From Nitrospirota bacterium (GTDB lineage: Bacteria; Nitrospirota; Thermodesulfovibrionia; Thermodesulfovibrionales; Dissulfurispiraceae): a stretch of 64,000 nucleotides of DNA. The notes under the pieces are model-generated. The model saw only the letters and a program-made list of their open reading frames with translations, did no database searches and was not told the DNA's origin. The DNA is taken from the NCBI GenBank assembly GCA_009773415.1, contig WSNO01000010.1, positions 1-64,000 on the forward strand. The letters are read 5' to 3'. Both the position numbers and the translations under genes were made by a program. Below, in pieces: positions 1-64,000 of the stretch (its first letter is position 1; the number at the start of each line of letters is the position of its first letter).

Positions 1-84
1 TAATGCGGTTTAAGAAACCAACAGGGACGCCATCCCCCGCTATCACAGTAAGGATGGCAAGCCGACGCGGGTTCGATGCGTTCG

Positions 85-378
85 GGCTTATTGAACACCT
101 CTCTCATTTGGGAAATCTATTCGGTTGAAAAAATGTTCGTGCAACGGACTCATAACATCTCGATATGCTCCGCAATCTTTCTTCTTGTTTCTTCTCTTGC
201 TCCCCATCCGCAGTGATGCCCAAACTCTGTCTTCAGCAGGCTAAAAAAACTCTCCATCAGCGCATTGTCGTGGCAATTGCCTTTTCTGTCCCCGACGCTC
301 TTATGCCAAACTGTACAAGCCACTTTCTACAGGGAGGAGCGCAATGCAGGCTGCCCCGTCTTGAATGATGGATCAATC
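85..378 (-). pseudogene. IS3-family transposase (OrfB) remnant
   Basis: Reading leftward on the minus strand, the rve-type integrase end of an IS3 transposase can be followed in three frames. First comes a degraded HSDRG-like stretch with RKWLVQFGIRAS near 372-285. Then, in another frame, GNCHDNALMESFFSLLKTE (from 281) contains the D-N-A-x-x-E part of the DDE core; it runs to a stop at 150-152. A third frame holds FFNRI followed ten residues later by SP, the usual spacing of the NRxRxHSxLGYxSP end of these enzymes. The frameshifts and stop mean it is not functional. No terminal inverted repeats were found. A 51-codon frame from 153 stays open to the left edge but is probably only the tail of this remnant plus flank. 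Confidence 0.75.
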
Positions 379-386
379 CCTTTGCA

Positions 387-3182
387 TTAGTCCGCCAACT
401 GCTTGAGCGCGCGCTTCACTTCTTCGAGCTTCTCGCCGGCACGGCCGAACTGCCCCTTGCCCTGCAGTTCCTGATAATCGGCAAGGGCTTTAGCCGCCTG
501 CCGCGCAAGTTCGCTCATGCCCGGTTTTGCTGATGCCGGCAGCGTATCCCTGGTGGTGCCCGCAAGTGAGACTTTCTTGTTCGCCATCATTGCGGTCAGC
601 GCCTCTTCAAACGTCGAGCCGAACCATATTTCTTCTCCCAGACTGACGATAACGCGCTTCAGTTCTGGCATCCTGCCGACCTTTGCCTGCAGATAAAGCG
701 GCTGGACATACAGCATGCGATTGCCCTGAAGCGGAACGGTTATCACGTTGCCGAACACCAGTTGAGAACCTTGCTGATTCCAGAGGCTGATATCCTTGGA
801 CAGGGTCTCCTGCTGGTTGATTCGGGCGGTAAACTGCATCGGGCCGGTTACCAGTTGGTCTTTCTGGAATTTTAACAGCATCAACTGCCCGTATTTATTA
901 CCGTCGCAGCGAGCTGCAAGCCATGCGGCCATATTCATTCGAGGCTCTTTTGCGCTCGTTGTCAGCGGAGAGAACGGTCGGATCAAGACATATTCTTCCC
1001 TGGCCGCTCCCGGCAGCTTTGTGACGACGTAGTACGGGATTATCGGTGCAACCTCTCCGTGTGACATCTCGGACGAGGCCTGCCAGGCATCTTCCTTGTT
1101 GTAGAATGTCGATACATTGTTCATGTGATACAGGGCATATATATCTCCCTGTATGGTGAACATATCCTCAGGATATCTGATATGCGCCCGCAGGGCCGGC
1201 GGCATCTTATCGCCCGGAATAAACATCTCCGGGAATATCTTCTGAAATGTTCTGATAATCGGATCCTTCTCGTCAAAGACGTAAAACGATGTCTGCCCTG
1301 TGTAAGCGTCGACAACCACCTTGACCGAGTTTCGAATATAGTTGAGCCTGCCTCCCTTGATCTTGGCGGGGGTGGAATACGGGAAATACCGACTGGTCAT
1401 ATAAGCATCCCAGATCGTGAACAGGCGGCCGTCATGAACGACCTGATAGCGATCGTTGTCAAACCGGAGAAACGGGGCCAGTGTTTCCACTCTTGTCTTG
1501 ATGTCGCGGCGCCAGAGCAGTTTGCTGTCTGGTCCGACTTCGTTTGCAGTAAGCAGTTTGACGCCGTCAAGCTTCCACGCAAACAGCAGCTTTCTAATGA
1601 AGGAGTTGATATGTATCCCCCCGTCGCCTTCATAGGCATATGTGGCGTTTGTATCGCCTAACGGGTAGTCAAATTCCTTGTGGCCGGTGTTGACATAGAC
1701 GTGCTGGTGTGTGGCTTCACCAAAATAGATGCGGGGCTGGCGAATATCGATCTCCTTATGCCGGGAAACCGGCGGAATATCGCGCAGCATATAGTCAGGT
1801 GCGCCGTCCCGCGTGAAACCGTTGGTTGCAGTTGCCACGGCGCCGAACCCATGCGTATACACCAAATGCTGGTTCTGCCATGTTCGCGACTGCTCGGGGA
1901 GCTTGGTGACATCGAGTTCACGGGGCGCCCACATGAGCTGAGTGGTTTTCCCGTTAATGGTGTAGCGCACAACACTGACATCCGGGAATGAGTAGTAGCT
2001 GCGAAATGCCTGGTACTGACTGTTGTTTGTCTGGAGCACACGCCAGTCCCATATCCGGATATTTTCAAGCGTCACTTTATTCTTATCAATAATGTCTGTA
2101 GTCGGGGCATCTGAAGTTACATTGAAGTCAACCGACTGGATGTGTTCCGGCGTTAATCCATAAGCAATCTGTGTATATTGTATGTTCTTGGCAATATACT
2201 CACTTTCAAAAGCCAGTTCGTTGGAGCTGACCTTCCAGTGTTGCAGCGCATACACGAGGATTCGGTCGCCGGTTGTCAGCGTGACTATCATTACTATGAT
2301 GCCGACGACCGTGGCGGCAAAGGTCTTTAACGACGGACGGATTATCGCAAAAAAAGCAACAGCGGCAGTTATGAGCCCTATTGCAAGCACGATATTGAAA
2401 GCCGGCAGGCTGATGTTGACGTCCGTCCATCCGGGTCCAAAAACAACACCGCGCGGCGAATACAGAAGATATAGCCGTTGAATGTAGACGTAGAGTTGTC
2501 CGATGATGACCGCAAAAAACACGAGCACCGGAATAACCCGGGACGACAGTGCTTCCGCAGGGACTTCCATGGTAACGCCGACGGAGCGCAAGTGCCTGAA
2601 TTTATCAATCTTCTGCGCGATTGCTTTCAGCGGCGAAAGGCCGCTCATAAACACGCTTGCAGCAGTGAGCGCAAATACTCCAAGCAGCCATCGGTAGACA
2701 AGTTCCAGGACCGGGAGCGTAAATACATAAAAGCCGACATCATTGTTGAACAGAGGATCGGCAATACCAAAAGGTTCCTGATAGATGGCAAGGAGCAGTT
2801 GGGTTGTGCCGGTCGATGCCGCGATTGCGCCGATTGCTATGGACCCGAACCCGCAGATAAAAAAACGGAGCATCGCAACAGAACTTCTCGACTGTCCTGA
2901 AGGCTCAACAATCCTGGCTGCCAGCAATGGGATGATAAAGGTAATAACAGTTACGACAATGAACGTGACGGCCTGCGCCGCGAGCAGTTGCCAGAATCGG
3001 TCACTGTGTCCCAGATCGGTGAACCAGAGGAGGTCGGCCCAAAGGTTCATGGCTCTCGGTCCGGCTGAGAGCAGCAACAAAGCCAGCATTCCTGAGAAAA
3101 TTAAGGACTTATGAGTCCTTTTGATTAAAAAGGGAACGAGCGCAATGGCAATGACCATAATGAGCAGCAGAAAGTTCAGCAT
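387..3182 (-). CDS. UPF0182 family integral membrane protein
   Basis: This 931-residue protein has about seven hydrophobic segments in its first 310 residues (for example 3-19, 28-45, 70-90, 105-125, 150-175, 215-235, 260-305). A large soluble region of about 600 residues follows, ending in a charged helix. Length and layout match the UPF0182/COG1615 family, whose function is unknown to me. A GGAGGAAG ribosome site sits directly before the ATG. The gene stands alone, transcribed toward the decayed insertion element. Family assignment is from recognisable sequence such as the PRIYFGE and YPLGD-type motifs; no function is inferred. Confidence 0.9.
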   Translation of the reverse strand: MLNFLLLIMVIAIALVPFLIKRTHKSLIFSGMLALLLLSAGPRAMNLWADLLWFTDLGHSDRFWQLLAAQAVTFIVVTVITFIIPLLAARIVEPSGQSRSSVAMLRFFICGFGSIAIGAIAASTGTTQLLLAIYQEPFGIADPLFNNDVGFYVFTLPVLELVYRWLLGVFALTAASVFMSGLSPLKAIAQKIDKFRHLRSVGVTMEVPAEALSSRVIPVLVFFAVIIGQLYVYIQRLYLLYSPRGVVFGPGWTDVNISLPAFNIVLAIGLITAAVAFFAIIRPSLKTFAATVVGIIVMIVTLTTGDRILVYALQHWKVSSNELAFESEYIAKNIQYTQIAYGLTPEHIQSVDFNVTSDAPTTDIIDKNKVTLENIRIWDWRVLQTNNSQYQAFRSYYSFPDVSVVRYTINGKTTQLMWAPRELDVTKLPEQSRTWQNQHLVYTHGFGAVATATNGFTRDGAPDYMLRDIPPVSRHKEIDIRQPRIYFGEATHQHVYVNTGHKEFDYPLGDTNATYAYEGDGGIHINSFIRKLLFAWKLDGVKLLTANEVGPDSKLLWRRDIKTRVETLAPFLRFDNDRYQVVHDGRLFTIWDAYMTSRYFPYSTPAKIKGGRLNYIRNSVKVVVDAYTGQTSFYVFDEKDPIIRTFQKIFPEMFIPGDKMPPALRAHIRYPEDMFTIQGDIYALYHMNNVSTFYNKEDAWQASSEMSHGEVAPIIPYYVVTKLPGAAREEYVLIRPFSPLTTSAKEPRMNMAAWLAARCDGNKYGQLMLLKFQKDQLVTGPMQFTARINQQETLSKDISLWNQQGSQLVFGNVITVPLQGNRMLYVQPLYLQAKVGRMPELKRVIVSLGEEIWFGSTFEEALTAMMANKKVSLAGTTRDTLPASAKPGMSELARQAAKALADYQELQGKGQFGRAGEKLEEVKRALKQLAD

Positions 3183-3554
3183 TCTTCCTCCATGGAGTCT
3201 ACTCGCATGTACTTATAATACAGCATAGAGAGCGTCTCACAGAAATCCGTCCATAAAGTCTCATTCTTCTATATGAGCTTTTTATATTATGACTGAAGGA
3301 AGCATGATGGATTCCTTCAAGCCTGTTCAGAGAGTCTGAAGGAGCAAGCCGGACATGTTTCAGCCGAGGCGCGGCATTTGGCTCTGGTTGCGAATGGCAA
3401 TGGGCGCATCAGCAGACAGGTTGAACTGGACTCTGGAGCCGGCCTGTCAAGGTGCGCTTGACAACCGACAAGGGGGATAGAACAGTAAAATCAAGAGGGG
3501 CTGCAATTTCAAGCAGCCCCTCTTGATTTTCACAGGAAAAGAGAGCCGGAAAAG
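3183..3554. other. Gene-free gap between two minus-strand genes
   Basis: No plausible coding frame is seen in these 372 bases. An 8-bp hairpin with a 10-base loop (arms 3294-3301 and 3312-3319, TGAAGGAA/TTCCTTCA) has no T-run. A strong terminator lies at 3487-3530. The part nearest the UPF0182 start has an AT-rich patch (TATTATAAG on minus) that could be a -10 region but lacks a clear -35. Confidence 0.6.
3487..3530 (-). terminator. Intrinsic terminator of the FecR-domain gene
   Basis: Perfect 18-bp arms at 3487-3504 and 3513-3530 enclose an 8-base loop. The GC-rich core (GAGGGGCTGC) is flanked by A and T runs, so it can act as an intrinsic terminator on either strand. It lies 25 bases past the stop of the minus-strand FecR/DUF6600 gene. 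Confidence 0.85.
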
Positions 3555-5798
3555 TTATAAGCCCCGATCCTCGTGCTTCCCCCGGTCTTTGCTGTCCTTG
3601 TTCATCCGGTTATCTTCGGTGTTTCCCCGCTTTTCTTTTGTCTGCTGTTTTTCATTCTTCTGCTCTGTCTTTGTTGCTGCCTGAGTCCTGACTGGAGACT
3701 GCTCAGGTCGTTGCGGGGGCTTTGCACTTTTCTGTTCAGTCACTCTTTCAGGGTTCGATACCTTGGTACGTTGCACAGCGTGAAGCTGCTGTCGGTTTTT
3801 ATTGAAATCAAAACTGCCGTCGCGGCCACCGGGCCTGCCACGCTCCGGCTGAATTCCCGGATTGCCCGGCATTCTGTCGCGCTGTCCCGGCTGCTGATTC
3901 TCAAAGCCTCCCGGCCGGTGCCTATCCTGCTGCGGTAAATTCTCCTTGTCGTCACGCATCTGAGCCGGTCTTTCTTGCCGCTCCTGACGTCGCTCGCTTT
4001 CAAAAGCCGGAGTTTCAGCAGGACGGGCATCTCTTCTTCTCTCGTTCTGCTGAAGTCCCCGACGGTCTTCCCGCTGTTCTTGCCTGTCCCTTATTCGATC
4101 ATCAGGACGGACCCCGGGAGTTGCGCCGGGCCGGACAGGATCGGGAGTGCGTATCGTGCGCCGGTCATCCTGGGGGACACGCCGGTCTCCGGGACTTGGA
4201 ACTGCAGGCACTTCCGGCTGCCGGAAGCGCTGAGTATCCCTTCCTGACGGAACCCGAGGATCGGGCGTGCCTGGCTTTCCTGCAGGAGACAGGTCAGAGG
4301 GTCGCTTCTGATCAACTCCGGATTCAGGCAACCCGGGCTTGCCTGACGGAGGTGAATCAGTCCGGTGAGTCGGCTCCCCACCGCGTCGCGGCATGGAAGG
4401 AGTTTCGGCACTCGTTACCGGCATGTTCCGTACAGGTTCTCCGCGGCGGAAAACCGAGCGTTCCGGTTCGCGCACAAGCGGGCGCTGTTGTCTGAGGTCG
4501 CTGACGGAGTTCTTTTGCACCGCCTGTGGAGGCGCATTCTCCACTGCAATCTTCCGGTCGGACCAGCGGGAATGTGCCAGTCCAGGCTTGACCTCCGGAC
4601 CGCCGACACTGATGTTGTTCCGGCCGAAGAGATCTCTGTGCGCATGCCGATCATAGCCGGTACCCTTCGGCGCAACAGACTGGAAATGGTCACGGTTGAC
4701 AACGGTTGCGCCGTTATTGACCGTTACATTTCTATAGACGTTCGTGACCTTGATGTGGTTGACATTAACGTTCGTGATGTTGACGCTATGCGGTCCGTAC
4801 TGTCCCCGGCCGTAGTAAATCTCGCCTGGCGCAAGCGGCACCCACCCGATATAACTGCCGCTCCGAACCCATCCGACATAGCCGGGTCCCCAGAATACCT
4901 GCCGGGGAGCCGGAGGAACCCAGCACCAGCCATAGCGGGTGACATATGTCCATCTGCCGTAATGATAAGGTGCCCAGCCCCATGGGTCATAAGGCAGCCA
5001 GATGTAGTGGCCATGACGCCATATCCATCTTCCGTGGCGATATGGTGCCCAGCGTTCTATAACGATGACAGTAGGCGTCCAGACGTTTCCATATTCCGGA
5101 ACATTTACCCATCTGCCTCCGGTGTCAAAGTCCCTTGCATAGCCTTTCAGTTCCTCCGGGAGATAGCGAGTGCTGGTTCCGGTGCGGGCGCGGTAGAGGT
5201 CGTTTCTTGCGGTGTTCCATCGTTCCCATGCGTCGGGGGGGCCGAGAGGCGCGAGCGAGCCGCTGGTCTGCTGCCCCAGTGAAAGCATCTTGCCTGCGGG
5301 CACGCGGGTCTGTCCAAGGCGGTTTTCTGTTTCGACAGTTCCTTTATACACGGCAACGTCTGTTGCACGGTCTGTCAAATCTATACGAAACACAGCGTTG
5401 CTGTGTGCGCGAACTGACGCTTCGGGCGTGTCAATCTGAATAACCTCCCGCTGTGCGTTTTCAGTATAGACGTAAGCGCCTCCCTGGGAGAGATGAAACT
5501 GGGATGCACCGCTGCTGCTTGCAAGCACCTGAAGAGCCGAATTTCCGTCGAGTCTGATCAAGGCTCCGCCGGCAAGCTGGATCTCTGCCCGGCTCCCTCG
5601 AGGAATCCAGACCTGGTCGCCTTCAGCCAAAGGGCCGTTGATAACAGCAGGACCCCAATCACTTCCTTCAGGAATTTTTATCTGCACATCACCCTCGGTG
5701 TGGCTAAGGCGCAGGTACTCCGGCTGAGCCGCAAAAGCTGCCGTCGATATGAGCAGTAGAACAAAAAACAACGCTGATTCTTTCAATAGCTTATACAT
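3555..5798 (-). CDS. Secreted FecR-domain / DUF6600-like protein
   Basis: This 747-residue protein begins with a signal peptide (1-23, cleavage after AFA). A FecR-like beta domain follows at about 45-165 (GDQVWIPRGSRAEI, then a VxVYKGTVE strand). A Trp/Tyr-rich block at about 220-330 with repeated W-x-P and GRW/GHYIW motifs resembles DUF6600. From about 400 to the end it is low-complexity, rich in Arg, Pro, Gln, Glu and Asp, and probably disordered. A GAGGAGG site precedes the ATG by 9 bases. FecR domains elsewhere sense or bind at the periplasmic face, but no sigma factor gene is adjacent, so a FecR-type regulatory role is not supported. An envelope or surface role is my inference. Confidence 0.8.
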   Translation of the reverse strand: MYKLLKESALFFVLLLISTAAFAAQPEYLRLSHTEGDVQIKIPEGSDWGPAVINGPLAEGDQVWIPRGSRAEIQLAGGALIRLDGNSALQVLASSSGASQFHLSQGGAYVYTENAQREVIQIDTPEASVRAHSNAVFRIDLTDRATDVAVYKGTVETENRLGQTRVPAGKMLSLGQQTSGSLAPLGPPDAWERWNTARNDLYRARTGTSTRYLPEELKGYARDFDTGGRWVNVPEYGNVWTPTVIVIERWAPYRHGRWIWRHGHYIWLPYDPWGWAPYHYGRWTYVTRYGWCWVPPAPRQVFWGPGYVGWVRSGSYIGWVPLAPGEIYYGRGQYGPHSVNITNVNVNHIKVTNVYRNVTVNNGATVVNRDHFQSVAPKGTGYDRHAHRDLFGRNNISVGGPEVKPGLAHSRWSDRKIAVENAPPQAVQKNSVSDLRQQRPLVREPERSVFRRGEPVRNMPVTSAETPSMPRRGGEPTHRTDSPPSGKPGLPESGVDQKRPSDLSPAGKPGTPDPRVPSGRDTQRFRQPEVPAVPSPGDRRVPQDDRRTIRTPDPVRPGATPGVRPDDRIRDRQEQREDRRGLQQNERRRDARPAETPAFESERRQERQERPAQMRDDKENLPQQDRHRPGGFENQQPGQRDRMPGNPGIQPERGRPGGRDGSFDFNKNRQQLHAVQRTKVSNPERVTEQKSAKPPQRPEQSPVRTQAATKTEQKNEKQQTKEKRGNTEDNRMNKDSKDRGKHEDRGL

Positions 5799-5845
5799 GC
5801 TGGATATCCTCCTCTGTCGAAAAACCTCCGGCTCTGCGGCCTTTG

Positions 5846-5872
5846 ATTGTATCCATAAACGTGTGTTGCCAA
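5846..5872 (-). promoter_or_regulatory. Possible promoter of the FecR-domain gene
   Basis: On the minus strand TTGGCA (5872-5867) and TACAAT (5851-5846) are separated by 15 bases, shorter than the usual 17. It lies 48 bases upstream of the ATG at 5798. The rest of the 298-base gap to mlaE shows no gene: the minus-strand frame through it overlaps mlaE and looks random. Confidence 0.3.
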
Positions 5873-6096
5873 TATGTATATATTAGCAAAAGAAATGCCA
5901 TGCGACAGGCATTGGAAACATGAAGCAAAAACAGCGAGTTATCCATGACGGAACTGAAACAGGAATGAGGAACACTTCCTGATTTGAGGCTTCGCTTCCC
6001 GATATTCTCTGTTTCGGGCCTGAACAAAGCTTCGGAACATCGCAACCGGACGCTTACCGGTCTTGTTTTTCCTGTTTCGTGTAAAATATAAATCTC

Positions 6097-6861
6097 ATGA
6101 ACCTTCGCCAGACCATCAGCGATCTGCAGGACTATTACCATCTCGCCTTCCATGGCTTTATGGGTATTTTTCGCCGGCCCGTGTACTGGAAGGATACCCT
6201 TGAACAGATGGATTACGCCGGCGCTGGTTCTTTTTTCATCATGGGACTTGTCTCGCTTTTTGTCGGCATGGCGCTTTCATTGCAGCTTGCCGCTGAATTG
6301 TCGGTTTTGGGCCTGAAAATGTATATCGGAAAAGTGGTCGGCATCACCATCATCCGCGAAGTCGGACCGGTCACGGCTGCGCTTGTGTTCACCGGTCGGG
6401 TCGGCGCAGGGATAGCATCGGAACTTGGGTCAATGATGATTGGCAATCAGGTAGATTCTCTGCGGGTTTTCGGGGTCGATCCGATTAAAAAACTGGTGAC
6501 CCCGAGAATAGTGGCGTCGCTGGTCATGCTGCCCGCGCTTACCATTGTCGGCGATGCGATTTCCCTGCTCGGGGCATGGTATATTGCGGTGTTCGTGAGC
6601 AATCAAAGCGGGTATGTCTTCTGGAGTTCGGTGCGCAGCATTCTTGACTTTCAGAACGTGTTTTCCGGCGCCGTGAAGCCGTTTATGTTCGGATTCATCA
6701 TCGCCAGCATCAGCTGCTATGCCGGCCTGACGACGAGGGGCGGCGCGACCGGACTGCGCACATCAACGACAAATGCAGTCGTCATGTCGATTATTATGAT
6801 CATCATCTCCGACTTCATTCTGACGCGCATCCTTCTTTATGTGCTGGGGTATTCGACATGA
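6097..6861 (+). CDS. mlaE: MlaE-type ABC transporter permease
   Basis: This 254-residue inner-membrane permease belongs to the MlaE family, which moves phospholipids between inner and outer membranes in diderms. It shows the family's amphipathic N-terminus, about five membrane segments, and the hallmark region REVGPVTAALVFTGRVGAG followed by ELGSM and the V-DSLRVFGVDP turn. Its length is normal. Its ATGA overlaps the start of the ATPase gene, so the two are translationally coupled. There is no clear ribosome site before the ATG; the upstream bases are AT-rich (TAAAATATAAAT), so the start or the leader is unusual. Confidence 0.95.
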   Translation: MNLRQTISDLQDYYHLAFHGFMGIFRRPVYWKDTLEQMDYAGAGSFFIMGLVSLFVGMALSLQLAAELSVLGLKMYIGKVVGITIIREVGPVTAALVFTGRVGAGIASELGSMMIGNQVDSLRVFGVDPIKKLVTPRIVASLVMLPALTIVGDAISLLGAWYIAVFVSNQSGYVFWSSVRSILDFQNVFSGAVKPFMFGFIIASISCYAGLTTRGGATGLRTSTTNAVVMSIIMIIISDFILTRILLYVLGYST

Positions 6862-7604
6862 TCCGTTTTGAGAAGGTCTGTTTCGGCTACGGCTCCGGCC
6901 TCATTTTGAACGAGACGAGTTTTACCATTGAAGATGGTGAAAAGCTCGCCATTCTTGGAGGCAGCGGTTCGGGCAAAACCACCATACTGAAGATGATTGT
7001 AGGCCTCATTCGTCCGGATTCCGGTACTATTATCGTCGACGGTGACGACATTACAGGCAAGTCGGAAGATGCGCTGAACGACGTGCGCCGGAAGTTCAGC
7101 ATCGTCTTTCAGCAGGGGGCATTGTTCGACTCGCTGACGGTGAAGGAAAATGTGGCATTCTGCCTCCGCGAATATACCGCCATGTCGGAAGGAGAAATTG
7201 ATGCAAAGGTCAGGGAGCTGCTTCAGCTGGTGGATGTGGAACCTGCAATTTATCTTATGCCCGATGAGTTGAGCGGCGGCATGCACCGGCGAGTTGCGAT
7301 TGCCCGGGCGCTTGCGGTTTCGACGCCGAAGATGATGCTGTACGATGAAGCGACGGCAGGGCTCGATCCTGTGAACTCCGACAACATCTGCCGCCTGATC
7401 GTCGAACTCAGCAGGAGCGGCATGGGGCACATCATGGTGACGCACAAGGTGGTGGATGCCATGAAGGTTGCTGAGCGGTTTATTTTTCTGGAAAACGGTA
7501 AAGTGGTGTTTGACGGCAACGCTGATGCCCTGATTCATTCGGCGCATCCGCCAATCAAAATATTTGTCGATGAGCTGAGGTATCAGCCGACTGCCCTGCG
7601 CTGA
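6858..7604 (+). CDS. mlaF: MlaF-type ABC transporter ATPase
   Basis: This 248-residue ATPase powers the MlaE permease. Walker A is GGSGSGKT (34-41), the ABC signature is LSGGM (138-142), and Walker B is MMLYDE (159-164) followed by ATAGLDP. The LSGGM variant is typical of Mla-type ATPases. It overlaps mlaE by four bases and is followed 20 bases later by the MCE protein gene, giving the usual E-F-D order. No mlaC or mlaB is present, as in many non-enterobacterial systems. Confidence 0.95.
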   Translation: MIRFEKVCFGYGSGLILNETSFTIEDGEKLAILGGSGSGKTTILKMIVGLIRPDSGTIIVDGDDITGKSEDALNDVRRKFSIVFQQGALFDSLTVKENVAFCLREYTAMSEGEIDAKVRELLQLVDVEPAIYLMPDELSGGMHRRVAIARALAVSTPKMMLYDEATAGLDPVNSDNICRLIVELSRSGMGHIMVTHKVVDAMKVAERFIFLENGKVVFDGNADALIHSAHPPIKIFVDELRYQPTALR

Positions 7605-7624
7605 CGGCTGATCGGGAGGAGACG

Positions 7625-8584
7625 ATGTTTGACAAGAAAAAGAACCTGACGTGGGCAAAACTGAAAGTCGGGCTGGTTATTACGATTGCCCTGTTCATAC
7701 TGTTTTTCACTGTTTTTTTTGCGGGGGGGCTCGAAAATCTTTTTCAGAAGAAAGCCGAGCTGAAAGCAACAGTGCGCGATGTGCGCGGGCTGCGCGTCGG
7801 TTCGCCAGTATGGAAGGCCGGGGTCGAAATCGGCACGGTCCGGTCGATTCGGCTACACCCTGAATTCGGCACCATCGTTTCAATGAAGATCCGGCAGGAC
7901 ATTTTTCATCACATACGTAAAGATTCCACAGCAACTGTCCAGACGATGGGACTGCTCGGCGATAAGTATATTGAGCTGACGTCGGGCACTGCAGACGCTT
8001 CGCCTGTGCGATCCGGCGATACGATTGCGGGAAGTATCCAGCTCGAGATGAAGGATCTTGTGCAGGAGGGTTCCAGTTCGATGGAGAAGGTAGGCGCGTT
8101 TCTTTTGAAGCTCGATCAGTTTCTTGTCAAGATAGACAGCGGACACGGTACAGTCGGAAAGCTCATGGGAGATCCCGCGCTTTACAATAACCTGAATGAC
8201 ACGGCTAAATCGCTTGCCCGCCTCACCCGCGATATGGAATCTGCCGACGGTTCTCTGAAAATGCTTGCGAAGGACCCGACGCTCTATAATCGTCTGTCCA
8301 GTGCCGCTCAGTCGCTTGATGAGGTTACAAAAAAGATGAATGAGGGCAGCGGTTCGTTCCGGAAGTTTCTGGAAGATCCCTTACTCTACGATACTCTTGC
8401 CGCGTCATCGAAAAAACTGAATGCCATCGTCGAACAGATGGATGCGGGGCAGGGAACAGCCGGCGCGCTTCTGAAAGACAAGGAAATGGAAAAGGACCTC
8501 AGGCAGATTGTCTCGGAGTTGAAGGACATGATGAAAGACATGAAGGAGAATCCGAGGAAGTACTTCAAGTTCAGCGTCTTTTAG
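7625..8584 (+). CDS. mlaD: MlaD-type MCE-domain protein with internal repeats
   Basis: This 319-residue protein is anchored by one N-terminal membrane helix (about 15-34). An MCE domain (about 42-120, with VRGLRVGSPVWKAGVEIGTV) follows; it is known in the family to form a hexameric periplasmic ring that carries lipids. The C-terminal 180 residues are helical and contain three repeats of the type DP-x-LY-x-x-L, spaced about 45 residues apart, with G-x-G turns (near 190, 231 and 270) and a fourth weaker one. A GGGAGGAG site lies 4 bases upstream. The long helical tail could form a barrel or tube extending the MCE ring; that is inference. Confidence 0.92.
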   Translation: MFDKKKNLTWAKLKVGLVITIALFILFFTVFFAGGLENLFQKKAELKATVRDVRGLRVGSPVWKAGVEIGTVRSIRLHPEFGTIVSMKIRQDIFHHIRKDSTATVQTMGLLGDKYIELTSGTADASPVRSGDTIAGSIQLEMKDLVQEGSSSMEKVGAFLLKLDQFLVKIDSGHGTVGKLMGDPALYNNLNDTAKSLARLTRDMESADGSLKMLAKDPTLYNRLSSAAQSLDEVTKKMNEGSGSFRKFLEDPLLYDTLAASSKKLNAIVEQMDAGQGTAGALLKDKEMEKDLRQIVSELKDMMKDMKENPRKYFKFSVF

Positions 8585-8659
8585 GAAATCAGAAGACCGG
8601 CGACAGGCAAGGGAGACAATTTCCGGACACGAAAGAAGCAAGAAGGGAGAAGCTGCTTT

Positions 8660-9178
8660 ATGGCTGTGCTTGATATTAAAACTTATCCCGCTGATGTTCT
8701 GAAACAGAAGGCGAAGCCGATTCAGAACGTTGACGACGACCTGCAGCAACTTATTATCGACATGATCGAAACGATGCATGAAGCACGCGGCATTGGTCTT
8801 GCCGCGCCTCAGGTCGGAGTGTCGAAGCGTCTTGTGGTGCTGGATCTCAGCTCCCGTGAAGAAAAAATGCCGGTTCTGGTGCTCGTCAATCCGGAGATTA
8901 TTGAAGCCGAGGGCATTGTCGAGTCGGAGGAGGGTTGCCTCAGCATCCCCGAATGCCTTATGTCCATCAAGCGTGCCGAAAAGGTCAAAGTGCGGGCTAT
9001 GGATCCGGCCGGCAAGATAATAGAAATCGAAGCTGAAGGGCTCTTGGCCCGCGCACTTCAGCATGAGCTTGATCATCTGGACGGTGTGGTGCTGTTTGAC
9101 CGGCTTAGTGCCATCAAGCGCGAGTTTTTCAAAAAGCGCTATCTGAAAAATCTTCAAAAGCTTTCGGTAAGAGAGTAG
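8660..9178 (+). CDS. def: Peptide deformylase
   Basis: This enzyme removes the formyl group from the N-terminal methionine of nascent proteins. All three family motifs are present: GIGLAAPQ (44-51), EGCLSIP (91-97, metal ligand Cys93) and HELDH (135-139, ligands His135 and His139, catalytic Glu136). At 172 residues it is of normal length. It is followed 8 bases later by fmt, the enzyme that adds the same formyl group, the classic pairing. The 75-base gap from mlaD contains an AGAAGGGAG ribosome site. Confidence 0.97.
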   Translation: MAVLDIKTYPADVLKQKAKPIQNVDDDLQQLIIDMIETMHEARGIGLAAPQVGVSKRLVVLDLSSREEKMPVLVLVNPEIIEAEGIVESEEGCLSIPECLMSIKRAEKVKVRAMDPAGKIIEIEAEGLLARALQHELDHLDGVVLFDRLSAIKREFFKKRYLKNLQKLSVRE

Positions 9179-9186
9179 AAGGCACT

Positions 9187-10110
9187 GTGGGAATTGTTTT
9201 CTTCGGAACGCCGCGCTTTGCGGTTCCTTCTCTCCAGGCGGTTCTCGACGCAGGAGAAGGGGTTGCTCTTGTCATATCGCAGCCTGACAAGCCGAAAGGG
9301 CGCGGGCATGCGCTCTCGGCTCCGCCGGTAAAAGAACTCGCCCTTCAACACGGCATCCCGGTTGTGCAGCCGGCCAGAATGCGCGACCCTGAACTGCTGG
9401 CCCAGCTTCGCTTCTGTCGGCCTGAATTTATCGTCGTCGTGGCGTATGGACGTATCCTGCCCGCAGAAATACTGAACATACCTGCGCGTGGCTGCATCAA
9501 CGTGCATGGCTCTCTTTTGCCGCGCTATCGCGGCGCCGCGCCAATCCAGTGGGCGATTATCAACGGCGATCAGGAGACCGGCGTCTGCACCATGCTTATG
9601 GATGAAGGACTCGATACCGGGCCTGTTTTGCTCTGTGAGAGCATGCCGATAGGCGCGGATGATACCGCCGCATCGCTTTTTGAAAAACTGTCTGTGCTGG
9701 GCGCGCAGACGCTTGTCAGAACGCTCCGGGGTCTGCGTGCGGGAACGGTTGTGCCGAAGCCGCAGGAAGGCGCCGTCATCTTCGCGCCTCCGCTGAAGAA
9801 AGAAGATGGCCGAATCGACTGGACACGACCTGCAGCTGCAATCGCACGTCAGGTGCGAGGCATGTATCCGTGGCCCTCTGCGTACTTTTATCTCGGCGGC
9901 GAACGACTGAAGGTAACAAAGGCTCATGCCGAGCCGGGGTCGGCTGCACCGGGACTGATCGTAAAAGCGTCGTTCAGCGTGCTGCGGATCGGGACCGGCG
10001 GCGGGCTGCTTGAGATCGACGAACTGCAGCCGGACGGAAAAAAACCGATGTCTGCTGCAGCCTATCTTGCAGGCAGGAAGCTTCAGGAAGGCAATGAAAC
10101 GATTTCTTAG
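9187..10110 (+). CDS. fmt: Methionyl-tRNA formyltransferase
   Basis: This 307-residue enzyme transfers a formyl group from 10-formyl-tetrahydrofolate to initiator Met-tRNA. It has the hydrolase-like core with NVHGSLLPRYRGAAP (105-119); catalytic Asn105, His107 and Asp143 (in GLDTGP) are present. The C-terminal tRNA-binding domain starts near 205. The start is GTG, chosen because MGIVFFGTPRFA matches the family N-terminus exactly. The end overlaps the next gene by 17 bases. Confidence 0.96.
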   Translation: MGIVFFGTPRFAVPSLQAVLDAGEGVALVISQPDKPKGRGHALSAPPVKELALQHGIPVVQPARMRDPELLAQLRFCRPEFIVVVAYGRILPAEILNIPARGCINVHGSLLPRYRGAAPIQWAIINGDQETGVCTMLMDEGLDTGPVLLCESMPIGADDTAASLFEKLSVLGAQTLVRTLRGLRAGTVVPKPQEGAVIFAPPLKKEDGRIDWTRPAAAIARQVRGMYPWPSAYFYLGGERLKVTKAHAEPGSAAPGLIVKASFSVLRIGTGGGLLEIDELQPDGKKPMSAAAYLAGRKLQEGNETIS

Positions 10111-10615
10111 AGGCTTGCTGCTCAAGATTGTCTATCCTTTGATGATGCTGCTTGCCGCATTCATAAAAGGCAGTCGCGAGGGTTTTCAGCTCTGGACGAT
10201 TCGCATGAACAACCGGCTGGTCGGTGCGGATACGGTACACGCGAGCAATATTCTTCTTCTCCTTCCGCACTGTCTTCAGATTGCCGACTGCGATGTTCGC
10301 ATTACGCACAACATTCAGAACTGCAAGCGCTGCGGACGATGCGAGATCAAGGATCTCATCGGCATTGCCGAAGAAAGCGGGTTGAAGCTGTTTGTCGCCA
10401 CCGGCGGTACGATCGCACGTCGCATTGTGAAAGATGCGCGGCCTGATGCGATTATTGCCATAGCGTGCGAGCGTGATCTCAGCAGCGGCATTGTCGACAC
10501 CTATCCGATGCCGGTGATCGGCATTCTGAACGAGCGTCCTCACGGACCGTGCCTGAATACCCAGGTTGACATCGAAAAAGTAAAAGAGACAATCCGCGCG
10601 ATGGCCAAAAAATGA
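10094..10615 (+). CDS. DUF116 family protein with CxxCxxC cluster
   Basis: This 173-residue protein has a hydrophobic N-terminus (7-24) and then a soluble domain with five cysteines (60, 66, 77, 80, 83), three of them as NCKRCGRC, suggesting a metal or Fe-S site. A Gly-rich GGTIARR stretch and the pattern AIACERDLSSGI are typical of DUF116. The longer frame starting at 10010 lies inside fmt; the ATG at 10094 gives the family's normal N-terminus. DUF116 genes commonly sit beside fmt and rsmB in related bacteria, but the activity is not known to me. Confidence 0.85.
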   Translation: MKRFLRGLLLKIVYPLMMLLAAFIKGSREGFQLWTIRMNNRLVGADTVHASNILLLLPHCLQIADCDVRITHNIQNCKRCGRCEIKDLIGIAEESGLKLFVATGGTIARRIVKDARPDAIIAIACERDLSSGIVDTYPMPVIGILNERPHGPCLNTQVDIEKVKETIRAMAKK

Positions 10616-10679
10616 AATTCATTCATTTGACGGGGGAAGTTACTGCTTATGATGGACGTGCTTCAAAAGGAGCGCGAAC

Positions 10680-11996
10680 ATGACGCCGCGTCAATTGGCG
10701 CTGAAGGTGCTTGAAGATATCTTTCAGACCGGACTGAAGCCGAAGCAGTCGCTTGATGCGGCCGGCGCGGGGCTTGAGGAGCGCGATCGTGCTTTTCTGA
10801 TGCAGCTTGTCTACGGCGTACTGCGATATCGTGACTGCTTGGACTGGCTTCTTTCAGGCTTTCTGACCCGTCCTGAGGGGCTGGGGGCAAAGACTATCGA
10901 CAACCTCCGGATGGCGGTTTATCAGATAGAGTTCATGCGGGTTCCGGAGTGGGCGGCTGTGGACGAGGCGGTAACGCTTGAGAAGCGGCTTCGCGGCAAG
11001 CATGGGCTGGTGAATGCGGTGCTCCGAAGTTTCCTCCGGAAAAGGCCTTCGCTGCCGGATCCACTTGATGATCTTTCCGGCACAGTGCTCGCTATGAGAA
11101 GCTCTCATCCGCTATGGCTGGTGCAACGATGGATTAAGCGGTTTGGCATTATGGATGCGGCGGCGCTCTGTGAGGCGAACAACGCAATTCCGTCGATTGC
11201 TCTGCGGGTATCAGTCCCTGCACAGCGGGAGGATGCCATAGCATCGCTCGCCGCAAAGGGCATCGCTGCGCGTCCTTCCCAAATATCTCCTGCAGGCATT
11301 GTTCTGGAGGGGACTGCCCGCTTTGAGGATATTGAGGATGCGATGTCGTGCCCATATTTTGTGCAGGATGAGGCTGCCCAAATGGTGAGCATGTTGCTCG
11401 CTCCGGAGCCGGGACAGCGGATTCTGGACGCCTGCTCAGCACCCGGCGGAAAGGCTACGCATCTTGCCGAAATCATGCAGGACAGGGGCGAAGTTGTTGC
11501 CGTCGATCAGGACGACGGGCGACTCAAACTGCTTCGGGAGAATATCATTCGGCTCGGTCTGCATTCTGTCACGGTTTGTGCTGCAGATGCGTTTTCTTTT
11601 TCTGACGCATCAGGCTTTGACCATGTTCTGGTTGATGCTCCTTGTTCGGCGCTCGGCACCATTCGCCGCAATCCGGACGTCAGGTATCGTCACACCCTTG
11701 CGGATCTTCTCCGCCTGCAGCATACACAGATGCGCATGCTTTCCCGTCTTTCAGGACTGGTGCGGGAGGGAGGGACAGTCGTCTATGCGGTTTGCTCGAC
11801 AGAGCCGGAGGAAGGGGAAGACGTTGTCCGCTTTTTTTTGCAGGAGCATGCGAATTTTAGTATTATAAAGGGCGAATCTCCTGCCCTGAAAACGTTCTTT
11901 TTGGAAGACGACAAGGGCTTTGCTGGTTACCGGACGTTTCCGCACCGTGACGGCATGGATGGATTTTACGCGGCCCGGCTGAAGCGACTACGATGA
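10680..11996 (+). CDS. rsmB: 16S rRNA cytosine-967 C5-methyltransferase
   Basis: This 438-residue RsmB/Sun protein has an N-terminal NusB-like RNA-binding domain (about 1-130) and a C-terminal SAM-dependent methyltransferase. The SAM motif is DACSAPGGK (250-258). The two catalytic cysteines are Cys322 in DAPCSALG and Cys372 in AVCSTEPEE. The enzyme methylates C967 of 16S rRNA. The TGA overlaps the ATG of the next gene by four bases, so it is cotranslated with the PASTA protein. Confidence 0.95.
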   Translation: MTPRQLALKVLEDIFQTGLKPKQSLDAAGAGLEERDRAFLMQLVYGVLRYRDCLDWLLSGFLTRPEGLGAKTIDNLRMAVYQIEFMRVPEWAAVDEAVTLEKRLRGKHGLVNAVLRSFLRKRPSLPDPLDDLSGTVLAMRSSHPLWLVQRWIKRFGIMDAAALCEANNAIPSIALRVSVPAQREDAIASLAAKGIAARPSQISPAGIVLEGTARFEDIEDAMSCPYFVQDEAAQMVSMLLAPEPGQRILDACSAPGGKATHLAEIMQDRGEVVAVDQDDGRLKLLRENIIRLGLHSVTVCAADAFSFSDASGFDHVLVDAPCSALGTIRRNPDVRYRHTLADLLRLQHTQMRMLSRLSGLVREGGTVVYAVCSTEPEEGEDVVRFFLQEHANFSIIKGESPALKTFFLEDDKGFAGYRTFPHRDGMDGFYAARLKRLR

Positions 11997-12529
11997 ACAG
12001 ATGGATGAAAATACCGCTGTATGGCTTGTTGATGATCCTCTTCGGGATCCTGTCGGGCTATCTTACCTTCACGCTGCTTACCATGAACCGCACTGTCGAT
12101 GTTCCGGATCTGCGCGGCAAAGGCATGGTAGAGGCCAATGATCTGCTTCGCAGCAAGAACCTTTACATACGCTTGGAAGGCGATGATTATGATGCTTCCG
12201 TTCCGCAGGGCTTTATTGTCAGACAGAGCATTCCTGCAGGCGGTCAGGTAAAGCAAGGGCGAGAGATTGGGATTATACTCAGCCGGGGATCCCGTATTGC
12301 ATTCGTGCCTGATGTTGTCGGTCAGACTATTGAGCAGGCTGAGACTGTTTTGCAGCCCCGTGGCATAAAAATCAGCAAGGTTGTGTATGTCCGCTCGGAC
12401 TCAGCGCCGAAAGATACCATCATTGCCCAGAGACCGGAACCACTGGAACGCGGCGGGGAGCAGTTCAGCGTTCTGGTGAGCCTTGGCGATACTGAAGCCA
12501 AGCCGGACAAAAAGGAGGATTCTCAATGA
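11993..12529 (+). CDS. Membrane-anchored PASTA-domain protein
   Basis: This 178-residue protein has one N-terminal membrane helix (about 8-28) and two PASTA domains (about 33-100 and 101-168), each opening with V-P-D/VPDV and containing a G-x-x-x-x-x-A repeat. PASTA modules bind peptidoglycan fragments or act as spacers in penicillin-binding proteins and Ser/Thr kinases; here neither catalytic partner is present. It overlaps both rsmB and rpe by four bases. A small cell-wall-binding protein is the likely product; its role is unknown. Confidence 0.85.
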
Positions 12530-13185
12530 TAAAAATAGCGCCGTCCATACTTTCAGCCGATTTTGCGCGGCTGGGGGAAGAAATAGAAGCCGCAGCGCGC
12601 GCGGGAGCCGACTGGCTGCATGTGGACGTCATGGACGGGCACTTTGTTCCGAACATGACCATCGGTCCTCTTGTGGTCGAGGCGCTCAAAAAGAGAACAG
12701 CCCTGCCGCTTGATGTTCATCTCATGATTGAGCAGCCGGACCGCTATCTGCAGGATTTTACGGATGCCGGAGCAGACTATCTCACCGTTCATGCAGAAGC
12801 GTCAGTGCATCTTCACCGCTCGGTTCAGCACATCAAGGAGCTTGGCGTGAAGGCGGGTGTTTCTCTGAACCCCGCGACTCCGCTGTCCGTGCTTGAGTGT
12901 ATACTGCCGGACCTCGACATGGTGCTGCTGATGTCGGTGAACCCCGGTTTCGGCGGTCAGAAATTCATTCCCTTCGTCATGGAGAAAATACGCACACTGA
13001 AACGGATGATTGCGGAGTGCGGGTCGCTGGCGCTTATCGAAGTTGATGGCGGCGTAAAGCCTGATAATGCCCGCGCGGTAGCAACTGCAGGAGCTGACGT
13101 TCTTGTTATGGGGTCAGCATTTTTCGGGGCTGATGATTACGAGCTGCTCATGAAAACACTTCGCACAACGCTGGAGGGGTGCTGA
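12526..13185 (+). CDS. rpe: Ribulose-phosphate 3-epimerase
   Basis: This 219-residue TIM-barrel enzyme interconverts ribulose 5-phosphate and xylulose 5-phosphate in the pentose phosphate pathway. The family metal site is visible: His32 and Asp34 in [13 protein letters not shown], His65 in DVHLM and Asp174 in EVDGG. The phosphate-binding SVNPGFGGQ loop is also present. It overlaps the PASTA gene (ATGA) and its TGATG junction leads straight into the TPR gene. Confidence 0.97.
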
Positions 13186-14279
13186 TGGAAAAGAGGATTG
13201 CCTCGCTCATGGTGTCTGCGGAAGCGCTCCGCGAGCGCTCCAACTATCCTGCGAGCCTGAAGCTGTTCCGTCTGGCGCTTGCGCTCTGTCGCCGCAGAGA
13301 GCATCTGCAGGGTGTTCTTGATTCTCTCATCGCCATTGGGGACATCTGCCGCATGACCGGCGCGTTTGATGCGGCAATCAGCACCTATTCAGAGGCGCTC
13401 GACATGTGCCGTGCGCTTGATGATGAACTTGCCGCCGCCGATACGCTGGCAGGCATCGGACTCTCATACCGCGCTTTAGGCAAGTGGGAGCAGGCAATCA
13501 GGTTCACTGAAGAGGCCCGGGCAATCTATCATGAAGCAAAAGATTTAAAAGGCATTGCATTTTCTATCTGGGCGGAGGCGGGAGCGCTCCGGTTCGGCGG
13601 CAAGGTTCCTGAGGCGATTCGCCGTTTTGCAGAATCAAAAAAAATGTTTGAAAAGGCCCGGTTCACTCCGGGGATTGCCTATTCACTATGCGGGCTTGGC
13701 GGCACAAACCGGCTTGCAGGCAATTTTGCTGCGTCGCTTTCTTTTTACAGCGAGGCAAATGATCTGTTTCGTGTCCTGAAAGATCGGTTCGGACAGGCTT
13801 ATTCATACTGCGGACTCGGCAATGCCCACCGGATGGCCTGCGATTTCCGCGCCTCCCTGAAATATTTTCGCAAGGCCGAAAAGCTCTATGCCGCATTTGG
13901 CGATATTGTCAGCTTTTCCTATACACTCTGGAGCATGGCTTCTCTTTTCACCATGACCGGAAAGCTCGATGATGCCAAAGACTGCATTGCCCGCGCGCAG
14001 AAAAACTTCCGCAAGACCAAAGATCCGCGCGGGCTTATTTATTGCCAACTGACGCTTGGCCAGATGGACTTTTTGAAGGGGAGAAAAGCATCGTCAATCC
14101 GCAGGTTCAAGGCAGCCTTTACCGAAGCTGAGCATTTCGGATTTGCGCTTGAACGATGTCATGCAGAGGCGCTGCTCGCTATCGCTTCTGGCGACGGGCT
14201 TGGGACGGCAAAAAAGACCTGCTACCGGAAAATAGGCGTGAACCTCGACTGTCTGAGCATTCCGTTCAATATTCCGTAA
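13185..14279 (+). CDS. Tetratricopeptide-repeat protein
   Basis: This 364-residue soluble protein is built almost entirely of about eight TPR-like helix pairs, with recurrent G-x-x-x-R/A-x-x-G-x-F/L spacing (for example IGLSYRALGKWEQAI, CGLGGTNRLAGNFAAS, CGLGNAHRMACDFRAS). Repeats of roughly 40 residues resemble the NPHP3/Rapsyn kind of TPR. The ATG at 13185 (TGATG overlap with rpe) is preferred over the GTG two codons earlier because GGAGGGG precedes it. It has no signal peptide. Only a protein-binding scaffold role can be suggested. Confidence 0.8.
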   Translation: MEKRIASLMVSAEALRERSNYPASLKLFRLALALCRRREHLQGVLDSLIAIGDICRMTGAFDAAISTYSEALDMCRALDDELAAADTLAGIGLSYRALGKWEQAIRFTEEARAIYHEAKDLKGIAFSIWAEAGALRFGGKVPEAIRRFAESKKMFEKARFTPGIAYSLCGLGGTNRLAGNFAASLSFYSEANDLFRVLKDRFGQAYSYCGLGNAHRMACDFRASLKYFRKAEKLYAAFGDIVSFSYTLWSMASLFTMTGKLDDAKDCIARAQKNFRKTKDPRGLIYCQLTLGQMDFLKGRKASSIRRFKAAFTEAEHFGFALERCHAEALLAIASGDGLGTAKKTCYRKIGVNLDCLSIPFNIP

Positions 14280-14284
14280 GCTGC

Positions 14285-14833
14285 ATGTCGATAACGGTTT
14301 TTACACTGCCGAACGTCATAACATCAATCCGGATTCTTCTGATCCCGGCTTTTGTCATTGCGATCCTCTACGGCAGCTATCCGGAAGCGGCCGTCTTTTT
14401 TATCGCAGCCAGCGTTTCTGACGCCGTCGACGGCTGGATTGCGCGTACCTGGAACCAGCGGAGCGAACTCGGAGTGTTTCTCGATCCCGCCGCGGACAAA
14501 TGCCTCATGATTGCGTCGTTTGTTCTTTTTGCTTCATTCGGCTGGGTTCCGCTCTGGCTGGCGCTTACGCTTATCGGGCGCGATTTGGTGATTGTTCTCG
14601 GATGGGTGTTTATAATGAAAGTGCATGGTCTGACAAAGGTGTCGCCGACGATGGCCGGCAAGACGGCTATTGCATCGGAAATGGTGCTTCTTTCCTATAT
14701 TTTGCTCTGGCTGAATATTCCGTCCTTGCCGGAGCCGATGGTATGGATGTTTGTCGTCGTTGCCGTTCTTTCCGTGGCATCAGGGCTGCAATATATATAC
14801 AGGGGGCTGGAGCAGACGCGTGAAAAACGTTAA
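14285..14833 (+). CDS. pgsA: CDP-alcohol phosphatidyltransferase (PgsA-like)
   Basis: This 182-residue membrane enzyme carries the complete CDP-alcohol phosphotransferase signature: Asp46, Asp49, Gly50, Ala53, Arg54, Gly63, Asp67 and Asp71. It has about five membrane helices. It most likely makes phosphatidylglycerolphosphate from CDP-diacylglycerol and glycerol 3-phosphate, though the exact acceptor cannot be fixed from sequence. The start at 14285 matches the family's FTLPNVITSIR opening; the longer frame from 14156 lies inside the TPR gene. Its end overlaps the DUF512 gene by 14 bases. Confidence 0.9.
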   Translation: MSITVFTLPNVITSIRILLIPAFVIAILYGSYPEAAVFFIAASVSDAVDGWIARTWNQRSELGVFLDPAADKCLMIASFVLFASFGWVPLWLALTLIGRDLVIVLGWVFIMKVHGLTKVSPTMAGKTAIASEMVLLSYILLWLNIPSLPEPMVWMFVVVAVLSVASGLQYIYRGLEQTREKR

Positions 14834-16139
14834 CGCGGTGGAAATAGAGACAGTCGAGCCGGGCAGCCTTGCGGAACAGTCCGGAATCCGGGCAGGTGAC
14901 CGGCTGGTTTCATTGAACCGGAGACGGGTCCGTGATGCCATAGATCTGCTTTTCTACGGCAGCGAACCTGAACTCAGGCTTGCGATACAGCGCGGAGACA
15001 AACAGATTTCCTGTTATATAGACCGGGGGGAGGGGGACGGAAAAGGGCTTGGCATTTCGCTTAAGCCGCTCCGCGTCAAAACCTGCGGAAATAAATGCAT
15101 CTTCTGTTTTGTCATGCAGCTTCCGAAGGGACTGCGGAAGGCGCTTTACCTGAAGGATGAGGATTACCGGTTTTCGTTTCTCTACGGAAATTATATTACC
15201 CTCACCAATCTCACGCGTGATGAGCGGAAGCGGATAGTTGAACAGCATCTGAGCCCGTTGTATATTTCGGTACATGCAACTGACATGGCGGTAAGACGTA
15301 TATTGCTCGGCAACGAATCTGCGCCGGACATACTCAAGGAGCTAAAGTATTTTGCCGGGCACGGCATCCGGATGCATACGCAGATCGTACTCTGTCCCGG
15401 ATATAACGACAAAAAAATTCTCTCTTCGACGATCAACGATCTTTATAAGCTTTATCCTTATATCCAATCCATCGCGATTGTTCCTGTGGGACTGACGGAA
15501 CATCGCCGGAAGCCGCTCACTCCGGTAAACAGGGCGGATGCTGCGGACGCGCTCGGCATTGTTCATCGCTTTCAGGCGAGATTCCGGCGCAAGCACGGAG
15601 AAGGAATTGTATATGCTGCGGATGAATTATACCTTAAGGCCGGGCTGGACATTCCTCCTTATAAACAGTACGATGAACTTTCACAGGTAGAAAACGGCAT
15701 CGGCCTCATAGCGCTTTTCCGGCACCAGGCCCGCAGGCTAAAAATACCGCAGTTCGCGCCGAAACGACGTTTTGTGACATTTACCGGCACGTCATTCGCG
15801 CCTTTTCTTGAAGTTTTTGCCGAGAGACTTCGTCGCCACGGCGTCGATCTTCAGGTTATTCCGGTTGAGAATACCTTTTTCGGGAAAAGCGTTACAGTCG
15901 CGGGACTCCTGACCGGCCGTGATGTGATGAAAGCTCTTTCCGGGTGCCTTCATAAGGACGACATCCTCCTTATTCCCGATGTCGTCATGCGGGAAGGAGA
16001 TCAGATTTTTCTGGACGATGTGGCGCTGAATGACGTGGAAGACATTCTCGGTGTGCGTGCCCTGCTCGTCGCGGCGACGCCGCAGGGGTTGCTTGAAGGA
16101 ATACAAAAAAGTATAGAGTCCGTAAGGAGGATATCGTGA
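14820..16139 (+). CDS. PDZ / radical-SAM DUF512 family protein
   Basis: This 439-residue protein opens with a PDZ-like domain (about 5-60, EPGSLAEQSGIRAGD). A radical-SAM-type CxxxCxxC site follows (Cys89, Cys93, Cys96), then LPKGLRKALYLKDEDYRFSF and YGNYITLTNL, the hallmark of DUF512. The family is widespread in anaerobes and its reaction is unsettled as far as I know. The GTG start at 14820 is chosen because the PDZ begins there and the upstream part of the longer frame lies inside pgsA. It overlaps the next gene by four bases. Confidence 0.9.
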   Translation: MKNVNAVEIETVEPGSLAEQSGIRAGDRLVSLNRRRVRDAIDLLFYGSEPELRLAIQRGDKQISCYIDRGEGDGKGLGISLKPLRVKTCGNKCIFCFVMQLPKGLRKALYLKDEDYRFSFLYGNYITLTNLTRDERKRIVEQHLSPLYISVHATDMAVRRILLGNESAPDILKELKYFAGHGIRMHTQIVLCPGYNDKKILSSTINDLYKLYPYIQSIAIVPVGLTEHRRKPLTPVNRADAADALGIVHRFQARFRRKHGEGIVYAADELYLKAGLDIPPYKQYDELSQVENGIGLIALFRHQARRLKIPQFAPKRRFVTFTGTSFAPFLEVFAERLRRHGVDLQVIPVENTFFGKSVTVAGLLTGRDVMKALSGCLHKDDILLIPDVVMREGDQIFLDDVALNDVEDILGVRALLVAATPQGLLEGIQKSIESVRRIS

Positions 16140-17347
16140 AGAAAAACAATCATGCAGGATGCATTGCTCTTTTCTGTGCAGCTCTTTTTGTGGGTGCATT
16201 TGTTGCCGAGGCCGCTGAGAAGCCTCTGCCGACCGTCTACTGGATGAGCATTGCGACCACAAATCAGACGATGCCGGGGATGCCGCGGGAGATACCGGCG
16301 GGGATGCTGGGCGGACTGGGGGGCGGTCCGAAAAAAACGATGCTTCTCCAGATGAACTCTCCACGGCAATTACCGCCGAATCCCGCAGCAACTCATGACA
16401 TCCCCGTTGGCATGAGCATGGGCGCGACGCTCCCGCTGATGATTCCGCAGCAAGAGAAACCGCAGCGTCATGACTATGAACAGGCTGAAGAGCGCGTTGA
16501 AAAGGAACGTATGCGCATTCTTGTCTATTGGGGGTGCAATGATACCGTCAGGCCGGGACAACCGAAGGTGATTGATACTGCATCAATGAGTCCTGGCGAA
16601 ATAAGCCGCGCCATGCGCACAGGCGTCATTACGGCTCAGGTGCCGCCCGCGCCGGGACGTATGCGCATTTATGCAGAATGGCCGAATCTGAAGAATTCGC
16701 TTCAGGTGCCATCCGATAGTTCACTGGTCGGTGAGCATTTCGTGAACGGCAACTATACGCCGGATATCCGGTTTGCCATCGGCTCAACGCACGACTTTCT
16801 TGCCCCGGTTGAGTTTAACGGGCTAACCGGCGGACTATCTGACAGCATTGTATTTAACTGGCGCAGGATTCCGAATTCGCTTGGGTATTTCAGTACCGTC
16901 ATGGCTCATACAAAGAACAAGGAAATGATTGTCTGGTCATCAAGCGAGTCGTATATGCTCGGCTGGCAGCTGATGGATTATGTCTCCTCTCCAGATGCGC
17001 GGCGACTGGTGCGAGATAGGATTGTCATGAAACCGGATCAGATCTCGTGCCGGATTCCGAAGGGCATATTCAGCAACGCTGACGGAGCAATGCTTCAGTT
17101 TATAGCATACGGAGAAGATCTGCATTTCGGCTATCCGCCGAAACCGAAGGATCCTATCTGGGGTGTCAGGGTTCGCTCGAAATCGACCGGGATGATTCCG
17201 CTTGGGATGGAAACGGACCAACGGAGCGGACGCGGTCGCTCCGACGAAACACAGGCTGATACGCCGCAGCTGAAGGAACAGCCTGAAACTGAGCGTCCTT
17301 CTGGTCCGAATCCGCTGAACACGATTCGCGGACTGTTCGGGTTCTAA
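16136..17347 (+). CDS. Secreted Met/Pro-rich protein of unknown function
   Basis: This 403-residue protein has a signal peptide (1-26, cut after AEA). A Met-, Gly- and Pro-rich stretch (about 35-100) comes next, then a folded domain with the motif VYWGCNDTVRPGQP, a Pro-rich RMRIYAEWPN segment and several aromatic strands. The last 50 residues are polar and probably disordered, ending in GLFGF. I recall similar YWGC-x-x-x-x-x-GQP proteins in other Gram-negative bacteria, annotated only as hypothetical. It overlaps the DUF512 gene (ATGA-type) and is one base from aroE, so it is cotranscribed with metabolic genes despite being exported. Confidence 0.75.
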   Translation: MKKNNHAGCIALFCAALFVGAFVAEAAEKPLPTVYWMSIATTNQTMPGMPREIPAGMLGGLGGGPKKTMLLQMNSPRQLPPNPAATHDIPVGMSMGATLPLMIPQQEKPQRHDYEQAEERVEKERMRILVYWGCNDTVRPGQPKVIDTASMSPGEISRAMRTGVITAQVPPAPGRMRIYAEWPNLKNSLQVPSDSSLVGEHFVNGNYTPDIRFAIGSTHDFLAPVEFNGLTGGLSDSIVFNWRRIPNSLGYFSTVMAHTKNKEMIVWSSSESYMLGWQLMDYVSSPDARRLVRDRIVMKPDQISCRIPKGIFSNADGAMLQFIAYGEDLHFGYPPKPKDPIWGVRVRSKSTGMIPLGMETDQRSGRGRSDETQADTPQLKEQPETERPSGPNPLNTIRGLFGF

Positions 17348-17348
17348 C

Positions 17349-18206
17349 GTGGCGGCTGTGGAGCAGGTGTCGCATATCAGCGGCAAGACGCGCATTGCAG
17401 CTCTGCTCGGTCATCCGGTCGGGCATACTCTGTCGCCACGCATGCAGAACGCCGCGTTTCGTGCTGCCGGTCTGGATTGCTGCTATGTTGCATTTGATGT
17501 ACAGCCTTCTTCCCTGCCGGATGCTGTGCTGGGTATGCGCGCACTGGGTTTGTTGGGGGCGAACGTGACCATTCCGCACAAGGAATCGGTTTTGGCGCTG
17601 CTGGACGAAGTAGACAGTGAAGCGATTTTTATCGGCGCCGTAAACACCATTGTGAACCGTGAAGGGCGCCTCTGCGGTTACAACACCGACGGGCGAGGAT
17701 TTATGCGCTCGCTTGCCGATGAGAATATCGCTGCGGCGGGGAAGCAGGTGCTGCTCCTTGGCGCTGGCGGGGCCGCCCGCGCTGTCGGCTACTATCTTGC
17801 GCGGGAGGCTGCTGAACTTGTCATAGCAAACCGGACCCCGGAGAAGGCTCAACGCCTTGCCGCTGACCTTGAGGGGTTGGGTGCCGGTGTGAAGGGCGTT
17901 TCAATGACGGACATTCAGAATGCTGTCTTTCTTGACGGGATGGACATCATTATCAATGCGACTTCGGCTGGTCTCAATCACTCTGACCCTCCGCTCATCG
18001 AAAGCTCGCTGTTCAATGAGCGCCATGTTGTCTGCGATCTGATTTATCGGGATACCCCGCTGATTCTGGGAGCCCGTCATGCAGGGGCGCGAACCCTGAC
18101 TGGTCGGGGCATGCTTCTTTGGCAGGGGGTGCTTGCCTTTGAACTCTGGACGACGCTGCCTGCTCCCGTAGATGTTATGAGGAAGGCGCTTCTGGATAGC
18201 CGATAG
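17349..18206 (+). CDS. aroE: Shikimate 5-dehydrogenase
   Basis: This 285-residue enzyme reduces 3-dehydroshikimate to shikimate with NADPH in aromatic amino acid synthesis. Substrate and catalytic motifs are complete: GHPVGHTLSPRMQN (21-34), NVTIPHK (72-78, catalytic Lys78), AVNT (97-100) and NTDG (112-115, catalytic Asp114). The Rossmann GAGGAAR loop follows near 138. The start is GTG at 17349. It ends the series that began with mlaE or def; a weak terminator-like hairpin follows. Confidence 0.96.
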   Translation: MAAVEQVSHISGKTRIAALLGHPVGHTLSPRMQNAAFRAAGLDCCYVAFDVQPSSLPDAVLGMRALGLLGANVTIPHKESVLALLDEVDSEAIFIGAVNTIVNREGRLCGYNTDGRGFMRSLADENIAAAGKQVLLLGAGGAARAVGYYLAREAAELVIANRTPEKAQRLAADLEGLGAGVKGVSMTDIQNAVFLDGMDIIINATSAGLNHSDPPLIESSLFNERHVVCDLIYRDTPLILGARHAGARTLTGRGMLLWQGVLAFELWTTLPAPVDVMRKALLDSR

Positions 18207-18241
18207 ATATAGTGCAGCAAGCAGCAAGCGCGAGAATCAGT

Positions 18242-18273
18242 GAAACTTTTCTATCGGTAGTTTCCGGGTTTTT
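18242..18273 (+). terminator. Weak terminator candidate after aroE
   Basis: Six-base arms GAAACT (18242-18247) and AGTTTC (18259-18264) with an 11-base loop are followed by CGGG and seven T residues. The stem is short and AT-rich, so it may be inefficient. The gap up to lptC (163 bases) also holds the promoter signals listed next. Confidence 0.4.
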
Positions 18274-18309
18274 TTGAATGAATGTTGCCAGCTCATCCAT
18301 TTTTAAGTT

Positions 18310-18323
18310 GGCATGGAATTAGC
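18310..18323 (+). promoter_or_regulatory. Possible sigma54 (-24/-12) promoter of lptC
   Basis: TGGCATGGAATTAGCA has the essential GG (18310-18311) and GC (18322-18323) separated by exactly 10 bases, as in sigma54 promoters. The -12 half is TAGC instead of TTGC. It lies upstream of an operon that contains rpoN itself, so autogenous control is conceivable. Single-site evidence only. Confidence 0.35.
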
Positions 18324-18334
18324 ATGCAGTTTGC

Positions 18335-18363
18335 TTTACACCTCCGGTGCAGTGTGGTAATAT
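18335..18363 (+). promoter_or_regulatory. Possible sigma70 promoter of lptC
   Basis: TTTACA (18335-18340) and TAATAT (18358-18363) are separated by 17 bases, a good sigma70-type match. The predicted transcription start would fall at or next to the lptC ATG (18370), implying a leaderless or nearly leaderless mRNA if it is used. Confidence 0.45.
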
Positions 18364-18369
18364 TGGAAT

Positions 18370-18879
18370 ATGAAAAGAGTATGGTTTGCATCTGTCGCAG
18401 TCTTGCTCTTCGGCATCATCGCTTTTTACGTTAATCACGATCGTGACTTCAGAGCCAAAATTGTCCTTGGCGACCAATCGTATATGGAAGACGTGCGGAT
18501 TGTGCAGCGAAGAGATGGCGTTGCCAAGTGGACATTAAACGCAAAAAAAGCGGTCTTTGAGACTGAAAACGACATTCGGCTTTCGGATCTCGGCATCACC
18601 TTTCCGGAGAAAAAGCTGGTGTTGAATTCCGAGGGTGGGCTGTATAATACTGAAACACGCAATCTCAGGATTGACGGCAACGTCAAGGCTACGACCGGCA
18701 CTTATGACGTTATCGCCTCATCCCTGTTGTGGGATGGGAAAACGAATGAACTCATTTCCGATCAGAAGGTTCAGATAGTCGGAAAACAGTTTGTCGTCGA
18801 GGGTGACGATTTTACAGCTACGACGGCTGGTGCAAAACTTCAAAAAAATGTGCGGGCGGTTTTCAATGGAAAAAAATAG
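18370..18879 (+). CDS. lptC: LPS transport protein LptC
   Basis: This 169-residue bitopic protein has one N-terminal membrane helix (about 4-22) and an LptA-like beta-jellyroll. LptC couples the LptBFG ABC transporter to the periplasmic LptA bridge that carries lipopolysaccharide to the outer membrane. Its identity rests on size, topology and on being directly before lptA and lptB. The ATG has only a weak ribosome site. The end overlaps lptA by 14 bases. Confidence 0.88.
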   Translation: MKRVWFASVAVLLFGIIAFYVNHDRDFRAKIVLGDQSYMEDVRIVQRRDGVAKWTLNAKKAVFETENDIRLSDLGITFPEKKLVLNSEGGLYNTETRNLRIDGNVKATTGTYDVIASSLLWDGKTNELISDQKVQIVGKQFVVEGDDFTATTAGAKLQKNVRAVFNGKK

Positions 18880-19486
18880 TTTTTGCAGAATTCAGGATTT
18901 TCAGCCCTCTAAGTGCTTGCTGACTGCCGTTCTTTTTTGCCTTGCGGCTTGGCTTGTCTTGCCGGCAAGCGCCTCAGCAGCTGATGCCAAAAAGTCAGCC
19001 GGCAGCGAGCCGCTGATAATTACTTCCCAGTCCTTGCTGGCTGATAACGCTGCGAAGACAGCGACCTTTGTCGGAAATGTTGTTGCACGGAAGGGTGATG
19101 CGACTCTTTACGCGGATAAAATGATTGTTTATTCCAGAAAAGATGCTGATCAGAGCATGGATGCTGCGGGCAAGGCCAGGCCGGCGACGGAGCAGGACAA
19201 AGACAAAGGCGATATAGAAAAAATCGAAGCTGATGGGAATGTACGTATGGTGAAGGGAAATCGCGTCATTACGTCAAAGTTTGCAACATATTACGCTGAT
19301 CCGGACGAACGGGTCATTTTTACTGGTGAACCGAAAGCAGCCGAAGGACAAAACGTTGTGACTGGAACGAAAATGACATACTTCATGAATGATGACCGAT
19401 CCCTTGTAGAGAACAGCAAAGTATTTCTTGTCAATAAGGAGCGGAAGTCCGCCGACGCCGAACAAAAGAAAGGCAAGGCCCGCTAG
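18866..19486 (+). CDS. lptA: LPS transport periplasmic protein LptA
   Basis: This 206-residue protein has an N-terminal signal peptide preceded by a longer basic region (hydrophobic core about 18-36, cut near ASA/AD). The OstA-like beta-jellyroll contains ITSQSLLADNAAKTATFVGNV and a second half-repeat GNRVITSKFATYY, the typical LptA layout. It forms the periplasmic bridge for lipopolysaccharide. The start at 18866 is taken because the longer frame reads deep into lptC. The C-terminus is Lys-rich. Confidence 0.9.
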   Translation: MEKNSFCRIQDFQPSKCLLTAVLFCLAAWLVLPASASAADAKKSAGSEPLIITSQSLLADNAAKTATFVGNVVARKGDATLYADKMIVYSRKDADQSMDAAGKARPATEQDKDKGDIEKIEADGNVRMVKGNRVITSKFATYYADPDERVIFTGEPKAAEGQNVVTGTKMTYFMNDDRSLVENSKVFLVNKERKSADAEQKKGKAR

Positions 19487-19507
19487 TGTCTGATACGCCG
19501 GCTTATC

Positions 19508-20254
19508 ATGGATAATCATATTCTCGAAGCACGTCATCTCGGAAAGACGTACGGGAAAAAAATGGCGGTGCAAGACGTCAGTTTCACGATCAGAACCGGC
19601 GAGGTGATCGGATTGCTCGGACCGAACGGTGCGGGAAAAACGACGACATTTTATATGGTCGTTGGGGCTATAAGTCCGGATCGGGGGGAAATTCTCCTGA
19701 GCGGTACGGATATTCGCTCCATGCCGATGTATAAGCGTGCCCTGAGCGGTATCGGCTATCTGCCGCAGGAGCCTTCCATCTTTCGCAAGCTGACCGTGCG
19801 GCAGAATCTGAAGGCGGTGCTTGAAATCCGGGCCAACGGCAACGGCAGGCTGGAAGATCCCCTTGAAATTGATGAAGCGGTAGAGGGGATTATTGAGGAG
19901 TTCAACCTGACCGAGTTTGCTGATAGAGACGGATACCGGCTTTCCGGCGGAGAGCGCCGCCGGACCGAAATTGCCCGCGCTGTGGCTCTGAAGCCGACGT
20001 TCATGCTTTTTGATGAACCGTTTGCAGGGATTGACCCGATAGCAATCATTGAACTGAAAAAAATGATGACGTATCTCCGTTCCAAGGGCCTGGGCATCCT
20101 GATAACCGATCATAACGTTCGGGAGACTCTGTCGATTACGGATCGGGCATATATCGTCAGCGAAGGGTCCGTACTGGCTGAAGGCACTCCGCAAGAGCTG
20201 GTGAAGAGTCCGGCGGTCAGGTCTGCATATCTTGGAGAGGAGTTCTCGCTGTGA
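19508..20254 (+). CDS. lptB: LPS export ABC transporter ATPase LptB
   Basis: This 248-residue ATPase drives lipopolysaccharide extraction from the inner membrane. It has Walker A GPNGAGKT (38-45), the LptB-specific signature LSGGERRRTEIARA and Walker B FMLFDEPFAGIDP. The preceding gene is lptA and the following gene, rpoN, overlaps it by four bases (GTGA junction). This lptC-A-B-rpoN order is widely conserved in proteobacteria and relatives. Confidence 0.97.
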   Translation: MDNHILEARHLGKTYGKKMAVQDVSFTIRTGEVIGLLGPNGAGKTTTFYMVVGAISPDRGEILLSGTDIRSMPMYKRALSGIGYLPQEPSIFRKLTVRQNLKAVLEIRANGNGRLEDPLEIDEAVEGIIEEFNLTEFADRDGYRLSGGERRRTEIARAVALKPTFMLFDEPFAGIDPIAIIELKKMMTYLRSKGLGILITDHNVRETLSITDRAYIVSEGSVLAEGTPQELVKSPAVRSAYLGEEFSL

Positions 20255-21699
20255 CGCCGCTCGAAAACCGTCTTGATCTGCGACTGACCCAGAAGCTGGT
20301 GCTCACTCCACAGCTGCAGCAGGCAATCAAGCTTCTGCAGATGCCGCAGCTGGAGCTTGCGCAGACGCTGACGCAGGAGTTGACGGAGAATCCGTTTCTG
20401 GAAGAAACGCTTGATGAGCATGATGAAGAGGAGGTCATCCAGGAAGTCCGGGATGAAGAGCCTGCGCTTACGGATGATTATTACGATACGGCGGAGCTGA
20501 CTGAAGAAGGATTCCGACAGTTCAGCGTTGACGACTATTTCGAGGAGCGGAGCAGCGACGGACGTGACCTGGGGTATTTTAATCCGGGAACGGAAGACAA
20601 GCCGTCGTACGAGCTTTTCTATTCAAAGACACCGGATCTGTATGATCATCTCCTCTGGCAGCTCCGGCTTTGCCCTGCCAGGGATGAGGTGCGCATTGTG
20701 GCCGAAGTGGTTATCGGTAATATCGAAGATGACGGTTATCTCCGAATGTCTGATGAAGATCTGGCCAGGGACGCGGGGTCTCCGGTTGCTCTTGTTCATG
20801 AGGCGGTTGCGCTTGTGCAGGGGTTTGATCCGCCCGGAATATGTGCGCGAACATTGCAGGAGTGTCTGCTGCTCCAGTTGAAGGTTCTGAGTCTTGGGGA
20901 CTCGCTTGTGGCGCAGATTGTGGCCGGCAATATGGATGATATCCAGAAGAGGCGATTTCAGCAGATTGCCCGGCAGTACAACCTTCCGGTTGAAGACATT
21001 ATGGCTGCGGTGCGGGTTATAGAAGCGCTTGATCCCCGCCCGGCGGCGAATTATGCATCAAGCGAGACGACGTATGTGGTTCCCGATGTTTTTATTGCCC
21101 GGACGGACGATGGATATCAGATTATGCTGAATGATGAGGGGATGCCCCGCCTTCGCCTGAGCAGCATGTATCGCAATTTGCTGAAGCGGAAGGATCAGCT
21201 GACGAAGGAGGAAAAGGGTTTTCTCCGCGAGAAACTGCGTCTTGCAACAGAGTTGATAAAAAGCCTTGACCAGCGGAACCGCACCATTTATAAGGTTGCC
21301 GACAGTATTCTTAAGTTTCAGATGGAGTTCTTTGAAGGAGGACGCCAGGATCTGCGACCACTTACCCTGAAGGATGTTGCAGTCGATGTCGGTATGCACG
21401 AGAGTACCATAAGCCGTGTAACGTCGAACAAGTATCTTGCCTGCGACCACGGCGTATTCAGTTTCCGATTTTTTTTCAGCAGTGCATTGCAGTCAGACGC
21501 CGGCGAGGTTTCATCGACGTCGGTTAAAGACAGTATCCGCAGGATTGTCGAACAGGAGGAACCGAAAAAGCCTTTCAGCGACAAAATGATTGCCGACAAG
21601 TTGCGCGAGCAGAACGTCATAATTGCCCGTCGGACGGTGGCGAAATATCGTGAGGAACTCAGAATCCCACCGCAGAACATGAGAAAACGCTACGACTAA
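20251..21699 (+). CDS. rpoN: RNA polymerase sigma-54 factor
   Basis: This 482-residue sigma54 has the Gln-rich activator-response region I (LTQKLVLTPQLQQAIKLLQ, about 11-30), an acidic region II, the core-binding region, a helix-turn-helix (VAVDVGMHESTISRV) and the RpoN box ARRTVAKYRE (459-468). It recognises -24/-12 promoters and needs AAA+ activators, none of which lie in this window. GTG start inside the lptB stop. A candidate -24/-12 site lies before lptC at the head of the same operon. Confidence 0.97.
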   Translation: MTPLENRLDLRLTQKLVLTPQLQQAIKLLQMPQLELAQTLTQELTENPFLEETLDEHDEEEVIQEVRDEEPALTDDYYDTAELTEEGFRQFSVDDYFEERSSDGRDLGYFNPGTEDKPSYELFYSKTPDLYDHLLWQLRLCPARDEVRIVAEVVIGNIEDDGYLRMSDEDLARDAGSPVALVHEAVALVQGFDPPGICARTLQECLLLQLKVLSLGDSLVAQIVAGNMDDIQKRRFQQIARQYNLPVEDIMAAVRVIEALDPRPAANYASSETTYVVPDVFIARTDDGYQIMLNDEGMPRLRLSSMYRNLLKRKDQLTKEEKGFLREKLRLATELIKSLDQRNRTIYKVADSILKFQMEFFEGGRQDLRPLTLKDVAVDVGMHESTISRVTSNKYLACDHGVFSFRFFFSSALQSDAGEVSSTSVKDSIRRIVEQEEPKKPFSDKMIADKLREQNVIIARRTVAKYREELRIPPQNMRKRYD

Positions 21700-21712
21700 C
21701 CAGGAGGAATGC

Positions 21713-22237
21713 ATGAACGTAATAGTAAATGGTCGTCATCTCGAGATAACACCGTCGCTCAGGCAGTACGCCGAAGATAAAATCGGCAAATTCACAAAAT
21801 ATCTTTCCAATATCTCCGAAGCAGTTGTCACGGTGAGCGTGGAAAAGCACCGTCAGAAAGCAGAAGTGCTCCTTAAGGTCAACGGCTATTTAATTCAGGC
21901 GGAAGGAGCCACCGGAGACGTTTATTCGGCAATTGATGAGGTTGTTGAAAAACTCGAGAAGCAGGTCGTGAAATATAAAGAAAAAATCACCGAGCACCGC
22001 TCCAAGGGATCCGACAAAAAGGCTTCAAAGCCTGTTGAAGCAGAAACTGCCCGCGAGGGCCGCATCATCAAGCACAAGAAGTTCGATATGAAGCCGATGA
22101 TGCCGGACGAAGCTGTCGATCAGATGGATATGCTCAGCAAGGATTTCTTTGTCTTTACGAACATTGCTACCGGTGAAATGAATGTTGTCTATCGCCGCAA
22201 GGACGGCAATTACGGTCTTATTGAACCTTCGCGGTAA
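21713..22237 (+). CDS. hpf: Ribosome hibernation promoting factor, long form
   Basis: This 174-residue protein has the N-terminal S30AE/RaiA domain (1-95, NVIVNGRHLEITPSLRQYAEDK), a variable linker and the C-terminal dimerisation domain (about 118-174, KPMMPDEAVDQMDMLSKDFFVF). Long-form HPF pairs ribosomes into inactive 100S dimers in stationary phase. A strong CAGGAGGA site precedes the ATG. It lies 13 bases after rpoN, as in many proteobacteria. Confidence 0.96.
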   Translation: MNVIVNGRHLEITPSLRQYAEDKIGKFTKYLSNISEAVVTVSVEKHRQKAEVLLKVNGYLIQAEGATGDVYSAIDEVVEKLEKQVVKYKEKITEHRSKGSDKKASKPVEAETAREGRIIKHKKFDMKPMMPDEAVDQMDMLSKDFFVFTNIATGEMNVVYRRKDGNYGLIEPSR

Positions 22238-22241
22238 CACA

Positions 22242-22278
22242 GAGCGGGGCGGCTCTGCTTATGCAGGCCGCCCCGCTC
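22242..22278 (+). other. Very stable hairpin between hpf and rapZ
   Basis: Arms 22242-22253 (GAGCGGGGCGGC) and 22267-22278 pair perfectly over 12 bp. After one bulged T the stem continues with CTGC/GCAG around a TTAT loop. No T-run follows on either strand, so it is not a standard terminator. It may act as an attenuator, an mRNA-stability element or a processing site separating hpf from rapZ. The ATG at 22261 lies in its loop and stem. Confidence 0.7.
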
Positions 22279-22290
22279 AAAAATGCTCTC

Positions 22291-23181
22291 ATGCCCGACG
22301 ATAAGCGCCCCATAAGTGTTGTAATAGTCAGCGGCTACTCAGGAGCCGGCAAGACCGTTGCGCTCCGTGCCCTTGAAGACGTCGGTTACTTCTGTATCGA
22401 CAATCTCCCGATCGCACTCATCGGCTCGTTTCTTTCAACGGCATCTGATGCTCACATCAGCGGAAAAATCGGCATTGGGGTTGATATTCGTGAAAAGGTG
22501 TTTCAGGGGGACGCTGAGAAGCAGCTTGCAGATCTCCGGAAACAACTGGCGATTGAGATTGTGTTTCTTGAAGCAGAGATTGATGTGCTGGTGCGCCGCT
22601 TCAAGGAAACCCGTCGGCCTCACCCGCTTATAACTACTCATGGGGGAATTGATCTTGAAAGTGCCATCGCTGAAGAGGCAAAGCAGCTCGGCACTCTGCG
22701 CGATGCTGCGGACACCATCATCGACACCTCTTCCTGCTCTCCGCATCAGCTGCGTCACCTGATAACGTCCCGGTACAGCCGTGAGGCGAGTGATCGCCAG
22801 ATGAACATTACGGTCGTGTCCTTCGGGTTCAAGTACGGCGTGCCGTCCGGGCTTGACCTCCTTTTTGATGTTCGTTTTCTGCCGAATCCCTATTTTGTGC
22901 CGGAATTGAAAGCTTTGACGGGTCGCCACCGGGAACTGATTGATTTTGTGATGGGGCAGGAAGACACAACGGCTTTTCTCGAGCACGTCTTGCCGCTGCT
23001 CAACTTTCTGGTTCCCCGCTATATAAAGGAGGGGAAAACTTATCTCAGTATCGGTGTCGGCTGTACCGGAGGACGGCATCGTTCTCCCGTTATTGCGGAA
23101 CGGATTGTTTCCCATCTTGAAGGGTCGCTCATGTTTACCGTCAATATCAATCATCGAGACATGGAAACGCACTGTTCCTGA
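22291..23181 (+). CDS. rapZ: RapZ / YvcJ-type nucleotide-binding protein
   Basis: This 296-residue protein has Walker A GYSGAGKT (15-22) and the RapZ C-terminal signature SIGVGCTGGRHRSPVIAE. In E. coli RapZ is an RNA-binding adaptor that controls glucosamine-6-phosphate synthase through small RNAs; in other phyla the role is less clear. The ATG at 22291 is preferred because the earlier ATG (22261) is buried in the hairpin. The downstream gap holds AT-rich sequence and no clear terminator. Confidence 0.93.
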   Translation: MPDDKRPISVVIVSGYSGAGKTVALRALEDVGYFCIDNLPIALIGSFLSTASDAHISGKIGIGVDIREKVFQGDAEKQLADLRKQLAIEIVFLEAEIDVLVRRFKETRRPHPLITTHGGIDLESAIAEEAKQLGTLRDAADTIIDTSSCSPHQLRHLITSRYSREASDRQMNITVVSFGFKYGVPSGLDLLFDVRFLPNPYFVPELKALTGRHRELIDFVMGQEDTTAFLEHVLPLLNFLVPRYIKEGKTYLSIGVGCTGGRHRSPVIAERIVSHLEGSLMFTVNINHRDMETHCS

Positions 23182-23240
23182 AGCATGATTGATATAAACA
23201 CTATTTAAAATATTAATATTGTAATAATTTTCTTCAATTG

Positions 23241-23288
23241 CTGAAAGCGCTTTTCGACAGTCCCCGTATCCCGACTTCCTGAAAGCGC
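23241..23288 (+). repeat. Direct repeat CTGAAAGCGC upstream of the ATP synthase operon
   Basis: CTGAAAGCGC occurs at 23241-23250 and again at 23279-23288, 38 bases apart, about 90 to 130 bases upstream of the atp promoter -35. A chance repeat of 10 bases is possible; a regulatory role is speculative. Confidence 0.3.
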
Positions 23289-23376
23289 AGGCTTTATTAG
23301 CCGCTATCGTCTTCTTTTCGGTTAATGGACCTATAAAAAAATCAAATCAGGGCGCGGGTTTACGAGGATTGCTGCC

Positions 23377-23405
23377 TTGACAAACATCAGATGGTGTGTT
23401 AACTT
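23377..23405 (+). promoter_or_regulatory. Sigma70-type promoter of the atp operon
   Basis: A consensus -35 TTGACA (23377-23382), a 17-base spacer and TAACTT (23400-23405) lie 65 bases before the first atp gene. An A-rich run (AAAAAAATCAAATCA) just upstream could serve as an UP element. The predicted start is near 23412, leaving a leader of about 58 bases with GAGAGGAG before the ATG. Confidence 0.75.
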
Positions 23406-23469
23406 TCGATCCAAGTTGTGTTTGTGAATCCGTTCAATGTAACTATTCCAGTTCCCGAGAGGAGCCGCT

Positions 23470-23889
23470 ATGCTTGAATTTAATCAGTGGTTTTTTGTCC
23501 TCCTTGCCAACTTCATCATCCTGCTCATTGCCCTCAACTCACTGCTCTTCCAGCCTCTCTCCAAAATCTTCAAGGAGCGGGATCGTGCGACAAAGGGCGC
23601 TCTGGATGAAGCCAAGGCCATGACGGCAAAGAAAGACGACGCAGTGGCAAAGATGAATGCCGAGCTTGTTGCCGCACGTCAGAAGGCAAAGGAAACGTCC
23701 TCTGTTCTTCGTGAAGCAGGTGTCGCACAGCAGAAAGAAGCGATGTCGAAGGCCGAAGCTGCCGCAGTGCAGCAGATTGAAGCCGCCCGCAAGGAGCTGC
23801 AGGCTGAAACCGAGAAGGCCCGGGTAGCACTCAAGGGCGATATTGACAAGTTTGCTGACGACATCGTCAGAAAGCTGGTGACCGTATGA
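23470..23889 (+). CDS. atpF': ATP synthase subunit b' (stator)
   Basis: This 139-residue protein has one N-terminal membrane helix (about 7-28) and then a long charged coiled coil. That is the design of F-type b and b' stator subunits that hold F1 against rotation. It is first of two b-like genes; having b' and b as separate genes is typical of photosynthetic bacteria and many delta-proteobacteria and relatives. It overlaps the next open frame by four bases. Confidence 0.9.
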   Translation: MLEFNQWFFVLLANFIILLIALNSLLFQPLSKIFKERDRATKGALDEAKAMTAKKDDAVAKMNAELVAARQKAKETSSVLREAGVAQQKEAMSKAEAAAVQQIEAARKELQAETEKARVALKGDIDKFADDIVRKLVTV

Positions 23890-23915
23890 AGTTTAGTTTT
23901 AATAAAGAGGTGCAT

Positions 23916-24476
23916 ATGAAAACCATGGTAGTTCTGGTGGCAGCACTGTTTCTTCCCATTGTTGCCTTTGCTGCCGGCGGCGGGGGCGACCACGGCATGA
24001 GCACGATGGACTGGGTATGGAAGATTGTCAATTTCACCGTCCTCGTTGTTCTGCTTGTCACGTTTGTCGGCAAGCCGCTCAAGCAATATCTAGCGCAGCG
24101 CAAAGAGCTTATCGAAAAGAGCATCCGTGAGGCGCAGGAGGCAAAGGATATGGCCGCAAAGGCGCTGAAAGAAGTTGAGGAGCGCCTGAAGCTGAAAGAC
24201 AAGGAAATCGCCGACATCATCGCATCGGCGCAGAGTTCAGGGGAACGTGAGCGTGACCGCTTGATTGCAGAGGGACAACGCATGTCTGAGCGCATTGCTG
24301 AGCAGGCGAAGACCAACATCGATTTCGAGGTCAAACGGGCGAAGGAGGTCATCCAAGCCGAGACGGTTGAAGCAGCGCTTCAGCTCGCTGAGGCGAAGAT
24401 TAAGGCCAAGCTCACCAAAGAGGAGCAGGACAAGCTCCTTCGTGAATCCATAAAGTTAATAGAGGGCAAAAATTGA
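23916..24476 (+). CDS. atpF: ATP synthase subunit b
   Basis: This 186-residue protein begins with a signal-like hydrophobic segment (1-20, ending AFAAGGGGD), then a true membrane helix (about 35-55) and a long coiled coil ending in LIEGKN. It pairs with b' as the peripheral stalk. The ATG at 23916 has an AAAGAGG ribosome site 5 bases upstream and is preferred over the overlapping ATG at 23886. The extra N-terminal hydrophobic segment is common in b subunits of this lineage. TTGA overlap with atpH. Confidence 0.9.
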   Translation: MKTMVVLVAALFLPIVAFAAGGGGDHGMSTMDWVWKIVNFTVLVVLLVTFVGKPLKQYLAQRKELIEKSIREAQEAKDMAAKALKEVEERLKLKDKEIADIIASAQSSGERERDRLIAEGQRMSERIAEQAKTNIDFEVKRAKEVIQAETVEAALQLAEAKIKAKLTKEEQDKLLRESIKLIEGKN

Positions 24477-25012
24477 GAAAGGTCAGAGGAGTTAAACAAT
24501 ACGCCAAGAAGTTCGTCGGTAACGTAGCGGTTGAAGAGATCTCCAAGGCTCTCGACAGCCTGAGCGTTATCGTGAGCCTGATGGAAAAAGACAAAGGTTT
24601 CAGGAATCTCATGGTCAGCCCGATGTTTACCAAGGAAGATCGAGCAAAATCGCTTTCAGTGCTTTCACAGAAGCTGCAGTGTTCAGAGAAGCTGACGAAA
24701 TACCTCGGCTATCTTGCGGACGAAAAAGCTCTTGGCGCACTGCCGGAGATCAGCACCGCAATTCTTGCGCTTTATCTCGAGATGAAACAACGATCACAGG
24801 CCGTAGTGACCACTCCGGTGGCAGTCAGCAAGGAGTTTGAGGCTGAATTGCTTGCGGCGCTTCGGCGGAGAACCGGGCGGGAAATCGATGTTGAATATGT
24901 GGTTGATCCTTCGCTGCTTGGCGGCGTGCGGATAAAGGTTGGAAGCACAATGTATGACACGAGTCTGAAAGGCCAACTCGGTCTTTTGAAAGATAAGCTC
25001 ATAGAGGGGTGA
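24473..25012 (+). CDS. atpH: ATP synthase subunit delta
   Basis: This 179-residue delta subunit links the peripheral stalk to the top of F1. It has the helical N-terminal domain and the conserved C-terminal segment ([20 protein letters not shown], then YDTSLKGQL). The start is a TTG at 24473 that overlaps the atpF stop, with AGAGGG six bases upstream; no ATG or GTG gives a better fit. Confidence 0.94.
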
Positions 25013-25016
25013 CATC

Positions 25017-26525
25017 ATGGATATCAAGGTAGCAGAAATCAGCGATTACCTAAAGAAACAGATCACGGACTTTGAAAAGAAAGTCGACGTGAGCGAGGTC
25101 GGTGTTGTGACTGCGGTCGGCGACGGTATTGCCCGCATTTACGGCCTCGACAACTGCATGGCTTCCGAGCTCCTGGAGTTCCCGAACAACGTGTTCGGAA
25201 TGGCGCTCAACCTTGAAGAAGAAGCGGTCGGCTCCGTTTTGTTCGGTGAAGACACGCTCATCAAGGAGGGCGATGTTGTAAAACGGACCGGTCGCATCAT
25301 GTCGATTCCGGTCGGCGAAGAGATGATCGGCCGCGTCCTGGACGGCATCGGCCAGCCGATCGACGGCAAAGGTCCATTGAACTGCAAGTCAACGCAGATC
25401 GTTGACGTTGTTGCTCCGGGCATTATCGATCGTGAACCGGTCACTCAGCCGATGCAGACCGGTATCAAGGCGATTGATGCGATGATTCCGATTGGCCGCG
25501 GACAGCGCGAACTTATCATCGGCGACCGCCAGACCGGCAAGACCGCAATCGCGCTCGATGCCATTATCAACCAGAAAGGCGGCGACGTAATCTGCATTTA
25601 TGTCGCGGTCGGCCAGAAGAGAGCGTCTGTTGCACGCGTCGTCAAGACACTTGAAGAGTACGGAGCAATGGAGCATACCATCATTGTTTCCGCGACTGCG
25701 TCCGAGCCGGCGCCGCTTCAGTACATCGCGCCGTACACCGGTTGCGCAATCGGAGAGTATTTCCGCGATAAAGGAAAACACGCACTCATTATTTATGATG
25801 ACCTGTCCAAACAGGCTACATCATATCGCCAGTTGTCGCTGCTCCTCCGCCGTCCTCCGGGACGTGAGGCGTTCCCCGGCGACGTTTTCTATCTCCATTC
25901 GCGCCTTCTGGAGCGCGCAGCAAAGCTCTCCGACGCAAATGGCGGCGGTTCGCTTACCGCACTGCCGATTATTGAAACACAGGCCGGTGACGTTTCGGCC
26001 TACATTCCGACCAACGTCATTTCGATTACAGACGGTCAGATATATCTCGAGCCGGATCTCTTTTATGCAGGCGTCCGCCCGGCAGTAAACGTCGGTCTTT
26101 CGGTCAGCCGCGTCGGCGGCGCAGCGCAGACGAAGGCCATGAAGCAAATTGCCGGAACCCTCCGCCTGGACCTGGCACAGTTCAGAGAACTGGCTGCATT
26201 TGCCCAGTTCGGCGCCGATCTTGATAAGTCTACTATGGCGCAGATCGAGCGCGGCAAGCGCATGGTCGAGCTTCTTAAGCAGAACCAGTACGTTCCGCTC
26301 GTGCTGGAAGACCAGATTATCGGAATCTTCGCCGGCACGCAGGGTATGATGGATGACATCCCGGTTGATGCCATCCGCCGCTTTGAGTCAGAGCTTATTG
26401 CCTTCATGAAGGAACGCAAAGCTGATGTGCGCGATGATATCAAGAAGAAGAAGGTTCTTGATGATGAGCTGAAGCCGAAGCTCAGGGCCGCAATTGAAGA
26501 ATTCAAGAAAGGCTTTGTGGTCTAA
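25017..26525 (+). CDS. atpA: ATP synthase subunit alpha
   Basis: This 502-residue regulatory F1 subunit carries a nucleotide-binding site with P-loop GDRQTGKT (169-176). The VSRVGGAAQ segment (about 363-371) supplies the arginine that reaches the catalytic site of beta. The full-length sequence and N-terminal SDYLKKQI helix (binding delta) are present. It lies four bases after atpH. Confidence 0.98.
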
Positions 26526-26549
26526 TCTCAGCGGGGAAAGGGTAACGAT

Positions 26550-27428
26550 ATGCCGGGACTAAAAGAAATAAAAAGAAGAATCGGCTCGGTGAAGAGCACC
26601 AAGCAGATCACCAAGGCGATGAAAATGGTGTCTGCGGCAAAGTTCCGCAAAGCTTTGGTCAGAATTACCGAGCTGAAGCCGTATGCCGAAAAGATGAGCC
26701 AGGTTTTGTCGAGCCTTGCTTGTACCGTGGAAGAGGGGCACCCGCTTCTGCAGGCGCGACCGGTTAAGAAGGTGGAAATTATCGTTCTGACCGGAGATCG
26801 CGGCCTTTGCGGCGCATTTAATACCAACGTCATGAAGGCTGCCATTAACCTTATCAGGGATACGCAGAAAACCGGGGCAGAAGTCAGCATCAGCGCTATC
26901 GGCCGGAAAGGCGCGGATCTGTTCCGCCGCCGGAAGGTGACCTTGCGGGGGCGCTGGGTCGGTCTTTCCGGAAGGGCGTCATATGCGGATGCTCAGGGAA
27001 TCGCCAAAGATGTCATCGACAACTACATGAACGAGACCTTCGATGAAGTTCAGCTGGTTTACACTCAGTTTAAATCTGCTGCTATCCAGAAAGTTACAGT
27101 GAGCAGACTTTTGCCTCTCGCTCCGCAGGATGGAAGTTCATGTCCGCCTGATAAGGCCCAGGATAAGGGTGAATATATTCTGGAACCGTCACAGCAGGCT
27201 ATCTTCGAGCAGTTGCTTCCAAAGAATGTCGAAATCCAGATATTTCGCGCGATACTCGATGCGCAGGCTTCTGAACAGGCAGCCCGTATGGCGGCAATGG
27301 AGAATGCGACCAAAAACGCCAACGACATGATCAAGAAACTGACGCTTCAGTACAACAAGGCCAGACAGGCTTCGATTACGAAGGAGCTTATGGACATTGT
27401 CGGCGGCGTCGAAGCTTTAAAAAAGTAG
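26550..27428 (+). CDS. atpG: ATP synthase subunit gamma
   Basis: This 292-residue rotor shaft of F1 has the two coiled-coil ends intact: KEIKRRIGSVKSTKQITKAM at the N-terminus and an ITKEL-x-DIVGG-x-EAL end at the C-terminus. The conserved LTGDRGLCGAFN block (about 76-87) lies in the central domain. It follows atpA by 24 bases with GGGGAAAGG as ribosome site. Confidence 0.97.
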   Translation: MPGLKEIKRRIGSVKSTKQITKAMKMVSAAKFRKALVRITELKPYAEKMSQVLSSLACTVEEGHPLLQARPVKKVEIIVLTGDRGLCGAFNTNVMKAAINLIRDTQKTGAEVSISAIGRKGADLFRRRKVTLRGRWVGLSGRASYADAQGIAKDVIDNYMNETFDEVQLVYTQFKSAAIQKVTVSRLLPLAPQDGSSCPPDKAQDKGEYILEPSQQAIFEQLLPKNVEIQIFRAILDAQASEQAARMAAMENATKNANDMIKKLTLQYNKARQASITKELMDIVGGVEALKK

Positions 27429-27436
27429 CCGCTTGA

Positions 27437-28909
<1,473 letters not shown>

Positions 28910-28921
28910 AAGGCGGGGTAA

Positions 28922-29329
28922 ATGACTATGGAGACGAAGCTCAAGCTTGAAGTTGTATCCCCTCACGGCGAGGTGGTGAGTGAAGACGTGGACGAGGTAT
29001 CCGCCCAGGGCAGCGAGGGTGACTTCGGCGTATTTCCCGGCCACGTGCCGTTTATAACCACATTGAAAATAGGCATGCTGACGTATCGAAAAGGATCCGA
29101 AAACAAGTATGTTTTTGTGAACTCGGGCTATGCGGAGGTTTCCCCCGATAAGGTGATTGTCCTAGCAGACAGCGCTGAACGGTCGGAAGATATTGATGTC
29201 GAGCGCGCCAAGGCTGCCATGCAGCGTGCGGAAGAACGGCTCAAACAGGCTGAGAAGATCGACTTTGCCCGCGCAACGGCTGCTGTCGAACGCGCCACGA
29301 TTAGAGTCCAGCTTGGAGGCAAGCGTTAA
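28922..29329 (+). CDS. atpC: ATP synthase subunit epsilon
   Basis: This 135-residue subunit has the N-terminal beta-sandwich (KLEVVSPHGEVVSEDVDEVSAQGSEGDFG pattern, read here as VSPHGEVV then GSEGDFGV) and a C-terminal two-helix inhibitory domain (about 90-135). The ATG two codons later (28928) is an alternative start. It closes the operon and is followed at once by a strong terminator. Confidence 0.95.
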   Translation: MTMETKLKLEVVSPHGEVVSEDVDEVSAQGSEGDFGVFPGHVPFITTLKIGMLTYRKGSENKYVFVNSGYAEVSPDKVIVLADSAERSEDIDVERAKAAMQRAEERLKQAEKIDFARATAAVERATIRVQLGGKR

Positions 29330-29356
29330 TTGCAGTAAGTTTTTTCAGTCTGCGTG

Positions 29357-29397
29357 GCGGGGAGTTTCGGGCACTTCGGAACTCCCCGCTTTTTTTT
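29357..29397 (+). terminator. Intrinsic terminator of the atp operon
   Basis: Arms GCGGGGAGTTTCG (29357-29369) and CGGAACTCCCCGC (29377-29389) form a 13-bp stem with one G-T pair and a 7-base loop. Eight T residues follow directly. It lies 28 bases past atpC. There is no T-run on the minus strand, so it terminates the atp direction only. Confidence 0.93.
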
Positions 29398-29417
29398 GCG
29401 CCAGATTATGCGATGCA

Positions 29418-30476
29418 TTATCTGGCCAGAGATTCCATCGCTCTTGCCCGTTCTTCCGTTGGTGGATGAGATGAGAGGTAATCAAACAGATTCTTGCTGC
29501 CGGAAGCTCTGTTTTTCCTGCGGTGGTCTTGCTCCAGTTTCATCAGAAATGCTCCAAGGAGTGCGGGGGAAAGATTGTTCTGTTTAAGTACCGCAGCGGC
29601 AAAACGGTCCGCCTCGCGCTCAAAGTTGCGGGAATAGTTCGCCTCCAGCAGCCATCCGGAAAGAGCGCCTGCAAGGGTGCTCACATCGCCGATATAGGCA
29701 GCAAGCACTAAACCAACAAGAGAGCTCTGAATCATCTGGCGAACACCGTGCCTGTATGCAGCATGGCCGGCCTCGTGGGCAAAAACCGCAATCAGCTCAT
29801 CGTCAGTGTCAGCAAGATCGACCAGTTTGTCGAAAAAAACGATGGTGCCGTCGGGAAGAGCGAATGCATTGGCACCGGCAAACTTACTGGTACGAAACTG
29901 TATCGTTGTCACCACAAAAGCGCCGGGCGGAAAAGCGACCCGCGAAAAACGATCCCGTAGTTGTTGCTGACGGTCCGCCGGAAGTGCAGACGGCTCAATG
30001 AACTTCCCGTCGAGGTTCGCCATCGCCTGCTGACTGATGAGAGTCAGAGCCTTGGCGGGAAGCTGATAGGCTAGTTTCTCAGCGGCAAACGGCAGCACCC
30101 ACTGATATGCAGCGGCAAGAGCGGCAACAAGCACCACAACAGAGACTGCTACCAAGCGCCATTTCCGCTGTATGCGGACGACAAACGCCTCCCGGTGGCC
30201 GCCCTGCGCAAGAAAAGCCGAAAAAGCCGGGCTGTCCGGCACTTCGCATGACGAACCGTCAGGGAAGCGAAGCAACCGGGGAGCACCGTTCAGCGGCTCT
30301 GAAACAACGATGCCGCTGAACGGAAAAGAACGGTTTATGCTGTTTCCCGTGATTGCACACTTTCCGCCTTTCAGCGACACTGTTACCTGATGCGCACGAC
30401 TGCTGACGCCGTCGTAGAACGAACCGGTCACCTTGCCTGCACAGATATCAGAACGAGATGTCAAAGTCAAAAACAT
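29418..30476 (-). CDS. M48-family zinc metallopeptidase, membrane-anchored
   Basis: This 352-residue protein has an N-terminal beta-rich domain of about 100 residues (a PH-like fold is possible), one membrane helix (about 108-126) and an M48 peptidase domain. The zinc site is HEAGH (234-238) with third ligand Glu286 in NFEREAD. Such proteases often process or quality-control membrane or periplasmic proteins. Its start overlaps the end of the GYF/DUF898 gene by 29 bases, so the two are likely one transcription unit. Confidence 0.88.
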   Translation of the reverse strand: MFLTLTSRSDICAGKVTGSFYDGVSSRAHQVTVSLKGGKCAITGNSINRSFPFSGIVVSEPLNGAPRLLRFPDGSSCEVPDSPAFSAFLAQGGHREAFVVRIQRKWRLVAVSVVVLVAALAAAYQWVLPFAAEKLAYQLPAKALTLISQQAMANLDGKFIEPSALPADRQQQLRDRFSRVAFPPGAFVVTTIQFRTSKFAGANAFALPDGTIVFFDKLVDLADTDDELIAVFAHEAGHAAYRHGVRQMIQSSLVGLVLAAYIGDVSTLAGALSGWLLEANYSRNFEREADRFAAAVLKQNNLSPALLGAFLMKLEQDHRRKNRASGSKNLFDYLSSHPPTEERARAMESLAR

Positions 30477-31728
30477 CAGTTACCTCTTCACCGGTCGCTG
30501 CCATGTCTGCCTCAGCATCGGCAACAAAGTCGTCCACACCCAATTCAGTGCGGAGCGCAAGAGTTTCGGCCCGGTATCGTGCCAATCGGACTGATGCCCA
30601 TGGCCAGTAGAGCCCGAGCGTAATGAGCGTGAGAAAAGCATTGCTGAACAAGAGAACTGCCAGACTGCCGGTGCGTTGTGTTGATACAAAGCCGGCAGCG
30701 CCGAGGCGCAGGTTGTTCCAGATAAGATTGGTCATGGATGCCTGGAAAAAAGGATATGCCATGAAGGAGAACAGAGCATACGACACAGCTCCGATAATTC
30801 CGATTCCGAGCACACGCGCTGTCTGTGAGCCGGCACTGCCGAAAAAGCCGCCGATTCCCCAGCCGACAACTCCTGCGATCAGCCCGGCGGCGATGCCGAT
30901 CCCTACTGTCTTAAGAAATACGCTGTAAACCGGCCAGGCTCCTGTGTCGAAACGCGCATATGTTTTCCCGAAAGACGCATGATTGTATAAAAAGGCTCTG
31001 ATGCGCTGGTAGAAAAGAGGATAGCAGAGACCGAAGGAAATCGGAATGAGCAGACCATAGCCGTAGAGAGTCAAGGCAGTATCTTGCGCCTTGCCATGAA
31101 AGCGGAAGCGGATATTTCTCCAACTGGTATTGTGCAGGCGGAAGGCGAAAGAGCGGGTCAGCAGAAAAGGAAATACAATGATAAATAGAATCAGAATGAA
31201 ATAGTAGAGATGCATGTTGAAGCCCGGCAAATAGTGTAATCCGAGCAGCAGGATAACAGCAATGATTCTGCCTTTCAGGATAGCGATCGGATTGCCGTGA
31301 TAGTCGAAGCTTGAACCTGCTATACGCATGTGGCGGCAGAAATACTGGTTCTTCCGCACTTTAGCCCACGCCGAGTAAATGCCGAGCGTCAGAACCGAAA
31401 GGAGGAGATTAACGATCCAGATGCGAAAATACTCGCCTCCGGAACCGGTGAACTCAAACGAATACATTTGAGAAGTGACCGGCGCACCCGCAGTCGCAAA
31501 AGAGTCCGTGTGCTGATGCGGACTCGGCAATAGAGTTTCTCGATGTTCATGGCCGACGTCTACACTATGCAAACGTATGGATATATCACGATATGGCTGC
31601 CATCTGCCGATATGTTCGTTCCATACCTGAGTATCATCAGTGATAATGCCCGCTTGAACAAGCTCCCGGAACTCTGACTCGGTCAGCGGTCCTTTCCGCC
31701 CATCGACAGAGCTGTAATACCAGTTCAT
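30448..31728 (-). CDS. GYF_2 plus DUF898 (YjgN-like) membrane protein
   Basis: This 426-residue protein starts with a GYF_2 domain (about 1-55: NWYYSSVDGRKGPLTESEF, with TQVWNEHIGRWQP). A DUF898/YjgN-type membrane region of two similar halves follows; each half has a G-E-Y/SLAVLLFSNAFL helix and LGLY-PWA-VR motif (LTLGIYSAWAKVRKNQYF and LGLYWPWASVRLARY). The ATG at 31728 has GAGGGGA just upstream, better than the GTG four codons earlier. Function is unknown; the internal duplication suggests a pore or transporter-like body. It precedes and overlaps the M48 protease gene. Confidence 0.82.
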   Translation of the reverse strand: MNWYYSSVDGRKGPLTESEFRELVQAGIITDDTQVWNEHIGRWQPYRDISIRLHSVDVGHEHRETLLPSPHQHTDSFATAGAPVTSQMYSFEFTGSGGEYFRIWIVNLLLSVLTLGIYSAWAKVRKNQYFCRHMRIAGSSFDYHGNPIAILKGRIIAVILLLGLHYLPGFNMHLYYFILILFIIVFPFLLTRSFAFRLHNTSWRNIRFRFHGKAQDTALTLYGYGLLIPISFGLCYPLFYQRIRAFLYNHASFGKTYARFDTGAWPVYSVFLKTVGIGIAAGLIAGVVGWGIGGFFGSAGSQTARVLGIGIIGAVSYALFSFMAYPFFQASMTNLIWNNLRLGAAGFVSTQRTGSLAVLLFSNAFLTLITLGLYWPWASVRLARYRAETLALRTELGVDDFVADAEADMAATGEEVTDVFDFDISF

Positions 31729-31829
31729 ACATCCCCTCACGCAATTGTCTTTTTATTATGTTCAGCGAAACATGCTCATTGTATCACGGCAGGGCTGGAA
31801 AGAAAAATCGGCGTCATCATCTCTCCTGC

Positions 31830-32225
31830 TCACTCTTCGGTCTTTGAACCAGTGCGGCCGGAGCTGAAGTGCTCAAGAGTTTCAGAGCGCTGTCTGCGTC
31901 TTTTCTTTTGCTTTTGTTTGCGGATCTTTTCGCGTTCAAGATCATCAGCTGTCGGCAGTCCGCGAAGTTTCTTTATCTTCTCCAGGAGTTCTCGCCGCGC
32001 GAGGAAACGGTTTATCGACTGGCTCCTGTCTTTCATGCATTTGACTTCAAGTCCGGTCGGTTTGTGCAGAAGGTAGACGCATGAGGATGTCTTGTTCACT
32101 TTCTGGCCGCCTTTGCCCGATGAACGGACAAATTTTTCCTCAATATCAGCCTCCCCGATGCCCAGTGCTTCCATTTCGTGACGAAGCCAACGGTTCTTTT
32201 CCTCACTGACGGCAAATGTCTGCAT
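31830..32225 (-). CDS. Stand-alone release-factor domain protein (GGQ)
   Basis: This 131-residue protein consists of the RF-1 catalytic domain only. SSGKGGQKVNKTSS (35-48) contains the GGQ (39-41) that triggers peptidyl-tRNA hydrolysis on the ribosome. The C-terminus is strongly basic (KIRKQKQKKRRRQR), like the tails of ArfB and mitochondrial ICT1/C12orf65 that read empty mRNA channels. The codon-recognition domain of RF1/RF2 is absent. A rescue or peptidyl-tRNA-release role is inferred. An 89-base gap separates it from the DUF898 gene. Confidence 0.85.
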   Translation of the reverse strand: MQTFAVSEEKNRWLRHEMEALGIGEADIEEKFVRSSGKGGQKVNKTSSCVYLLHKPTGLEVKCMKDRSQSINRFLARRELLEKIKKLRGLPTADDLEREKIRKQKQKKRRRQRSETLEHFSSGRTGSKTEE

Positions 32226-32372
32226 GTTCTTTCCTTCTCAATAGGCACTTTGAATCTATTCAATTCATGACAAATTATAGCTGAGAAACGCCTTGCAGTA
32301 CATCGGCAAGGCGAGTTTTGACGGTGAAATGGTAAAATGTCTACTCATCTTTAAGTGAACGGGAGGTCTCCT

Positions 32373-32705
32373 ATGAGCCAATCAATGCGCATGCCGGAAG
32401 AGTCTTCGGAAAAACGGCTTGCAGAATACAGCCTCAAAATCAATAAATATATTCTTTCTCTGCCGCTTTTAGTTGTCTTTTTTCTGCTCTTTCCGGACAA
32501 TCCGATCTTGGCGAGAAACACCGAAAAGTCTCTCGGTATGTTGCTTATCGGCAGTGGTCTGCTGAGTTATCCGCTTGTTTTTGCGGTCGGCCGGACGCTG
32601 GCAAAGCAGCGCTATGAGCGGGGCGAATACCGGGGTTCAATCTATATGAGCTGGCTTCCGGTCATCTGTATCGCACTTGTTGTTATCGGCTACGCTGTTG
32701 CGTGA
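32373..32705 (+). CDS. Small membrane protein of unknown function
   Basis: This 110-residue protein has a charged N-terminus (about 1-26) and three hydrophobic stretches (about 29-46, 55-72 and 91-108). The ATG at 32373 has GGGAGG six bases upstream and is preferred over the GTG at 32355. No family is recognised. It stands alone between two minus-strand genes and shares a hairpin with its convergent neighbour. Confidence 0.65.
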   Translation: MSQSMRMPEESSEKRLAEYSLKINKYILSLPLLVVFFLLFPDNPILARNTEKSLGMLLIGSGLLSYPLVFAVGRTLAKQRYERGEYRGSIYMSWLPVICIALVVIGYAVA

Positions 32706-32709
32706 ATAA

Positions 32710-32731
32710 GGGCTGCGGCGAACCGCAGCCC
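32710..32731. terminator. Hairpin between convergent small genes
   Basis: Nine-base arms GGGCTGCGG (32710-32718) and CCGCAGCCC (32723-32731) enclose a CGAA tetraloop. Only a short T-rich stretch follows on minus (TTATTCA) and none on plus, so termination strength is uncertain. It lies exactly between the stop codons of two facing genes. Confidence 0.6.
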
Positions 32732-32739
32732 CTCAGCAT

Positions 32740-33093
32740 TTATCTGATCGGAGCGGGCGCTGGTGCAGTGGTCTGCTTGTCATGCTTCTCCTTGTAAATC
32801 TTCTTGCCGGCCTTATCCTGTTTCTTCTTGAGCTTTGCACGCTCTTTCTTTGTCAGCTTGCCGTCTTCTTTCATTTTGGCTTCTTTCTTTTCGATGCGAT
32901 CCTGCTGCTTGTTGAGCTTTTTGGCCTCTTTTTCGGTAAGCTGGCCGCTCTGCACCCCCTGATCAATACGCTTCTGCTGATTCATCTGACGCTGATCTAT
33001 GCCCGGGCTGTCGGTTCCTGCTGCGAGTGCCGGTGCGACGGCAAGAGAAAAGGTGATACCTGCGGCGACGATTGAGGGGATAATCTTTTTCAC
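32740..33093 (-). CDS. Secreted Lys-rich protein with two helical repeats
   Basis: This 117-residue protein has a signal peptide (1-24, cut after ALA). The mature part has two related segments of about 27 residues, SGQLTEKEAKKLNKQQDRI and DGKLTKKERAKLKKKQDKA, each with a G-x-LT-x-K-E turn and a charged helix. The tail is Lys/Ala/Pro-rich. Proteins with this repeat are common as small periplasmic hypotheticals; the function is not known to me. The start has GGAGGATTCACC upstream. Confidence 0.75.
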   Translation of the reverse strand: MKKIIPSIVAAGITFSLAVAPALAAGTDSPGIDQRQMNQQKRIDQGVQSGQLTEKEAKKLNKQQDRIEKKEAKMKEDGKLTKKERAKLKKKQDKAGKKIYKEKHDKQTTAPAPAPIR

Positions 33094-33216
33094 GGTGAAT
33101 CCTCCATTTGTGGTTTAGTGTTTGAGGATGAACCTCATCTTTTTTCTTTAGCAACACGCGTGCCAAGTCCTGAGCTCTTGATTAAAATAATAAAAAACAG
33201 AATGTTATCCGGATTC

Positions 33217-33239
33217 CATGCGATCAGTTTGATTGCATG
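33217..33239. promoter_or_regulatory. Palindrome upstream of the archease-rtcB operon
   Basis: CATGCGATCA (33217-33226) and TGATTGCATG (33230-33239) form 10-base arms with one mismatch (G/T) around a 3-base centre. This size and symmetry suit a dimeric repressor or activator. It lies about 85 bases before the archease start and 124 bases after the divergent secreted-protein start, so it could control either. No T-run follows, so it is not a terminator. Confidence 0.5.
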
Positions 33240-33323
33240 AAGTTCCGGAGATGGCTTATGGCTTCCTGAAATCGGGAAGAAGATGCAATGAACTCTCAGC
33301 TATTTCTTGACTCATGGAGGAGC

Positions 33324-33770
33324 ATGAGCCACAATACAGATACGATTATGAAGGAGTTCAGCATTATTGATGTTTCAGGAGACATCGGCATCTCGGCTTC
33401 AGGGGCAACGCTCGGAGAGCTCTTTGCGAATGCCGGCGCAGCTCTCTATGACCTCATGACCGATGTTTCCAGTGTGCGGACGGTCGTATCCAGGAAGTTC
33501 AGCACTTCAGCCGACACATGCGACGGGTTGCTCGTCTGCTTTCTGAATGAGCTTATTTATCTGTTCGAGACGGAGGAACTGGTCGGGAGCCGAATTAAGG
33601 TAATGTCGCTTGACGAATCTGAATGCTCACTCAAGGCTGATGTGCACGGGGAGCGTTTTGATCCTGAGCGGCATGAGAGGCGGTTGCTCGTGAAGGCGGC
33701 TACCTACCATAAACTGCGGATGGAGCAGCGCGAGGGCCTATGGTATGCGGAGGTTATCTTCGATATCTGA
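33324..33770 (+). CDS. Archease-like protein
   Basis: This 148-residue protein matches archease, the cofactor that speeds guanylation of the RNA ligase RtcB, which is encoded next. Conserved parts include the C-terminal HGERFDPERHERRLLVKA, ATYHKLR and the terminal FDI. The N-terminal metal motif, normally DHTAD, reads DVSGD (16-20): both aspartates are kept, but His and Thr are replaced. The ATG at 33324 has GGAGG three bases upstream; an ATG at 33348 is possible. The following rtcB start is 92 bases away. Confidence 0.88.
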   Translation: MSHNTDTIMKEFSIIDVSGDIGISASGATLGELFANAGAALYDLMTDVSSVRTVVSRKFSTSADTCDGLLVCFLNELIYLFETEELVGSRIKVMSLDESECSLKADVHGERFDPERHERRLLVKAATYHKLRMEQREGLWYAEVIFDI

Positions 33771-33861
33771 TGCGGATTATGCATGCGGCAGTGAGCTGTT
33801 CACTTTCCGGTTCACTGCCGGATTGTATGAATGAAGCGTTATAACGGAAGAGCTGGAAGAG

Positions 33862-35304
33862 ATGGCAACTGAACTGAAACGGATTGATGCGAATCGTCTC
33901 CTGGTGCCGAAAGGCTATCTGACGGGCATGCGGACGGACGGTATGATTTTTGTCGATGAAGTGCTGCAGAGAGATCTTGAAAAGGGCTCCATCGAACAGG
34001 TCGCCAATGTGGCAACGCTGCCGGGTATCGTCGGCAATTCGATGGCGATGCCCGACGTGCATCAGGGATACGGCTTTCCGATCGGCGGAGTTGCCGCATT
34101 CGATCTGAATGAAGGCGTCATTTCACCCGGCGGTGTCGGTTACGACATCAATTGCGGGGTTCGTCTGATCAGGAGTAATCTGACGAAGCCGGATGTCATG
34201 CCGAAGATGAGGGAACTGGTTGAGTCGCTCTATACCTCCATCCCGTCCGGCGTCGGCTCCAAAGGTCGCATCCGGCTCGGCGAAAGGGATCGAGAACATA
34301 TCCTGCTGAAAGGGGCGCGATGGGCGGTTGAGCAGGGCTACGGCGAACGCGCGGATTTGGAGCATTGCGAGTCCGGCGGCTGCATGGACGGCGCTGATCC
34401 GTCAGGCATCAGTGCGAAGGCGTATGAGCGCGGGAAGGCACAGCAGGGAACCCTCGGCTCCGGAAATCACTTTGTCGAAGTGCAGTATGTTGATGAGATC
34501 TTCGATGAAGCAGCGGCGGGGGTCCTCGGTGTTTTTCCGAACCAGATAACGGTCATGATTCATACCGGTTCGCGCGGCTTCGGTCATCAGGTCTGTACGG
34601 ATTTTCTGGAGGTCATGGGCAGGGCTGTTGAGAAATATGGTATAACTCTGCCGGATCGTGAACTTGCATGCGCACCGTTTTCGAGCAGTGAATCGCGGGC
34701 ATATTTTGCGGCCATGAAGGCATCGGCGAACTATGCATGGGCAAATCGACAGTGCCTGACGCACTGGACGCGGGAAATCTTTTATTCCCTGTTTCGCATG
34801 ACGCCCCGTGAAGCAGGTATGACACTTGTGTATGACGTCGCACACAACATTGCCAAAGTTGAAGAGCATCGCGTAAACGGAGTGGACCGAAAGCTGGTGG
34901 TTCACAGGAAGGGCTGCACGAGGGCATTTCCTCCCAATCATCCGGAGCTGCCCGTCCGGTATCGTCCCATCGGTCAGCCGGTGTTAATCCCGGGAGATAT
35001 GGGCCGGGCATCCTATGTGCTGCTTGGAACGCACAAAGCGATGAATGAAACATTCGGTTCTACCTGTCATGGAGCGGGACGCCTGCTTTCGCGCCATCAG
35101 GCAATCCGTCAGGCCAAGGGCAGGGCAATCTGGCGAGAGATGGAGGATAAGAATGTTCTTGTCAGAGCGGCGGGACGCGAGACGCTTGCCGAAGAGATGC
35201 CGGAAGCATATAAAAACGTTTCCAATGTCGTCGATGTTGTTCACAACGCGGGAATCTCAAAGAAAGTGGCGCGGCTCAGACCGCTTGGGGTGATTAAAGG
35301 ATGA
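33862..35304 (+). CDS. rtcB: RNA-splicing ligase RtcB
   Basis: This 480-residue ligase joins RNA ends carrying 2',3'-cyclic phosphate or 3'-phosphate to 5'-OH, using GTP and Mn. Metal ligands fall at the family positions: Asp95 and Cys98 in GVGYDINCG, His203 in GSGNHF, His234 in IHTGSRGFGH, and the histidine of YDVAHN. The guanylated histidine lies in STCHGAGR. It is full length. With the adjacent archease it forms a complete repair or splicing module. The stop overlaps mqnA by four bases. Confidence 0.97.
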   Translation: MATELKRIDANRLLVPKGYLTGMRTDGMIFVDEVLQRDLEKGSIEQVANVATLPGIVGNSMAMPDVHQGYGFPIGGVAAFDLNEGVISPGGVGYDINCGVRLIRSNLTKPDVMPKMRELVESLYTSIPSGVGSKGRIRLGERDREHILLKGARWAVEQGYGERADLEHCESGGCMDGADPSGISAKAYERGKAQQGTLGSGNHFVEVQYVDEIFDEAAAGVLGVFPNQITVMIHTGSRGFGHQVCTDFLEVMGRAVEKYGITLPDRELACAPFSSSESRAYFAAMKASANYAWANRQCLTHWTREIFYSLFRMTPREAGMTLVYDVAHNIAKVEEHRVNGVDRKLVVHRKGCTRAFPPNHPELPVRYRPIGQPVLIPGDMGRASYVLLGTHKAMNETFGSTCHGAGRLLSRHQAIRQAKGRAIWREMEDKNVLVRAAGRETLAEEMPEAYKNVSNVVDVVHNAGISKKVARLRPLGVIKG

Positions 35305-36119
35305 CGGCCGGAAAAAAACTGCGAATCGGGAAAATTGCCTACGCAAATGTATTCCCCATTTTCTATATGCTGGAGCGCATGTGCGATTCTTCACAGATAG
35401 AGATTGTTGAAGGAGTGCCCTCCGAGCTGAATGCGATGCTTCGGGCAGGAGTCCTTGATATCAGTCCGTCTTCTTCCGTCGAGTATCTCAATCATCCTGA
35501 GCTTTATACCTATATTAACGGCATTTCAATCAGCAGCCGCGGTCCTGTCGGCAGTGTTTTTCTTTTTTCAAAAAAACCGCTTCAGAACCTTTCGGGCGAA
35601 GAAATTGCCGTCACAAGCCAGTCGGCAACTTCAGTTGTTTTGCTTGACCTGCTGCTTCGTGAGGCCGGCATTCGGAATGTGAGGTATGTCAGCACACAGA
35701 GGGCGGAATTCGCCCGCGCCGATGCTTTTCTCCTTATTGGAGATGACGCGTTGATCTACCGTCTCAGAACGGGAGCCGGCAATGAACACTTTGTCTACGA
35801 TCTTGGAGAACTATGGTATCAGCAGAACGGTCTGCCGTTTGTATTTGCACTCTGGATTGTGCGAAAGGATCTAATACGCGATGAATCCCGGCAAAAGCTT
35901 CTGCATCGTTTTACCGCCGACCTCGATGCGGCAAAACGTCAATCGCTCGCGCGGCTGGGAGAAATAGCTCATGCTTCTCCTCTTGCCGGGCAGCTTTCCG
36001 CTAAAGAGCTTCTGTCGTATTGGAGCAAGCTCGATTACGAACTCGAAGATGAACATGTCAGGTCAATGCATCTTTTTTCGACAAAGGTGTTCGGGCATGC
36101 ATGCACGCAGGCAGGATAG
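35301..36119 (+). CDS. mqnA: Chorismate dehydratase MqnA (futalosine pathway)
   Basis: This 272-residue protein of the MqnA/MqnD family shows the typical opening RIGKIAYANVFPIFY, then EGVPSELNAMLRAG and ISPSSSVEYL. MqnA converts chorismate to 3-enolpyruvylbenzoate, the first step of menaquinone synthesis by the futalosine route. That points to a menaquinone-based respiratory chain. It is translationally coupled to rtcB (ATGA), an unusual partner; the other mqn genes are not in this window. No clear terminator follows. Confidence 0.92.
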   Translation: MTAGKKLRIGKIAYANVFPIFYMLERMCDSSQIEIVEGVPSELNAMLRAGVLDISPSSSVEYLNHPELYTYINGISISSRGPVGSVFLFSKKPLQNLSGEEIAVTSQSATSVVLLDLLLREAGIRNVRYVSTQRAEFARADAFLLIGDDALIYRLRTGAGNEHFVYDLGELWYQQNGLPFVFALWIVRKDLIRDESRQKLLHRFTADLDAAKRQSLARLGEIAHASPLAGQLSAKELLSYWSKLDYELEDEHVRSMHLFSTKVFGHACTQAG

Positions 36120-36209
36120 TATAGTATAGTCGTCAGTTTTTTTTGGTGCGTTATTTTTGCTCATGCCTCGTTTTATGGCGATAGCATGACGTAATATCAG
36201 GGAGGATTC

Positions 36210-37517
36210 ATGCTGCAAGAGTACCGTGAGGGAAAGAAGTGCATAGCGGTTGTTGGTCTTGGATATGTGGGACTGCCTTTGTGTGTCAGTCTGGGTCGGG
36301 CGTTCCCAAAAGTCACAGGCTTTGATATCAATGCGGACCGCATCAGGGAATTGCAGGCCCGACTGGACAGGAATGAGGAAGTAACTTCTCATGAACTGAT
36401 GCAGACATCGGCTGCCTTCACGGCTGATCCGTCCGTCCTGGAAACAGCCGACGTAATTATTATTGCGGTACCTACGCCCATCAATTCGCACAAGATTCCC
36501 GACTTAGCCCCACTGCGGCTTTCTTCAGAAATTGTCGGCAGAAACATGAAACCCGGCGTGATTGTCGTCTATGAATCCACCGTCTATCCTAGCGTCACGG
36601 AGGAAGTCTGCGGGCCTATTCTTGAGCTGCACTCAGGGCTTGCGTGCGGGGCTGAGTTCAGGCTCGGGTATTCTCCGGAGCGCATGAATCCGGGGGACAA
36701 GGCGCATACCGTGGAAAATATCGTGAAAGTTGTCGCCGGGCAGGATGAGGAAACGACCGAACTCCTGTGCTCGATATACGGGAGCATCGTAAAGGCTGGT
36801 ATCCATCGCGCTCCCAATATCAAGACTGCCGAAGCGGCAAAGGTCATCGAGAACATCCAGCGCGATCTGAACATTGCTCTCATGAACGAACTTGCCATTA
36901 TTTTCAAAAAACTCGGGATAGATTCGGGTGAAGTTCTGGCGGCGGCAAAGACGAAGTGGAACTTTATCCCCTTTGAGCCGGGGCTTGTCGGCGGGCACTG
37001 CATCGGCGTTGATCCCTATTATCTGACCTTCAAGGCGGAAGAGCTTGGCTATCGGCCTGAAGTAATACTTTCCGGCCGCCGGATCAACGACAATATGGGC
37101 AAGTATATTGCCGAACAGACCATCAAGGAATTAATCAAGGCAGAAGTCTGTTTCAAGGGGAATAAAATTCTTATTCTTGGTTTTACCTTCAAGGAAAATA
37201 TAAACGATATCCGCAATACAAGAGTGATTGATATTTATCACGAACTCCGGCAGTTCGGAGTGCAGTGTTTCATCTTCGATCCGGTCGCCGATGCCGATGA
37301 TGTTCATGAGGAATACGGATTGCAGTTGCTTCAAACCCTTATTGAGCATGCTCCCTATGACGGCGTGATTGCGGCGGTGAAGCACGATGCGTTCAGAACT
37401 CTGGATATTGCCCGGCTCAAGTCAGTCTGTCGCGGGGAGCCGGTATTCATGGATGTGAAAAGCTGTTTCTCCCGGGAGGCTATTGTTGCACATGGTTTTC
37501 GGTACTGGAGGCTGTAA
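36210..37517 (+). CDS. UDP-sugar 6-dehydrogenase (TviB/WbpA type)
   Basis: This 435-residue nucleotide-sugar dehydrogenase has the NAD-binding GLGYVGLPL (16-24), the helical dimer domain, and the catalytic cysteine 264 in GGHCIGVDPYY. The C-terminal Rossmann domain follows. Features such as GRRINDNMG and ILGFTFKENINDIRNT place it with the UDP-N-acetylglucosamine/galactosamine dehydrogenases (TviB, WbpA-like) rather than plain UDP-glucose dehydrogenase; the exact substrate is inference. GGGAGGA ribosome site. The next gene starts at the base after its stop. Confidence 0.9.
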   Translation: MLQEYREGKKCIAVVGLGYVGLPLCVSLGRAFPKVTGFDINADRIRELQARLDRNEEVTSHELMQTSAAFTADPSVLETADVIIIAVPTPINSHKIPDLAPLRLSSEIVGRNMKPGVIVVYESTVYPSVTEEVCGPILELHSGLACGAEFRLGYSPERMNPGDKAHTVENIVKVVAGQDEETTELLCSIYGSIVKAGIHRAPNIKTAEAAKVIENIQRDLNIALMNELAIIFKKLGIDSGEVLAAAKTKWNFIPFEPGLVGGHCIGVDPYYLTFKAEELGYRPEVILSGRRINDNMGKYIAEQTIKELIKAEVCFKGNKILILGFTFKENINDIRNTRVIDIYHELRQFGVQCFIFDPVADADDVHEEYGLQLLQTLIEHAPYDGVIAAVKHDAFRTLDIARLKSVCRGEPVFMDVKSCFSREAIVAHGFRYWRL

Positions 37518-38468
37518 TTGGCAGGGCTTCGAATAGCCGCTGTTTTACTGACGATTATCGGGATGCTGAGCATTCCTGCATTTGCGGAGCAAAAGCGCGG
37601 GATTGCCGCTTTCTCTCTTGACGACGGATATCCGAACTGGATGACTGCCGCACATATCCTGAAAAAACATGGCGGCGTCGCCACAGGATATGTGAATAAT
37701 TTCAGGATTGACCGCGGCGATATTTCGGCCGAGATGCTTAGCGCCTTGCAGGATGTGTATGGATGGGAGATCGGCACGCATACTTATGGGCATGCGAATC
37801 CCGAAGCCTTTGTGCTGCTTTACGGCGGAGAAAGATGGATTCAGGATGAACTGCTGAGTTCGATTCGCGGGCTTGCTGCACTGGGGCTGAAGGCTCATTC
37901 TTTGGTTTTCCCCTATAACAAGTCAACTGCGGAGCTGCGCCGTACCGTGCTTCTTCACGTGTCTTCGTTTCGCTCGGGCGGTGAGCGTCCCATCGGCACC
38001 GGCATCCGCCCGGACGGTTCTTTTCCAGGGAAGGCTATCGATGTCGCCGGCTATGTTCCGATTTCACAGGTTTTTTCGTGGATTGACAGAGCGCATCGTG
38101 AGGGAAGTGTATTGTTTCTTTACGGACATCAGGTGCTTCCTGATGCGGCATTCCATACGGGTTCTGTTCAGTCGGTCACCAGCGGTGAACTGACTGCGGG
38201 GGAACCTGTGAAGCCCTTTCATGACCCGTATAGTTGTCTCGTCCCTGATATGGAGAGACCCTTGCAGTATGGAATTGCCATTCAGAAAGTTGAAGGCAAC
38301 CGAATCCTCATTTCCAATGCAAACCTGCTGCGTTTTACTGCACCGGGGGCCCGCTTTATGATTGGTCCCTGCCTGGGACTCCGGGAATCGGACCTTGAGG
38401 CAATCGTCGCGTATGCAGCCTCACGGCTTGAGTTCAGGAGGATAAGCGATTTGCCGAAGGAGCAATAG
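37518..38468 (+). CDS. Secreted NodB-type polysaccharide deacetylase
   Basis: This 316-residue protein has a signal peptide (1-23, ending AFA) and a carbohydrate-esterase-4 domain. The metal and catalytic motifs are SLDDG (33-37, Asp35 and Asp36), H-x3-H (His88 and His92 in GTHTYGH) and FPY (131-133). Such enzymes remove N-acetyl groups from amino-sugar polymers. The TTG start at 37518 abuts the dehydrogenase stop and has GGAGG upstream. Its place in this locus suggests it trims the exported polysaccharide in the periplasm, as PgaB does for PNAG. Confidence 0.87.
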   Translation: MAGLRIAAVLLTIIGMLSIPAFAEQKRGIAAFSLDDGYPNWMTAAHILKKHGGVATGYVNNFRIDRGDISAEMLSALQDVYGWEIGTHTYGHANPEAFVLLYGGERWIQDELLSSIRGLAALGLKAHSLVFPYNKSTAELRRTVLLHVSSFRSGGERPIGTGIRPDGSFPGKAIDVAGYVPISQVFSWIDRAHREGSVLFLYGHQVLPDAAFHTGSVQSVTSGELTAGEPVKPFHDPYSCLVPDMERPLQYGIAIQKVEGNRILISNANLLRFTAPGARFMIGPCLGLRESDLEAIVAYAASRLEFRRISDLPKEQ

Positions 38469-38511
38469 CATATGCCACTATTCTGCAGAAATTTCGTTTT
38501 GGCTTTTGTAT

Positions 38512-38545
38512 AAAAATCCGACTGCTTCTCACAGACGGATTTTTT
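38512..38545. terminator. Bidirectional terminator between convergent EPS arms
   Basis: AAAAATCCG (38512-38520) pairs with CGGATTTTT (38536-38544). After an A-A mismatch the stem continues with CTG/CAG around a 7-base loop. A and T runs flank both sides, so it can stop transcription in both directions. It lies between the deacetylase and porin stop codons. Confidence 0.8.
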
Positions 38546-38562
38546 GGAGAACTGATTTGAAA

Positions 38563-40383
38563 CTAAAAGCGTCGTGTAATTGAAATCCCCGCAGACCAAC
38601 CGCTATAGGATCCCGTCTGTCCAAGGTTATGGAGACCGCCTAAGCTCATGCGGACAAACCAGTCGCGATAGATGCCAAAGAACCCTTCAACGGATCCTTC
38701 GAAACACCCCTTGAATCCATCGGTTGTCGTATCCTTGTTGATGCCGGCTCCTGTTGTAAAGCTGACGCCGTTATCATCGTCGATTTTCCAGTACCAGAGG
38801 CCGACAAGCAGATATTTCTGATAGAGCGTGGGATCATAATACCCATTCGTATCATCTTGCTCTTTAAACCCTGTGCGCAGGGCTGAGATGCCGATGTCCA
38901 GATTCAGCACTTCGGTGCGAAGAACTGCCCGGCGCGGAAAGAGCTGCACTTCCCATTGGCGGTTGTCACGACTGAAGAAGTTCAGTGCGGCACTTCCGGT
39001 AACCGTCCATGCCAAATCCGGGCGCCATTCAAATGATGCCTGGTTCAGATACCTCTGGATGCCGAGCGACAGCGAGCGTGCCGAAGGAAAATAGTAATCA
39101 TGAGCATGCGCTACCTGGAGCTTAAGTGCGTCGTGCGGACGGATAAAGGCGTTCAACCCGTAGTACGGCGTGGTATGACTTTCAGTAAAGGCTTCTCCGG
39201 CATAGACATCAGCAGCGAAAAGAGGCGAGAAACGGTGGTTGATCCCGAGTGCAAGCGCAGTGCGGAACGCCGATGCATTTCCGCTGATGTTCTCCAGTCC
39301 GCTGCCGATCTGTGCGCGAACGATGTCGAATTCAGCTTTGGCATATGCATGTGTAAGCGGAGTAATAAAATAGGCACCCTTCAAATAGGTGCGATAGATG
39401 TCTACGCTGTCAGAGTCATGATAAAAATTAAACCCGCCGGTAAGGTAGTGCCGGACGGGTGTCCTGACGAATCGTCCCGCATCATATACTTCCCTTGATC
39501 CCGGCCGAAGCTTCTCAAGCTGCCTGACGCTTTCCAGCGCTTCCGGAAACCTTTCGGCATGCCGGAGATCCACTGTCCGGGTATACAGCAACTCGTAATC
39601 ATTCGGCTTTGCATTCAACAGAGGGCCGAGAAAGGAAAGCGAAAGGTCAGGGCGGTCATCCCAGGCATATACTCTTGCAAGGTGCGCACGGGAAGAATCA
39701 TCATGTTGAAAGCGGTCTGCATATCCGACCAGGATTTTTTCAGCAGCAGGATAGTTTCCACGCTCTGCTTCTGCCATTGCCAGTTCAAGCAGAATATCTT
39801 TCCGATCGGCATTCTTTTCAAGGTAGGAACGATAGGTTCCGACCGATTTCGTCAGCTTGCCGCTCCACTTCTGAGTACGGGCAAGGTTTATCTCCGCATC
39901 AGCGGCGTCCGGGTCAATTTCGAGAACTTTCTCTAAACTCTGACCGGCTATATCATACTTTCCGAGCCAGTTTGCAATTGAGCCGCGCGATTCCCAGTAT
40001 TCCTTTTTATTCGGGTTTAACTCGATAGCTTTTTCGATGGCGGCCAGCGCCGGTTCGGGCTTCTGCATCACGGAATATGACTGAGAAAGCCTGAAATACA
40101 ATTCTGCATCGCCGGATTTGAGCCGAACAGCCTGGGTAAGCGCTTCAGCTGTCTTTTCGATATTTCCGAGCGCCCAGTAGAGATCTGCGACGCGAAGCCA
40201 TATGGGAAGCTGATCAGGATTGCGTTTCAGCATACCGTCGTAGATGGCAATCGCCTTGTTCCAGTCTCCTGCCATCTCGGCTCTCAGGCCGTCTTCAAAT
40301 GCCGGAAGAGGAATTTCCTGTCCGAAGGCCGCAGCCGGTGTCAAGAAAAGCACCAGTAGCACAAGAGCAAATGTGAATCGCAT
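38563..40383 (-). CDS. TPR and beta-barrel export porin (PgaA-like)
   Basis: This 606-residue protein has a signal peptide (1-21, ending AAAFG). About seven TPR repeats follow (roughly 25-310), then a C-terminal outer-membrane barrel (about 320-606) rich in alternating aromatic strands and ending in Phe. This layout matches PgaA, which exports poly-N-acetylglucosamine, but it is about 200 residues shorter than the E. coli protein. The ATG at 40383 has AAAGGA six bases upstream; the longer frame overlaps the glycosyltransferase gene. It is the last gene of the minus-strand arm. Confidence 0.82.
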   Translation of the reverse strand: MRFTFALVLLVLFLTPAAAFGQEIPLPAFEDGLRAEMAGDWNKAIAIYDGMLKRNPDQLPIWLRVADLYWALGNIEKTAEALTQAVRLKSGDAELYFRLSQSYSVMQKPEPALAAIEKAIELNPNKKEYWESRGSIANWLGKYDIAGQSLEKVLEIDPDAADAEINLARTQKWSGKLTKSVGTYRSYLEKNADRKDILLELAMAEAERGNYPAAEKILVGYADRFQHDDSSRAHLARVYAWDDRPDLSLSFLGPLLNAKPNDYELLYTRTVDLRHAERFPEALESVRQLEKLRPGSREVYDAGRFVRTPVRHYLTGGFNFYHDSDSVDIYRTYLKGAYFITPLTHAYAKAEFDIVRAQIGSGLENISGNASAFRTALALGINHRFSPLFAADVYAGEAFTESHTTPYYGLNAFIRPHDALKLQVAHAHDYYFPSARSLSLGIQRYLNQASFEWRPDLAWTVTGSAALNFFSRDNRQWEVQLFPRRAVLRTEVLNLDIGISALRTGFKEQDDTNGYYDPTLYQKYLLVGLWYWKIDDDNGVSFTTGAGINKDTTTDGFKGCFEGSVEGFFGIYRDWFVRMSLGGLHNLGQTGSYSGWSAGISITRRF

Positions 40384-40427
40384 GATCGTATCCTTTCGGT
40401 TCCTGATATATATGTTTGTTTTTATCA

Positions 40428-41813
40428 TCATTTGCGCCATTTTTTGTCCCTGAATATCCAGATATCGGCAGCAAAACGCAGAATGACGGTAAAGTCATAC
40501 ATGAGGTATGCATAACGCAAGGGAGCAACAAGCAGGCTTTTTAGCGCGTAGTTGAAACGCTGCCCTTTCGCCACGATGAAAAGAACCAGCGTGGAGAGCA
40601 GCACTTCTGCAAGAATTGTGATGACCAGCGGTTCCCAGAGCTGCAGGAGGAGCATGATCAGAAACGATGTCGGGAACGCAATTTTTTCGAAAAGAGACGT
40701 GAAGAGGATCCATCCGACAGGGCGTCCGTATTTCTTGGTATACTCCTCCCCGAATGACTGCCGGTACTGCTCCCCGATTTTTCGTTTCTGCTCCGTTTCC
40801 CTTGAAACCTTTTTGTCACGCCTTTTTTTGCGCCAATACGCAATGACACGGAAAGGAGTTTTCAGGAGATCGTCGAAATAATAGCAACTCTGTAAAAAAG
40901 AAGAAGACCACATATATATCTGTCTCGGAAGACGCGTGGCTTCCGGTTCTTCAGACCGGGCACAGACGTCGGCAATCTGGATGTTCCGGTATCCCTTGTT
41001 CGTCATCGCAAATCCGATAAAAATATCCTCGGAATTCGTCAGATCGTCGCCGAGGATGGGTTCATATTTGTCGAACAGGTCTTTGACATATTTTCTGCGG
41101 TAGGCGACGGCACATCCGACCGGATTCGTTATAGATCCGACAAAAACCATCTGCCCATGGTATATGAAGCGTTGCAGAAACATGTAGAGAGCATCCCGAT
41201 AAAGATTGGTGATTCCTCTTTTCAGACGATTCCACAGGCTGTCGCGCTGCACAAATTTCGCCTCAGGGTGCTTTTGAAGAAACGAGTGCATGACATTGTC
41301 TCTATCCAGACTGGTTCTGTCCCTGTCGCGAAGCGGCAGAATGACGCCGCAGGCGCATGCAATGCCGACCCCCTGATAAAGTTCCTGAACAGTGCGTTCT
41401 ATGTAGTTCGGCGATTCGAGAACCGTATCGCCGTCAAGAATGAATTCCACATCAGCATCGAACTCGCGCGACTGCCGCTTAATAGTGGGGGTTTTTCCGA
41501 TCGATTTTTCCCGACGAATGGCAATGATATCCATCCCGAGCGTCGCCGCCATGTCTTTTGCATATTCAAATGTCCGATCCGAACTGCCGTCATCGATTAG
41601 TATGACATTGCGCGGTCTGAGAGTCTGTTTCGCTATTGAGGAGAGACAGTGCGCGATGTTTTTTTGTTCATTAAAGGCCGGGATGACAACATCTACAACT
41701 GCATCGCGCCAGTTTTCTGCGGGAGTGGGCACTGTTTTGTCGGGACCATGCAATAACCCCAAGATGCTCATCAGGGAATTCGGACTGACTACAAAATATG
41801 GAAGTGTTGCCAC
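40428..41813 (-). CDS. Processive family-2 glycosyltransferase (PgaC-like)
   Basis: This 461-residue inner-membrane enzyme has a GT2 domain: VVIPAFNE (42-49), DDGS (74-77), DGD (127-129) and the acceptor-side acid pair SED (261-263). C-terminal membrane helices follow (about 375-400 and 405-430). The processivity motif QxxRW appears as QIYMW (298-302), with Met where Arg is expected. The GTG start at 41813 lies one base past the stop of the epimerase gene and has AAGGGGG upstream. It likely polymerises an amino-sugar or aminouronate chain; the sugar is not fixed by sequence. Confidence 0.85.
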   Translation of the reverse strand: MATLPYFVVSPNSLMSILGLLHGPDKTVPTPAENWRDAVVDVVIPAFNEQKNIAHCLSSIAKQTLRPRNVILIDDGSSDRTFEYAKDMAATLGMDIIAIRREKSIGKTPTIKRQSREFDADVEFILDGDTVLESPNYIERTVQELYQGVGIACACGVILPLRDRDRTSLDRDNVMHSFLQKHPEAKFVQRDSLWNRLKRGITNLYRDALYMFLQRFIYHGQMVFVGSITNPVGCAVAYRRKYVKDLFDKYEPILGDDLTNSEDIFIGFAMTNKGYRNIQIADVCARSEEPEATRLPRQIYMWSSSFLQSCYYFDDLLKTPFRVIAYWRKKRRDKKVSRETEQKRKIGEQYRQSFGEEYTKKYGRPVGWILFTSLFEKIAFPTSFLIMLLLQLWEPLVITILAEVLLSTLVLFIVAKGQRFNYALKSLLVAPLRYAYLMYDFTVILRFAADIWIFRDKKWRK

Positions 41814-41814
41814 A

Positions 41815-42813
41815 TTATCCCCCTTGTGCCTTTCGTTTGTCTTGTTCGATGTAGATAAGGTCAAGCAATGTCTGATTCAGCGGCCACTGAAACTGCATGT
41901 CAGTCAGCGAGAGGAGCTTTGTCATCGAAGGCCTTCTGTGCAAGATATCGGCAAAGTCCATTCCATAAGCATCCTGATAAGGAACGCAGCGAATCTCGGA
42001 CTGACTGTGAGAAAGCCATTTCACCCGCTCCGCCAGCTCGGCAATCGAAATTTCCTGTGCATTTCCGACATTCACCACTTCGCCGTAACTGCTGCTGTTA
42101 TCGGCAAGAAGGTCAAGCATGACGACAGTATCGCGCACATCACAGAAACAGCGTTTTTGCGTTCCATCTCCAAAAACCGTGATGGGCTGTCCTGAGACTG
42201 CCTGACGGACGAAGCGGGGGACGACCATCCCGTACTGCCCGGTCTGCCGGGGGCCGATGGTATTGAAAAAACGGACGGTAACAATCGGAGCTCCGTATGC
42301 TTTTGCATACGACAGGCAAAAAGCTTCGTCAACCAGTTTGCTGATCGGATAATTCCATCGAAGGCTCGAGTTTTCCTCTATGAGCAATGCGTCTCTTTCG
42401 GAGAATTCGCATGTCTCTCTGCCGGGAATGCCGTTGCCGTATACTTCCGATGTAGATGCGACGATCAAGGTGCTCCTCCACTTATTTTTATGAGCGGCTT
42501 TCAGGAGCAGTTCGGTTGCTTCTACATTAACGGCCATAACATCAACCGGGTTTTTTAACACGCGAAATACTCCGACAACCGCTGCCATGTGGTAGATACG
42601 ATCAGACTGGGCAACACTGCTCTCCAGATGAGGCCACGACAAAAGATTTGCCTTTTCGAAGCGGAAGTTCGGATTCGGGAGAAAATTCCTGATATTGTGC
42701 TCTGAGCCGGTGCTCAAATCATCAACGGCGATGACCTCATGTCCCCGGCTCAGATGAAACTGGACAATGTGCGACCCGATGAACCCGGCGCCGCCTGTAA
42801 CGAGAATTCTCAT
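41815..42813 (-). CDS. NAD-dependent nucleotide-sugar epimerase/dehydratase
   Basis: This 332-residue extended short-chain dehydrogenase has the NAD loop GGAGFIG (7-13), the STSEVYG segment (120-126) and the catalytic pair Tyr155/Lys159 in NYPISK. GPRQTGQYGMVVPRF and GDGTQKR further on are typical of sugar epimerases and 4,6-dehydratases. It could interconvert UDP-GlcNAc and UDP-GalNAc or act on the uronate made by the dehydrogenase across the locus. ATG at 42813 with AGGAG five bases upstream. First gene of the minus-strand arm. Confidence 0.85.
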   Translation of the reverse strand: MRILVTGGAGFIGSHIVQFHLSRGHEVIAVDDLSTGSEHNIRNFLPNPNFRFEKANLLSWPHLESSVAQSDRIYHMAAVVGVFRVLKNPVDVMAVNVEATELLLKAAHKNKWRSTLIVASTSEVYGNGIPGRETCEFSERDALLIEENSSLRWNYPISKLVDEAFCLSYAKAYGAPIVTVRFFNTIGPRQTGQYGMVVPRFVRQAVSGQPITVFGDGTQKRCFCDVRDTVVMLDLLADNSSSYGEVVNVGNAQEISIAELAERVKWLSHSQSEIRCVPYQDAYGMDFADILHRRPSMTKLLSLTDMQFQWPLNQTLLDLIYIEQDKRKAQGG

Positions 42814-42860
42814 TTGCACTCCTAATTCCTTAATTTCGCTGAGTTGAAATTTGGCTTTTC

Positions 42861-42869
42861 AGTATAACA
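42861..42869 (-). promoter_or_regulatory. Possible extended -10 promoter of the epimerase arm
   Basis: On minus, TGTTATACT gives a TGn-TATACT extended -10 at 42869-42861. It lies 48 bases before the epimerase ATG. No good -35 is seen at the expected distance, which extended -10 promoters can do without. Confidence 0.4.
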
Positions 42870-43029
42870 TAGCACCGAGTATCCTACGCCGGCTCATAAG
42901 CTGTTGATTCATATAACTTCGGAGAGCGGCGACTTAAGCGGCCTCCCTCCTGCCTTGCTCTTTTTCTGACAGCCTGCTACTATATAAGCTGATTTTTCAA
43001 GCAAAACGTTTCGTTTTTGCGCCCGATAT

Positions 43030-43035
43030 TATAAT
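43030..43035 (+). promoter_or_regulatory. -10 box of the yajC-secDF promoter
   Basis: A perfect TATAAT lies 26 bases before the yajC ATG. The region 16 to 18 bases upstream holds no clear -35. GGAGGTG at 43051-43057 is the ribosome site. Confidence 0.4.
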
Positions 43036-43061
43036 CCCAAAATAGCATATGGAGGTGTTGT

Positions 43062-43412
43062 ATGCAGTTTCTTAATTACTTGGTTGGTGAAGCATACGCG
43101 ATGGGTCCTGCTCCGCAGGGCGGTGCGCAGGGCGGATGGGAGCAGATGCTCGGCAGCATGGCTCCGCTTATCATCATTTTTGCGATTTTTTATTTTCTTC
43201 TGATCCGTCCTCAGAAGAAAAAGGCCCAGGAGTATAAAAAACTGCTTGAGAGCCTGAAGATCGGCGATAAAATCGTCACGGCCGGCGGTATTTATGGCGT
43301 TATTGAAAAGGTCGGCAACAATACTGTTATTGTCAAGATTGCCGAAAACACCAAAGTCAAACTGAACAAAAACTCGGTCTCATTCCTTCGCGGCGAGACT
43401 GAAGAAGAATAA
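43062..43412 (+). CDS. yajC: Sec translocon accessory protein YajC
   Basis: This 116-residue protein has one membrane helix (about 34-52) with the family's FLLIRPQKKKAQEY motif just after it. A soluble domain follows with GDKIVTAGGIYG and a KLNKNSVS-type segment. YajC associates with SecDF in the protein-export complex. It is 18 bases before secD. Confidence 0.95.
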   Translation: MQFLNYLVGEAYAMGPAPQGGAQGGWEQMLGSMAPLIIIFAIFYFLLIRPQKKKAQEYKKLLESLKIGDKIVTAGGIYGVIEKVGNNTVIVKIAENTKVKLNKNSVSFLRGETEEE

Positions 43413-43430
43413 GGACAGGGCAGACGAGCG

Positions 43431-45053
43431 ATGAAAACAGGAGTCGCACTTCGCGCAGCGTTAATCGTTGCGACGGTAGTACTTGCGGTAGTATTTTTCC
43501 TGCCGAACACACCGGGATATCAGCATATGCCGGACTGGTGGAAAAAGAGCATGCCGGACAAAGGAATTGTGCTCGGCCTGGATTTGCAGGGTGGGCTTCA
43601 TCTGGTTTTTGAAGTTGAGGGAGACAAGGCGCTCGAAATAGCGACAGACCGAATGGTATCGACGCTTTCGGGAGAGTTCGAAAGAAAAAAAGTTTCGGCT
43701 ACGGCAAAACGCGAAGGTCTGTTTATTGCCGTGACTCCCGGCACGCCGGACGTCAGGAAACTCGTTGAAGAGGCTTTCCCGACGCTCACGCTTGCCAATG
43801 ACAAAGGGACTCAAAAGTATCGGATAGCGGACAAGGAAGCTCAGCGCATAAAAGATTCGGCTACTGATCAGGTGCTCGAAGTCTTCCGCAACCGCATCGA
43901 CCAGTTTGGCGTTGCGGAGCCGACCATCCACCGGCAGGGAGAAAATGAAATTGTTGTTCAGCTGCCGGGCGTGAAAGATCCGAAGCGTGCGCTTGAGCTG
44001 ATGAAGACGACGGCTGTGCTGGAGTTCAAAATTGTGAATGACGAGTCTCCACTGGCTGCCGATCTGCCTGCCTCCGTGTTGCCCAGCGAGGAGCAGTTGG
44101 TGATCTCCACCTTTGGAGGCAGACTCGGAGACGGGAATGAGATACTCTTTCAGCGAGTTACCAACAAGGAAACCGGCGTCGTTACGAAGCGTCCCATGCT
44201 GATGAAAAAGGAGACATTGCTGACCGGCGATCTCTTAACTGAAGCCCGTGTTGCAATTGATCAGCGGATGAACGAGCCGTATGTCTCACTTGTGTTCAGC
44301 TCGGCCGGTGCTAAGATATTTGAGGACATAACCGGGAAGAACGTGAAAAAGCGTCTGGCGATTATTCTTGACGGCAACGTATACTCGGCGCCGGTCATTC
44401 AGGAGAAGATCGGCGGCGGCAATGCCCAGATTACCGGCAGTTTTACCATGGATGAAGCAAAAGACCTCGCGATCGTTCTGCGTGCGGGTTCTTTGCCCGC
44501 GCCGGTCAAGATACTGCAGAATCTGACGGTCGGGCCTTCGCTCGGTCGTGACTCAATAGAGGCCGGCAAGCTTGCCGGTATCATTGCTACGCTGCTCGTT
44601 GTCGTTTTCATGATCTTTTATTACCGCCTGTCGGGGGTTATCGCCGACTTTGCACTCATACTGAATATTGTCCTCCTGATTGGCGCCATGGCCGCACTTA
44701 ACGCGACGCTGACCCTGCCGGGCATTGCCGGCATCATTCTCGCAATCGGCATGGCAGTCGACTCCAATGTTCTGATGTTCGAGCGTATGCGTGAAGAGTT
44801 GCGGGCAGGCAAGACGCCGCGCTCTGCCGTCGAGGGCGGATACAGGAAGGCGTTCTGGACCATTTTCGATTCACATGTGACTACGCTTATCACTGCTGCG
44901 GTGCTATTTCAGTTCGGGACCGGTCCGATCAAGGGCTTCGCAGTAGCCCTGAGCCTCGGCGTTTCGATTAATCTTTTTACGGCTCTTACCGGTACCAAAA
45001 CGGTGTTTGACATGATGTACGCGAAGAAAGATGCGAAGAGGCTGAGCATATGA
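43431..45053 (+). CDS. secD: Protein translocase subunit SecD
   Basis: This 540-residue membrane protein uses the proton gradient to pull exported proteins through SecYEG. It has an N-terminal helix, the conserved [18 protein letters not shown] strand, the large periplasmic P1 domain (about 60-370) with [13 protein letters not shown], and five C-terminal helices beginning near [30 protein letters not shown] is the RND-type signature. ATGA overlap with secF. Confidence 0.97.
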
Positions 45054-45961
45054 TTGAACTGATAAAGAATCCGAATCTCGATTTCATGGGCATGCGAATC
45101 TATGCCTTTATTATCTCGGGGCTGTTTTTGCTGCTCGGTTTTTTTGCGATTATCCAGATTGTGACCGGCAACGCAAATCTGGGAGTCGATTTTGCCGGCG
45201 GCACCTCTGTGCAGATAAAGTTTTCCCAGTCGGTTGCGTTGCATGATGTGCGCGTGGCGCTTGAAAAGGGAGGGCTGAAGGATTTTGACCTTCAGGATCT
45301 GCCGACCGAGAACAAGGTGCTGATTCGCGTGAAGAAAGAGGAAGAAAAGATTGGGGGTTCAAGCGAGATTATTACTCGCGTGATGTCAGAAAAACTGGCC
45401 GACAAAAACCCGGTGATTGACTCCACAACCGAAATCGGCCCGAAAGTCGGTTCGCGCCTGAAGCAGGATGCGCTCTGGGCAACGCTTTATGCGATTATCG
45501 GCATTCTGGCGTATATTGCGTTTCGCTTCAGCTTCCGCTTCGGCGTCGGGGCGACCATTGCAACCTTTCATGACGTTCTCGCGGTTCTCGGCATTTTCTA
45601 CCTGATGGGGAAGGAAATAAATCTTATTCTCCTGAGCGCACTGCTTACAATAGCCGGATATTCCCTTACAGATACCGTCGTTATTTTCGACCGTGTTCGT
45701 GAAAATCTGAAGAAATATCTGCGCGACCCGGTGGATGTTGTCGTGAACAGAAGCATCAATGAAGTATTGTCCAGAACCATAATTACTGCAATAACCGTTT
45801 TTTTGAGCGCGTTGTCCCTGTATCTTTTCGGAGGCGAGGTCATACATGATTTCGCCCTGGCAATCCTGCTTGGCGTCGTTGTCGGCAACTACTCATCAGT
45901 CTTCGTGGCCAGCCCGATCGTCATTGCACTCGGAAAGAAAGATATCAGGAAAAAGAAGTAA
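45050..45961 (+). CDS. secF: Protein translocase subunit SecF
   Basis: This 303-residue partner of SecD has six predicted membrane helices and the family motifs GVDFAGGTS (about 45-53), the [15 protein letters not shown] segment and [11 protein letters not shown]. It overlaps secD by four bases. The next gene, recJ, starts 5 bases after its stop, so it is part of the same transcript. Confidence 0.97.
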
Positions 45962-45966
45962 CCGGA

Positions 45967-47682
45967 GTGCCGGCAGCCCCGACATACAGATGGCTCCTGA
46001 ACAGGACAAACCCCGAGTATGTCGATTACGTGGCACGTCTCGCGTCGGTATCGCTGCCGTTGGCGCAGGTTCTGATTAACCGGGGACTAAAGACATCCGA
46101 ACAGCTCGACGCGTTTCTGAATCCCTCTCTTGAAAAACTGAGCGATCCCCTTGATCTTCCCGATATGAGGGTTGCAGCAGCGCGCATTCAGACAGCCCGC
46201 CAGCGCGGGGAGCGCGTTCTTGTCTGCGGAGATTACGATGCTGACGGCGTTTCTGCAACAGCAATCCTGATCGAGGCCTTCCGCGCTCTCGGCATTACAG
46301 CCGACTTCTTTATTCCCCATCGCATCCTTCACGGCTACGGATTTGGCGCGGCCGGGGTGGAACGGGCGAAAAACAGAGGCGCCGGACTCATCGTGACGGT
46401 CGACTGCGGGATATCCGCGTTTGATACTGTCGCACTGTCGAACAGCTTCGGCATCGACGTCATCATCACCGACCACCATGAGCCGGTTGAGACGAATGAT
46501 AATTCGGGATTTGCCAAGCCCGATGCTGTTGCCGTCGTAAATCCAAAGCTGCTCGACAGCGACACCCACCTGAAGCACCTCTGTGGCGCAGGTGTTGCCT
46601 TTAAGCTGGCGCAGGCTCTTTTTGACAACCGTATCGACGCAGTGCATCATTTGCTGGATCTTGCCGCAATAGGCACCTCTGCGGATGTGGTGCCGCTCGT
46701 CGGAGACAATAGGATATTTGTCCGGGAGGGAATCCGGCTCATACAGGAGAATGCCCGCGTCGGCATTCGTGCGCTCAAGGAAGCAGCGGGACTGAAACCG
46801 GATTTTTTCAAGCCGTCGTTTCTTCCGTATGTGCTCATCCCTCGCATTAATGCTGCCGGACGCGTTGACGATGCTTCAGCCGCGGTGTCTCTCTTCACGA
46901 CCACTTCGGAGGATGATGCCCGCGAGCATGCCCGCTCCCTGCAGGCGTTGAATGCGCGGCGGCAGGAAATAGAGGAAATTGTCCTCAAGGAGGCGGAAGC
47001 GCAGCTTTCTGAGCAAGCCGAGGGGCAGGGTCCGATACTGCTGGCCGGAGAAGGCTGGCATCCCGGCGTAATCGGTATCGTGGCCTCCCGGGTTGCCGAC
47101 CGGTATTTTCGCCCTGTTTTTGTTTTTTCCCTTGATCACGGCATTGCAAAAGGTTCTGCACGGAGCATCCCTTCGTTCAACATTTATCAGGGATTGTCTG
47201 AATGCAGTTCTCTGCTGACGCGCTTCGGCGGTCATAAGCAGGCTGCCGGGCTGAGCCTGCCGGTTGCGCAGCTGCTCGAGTTTCAGACCCGGATGGCGGA
47301 GATTATGAGCACCATGTTGTCTGATGATGACTTCCTGCGTGCAATTGAGATTGACGCTGCGCTGAACATGTCCGATATCACGTTCAGCCTTGTCGATGAG
47401 ATAACCCGCCTGGAGCCTTTCGGATGCGGCAACGTCGAGCCGGTTTTCGGCTGCCGGGGACTGGAAGCGGCCAATCCCCGCATTGTCGGCAATAACCACC
47501 TGAAGATGTATCTCCGCCAGAACGGCCGCGGCGTCGACAGCATCGGATTTGACCTTGGCGGGCATCTTGAAATGGTCGACGGCGGTGTCCGCATTGATGC
47601 GGCTTTTGTTCCTGTTCTGAATGAATGGGAAGGCGGTCGCTCCGTCCAGTTGAATATTCGGGCTCTCCGGCCTTCTGCATAG
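45967..47682 (+). CDS. recJ: Single-strand-DNA-specific exonuclease RecJ
   Basis: This 571-residue 5'-3' exonuclease for recombination and mismatch repair has the DHH-family metal motifs DYDADG (89-94), VDCGIS (145-150) and DHH (169-171). The GGHKQAAG motif of the DHHA1 domain lies near 420. GTG start, five bases after secF, with AACCGGAG upstream. Its length is normal. Confidence 0.96.
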   Translation: MPAAPTYRWLLNRTNPEYVDYVARLASVSLPLAQVLINRGLKTSEQLDAFLNPSLEKLSDPLDLPDMRVAAARIQTARQRGERVLVCGDYDADGVSATAILIEAFRALGITADFFIPHRILHGYGFGAAGVERAKNRGAGLIVTVDCGISAFDTVALSNSFGIDVIITDHHEPVETNDNSGFAKPDAVAVVNPKLLDSDTHLKHLCGAGVAFKLAQALFDNRIDAVHHLLDLAAIGTSADVVPLVGDNRIFVREGIRLIQENARVGIRALKEAAGLKPDFFKPSFLPYVLIPRINAAGRVDDASAAVSLFTTTSEDDAREHARSLQALNARRQEIEEIVLKEAEAQLSEQAEGQGPILLAGEGWHPGVIGIVASRVADRYFRPVFVFSLDHGIAKGSARSIPSFNIYQGLSECSSLLTRFGGHKQAAGLSLPVAQLLEFQTRMAEIMSTMLSDDDFLRAIEIDAALNMSDITFSLVDEITRLEPFGCGNVEPVFGCRGLEAANPRIVGNNHLKMYLRQNGRGVDSIGFDLGGHLEMVDGGVRIDAAFVPVLNEWEGGRSVQLNIRALRPSA

Positions 47683-47721
47683 GCGGGGGAACATGGAAAG
47701 AGGCAGGATGTTCTTGTCTTT

Positions 47722-47749
47722 TTCCGATTGACTGCCGCATTCCGATTGA
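47722..47749 (+). repeat. Direct repeat TTCCGATTGA at the amino-acid transporter promoter
   Basis: TTCCGATTGA occurs at 47722-47731 and 47740-47749, start to start 18 bases, with an 8-base spacer. The second copy overlaps the predicted -35. Two near-helical-turn copies like this are typical of binding sites for a dimeric or tandem-binding regulator. Confidence 0.55.
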
Positions 47750-47775
47750 TTTTTCCCCGCTTTCACCAATACAAT
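47746..47775 (+). promoter_or_regulatory. Predicted promoter of the glutamate/aspartate-type ABC operon
   Basis: TTGATT (47746-47751) and TACAAT (47770-47775) are separated by 18 bases. The transcription start would be near 47782, giving a leader of about 38 bases to the ATG at 47820. The upstream direct repeat overlaps the -35. Confidence 0.5.
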
Positions 47776-47819
47776 AAACGTTACTGTTTTTCAGTTCTAT
47801 CATGCCGTCGGGAGTGTTC

Positions 47820-48563
47820 ATGATTCGGTTTGAAGGCGTTCACAAGTGGTTCAAGAAACTCCATGTTCTGAACGATATTCATCTGCATGTCAAGCAGAAT
47901 GAAACGGTCGTCGTCTGCGGTCCGTCCGGATCCGGCAAATCAACCCTTATCCGGACTATCAATCGTCTTGAGCCCATTGATCAGGGAAAGCTCGTTGTCG
48001 ACGGATTCGACCTTACCGACAGAAGCTTTGACATCAACAAACTTCGCGCTGAAATCGGCTTCGTTTTTCAGCAGTTCAACCTCTACCCTCACTTGACGGC
48101 TCTGAAAAATATTACGCTTGCCCCTATCAAGGTGCGCGGCATGGCCAGGAAAGAAGCAGAGGATCTTGCGACGGCCCTTCTGGAGCGCGTCGGGCTTGCG
48201 GAAAAACGCAATGTATATCCTGCCCAGCTTTCCGGGGGGCAGCAGCAGCGCGTCGCGATAGCTCGCGGACTGGCGATGAAGCCGAAAATCATGCTGTTTG
48301 ACGAGCCGACGTCCGCGCTTGATCCCGAGATGATCGGCGAAGTTCTTGCCGTCATGCGTCATCTTGCGCATACCGGCATGACGCTTGTGGTCGTTACGCA
48401 TGAAATGGGATTTGCGCGCGAAGTGGCGGACCGTGTCGTCTTTATGGACCACGGGGCGATACTCGAGGAGGCGACGCCGGATGAGTTCTTCCTCAACCCC
48501 CAGCACGATCGTGCCAAGCAGTTCCTGAAACAGATTCTTACTCCGATGCACTGTGAAATGTAA
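47820..48563 (+). CDS. Polar amino-acid ABC transporter ATPase
   Basis: This 247-residue ATPase is of the GlnQ/GltL family. Walker A is GPSGSGKS (34-41), the signature is [14 protein letters not shown], and Walker B is [15 protein letters not shown]. The ATG at 47820 has GGGAG five bases upstream; the longer frame from 47802 lacks one. It heads the importer operon, followed by the binding protein and two permeases. Confidence 0.95.
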
Positions 48564-48606
48564 TTATCGAGAGGGCTCTGAAGCTCTCAAATCCAAGGAG
48601 GTCGCT

Positions 48607-49419
48607 ATGAAAAAAGCAGTCGGTTTGATGGTCTGTATGCTTGCTCTGGTTCTTGTCGCCGGGAACGCATTTGCAGACACGTATGATGCAGTGAAGAAGC
48701 GCGGTACCATGGTTTGCGGTGTCAAGGACTCCACCCCGCCGTTCGGATATGTGGACCAGAAAACCCGCCAGATTGTCGGCTACGATATCGATTTTTGCGC
48801 TGCTGTCGCGAAGAACCTCGGGGTCAAGCTCGAAGTGAAGCCGGTTACCTCCGCCGCCCGCATGCCGCAGTTGATGGAAGGCAACATCGACATGATCGCT
48901 GCCACGATGACCAAGAATGCCGAACGCGCCAAGCAGATTGACTTCAGCCATTCCTACTTCCTGACCGGCCAGAAGTTCCTCGTCAAGAAGGATTCGGTAA
49001 AAGCCCTGAAAGATCTCGACGGCAAGAAAATCGGCACGGCGAAAGGTTCTACATCGGAGCAGAATGCGAAGAAAGCGCTCCCGAATGCGACCATCCTTTC
49101 CTTTGACGACTATCCGCAGGCATTTCTTGCTCTCCAGCAGGGGAAGGTAGCTTCAGTTACCACGGACGAGACAATTCTTGCAGGAATGCTTTCGAAGGCT
49201 CCGAATAAGGCACAATTTGAAATTCCTAATATCCAGATCTCTGATGAACCGTATGGCCTTGGCATGCGCAAGGGAGACAAGAAGTTTGTCGATTTCGTGA
49301 ACAAGACCATTCTCGACATGGAGAAGAGCGGCGAAGCGCAGAAGATTTATGACAAGTGGTTTGGCCCGAACTCCGACCTGCCGATGCCGCGCACATTCAA
49401 GATTGTTGCCGACAAATAG
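48607..49419 (+). CDS. Periplasmic glutamate/aspartate-type binding protein
   Basis: This 270-residue family-3 solute-binding protein has a signal peptide (1-22, ending AFA). The family features are VKDSTPPFGYVD, VGYDIDFCAAVAK and NIDMIAATMT. The C-terminal end is similar to GltI, which suggests acidic amino acids; other polar amino acids are possible. AAGGAGG ribosome site at 48595-48601. Confidence 0.93.
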   Translation: MKKAVGLMVCMLALVLVAGNAFADTYDAVKKRGTMVCGVKDSTPPFGYVDQKTRQIVGYDIDFCAAVAKNLGVKLEVKPVTSAARMPQLMEGNIDMIAATMTKNAERAKQIDFSHSYFLTGQKFLVKKDSVKALKDLDGKKIGTAKGSTSEQNAKKALPNATILSFDDYPQAFLALQQGKVASVTTDETILAGMLSKAPNKAQFEIPNIQISDEPYGLGMRKGDKKFVDFVNKTILDMEKSGEAQKIYDKWFGPNSDLPMPRTFKIVADK

Positions 49420-49449
49420 ACTTGAGAGACAGGAATCGGTAGCTGAATT

Positions 49450-50151
49450 TTGCTGAAATACGAGTTTGACTGGTCGGTTGTAACGTCGGGACAGTATTAT
49501 GACTGGATCGTCTCTGGCTTGTACCTGACGATTCAGCTCTCTGCCGTTTCGATCGTTCTGGCCTTTCTGCTTGGATTGCTTATTGCGGTAATGCGGATGA
49601 GCTCGGTGAAACCCGTGAAGTGGATTGCTCACGGGTATCTCGAGTTCTTCCGCAACACGCCGCTTCTGGTGCAGATATTCTTCTGGTATTTCGGTTCATA
49701 TAAAATCCTGCCGCAATCGGTCAATGACTGGCTGAACAGCACCAATTTCGAGTTCGCTGCCGCTGTCATCGCCCTGACGATTTACACCTCGGCATTTATC
49801 GCCGAAGATATCCGATCCGGAGTGCTTTCGATTCCTAAGGAACAGATGGAGGCATCCCGGAGCGGCGGTTTTTCTTATCTTCGTTCCATGCAATATATCA
49901 TTCTCCCGCAGGCTGTGCGCATTACCATTCCGCCCCTGATTGGGCAATTCCTGAACCTGACCAAGAACTCCTCACTTGCCATGACGATTGGCGTCGCGGA
50001 GCTTACCTATCAGGCGCGGCAGGTCGAGGCCTATACCTTCAAGGGATTTGAGGCATTTACTGCGGCGACGCTCGTATATGTGGCCCTTTCCATCATTATC
50101 ACGGCACTTGTTACGCTTTACAGCAAAAAAGTGCTCCACAGGACAGGGTAG
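49450..50151 (+). CDS. Amino-acid ABC permease (GltJ-like)
   Basis: This 233-residue HisM-type permease has about five membrane helices. The EAA loop for ATPase docking is EQMEASRSGGFSYLRSMQYI followed by LPQAVR. The N-terminal motif FFRNTPLLVQIFFWYF is the usual family block. The start is TTG at 49450, chosen for fit to the family N-terminus. It lies 30 bases after the binding protein. Confidence 0.92.
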   Translation: MLKYEFDWSVVTSGQYYDWIVSGLYLTIQLSAVSIVLAFLLGLLIAVMRMSSVKPVKWIAHGYLEFFRNTPLLVQIFFWYFGSYKILPQSVNDWLNSTNFEFAAAVIALTIYTSAFIAEDIRSGVLSIPKEQMEASRSGGFSYLRSMQYIILPQAVRITIPPLIGQFLNLTKNSSLAMTIGVAELTYQARQVEAYTFKGFEAFTAATLVYVALSIIITALVTLYSKKVLHRTG

Positions 50152-50156
50152 GGCAT

Positions 50157-50858
50157 ATGGAATCAGGTCTCGATTTCACAATCGTCAAAGACAATCTCCT
50201 CTATTTCATGATCGGTGCCTATCCGGAAGGGAAGCTCGGCGGCATCGCGCTTACGATTTATCTTGCAGTTGCGGCCTGTTTCTTTTCGTTCTGGGGAGGC
50301 CTTATTCTCGGCCTGATGAACGTGGCGCGCAACAAGGCAATACGGTATGCGTCGGGGGCATTTGTCAATTTCGTGCGCGGCATGCCGCTCCTGATGGTCA
50401 TTTTCTGGTGCTACTTCCTTGTGCCGGGACTTTTCGGTCAGCCGGTCGGCGAAACCAAGACGGTCATTATTGCTCTTTCGCTCTTCACTTCGGCGTACAT
50501 GTCGCAGATCGTGAAGGCGGGAATCGAGAGTATTCCCAAGGGGCAGACCGAAGCCGCTCGTTCAAGCGGACTGAAGCTTTGGCAGGTAATGGTTTTCGTC
50601 ATATTGCCGCAGGGTCTGCGAAACATGATACCGTCGTTTGTCAACCAGTTCGTGTCGCTCATCAAGGACACCTCGCTGGCATTTATTGTCGGAGTTTCCG
50701 AACTGACGCATGTTGCAACGCAGATTAACAACCGCAGTTTTGTCTATCCTACCGAAATTTTCATCTTTATCGCTGTCATCTATTTCATTTTGTGCTATAT
50801 TTTTACTGAGTTTTCACGCTGGCTCGAAAGACGGCTGGCGTGGCGCAAATCCATCTAA
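50157..50858 (+). CDS. Amino-acid ABC permease (GltK-like)
   Basis: This second 233-residue permease of the importer has about five helices. The family block is FVRGMPLLMVIFWCYF and the EAA loop is GQTEAARSSGLKLWQVM with LPQGLRN. It sits five bases after its partner, as in gltJ-gltK. It differs from the first permease in its longer C-terminal helix. A short hairpin follows the stop. Confidence 0.93.
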   Translation: MESGLDFTIVKDNLLYFMIGAYPEGKLGGIALTIYLAVAACFFSFWGGLILGLMNVARNKAIRYASGAFVNFVRGMPLLMVIFWCYFLVPGLFGQPVGETKTVIIALSLFTSAYMSQIVKAGIESIPKGQTEAARSSGLKLWQVMVFVILPQGLRNMIPSFVNQFVSLIKDTSLAFIVGVSELTHVATQINNRSFVYPTEIFIFIAVIYFILCYIFTEFSRWLERRLAWRKSI

Positions 50859-50876
50859 CATAAAATGACGTCATGC

Positions 50877-50894
50877 CGGAAGCTGTTGCTTCCG
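50877..50894 (+). terminator. Possible weak terminator after the ABC importer operon
   Basis: Seven-base arms CGGAAGC (50877-50883) and GCTTCCG (50888-50894) with a TGTT loop are followed by TGTTTCTT. The stem is modest and the T-run is interrupted, so read-through into panB is likely. Confidence 0.4.
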
Positions 50895-50919
50895 TGTTTC
50901 TTCGACTGGGAGGCTTGCC

Positions 50920-51717
50920 ATGAAGATTACCGTCAATGACTTTTACAGAAAGAAGCAGGCTGCGGAGAAGATTACCATGCTGACGGCGTATGACTATCCG
51001 ACGGCACAGATGGTTGATGAAGCCGGCATAGATGCTATCCTTGTCGGCGATTCCGTGTCGATGGTTGTGCAGGGCATCGCAAACACCCTTCCGGTGACCA
51101 TGGATGAAATGATTTACCACACGAAAATGGTCGCCCGCGCCGCCAAAAATGCCATGGTCATCAGCGACATGCCGTATATGTCATATCATATCAGCGTCGA
51201 GGACGCGTTGCGCAATGCCGGACGGTTCATAAAAGAAGGGGGAGCCCAGGCTGTCAAACTCGAAGGCGGCCGTGAAGTTGCCGGCATTGTGGCCGCCCTG
51301 ACCCGCGCCGAGATACCGGTCATGGCGCATATAGGACTCACTCCTCAGGCTTTCCATCGCATGGGAGGCTTTAAGGTGCAGGGTCGATCAAAAGAGGCGG
51401 CCGAACGTATTTTTGAAGATGCGAGGATTCTTGAGGATGCCGGAGCGTTTTCAATAGTTGTCGAGGCCGTTCCTGCGGAGCTTGCCACGCAGATAACGAA
51501 AAGCCTTGCCATTCCGACGATTGGAATCGGCGCCGGCGTTGAATGTGACGGACAGGTGCTTGTGCTGCATGACCTGCTCGGCCTTTTTGAGCGTTTTCTG
51601 CCGAAGTTTGCAAAGCGGTATGTGAATCTCAAGGAGCTTGGCGTCAGGGCGATACAGGAATATAAGAAGGAAGTTGAAGACGGAACATTTCCCGGCTCTG
51701 AGCATTCGTTTTCCTGA
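50920..51717 (+). CDS. panB: 3-methyl-2-oxobutanoate hydroxymethyltransferase
   Basis: This 265-residue enzyme makes ketopantoate from 2-oxoisovalerate and methylene-tetrahydrofolate, the first committed step to pantothenate and coenzyme A. Mg ligands Asp44 (LVGDS) and Asp83 (ISDMPYMSY) are present, as are the [19 protein letters not shown] and [14 protein letters not shown] blocks. No other pan genes are adjacent. GGGAGG ribosome site; a terminator follows. Confidence 0.96.
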
Positions 51718-51764
51718 CCGATGTTGTCCGACATATGCCGAACCCTGACAACTGAGGACATGGC

Positions 51765-51786
51765 GACGGGGAACCCCGTCTCTTTA
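51765..51786 (+). terminator. Terminator after panB
   Basis: GACGGG (51765-51770) and CCCGTC (51775-51780) form a GC-rich stem with a GAAC loop, followed by TCTTTATT. It separates panB from the two-component system. Confidence 0.6.
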
Positions 51787-51893
51787 TTCCGGAATTGTCG
51801 TCATCACGGATATTCCGGCGCATTCTTTTTCAGTGCGGAGCGTTCACTGCCCCGTTTGTCGAATGGCGCCCACGCGATTTGGTAACGATCACA

Positions 51894-52586
51894 ATGACAA
51901 CCGGACGCATTCTGATTGTTGAAGACGAAATGCAGATCGCCGAGACCGTTCGGCTCTATCTTGAGCGCGAGGGCTTTTCTGTGATGGTTGCGTGCACTGG
52001 AACCGATGCCTTGGGAGCTATCAAGGATGGATTTGACCTTATCATTCTTGACCTTATGCTCCCGGACATGCGCGGCCAGGACATCTGTGCCGCTGTGCGG
52101 GAGTTTTCGGACATTCCTATTATTATGCTTACCGCCCGGAGTTCCGAGGAGGATCGAATCTCAGGGCTCGGCATCGGAGCTGATGATTATGTAGTCAAGC
52201 CGTTCAGCCCACGGGAACTCGTGGCACGGGTGAAGGCGCATCTCCGGCGGACGAAGAAAACGGAGCGGAAAGAGCTCTCCTTTCACCATGGCGACCTTTT
52301 CATTGATACGGCTTCAAGGGAAGTACGCAAGGGCGGACGGGTTCTGGCTCTTACAAACACGGAATATCGAATACTGCTCTGTCTTGCGGAACATCCTGAC
52401 ATCGTTTTCAGCCGTCAGCAATTGATTAATTCTGTGCAGGGCATGGATTTCGAGGGGTTTGATCGCGTTGTGGATGCACATGTGAAAAATCTTCGCCAGA
52501 AAATCGAGGATACCCCGCAGCAACCGGCCTACATCAAGACCGTTTACGGCGTCGGGTACAAGTTTCTCGGAAGGCCCCAAAAATGA
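51894..52586 (+). CDS. OmpR-family response regulator
   Basis: This 230-residue regulator has a receiver domain (1-120) with phosphoacceptor Asp53 in ILDLMLPD, acidic pocket Glu10/Asp11, Thr80 and Lys102 in VVKPF. It has a winged-helix DNA-binding domain (about 130-228). The ATG at 51894 begins the canonical TTGRILIVEDE; the longer frame adds an unconvincing extension. It overlaps the kinase gene by four bases. Position next to an RND efflux operon suggests it controls metal export. Confidence 0.93.
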   Translation: MTTGRILIVEDEMQIAETVRLYLEREGFSVMVACTGTDALGAIKDGFDLIILDLMLPDMRGQDICAAVREFSDIPIIMLTARSSEEDRISGLGIGADDYVVKPFSPRELVARVKAHLRRTKKTERKELSFHHGDLFIDTASREVRKGGRVLALTNTEYRILLCLAEHPDIVFSRQQLINSVQGMDFEGFDRVVDAHVKNLRQKIEDTPQQPAYIKTVYGVGYKFLGRPQK

Positions 52587-53938
52587 GAACAAGACTGTTT
52601 GCCGCATTCCTCATTATTATCTCTGCAGCGCTCTTTTCCACCGTTCTGTTTGCCTGGATTACTCTGCGCGATTTTGATGAGTATGCGCAGAGTGTCAGGC
52701 AGGATAACATCTACTGGATTAAAATAGCAGTCGAGGGAAGCTATTCTGACGGCCAATGGAACAGAGCGCAGCTCTCGGAGGCTCTTCACTGGGCGATGAT
52801 GATGGGTCTGGACGTGCAGATTCTCGATATGAAGGGTAATAAGGTTGTGCTCTCCCATGATGTGATAGAAGGATTGTCTGCATCGATGAAGCAGCATATG
52901 GAAGGTCTTTTCCATATGCACGGCGATTCCGGCGTTGCATTTCACCGCTATCCGCTCGGTACGGCTCGCGAACAATTCGGCACTCTTCTTATGCGTCCGC
53001 TTCCAAGGAAGGAACTTGCCGAAAAAGAAGCAGCATTCAAGTCACGCGCGAAATATTTTCTCGGAATATCGCTGGCAATTGCGGGTGGCGGGGCGCTGAT
53101 TATTGGACTTTTTCTCAGCCAGCATCTCTCAAAACCGGTCAGGCGGCTGCAGTCTGCATCAGAAAAAATCGCGAAAGGGGATTTTTCGGCACGCGTTTCG
53201 GCGGAATCTACGGGGGAGGTCGGCGATCTTGCAAAAGCTTTTAACCGGATGAGCGAGTCTTTGCAACGGGAGGAGCAGTTGCGAAGGCGCCTGTTTGAGA
53301 ACATTGCTCATGAACTGCGAACCCCGCTGACAATTATGAAGACGCGCGCTGAGGCGATGGCCGACGGACTTGTTCCGGACAGTGCAAGGGGGATTGAAAG
53401 CCTCATCAGCCAGGTCGACCGGTTAACATCACTCGTGAAGGGAATTGAAGATATAACTGCTGCAGAGGCCAGTTTTTTTAAACCGGGGGAGATTGCCGAA
53501 GTGAATCTTCGGGAGTTTCTTGCCGGAATCGTTCAGGAACAAATCCCTGCATTTCATGCGCAAGGCCTGAAATTCAGCCTTGCCGAAAAGGAAGGGATTA
53601 CTGTCCGGACCGATGCTGAAAAGCTCGAGCGTATCGTTGGCAATCTCCTCTCCAATGCTCTGAAATTTACCGACCGCGGCTATGTTTTCCTCGATTTCGG
53701 ACTCGAACAGCGATTCTTTTTTGTCGCAGTAACCGATACGGGAAAAGGCATATCCGCTGATGAACTTCCTCGTGTCTTTAGCCGCTTTTATCGCGTGGAT
53801 CATGCCGGTGCTGAAGGACTTGGGCTTGGATTGGCAATCGTCAAGGAGCTTGTCAATGTCATGAACGGTCGCATCGAAGTCAAAAGCGCCCCGGGTGCGG
53901 GTACAACTGTAAAGGTTATTCTCCCCTCTCTTTCATAA
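52583..53938 (+). CDS. Membrane sensor histidine kinase, possibly copper/silver sensing
   Basis: This 451-residue kinase has TM1 (about 8-28), a periplasmic sensor of about 130 residues, TM2 (about 160-180), HAMP (180-232), HisKA with phospho-acceptor His243 in AHELRTPLT, and HATPase_c with DTGKGIS and GLGLGLAIVKE. The sensor contains a Met/His-rich patch (Met102, His105, Met106, His111, Met112, His113) that could bind Cu(I) or Ag(I). The metal role is inference from that patch and from the adjacent CusCBA-like genes. Confidence 0.92.
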   Translation: MRTRLFAAFLIIISAALFSTVLFAWITLRDFDEYAQSVRQDNIYWIKIAVEGSYSDGQWNRAQLSEALHWAMMMGLDVQILDMKGNKVVLSHDVIEGLSASMKQHMEGLFHMHGDSGVAFHRYPLGTAREQFGTLLMRPLPRKELAEKEAAFKSRAKYFLGISLAIAGGGALIIGLFLSQHLSKPVRRLQSASEKIAKGDFSARVSAESTGEVGDLAKAFNRMSESLQREEQLRRRLFENIAHELRTPLTIMKTRAEAMADGLVPDSARGIESLISQVDRLTSLVKGIEDITAAEASFFKPGEIAEVNLREFLAGIVQEQIPAFHAQGLKFSLAEKEGITVRTDAEKLERIVGNLLSNALKFTDRGYVFLDFGLEQRFFFVAVTDTGKGISADELPRVFSRFYRVDHAGAEGLGLGLAIVKELVNVMNGRIEVKSAPGAGTTVKVILPSLS

Positions 53939-54158
53939 TTCTGCCAGTGCCTGCGGAGCAGGACTTTCGTCCGTTTGCGTCTTCATGAAATATTCACATT
54001 TGCAGGGTATAGTCATACCATGAGCAGGAATTTTCGTCCCAAAGCTCCGATGCAGAGGGGCGGCACACTCCTCTTGCGGCAGTATGATGGCTATTGCACC
54101 CGTTTGGTGATAGAATCGGTCTTGTGAAGGCCGGGAAGAATTTTTGAGGAGGGTTCCA

Positions 54159-54548
54159 ATGAAAAAGGTTGCGGCAGTTATTCTCATGGTTCTGTTTGTT
54201 GCCGGATTTGCGTATGCAAAAAATTACGAGGTCGCGAAAAAGGCGGGCGAGTTTGATGTGGTCGTGACGATTGACAAGAATCCGCCGGTTGTCGGAAATA
54301 ACTATGTTACGGTGATTGTCAAGGATGCGGCGGGCAAGGCAGTAACCGATGCACGGGTTGTCGTAGATTACTCGATGCCTCCGATGCAGGGCATGGCGCC
54401 GATGAACTACAAGGCAAATGCCACAGTGAAAGGCCTGGAGTACAAGGCAACGATGAACCTTTCGATGGCGGGTCCGTGGAATATTGCGGTGAAGATAAGC
54501 AAGGCAGGTAAAACATCATCTGTCAAGTTCACTATCGACGTTCAGTAA
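54159..54548 (+). CDS. Secreted YtkA-like domain protein
   Basis: This 129-residue periplasmic protein has a signal peptide (1-20, cut after AYA) and a YtkA/FixH-like beta-sandwich (about 25-128) with NPPVVGNNYVTVIVKD. A Met-rich loop MPPMQGMAPM (about 75-84) could bind Cu(I). The ATG at 54159 has GAGGAGG upstream. It is first in the efflux gene group, ahead of the outer-membrane channel, in the place where a CusF-type metallochaperone would be expected. Confidence 0.82.
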   Translation: MKKVAAVILMVLFVAGFAYAKNYEVAKKAGEFDVVVTIDKNPPVVGNNYVTVIVKDAAGKAVTDARVVVDYSMPPMQGMAPMNYKANATVKGLEYKATMNLSMAGPWNIAVKISKAGKTSSVKFTIDVQ

Positions 54549-54558
54549 ACAGACGGCA

Positions 54559-55860
54559 ATGCAGAGAGCACCCGGCATGATGACCCCCGCAGTCGGTCTT
54601 TTGCGAAAGGGCCTGCTTGTCATGCTTTGTGCTTTCTGCGTCTTGCTTTCTCCTTCGTCATATTCCCGGGCTGCTGATACTGAACTGAACCTGAAAGCTC
54701 TTATTGATGAAGCACTGCGGAACAGTCCTGAAATCAAGGTTTCTGAAATGCGCGCTGCAGCGGCGGACCATCGTATTCCGCAGATGCAGAGCCTGCCCGA
54801 TCCATTGGTATCGTTTGGCTATCAAAACGAAGGATTCAGCAGATACACCTACGGACTGGAGCAGGGTGCTCAATGGATGTACTCGGTTTCCCAGTCATTT
54901 CCTTTTCCCGGCAAGCTCTCCCTGAAGGGTGAGGCGGCAGCACAGGATGCCGAAGCCCTGCGGGAGGCGTACCGGAGTTCACGGGCAAAAACCGTCCAGA
55001 GGATAAAGGAACTCTATTACGATCTTTTCTTCTCCTACAAAAGCATCGACCTTCTCCACGAACGAACCGCTCTTTATGATGTTATTGAGCAGGCTGCCAT
55101 AGGGCGCTATTCCTCTGGAAGAAGCTCCCAGCAGGACGTCCTGATGGCTCAGACCGAAAAATATATGCAGATGGAACGAGAGGCCATGTTGAAGCAGAAA
55201 GTGCAGGCCCTTCAGGCAATGCTGAACAGCACTGCAGGACGTGACGCAACCTCGCCTCTGGCCCGCCCCGCAGTTGCCGAACCAACGACCTATGCATTGA
55301 GTCAGAGCGAGATTGTTGCAGCCGTGCTCTCGAACTCGCCCGATGTCCGGGCAAAACAGAGGCTGATTGACGCTGCCGAGGCGAAAGTGAAATTTGCAAA
55401 AAAAGACTCTCTCCCGGACTTTTCCGTCACTGGCAGCTATTTTGACAGAAAAGGCATGTTTCTGGACATGTGGAGTCTGACTGTCGGCATGAATATTCCG
55501 ATCTTTGCGGCTTCCAAGCAGAAACCGGCGGTATATGAAGCCGAGGCGATGCTTGCCGAGGCGCAGAGCGATCTGCAGGTAACAAAGCTGACGGTTGCTT
55601 CCATGGTGCAGGATTACTTTTCGATGTTGAGAACAACCGAAACACTGATGGATCTGTACCGGAATTCTCTGATCCCCAAGTCCCGGCAGGACATTGAGTC
55701 CGCACTTGCCGCGTATGGCACCGGCAAGATCGAGGCTCTTTCGGTCATTACGCGGTTGAAGTCCCTGATCGAATTTGAGACATTGTACTGGGGGCAGTTT
55801 GTGGAGCGGGAAAAGACCATCGCGCGGATTGAAGCCCTGGTCGGCAGCACAGGGAAATAA
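54559..55860 (+). CDS. TolC-family outer-membrane channel (CusC-like)
   Basis: This 433-residue protein has an N-terminal export signal (hydrophobic about 16-33). Two similar outer-membrane efflux (OEP) halves follow, beginning near LKALIDEALRNSPEI and LSQSEIVAAVLSNSPDV; each half contributes barrel strands and long coiled-coil helices. It forms the outer-membrane exit for the adaptor and pump encoded next. It starts 10 bases after the YtkA-like gene. There is no lipobox cysteine, unlike E. coli CusC. Confidence 0.9.
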   Translation: MQRAPGMMTPAVGLLRKGLLVMLCAFCVLLSPSSYSRAADTELNLKALIDEALRNSPEIKVSEMRAAAADHRIPQMQSLPDPLVSFGYQNEGFSRYTYGLEQGAQWMYSVSQSFPFPGKLSLKGEAAAQDAEALREAYRSSRAKTVQRIKELYYDLFFSYKSIDLLHERTALYDVIEQAAIGRYSSGRSSQQDVLMAQTEKYMQMEREAMLKQKVQALQAMLNSTAGRDATSPLARPAVAEPTTYALSQSEIVAAVLSNSPDVRAKQRLIDAAEAKVKFAKKDSLPDFSVTGSYFDRKGMFLDMWSLTVGMNIPIFAASKQKPAVYEAEAMLAEAQSDLQVTKLTVASMVQDYFSMLRTTETLMDLYRNSLIPKSRQDIESALAAYGTGKIEALSVITRLKSLIEFETLYWGQFVEREKTIARIEALVGSTGK

Positions 55861-56001
55861 GTAGCAGCCGAAACCCGAAAATCAGGAGGCACGGGCTGTT
55901 TCATAATTGATGGATAGTGCTCCTCTCCCGCATCTCCCTGTGAGGGTGGGCAGGTATGGGGAAGGTGATGACAAGAACAGATGAACCGGAGGGAGCGGGG
56001 C

Positions 56002-57243
56002 ATGAACAGGAAATATCTTGCCGGCGGCAGTATTCTGGTTTTTCTCGGTTTGCTGATCGGGGTGGGCATATATACTTTCCAGAAGGGTTCCGCACCGGCT
56101 CAGCAGCTCACAAAACCTGCCACAGCAGTTGCCAGTCCGCCCAGTTCTGGTCCTCCGGCGCATCAAGGCCACGGCGGAGAATCTCCACAACCACAGGCCA
56201 AGGTTGAATCCTCACCTGAAGCAACATTCGAAGAGCCGCCGACTGTCGAAATCAGCCCCGACAAACAGCAGCTTATCGGGGTGAAGATTGCTGTGGTTGC
56301 AGTAAGGACGCTTCAGAAGGTTATCCGGACTGTCGGGCGGATAGAATATGACGAGCGGCGCATCGCAACCGCCAACACAAAAATAGAAGGCTGGATCGAG
56401 CACCTCCATGTCGACTATACCGGCAGATATGTGAATAAGGGTGAGCCGTTGGCTGAGATATACAGCCCTGATCTCTATGCCACCCAGCAGGAATATCTTC
56501 ACCTTCTTCAGTGGGAAAAACAAAATGCGGAGCGGAGCAACGGCGGGGGCGGCAATCTGCTCAGCCGTGACTCCCGGGCGCTTGTGGATGCTGCGCGGCA
56601 GCGGCTGAAACTGTGGGATATTTCAGATGCCCAGATAAAAAAAATCGAACAGAGCGGCAAGCCTGTTCGCACGCTGACATTATACAGTCCGGTCAGCGGG
56701 TATGTTGTGCAGAAGCCGGTGCTCAAGGGAATGCGGGTGATGCCCGGCGACAAGCTCTTCGATGTTGCGGACCTCTCATCTGTGTGGATCGTATCTGATA
56801 TCTACGAATATGAAATGTCGTTCGTCAAGGTCGGGCAGATCGCCGCAATCAGCCTGAGCGCGTTTCCCGGACAGGAGTTTGCTGCAAAGGTAGACTTTGT
56901 ATATCCTTCGCTTTCGGCAGAGACGCGAACCTCAAAAATCCGTTTTACTATGACCAATCCGAACAGACAGCTCAAGCCGCAGATGTTCACGAATGTCGAA
57001 ATTAAAATTCCGCTCGGGAAAAAGCTGGCTATTCCCCAGGATGCCGTCATAGACACCGGTATGCGCAAAATCGTCTATGTTGACAAGGGAGAGGGCTACT
57101 TTGAACCACGGGAAATTCATGTCGGTATCAAGGCAGAAGGGTTCATTGAAGTTGTCAAAGGACTCCAGTCTGGTGAGAAGGTTGCGTCTTCAGCTAATTT
57201 TCTCATCGACTCTGAAGCAAAACTCAAGGGCATCGTGAAATGA
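56002..57243 (+). CDS. RND periplasmic adaptor (CusB-like)
   Basis: This 413-residue membrane-fusion protein has an N-terminal membrane anchor (about 6-25) and a Pro/His linker with GHGG. The adaptor core has the lipoyl/hairpin region (WIEHLHVDYTGRYVNKGEPL, YATQQEYLHLLQ), a beta-barrel and a C-terminal membrane-proximal domain. It bridges CusA-like pump and TolC-like channel. The ATG at 56002 (after GGAGCGGGG) is preferred to that at 55981. Its stop overlaps the pump gene by four bases. Confidence 0.92.
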   Translation: MNRKYLAGGSILVFLGLLIGVGIYTFQKGSAPAQQLTKPATAVASPPSSGPPAHQGHGGESPQPQAKVESSPEATFEEPPTVEISPDKQQLIGVKIAVVAVRTLQKVIRTVGRIEYDERRIATANTKIEGWIEHLHVDYTGRYVNKGEPLAEIYSPDLYATQQEYLHLLQWEKQNAERSNGGGGNLLSRDSRALVDAARQRLKLWDISDAQIKKIEQSGKPVRTLTLYSPVSGYVVQKPVLKGMRVMPGDKLFDVADLSSVWIVSDIYEYEMSFVKVGQIAAISLSAFPGQEFAAKVDFVYPSLSAETRTSKIRFTMTNPNRQLKPQMFTNVEIKIPLGKKLAIPQDAVIDTGMRKIVYVDKGEGYFEPREIHVGIKAEGFIEVVKGLQSGEKVASSANFLIDSEAKLKGIVK

Positions 57244-60200
57244 TCATTGAGAGAGTCATCGACGCCAGTGCCCGCAACAAGTTCATTGTTTTTCTGGTCG
57301 TCTTTTTTCTTTGCGGTTGGGGCATCTGGTCGCTGAACCGGACGCCGCTTGATGCTATTCCGGACCTGAGCGATACGCAGGTCATTATCTATGCCGACTG
57401 GACCGGACGAAGCCCCGATCTGGTCGAGGATCAGATTACCTATCCCATAACATCCACACTGCTCGCTGCCCCGAAAGTGCAGGCAGTTCGCGGATTCTCT
57501 TTTCTTGGAAGTTCGTTTATTTATGTCATTTTTGAAGAGGGAACCGATATCTACTGGGCGCGCAGCCGGGTGCTTGAATATCTTCAGGCAGTCAGAAACA
57601 AATTGCCGGCGGACGTCAACCCGGTTCTCGGTCCCGACGCTACGAGTGTCGGGTGGGGATTCTCCTACGCTCTGGTTGATGAAACCGGGAAGCACGACCT
57701 CGCTCAGCTCCGATCGATGCAGGACTGGAATATCAAGCTGGCGGTCGAAAGCGTGCCCGGTGTGTCCCAGGTGGCAAGCATAGGAGGATTCGTCAAACAG
57801 TATCAGGTTTCCATCGACCCCAATCGCCTCTCGGCATATAACCTCCCTCTTACAAAGGTCACCGAGGCCATCCGCAAGAGCAACAGGGACGTCGAGGGCC
57901 GCGTACTGGAGTTTTCCGGCATCGAGTATATGGTGAGAGGGCGCGGTTACATTAAATCAGTCTCCGACATTGAAAGCATAGCAGTCGGTTCGAGCCCTGA
58001 CGGGACGCCCATCTACCTTCGCGATATCGCAAGCATTCAGCTTGGTCCGGAAATACGAAGAGGGATCGCAGAACTCGACGGTAAGGGTGAAGTGGCCGGC
58101 GGCATTGTTGTTGTTAGGTTCGGCGAAAATGTGCTCAGTGTTATCGAGCGGGTCAAGGCACGTCTTCAGCATGATGTTCAGCCTTCGCTTCCGCCGGGAG
58201 TGAAGATTGTAACCACATACGACCGCTCCGACCTGATCCGGAGATCCATCGAAACGCTCACCGAAGAGATTATCAAGCTTTCAATAGCGGTCTGCGTTGT
58301 GTGCGCAGTTTTCCTGTTTCATCTGCCGAGCGCGCTCGTCGTTATCCTCACGCTGCCGTTTGCCATCATCATCTCTTTTATTCTGATGTATTATCTTGGC
58401 GTCACTTCGAATATCATGAGCCTGAGCGGCATTGCCATTGCTATCGGCGCGATGGTGGATGCCTCCATCATCATGGTCGAAAATGCCCATAAGAAGCTTG
58501 AGGAGTGGGAGGAGCACGGGCGACCCGGAAGCCGGGTCAATGTGATAATCGACGCGGCAAAAGAGGTTGGTCCGTCGCTTTTCTTTTCGCTCCTTGTCAT
58601 TACAGTCGCGTTTCTGCCGGTTTTCACACTGCAGGCGCAGGCGGGCAGGCTCTTTAAGCCGCTGGCGTATACGAAGACGTTTGCCATGCTCTTTGCGTCA
58701 CTGTTGGCAATTACGCTGACCCCCGTGCTCATGACCATGCTCATCAGCGGCAACGACAAGCTTGCCAGGGTTCCCATTTTCAAATATCTCTTCACGATAT
58801 ATCCGGAGGAGAAGCATCCGGTCAGCATTATCCTCCACAAAATGTATGAGCCGGTGGCCAGACTGTCCCTGCGCTTCAAAAAATCGGTCATCATCGCGGC
58901 GGTTATCATCATGGGAATCACCGTCTATCCGTTCATGAAGCTTGGGACAGAATTCATGCCGTCGCTCTATGAAGGCGCTCTTTTTTACATGCCGGTGACG
59001 GTTCCGGGTATTTCGGTATCCGAAGCTTCCAGACTCCTTCAGATGCAGGACAAAATCATCATGCAGATTCCCGAAGTGGCGCAGGTCTTCGGCAAGGCCG
59101 GCCGTGCCGAAACCGCGACAGATCCGGCGCCCCTGGAGATGTTTGAGACGGTTATCAACCTGAAGCCGGAGTCTGAATGGCGACCCGGCATGACGGTAGA
59201 CAAGCTCAAGAACGAACTGAACGACGCACTGAACATTCCTGGAGTTGCCAATTCCTTTACCATGCCGATCAAGGCCCGAATCGACATGCTCGCAACCGGC
59301 ATCAGAACGCCGGTCGGCATAAAGATTCTCGGTCCGAATCTGTCGGAGATAGAGAGAATCGGCCTCGAACTGGAAAATGCCATCAAGGACATCGAGGGCA
59401 CGCGCAGTGTGTACGCAGAGCGGGTGACAACAGGATATTTCCTTGATTTCAGAATAAAGCGTGAAGAGATCGCCCGTTATGCTCTGACGATTGACGATGT
59501 GCAGGAGATTGTTCAGTCCGCCGTCGGCGGAATGAATCTGACCATGACGGTAGAAGGCCGGGAGCGCTATCCGGTCAATGTCCGATATGCACGTGAACTG
59601 CGGGACGACATCGAGAAACTGAAGCGGGTGCTTGTTCCGGTCACGGCAACCGCATCGCCCACGTCTGCCGGCATGTCGACGGGGACGTCCGGAACCACCT
59701 ATCAGGTTCCGCTCGGCGAACTGACGGACATCAGCATAGTGCGAGGGCCGACGCTCATAAAGAGCGAGGAGGGCCTTCTTACTTCGTATGTGTATGTTGA
59801 TTTTTGGGGCAGAGACATCGGCGGCTATGTTAAGGAAGCAAAGCAAAGGGCGGCTTCGATAAAAATTCCTGAAGGGTATCGTCTTCAGTGGAGCGGCGAA
59901 TATGAGAATATCGTAAAGACGCACGAGCGGCTGAAGATGGTAATTCCGCTCACCATTTTCATCATCTTTGTGCTGATTTATCTGAACACAAAGTCCATGA
60001 TGAAGACCTTCATCGTCCTGCTTGCGGTTCCGTTCTCTCTCGTAGGGTCGTTCTGGCTGCTGTATCTGCTGAATTACAACATGAGCATTGCGGTCTGGGT
60101 CGGCATTATCGCCCTTGCCGGTCTCGATGCGGAGACCGGTGTTATTATGCTCCTGTACCTTGACCTCGCTTATGAAAAGTGGAAAAAAGAGGGCAGGCTG

Positions 60201-60488
60201 AATTCACGGGACGACCTGAAGGAAGCGATCATGTACGGCGCGGTCAAGCGCATTCGCCCGAAGATTATGACCGCATGCGTCATTCTCGCCGGTCTGGTGC
60301 CGATTATGTTCAGCCATGGAACGGGTGCCGACGTGATGAAGCGTATCGCCGCCCCGATGGTCGGAGGAGTCATTACCTCAACTATTCTTGAGCTGCTCAT
60401 CTATCCGGCGATTTATATGATTTGGAAAGAACGCGAACTGAGGAAAAACGCGTCGGAGCTGATGTCAGGCACGTTTCCGAAAAAGTGA
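57240..60488 (+). CDS. cusA: Heavy-metal RND efflux pump (CusA-like)
   Basis: This 1082-residue inner-membrane proton-driven exporter is of the HME-RND class. The class signature GAMVDASIIMVENAHKK is in the fourth-helix region. The three methionines that bind Cu(I)/Ag(I) in E. coli CusA appear kept, in the segments LFYMPVTVPG, APLEMFET and RIDMLATGI, by my alignment from memory. It has twelve membrane helices in two halves. It overlaps the adaptor gene (ATGA). With the two-component system and the YtkA-like protein it forms a complete regulated efflux unit. Confidence 0.94.
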   Translation: MIIERVIDASARNKFIVFLVVFFLCGWGIWSLNRTPLDAIPDLSDTQVIIYADWTGRSPDLVEDQITYPITSTLLAAPKVQAVRGFSFLGSSFIYVIFEEGTDIYWARSRVLEYLQAVRNKLPADVNPVLGPDATSVGWGFSYALVDETGKHDLAQLRSMQDWNIKLAVESVPGVSQVASIGGFVKQYQVSIDPNRLSAYNLPLTKVTEAIRKSNRDVEGRVLEFSGIEYMVRGRGYIKSVSDIESIAVGSSPDGTPIYLRDIASIQLGPEIRRGIAELDGKGEVAGGIVVVRFGENVLSVIERVKARLQHDVQPSLPPGVKIVTTYDRSDLIRRSIETLTEEIIKLSIAVCVVCAVFLFHLPSALVVILTLPFAIIISFILMYYLGVTSNIMSLSGIAIAIGAMVDASIIMVENAHKKLEEWEEHGRPGSRVNVIIDAAKEVGPSLFFSLLVITVAFLPVFTLQAQAGRLFKPLAYTKTFAMLFASLLAITLTPVLMTMLISGNDKLARVPIFKYLFTIYPEEKHPVSIILHKMYEPVARLSLRFKKSVIIAAVIIMGITVYPFMKLGTEFMPSLYEGALFYMPVTVPGISVSEASRLLQMQDKIIMQIPEVAQVFGKAGRAETATDPAPLEMFETVINLKPESEWRPGMTVDKLKNELNDALNIPGVANSFTMPIKARIDMLATGIRTPVGIKILGPNLSEIERIGLELENAIKDIEGTRSVYAERVTTGYFLDFRIKREEIARYALTIDDVQEIVQSAVGGMNLTMTVEGRERYPVNVRYARELRDDIEKLKRVLVPVTATASPTSAGMSTGTSGTTYQVPLGELTDISIVRGPTLIKSEEGLLTSYVYVDFWGRDIGGYVKEAKQRAASIKIPEGYRLQWSGEYENIVKTHERLKMVIPLTIFIIFVLIYLNTKSMMKTFIVLLAVPFSLVGSFWLLYLLNYNMSIAVWVGIIALAGLDAETGVIMLLYLDLAYEKWKKEGRLNSRDDLKEAIMYGAVKRIRPKIMTACVILAGLVPIMFSHGTGADVMKRIAAPMVGGVITSTILELLIYPAIYMIWKERELRKNASELMSGTFPKK

Positions 60489-60561
60489 GGCTCCCGAAAA
60501 GCGGCAATGACACAGTAATGCTCAATTGGCGATATGCCGTCTGGTGTAAAAACAGAGGCGA

Positions 60562-61512
60562 CTAATTTCGGAGATGCCGGATCTCTTCCGTGAGCGCCCG
60601 GAGCAGCGACCTGTGGTCTGCGGTGTCCTGTCCAAGCTCCCAGATCATCATTCCTGCCAGCCCCTGCTCCCGCGCAAAGCGAACTTTTTTCTGAATTGTC
60701 CTGATGCCGTTGAAATAATAGTTTCCTGAGAGGTCGCTGTCGGGGGGAGGATTATATTTCAGGATCAGGTCGGCATAACTGACGGCATCGTTTCTGTCTT
60801 TCTGATTTCTGCCGAAGAACGGGACCCCGAGATACAGTTTTTCCTTCGGAACACCGAACGCAAGCTGCCGCTGAACATCGGCAACTCCTCCCTCATAGGT
60901 CGGAAAAACAGTGCCGTGATCATACGACATGAGATGGACATGGTCGACTGCCTGATAGGCTTCGGGAGAAAGCCGCTGAGCATGTCCGACTGCTACCGTA
61001 ACAAGCATGCGGTGCAGTCGGAATGCCCGTTTTGTCTCGACCAGAAGAAGCGAATAGGCTCTGTCTTCTTCCGGGGTTTCCGGGAATTCCCAGTCAAAAT
61101 CCACGCCGTCAAAATCATGCTCCCTGCAAAAGACCAGGAGCCGGCGAATAAATTCTTTCCGCAGCTTTTCATCCGTAGCCATAGGGCCAAAACCGCTGCT
61201 CTCTTTCCACCCGCCCACCGTCAGCATGATGCGCATGTTTGTGTCCCGTGAGAGCGACCGGATCTGCAGCAGTGCATCTCTGTTGAAGTTCGATGCATCA
61301 AGCTCGCCGGAAGGTTTCGGCTTCACATTGTAATACATAAGGTCATCAACGGCGCTGAACCATGCCGGCTGTATCGTGTCCATTCGGTAATAGGGAAGGT
61401 ATGCGACGGTCCGGAGCGCATCAGGGCTTTTTCTCGGCTCCATGCCGACACATGCGGCAAGAGCGCTGAGCAGTAGTGCCAAGAGCAGCGGAAAAAGAAC
61501 TCGCTGTATCAT
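60562..61512 (-). CDS. GH18-family glycosidase, lipoprotein
   Basis: This 316-residue protein has a lipoprotein signal (LSALAAC, lipidated Cys21) and a glycoside-hydrolase-18 TIM barrel. The catalytic motif DGVDFDWE (135-142) contains the acid Glu142, and the substrate-side MLTVGGW strand (96-102) is present. GH18 enzymes cut chitin, peptidoglycan-like or poly-GlcNAc chains; a spore-germination-type peptidoglycan hydrolase or a polymer-trimming enzyme are both possible. It is transcribed alone on minus. Confidence 0.9.
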   Translation of the reverse strand: MIQRVLFPLLLALLLSALAACVGMEPRKSPDALRTVAYLPYYRMDTIQPAWFSAVDDLMYYNVKPKPSGELDASNFNRDALLQIRSLSRDTNMRIMLTVGGWKESSGFGPMATDEKLRKEFIRRLLVFCREHDFDGVDFDWEFPETPEEDRAYSLLLVETKRAFRLHRMLVTVAVGHAQRLSPEAYQAVDHVHLMSYDHGTVFPTYEGGVADVQRQLAFGVPKEKLYLGVPFFGRNQKDRNDAVSYADLILKYNPPPDSDLSGNYYFNGIRTIQKKVRFAREQGLAGMMIWELGQDTADHRSLLRALTEEIRHLRN

Positions 61513-61679
61513 GTCAAAGTGTACATAAGGGCAATCCGTCCGGACGTCATGAGTATCGGCAGATGGTCATGAGAACGACCTGAAACAGAGAGAATCGGTG
61601 CAAAGAAGGCATCAAGCATTCACGCGATCCGGCACCATAGCAATAATCTGACAAAGGTTTTCTTTTTCATCGAGATATT

Positions 61680-61699
61680 CTGTCGTAAGTTTACGGCAG
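61680..61699 (-). other. Small hairpin after the symporter gene
   Basis: CTGTCGTA (61680-61687) and TACGGCAG (61692-61699) form an 8-bp stem with one G-T pair and an AGTT loop, just downstream of the symporter stop on minus. There is no T-run, so termination is doubtful. The rest of the 200-base gap shows nothing else. Confidence 0.35.
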
Positions 61700-61712
61700 G
61701 AGGCAACACGTG

Positions 61713-63257
61713 TCAAATGCGTGAACTATGACTTGCCGCGGGAGATTCATCGCCAAAAGCAGCGTCGATCAGCGATTTCGAAGGCGGCGCGGTCATCAGG
61801 CTGACCGCGGGCACGACAAGCATCGGCAGGAACATGGTAATTGCGCCCGCCAGAGGGATGCCGTTCTTCCCCCAGAGCAGAAAGAGAATGACCGCGCATG
61901 ACAGACCGGAGAAAATGCCCGCAAAAGCTCCCTGTCGGGTTGTTCTTTTCCAGAACAGGCCGTAAATATACGGAGCCAGAAACACCCCCGCAAGCGTTCC
62001 CCATGACATGACCATAAGGTTGACGATGACGTCCACCTTGACCATCGCCAGAATGAGCGAAAGCGCGACAAATACAGCGCAGAGCACCCGCATAAGCACC
62101 ATCGTCTGCTTCTGGTTTTTGTGACGGTCGATAAAAGCTCCGCACAGGTCGATCGCAATCGCCGAACTTGACACGAGTACAAGCGACGAGAGGCTCGACA
62201 TGGAGGCGGAAAAGACGAGCAGGAGGATGATGAGCACAAAACCGTGGGGCAGCATGGTCGTAATGAAATGCGGCATGAGCATGTCGAGGTTCGGTCTGCC
62301 GTTTTCAATTATTCCGTCGGGCAGTCCGTCGGGATAATAGAGGTGGGTCAGCGCCCCGCTGTAGTATGCTCCAAACGACATGAAGAGTGCGAAAAAACCC
62401 GCTACGATCATAGCGCGCCTGACATCGGCCGTGCTGCGGATTGAGTAAAATTTCTGCACCATCTGGGGAAGGGCCATCGGCCCGAAACTCGTAATCAGAA
62501 TCAGAGAAATGAGAATAACCGATCCCGGAACCGGCAACTGCATCTCCGGGGGGCCAAGCACAATAGTCTGGGTCAAGGCAGGGGACATGACCGCTGGGTT
62601 TCCCATCAGCTCGGTTGCCGTATGAACAAAGCCGCCCTGCCACTGCGCCAGGAGAAAAACCATGATGAGCACTCCGAAAAACTCGATGATGCCGCGAATA
62701 AAGTCACTCACCGCAACCGCGAGATAGCCGCCCATGACGAGATAAACGCCGGTCAGGGCTGCAAGGAAAATCAGTGCCTCATTGTATTGCAGTCCGAGTG
62801 TTTTCTCGAACAGATAGCTCAGCCCCATATAGACTGAGGCTGAGTAGGGAACCAGAAATACAAAGACCACCAGCGAGGAGATGATCTGCATGCCCTTGCT
62901 GTCGTATCGGGCTCTGAGAAACTCAGGCATGGTAAGGGCGTTCAGCCGCGCCGTCATGGTTCTGGTCCGGCCTGCAAGGAGTTTCCATGCCAGCAGCGTG
63001 CCGATAAGCGTATTGCCGACGACAATCCAGAGCGTATGTATGCCGAAGCCCCATCCGAGTTTTCCGGCATACCCTATGAAAAGAACCGCGGAGAAATACG
63101 TGGTTCCGTACGCGAAAGCGCTCATCCAGGGACCGAGTGTTCTGCCCCCCAGAAAAAAATCGCCGACTGATTTGGTGCGCCGCATGCACCAGTATCCGAC
63201 ACCCAGCATAATGAGGACGTATATGACTACAACTGCAGCATGCAGAAGCTGATTCAT
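61713..63257 (-). CDS. Sodium:solute symporter family (SSS) transporter
   Basis: This 514-residue inner-membrane protein has about 13 helices. It shows SSS/PutP-family features: YWCMRRTKSVGDFFLGGRTL near the start, GPMALPQMVQKFYS in the middle and SASMSSLSSLVLVSSSAIA. Substrate cannot be fixed; carboxylates, proline or similar solutes are usual for the family. The ATG at 63257 (MNQLLHAAVV) is preferred because the upstream extension of the longer frame is not family-like. It is divergent from the stress-protein gene. Confidence 0.9.
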   Translation of the reverse strand: MNQLLHAAVVVIYVLIMLGVGYWCMRRTKSVGDFFLGGRTLGPWMSAFAYGTTYFSAVLFIGYAGKLGWGFGIHTLWIVVGNTLIGTLLAWKLLAGRTRTMTARLNALTMPEFLRARYDSKGMQIISSLVVFVFLVPYSASVYMGLSYLFEKTLGLQYNEALIFLAALTGVYLVMGGYLAVAVSDFIRGIIEFFGVLIMVFLLAQWQGGFVHTATELMGNPAVMSPALTQTIVLGPPEMQLPVPGSVILISLILITSFGPMALPQMVQKFYSIRSTADVRRAMIVAGFFALFMSFGAYYSGALTHLYYPDGLPDGIIENGRPNLDMLMPHFITTMLPHGFVLIILLLVFSASMSSLSSLVLVSSSAIAIDLCGAFIDRHKNQKQTMVLMRVLCAVFVALSLILAMVKVDVIVNLMVMSWGTLAGVFLAPYIYGLFWKRTTRQGAFAGIFSGLSCAVILFLLWGKNGIPLAGAITMFLPMLVVPAVSLMTAPPSKSLIDAAFGDESPAASHSSRI

Positions 63258-63370
63258 GAGGGCAGTCTCCTTTTGCGTGACGAGGGCAGTGACAGATAAA
63301 CATGACATTATAGCAAAAAGGAAAAGTTCAGGACAGAATGCTCTTCCTGTCATTCTAACATGCGGATAAC

Positions 63371-63398
63371 TTGCAACTTTTTTTTTAATACGTATACT
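63371..63398 (+). promoter_or_regulatory. Promoter of the universal stress protein gene
   Basis: TTGCAA (63371-63376) and TATACT (63393-63398) are 16 bases apart, with a T-rich spacer. A second TATACT at 63399-63404 gives an alternative -10. It lies about 60 bases before the ATG, with AAAGGAGAG as ribosome site. Confidence 0.5.
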
Positions 63399-63460
63399 TA
63401 TACTATAACAACGGCTCGGCAGGGCGGCAGAAAGCTGCTTCTGCCAGGAAAGGAGAGTGT

Positions 63461-63940
63461 ATGTTCAAAAAGATTCTGGTGCCGCTGGATGGGTCAGGTC
63501 TTGCTGCAAGAATTCTGCCGCAGGTTGAGGATCTTGCAAAGTCCCAGCAGTCCGAAGTAGTATTGCTGACGGTGGGGGACGTTGGAAGCATGGTTATGGC
63601 CGCGGAGGCGTTACCGGGAGTGGTGCAAGACATGTATGCCTCGATAAAGGCATCGGCTGAAAAAAATCTTGCTGCGGTTGCGGCAACGATCAGCGTGAAA
63701 GGCATCAAGGTGTCTACCCAGTACCGTGAAGGGCTGCCGGCACAGGACATTCTCGAGGTCGCCATTGAAGAGGGCTGTGATTTGATCGCCATGGCTACTC
63801 ACGGGCGCGGCGAACTCTCCTGGGTACTCGGCAGTGTTGCCGAGAAGGTTTTGGCACACGCTACCGTGCCGGTGCTTTTGTTGCGGGTGATGGATGCTCA
63901 GCCGATTGAGAAGAAAAAGGCTCTTTTTGGCGCGCCATAA
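63461..63940 (+). CDS. Universal stress protein (UspA family)
   Basis: This 159-residue cytoplasmic protein opens with the family's FKKILVPLDGSGLA. It has the ATP-binding glycine motif MATHGRGELSWVLGSV and the closing strand VPVLLLR. Single-domain Usp proteins respond to starvation or other stress; no specific role can be assigned. It is a monocistronic unit with its own promoter and terminator. Confidence 0.93.
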   Translation: MFKKILVPLDGSGLAARILPQVEDLAKSQQSEVVLLTVGDVGSMVMAAEALPGVVQDMYASIKASAEKNLAAVAATISVKGIKVSTQYREGLPAQDILEVAIEEGCDLIAMATHGRGELSWVLGSVAEKVLAHATVPVLLLRVMDAQPIEKKKALFGAP

Positions 63941-63969
63941 CATCTGCACGTAGATATTACGAAACGGGA

Positions 63970-64000
63970 GCCTGTGCCCTTTGGCGGCACAGGCTTTTTT
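63970..64000 (+). terminator. Terminator of the universal stress protein gene
   Basis: GCCTGTGCC (63970-63978) and GGCACAGGC (63986-63994) form a 9-bp stem, extended by an A-T pair, and are followed by a T-run that reaches the window edge. The loop is 7 bases. Confidence 0.9.

Follow-up and report, generated by a model that had tools for sequence, protein, structure and literature searches.

The window, i.e., the whole analysed stretch of 64,000 nucleotides from a Nitrospirota contig (WSNO01000010.1), harbors five genes between mqnA and yajC that we read as a horizontally assembled, synthase-dependent exopolysaccharide island. The explanation we prefer, to which we give somewhat less than an even chance, is that a dehydrogenase (DH) and a decarboxylase provide a UDP-pentose, most likely UDP-N-acetylxylosamine, and that a GT2 glycosyltransferase, a CE4 deacetylase (NodB) and a porin take the downstream steps. 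That is, DH would convert UDP-GlcNAc to UDP-GlcNAcA, which the extended SDR labelled EPI would decarboxylate, most likely to UDP-N-acetylxylosamine. From this sugar, GT2 would build a chain, probably beta-1,4-linked, and pass it across the inner membrane; secreted NodB would strip some N-acetyl groups, which would make the polymer cationic, and export would be through the TPR/barrel porin. In other lineages, the system would further include a hydrolase of its own (GH10, GH18 or a GH-A relative) for trimming the chain.

More tentatively still, poly-N-acetylxylosamine may constitute a previously undescribed exopolysaccharide class, i.e., a C6-less pentose analogue of chitin/chitosan with a dedicated DH-decarboxylase-GT2-porin-CE4 system, trimmed in some lineages by a GH10 adapted to a 2-acetamido pentose; we regard this as possible rather than probable. 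If true, an amino pentose that is otherwise only a nucleotide sugar in the literature covered serves sulfur-oxidising and other environmental bacteria as the unit of a structural polymer. It would also add a further kind of synthase-dependent export to those of cellulose, alginate, PNAG and Pel, and a biosynthetic role for GH10, the classic xylanase family. Under the rival sugars discussed below, too, the locus is a mobile, uncharacterised exopolysaccharide locus.

Gene content and insertion site

The island (36120..43061, no strand) has two arms that face each other. The plus-strand arm starts with DH (36210..37517), an NDP-sugar 6-dehydrogenase of the TviB type. It is followed by the secreted NodB/CE4 polysaccharide deacetylase (37518..38468), whose TTG start codon comes directly after the DH stop. 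The minus-strand arm is tightly packed and comprises EPI (41815..42813), the GT2 membrane glycosyltransferase (40428..41813; GTG start codon), which is the predicted polymer synthase, and a PgaA/BcsC/PelB-like outer-membrane export porin with TPR and beta-barrel parts (38563..40440), whose true start is likely at about 40383, before its signal peptide. All five genes named by the sequence-only reading are present, at or near the places it assigned to them.

The bidirectional terminator that this reading had proposed between the convergent arms is borne out by folding: the hairpin at 38503..38550 forms on both strands (-11.7 and -15.8 kcal/mol; z of -2.6 and -5.2) and has A and T tracts on both sides. 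The consensus scan for terminators skipped it; its loop is longer than the scanner limit. In the consensus promoter/terminator scan, terminators show no overall excess.

Exactly DH, NodB, porin, GT2 and EPI lie between mqnA and yajC in the window. Four relatives from the same family (L156-L159) show archease, RtcB, MqnA, YajC, SecD and SecF clustered and the five genes missing. Since this is a single insertion, both arms belong together, i.e., they are one island.

Nucleotide sugar

DH carries all three UDPG/MGDP-dehydrogenase Pfam domains (N/M/C) and passes TIGR03026 (366 bits). Its best equivalog model is TviB, where 461 bits are below the cutoff of 592, such that DH falls outside the TviB equivalog. 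Its catalytic-Cys motif GGHCIGVDPYY is like that of WecC (GGHCI..D) and unlike that of Ugd (GGYCLPKD; Ugd type GG[SY]CxxKD). A motif of type GGHCIxVDP is common to the window DH, its relatives and the dehydrogenases next to the EPI-GT2-porin trio in other genomes. DH is thus of the HexNAc (TviB/WecC-like) type by motif and no plain UDP-glucose dehydrogenase, in agreement with the initial TviB/WbpA-like assignment. We predict it to be a UDP-GlcNAc 6-dehydrogenase. A pair of such an enzyme and a UDP-N-acetylxylosamine synthase is known in Bacillus, according to PMC5078965 (citing Gu 2010).

For EPI, the top PDB sequence matches are human UDP-xylose synthase, the Pcryo_0617 decarboxylase and ArnA; the best fold match is UDP-xylose synthase, followed by ArnA. 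A family HMM, built from 36 EPIs, scores UXS highest (218 bits), followed by the Pcryo_0617 decarboxylase (198), ArnA (171), RffG (115) and GalE (83). Equivalents of ArnA's S433, E434 and R619 are conserved, where R293 of EPI, placed in an HRKP/HRRP motif, aligns with R619 and the Arg is kept in the aligned EPIs. The triad Glu (in SSE, TSE or SAE) and YxxxK are found in 36/36 EPIs. In UDP-GlcA decarboxylases, Glu takes the place of the epimerase Ser (PMC7984243). Furthermore, the TSE triad and R619, the latter conserved subclass-wide, are decarboxylase features, and the mutagenesis of the same study singled out no single essential residue (PMC10338323). An SDR tree with few references does not separate the decarboxylases. 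Taking fold and residues as a guide, EPI is a predicted UDP-uronate decarboxylase of the ArnA/UXS type. A C4-epimerase role is unlikely because of the decarboxylase residues and since the HMM ranks UXS, Pcryo_0617 and ArnA above RffG and GalE. Of the earlier "epimerase" call, the fold (extended SDR) stands, while the reaction is probably a different one.

These data bear directly on the route in which an aminouronic acid is made as in Vi antigen. There, DH yields UDP-GlcNAcA, EPI as C4-epimerase turns it into UDP-GalNAcA, GT2 polymerises the product and NodB deacetylates it. DH being of HexNAc type with TviB as nearest model fits this route, as does the extended-SDR fold that EPI has in common with both TviC and UDP-GlcA 4-epimerase. 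Moreover, a second, GalE-like SDR (SSCA[VI]YG) stands beside the system in L047 and L075. However, the Glu in the epimerase Ser place of all 36 EPIs and the R619 equivalent form a decarboxylase signature (SSE/TSE), the best solved relatives are decarboxylases (UDP-xylose synthase, ArnA) and not 4-epimerases, and the TviC model gives 88 bits for a cutoff of 760, which puts EPI outside the TviC C4-epimerases. We consider an aminouronic polymer unlikely, and the epimerase step proposed for it is not upheld.

The hydrolases found next to the trio provide a clue to the sugar. Seven trio loci contain a GH10 "xylanase"; four are of Thiobacillus type, and the other three belong to the same order. The four Thiobacillus-type genomes (including one titled Rhizobium sp. 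that groups with Thiobacillus) each have no GH10 other than the one in the trio operon. The seven GH10s retain 37/43 control-invariant positions as well as both catalytic Glu (7/7). The Asn before the acid/base Glu, present in 5/5 controls, is replaced by Ala or Ser in 7/7. Normally, this residue makes contact with O2 of the sugar in subsite -1; a 2-acetamido pentose would favour doing without it. Pentoses are normally accepted by GH10 pockets, which further speaks against the aminouronic polymer. In L100, the porin is followed by a GH18, a family whose mechanism uses the 2-acetamido group of the substrate (the GH18 of L040 is convergent and was left out of the operon counts). A clan GH-A-like protein is encoded in L076 and L078. 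As the window island contains no GH, the polymer made there could be a different one from that of the Thiobacillus loci.

Parts of the same evidence would fit a plain xylan type of polymer, i.e., UDP-GlcA is decarboxylated to UDP-xylose, GT2 forms beta-1,4-xylan, and CE4 and GH10 act on it as acetylxylan esterase and trimming hydrolase, respectively. EPI resembles UDP-xylose synthase, acetylxylan esterases occur in CE4, and it is a member of the xylanase family that sits as the single GH10 within the trio operon of the Thiobacillus-type genomes. Against this, the DHs found beside the trio are all of HexNAc type with none of Ugd type among them, the O2-contacting Asn is missing in all seven GH10s, and L100 carries a GH18. 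We thus hold a xylan for improbable. A beta-1,4 polymer of N-acetylxylosamine is favoured over both xylan and aminouronate because of the DH motif, the Bacillus pair, the Asn loss in GH10, the GH18 of L100 and the GH-A-like proteins. UDP-N-acetylxylosamine itself is known; for a polymer of it, no report was found in the open-access literature.

The trio in other genomes and the origin of the island

We compared 39 trio-type loci besides the window, all from Pseudomonadota and Campylobacterota; for high-GC loci, neighbour genes were called with a composition-based gene finder. EPI, GT and porin are kept together in 36/39. Among the exceptions, L075 has a different SDR in the place of EPI, while L099 and L100 are cut contigs where EPI is not visible. 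A TviB-type DH is located beside the trio in 13/39 loci (L036, L040, L042, L047, L074, L082, L094-L097, L099, L102, L103), which are spread over about 7 lineages besides the window. If each genome held one such gene, chance would by our estimate account for about 0.2 such loci. Most of the 39 loci are without an adjacent DH, counted at the locus only. A CE4 or CE4-like gene is near the trio in 9/39 loci (L032-L035, L097, L098, L101-L103), where those of L097 and L098 were called by eye from the sequence and have no Pfam hit. Thiobacillus and three loci related to it have a CE4 of another subfamily next to the trio; the window and Thiobacillus CE4s are distant relatives only. In L102 and L103, EPI, GT, porin, CE4, GH10 and DH form one operon. 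The expected co-occurrence of the two arms across genomes is thus found, with the HexNAc-type DH in a third of the loci and six-gene operons in two.

The closest GT2 relatives (about 48-67% identical) are from Thiobacillus, Halothiobacillus, Guyparkeria, Lysobacter, Campylobacterales and others, and the window GT2 forms a long branch beside the Pseudomonadota/Campylobacterota relatives in the GT tree. Neither 100 related genomes nor 296 of the phylum contain a close relative of it, and none was found in plasmid and viral collections. Since the trio is missing from all other sampled genomes of the window's phylum, it was probably acquired. In contrast, the window DH branches among the DHs of its own family (66% identity). 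That is, a DH that is native in sequence was probably combined with a foreign trio, and DHs thus seem to have been recruited repeatedly to the trio. Base composition gives no mark of the island, i.e., GC and GC3 equal those of the neighbours. In the same-genus genome L155, mqnA is followed by a gene for a PelA-like protein that combines GH114 with a deacetylase-like part. Given this other exopolysaccharide-type gene, the mqnA-side site may exchange such operons.

The native character of DH leads to another reading, in which only the trio is an exopolysaccharide module and the window's DH and NodB are incidental, serving the synthesis of O-antigen or another envelope sugar. Consistent with this, the closest DHs, those of family members, have no trio next to them and lie near envelope genes such as GT2 and GT9, and a DH next to the trio is lacking in most loci. 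Yet both genes are within the same insertion as the trio, and HexNAc-type DHs of different lineages recur at it, so that we judge this reading to be quite improbable.

L097 and L098 carry an added formyltransferase and one of the two also an ArnB-like aminotransferase; the sugar may therefore vary between lineages. That EPI is a 4,6-dehydratase (RmlB/LegB kind) acting in parallel to DH, so that 6-deoxy amino sugar and aminouronate would both enter the polymer, is very doubtful: NCBIfam's RmlB and LegB models give 123 and 120 bits, and the triad Glu (even the TSE triad in some 4,6-dehydratases) serves such enzymes too, but RffG is scored well below the 171-218 bits of the decarboxylases by the EPI HMM, the RmlB triad is TDE in contrast to SSE/TSE, and EPI has the ArnA-type tail YGxx[FY]xDxxxRxP.

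Polymerisation, export and known systems

In synthase-dependent systems, an inner-membrane GT, a periplasmic modifying enzyme, a TPR domain and an outer-membrane porin are encoded together (PMC9384988). Judged by genes alone, the island has this content. NodB combines PF01522 (above cut-off) with a signal-peptide-like N-terminus, as is demanded for the periplasmic CE4 deacetylase of the PNAG system, and its metal and catalytic CE4 motifs DDG, HTYGH, FPY and LYGH can be read off the sequence. GT2 matches PF00535/PF13641 and reaches 48.8 bits for the PgaC/IcaA equivalog (cutoff 422). An alignment of 19 GT2s shows the DxD, an SED base and [QE]xx[ML]WSSS, which replaces the QxxRW of processive synthases throughout the family. 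QxxRW is not a defining feature of every alginate/Pel-type system, and we assume processivity for GT2. The respective structure model is poor (pLDDT 62).

The porin consists of TPRs and a C-terminal barrel-like region and adjoins a GT in homologous loci. With 61 bits for the PgaA model TIGR03939 (cutoff 367), it shares the TPR and barrel architecture but is no member of that family; the PgaA-like export side suggested at first is retained in this sense, with export as the function we infer. The system would work like PNAG or alginate export. It appears to belong to neither, because porin and GT miss the PgaA/PgaC cut-offs by a wide margin and QxxRW is absent.

The initial impression that the combination has no name holds for the open-access literature searched, where no named system matches it. 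The PNAG system (pgaABCD) is alike in its GT2 synthase, TPR/barrel porin, CE4-type deacetylase and synthase-dependent logic (PMC9384988). It has, however, neither dehydrogenase nor decarboxylase, while in the island no PgaD was seen and the deacetylase is a separate CE4 without PgaB fusion. Alginate (alg) likewise unites dehydrogenase, GT2 polymerase and TPR-plus-porin export in one system. Its dehydrogenase AlgD, however, acts on GDP-mannose, and the product remains a uronate, whereas the island has a predicted SDR decarboxylase and lacks Alg44, AlgX and an AlgL-like gene. With Vi antigen (tviB/tviC), the island has the TviB-like dehydrogenase and an extended SDR in common, but the latter shows decarboxylase and not 4-epimerase residues, and export is of porin type in contrast to the Vi ABC transporter.

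The ArnA/UXS decarboxylases share active-site residues and fold with EPI, but are only about 25-32% identical; moreover, EPI would feed a polymer synthase and is predicted to use a 2-acetamido substrate. By predicted reactions (UDP-GlcNAc to UDP-GlcNAcA to UDP-XylNAc), the island matches the UDP-GlcNAc 6-dehydrogenase and UXNAcS of Bacillus cereus subsp. cytotoxis (GU784842/GU784843), for which the literature covered (PMC5078965) describes no polymer synthase or porin. Finally, Pel resembles the island in its logic of TPR porin, deacetylase and hydrolase but relies on PelF, a GT4, and on a PelA fusion, and has no dehydrogenase; it is a PelA-like gene that occupies the mqnA-side site in L155.

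Exopolysaccharide-type genes after mqnA in a related genome

A same-genus genome without the trio of extended SDR (EPI, a predicted UDP-uronate decarboxylase), GT2 and TPR/barrel porin carries, after mqnA and at the site of the window's island, a 944-aa PelA-like gene (GH114 + deacetylase-like). It is followed by a TPR-like 263-aa gene (both within L155, 6632-10220), at which point the contig ends. The site after mqnA may be a hotspot where exopolysaccharide operons are swapped.

Sugar-modifying and carbohydrate-active enzymes

In two loci (L097, 534-12923; L098, 3363-6095), a formyltransferase and a protein resembling CE4 (NodB-type) deacetylases accompany the trio, with an ArnB-like aminotransferase (DegT family) also close by in L097. 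The sugar of this lineage may be a formylated amino pentose.

A GalE-like second SDR (motif SSCA[VI]YG) lies within the system in L047 (2666-3637), where it adjoins the TviB-type dehydrogenase, and in L075 (6767-7741), where it takes the place of EPI and an additional chitin-synthase-like GT2 is present.

For the GH10 enzymes of the four Thiobacillus-type loci (L032-L035) and of L101-L103, the residue preceding the acid/base Glu is Ala/Ser instead of Asn. No second GH10 copy was found elsewhere in the four Thiobacillus-type genomes checked.

Genes downstream of the trio or porin

Four Halothiobacillus/Guyparkeria loci (L038, L045, L048, L050) show a co-directional sulfate permease and Usp-type protein after the trio, which are probably neighbours and not system members. 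In Luteimonas (L037, 12830-14779), the porin is immediately followed by an AT3-SGNH O-acyltransferase, a possible alternative to deacetylation as modification.
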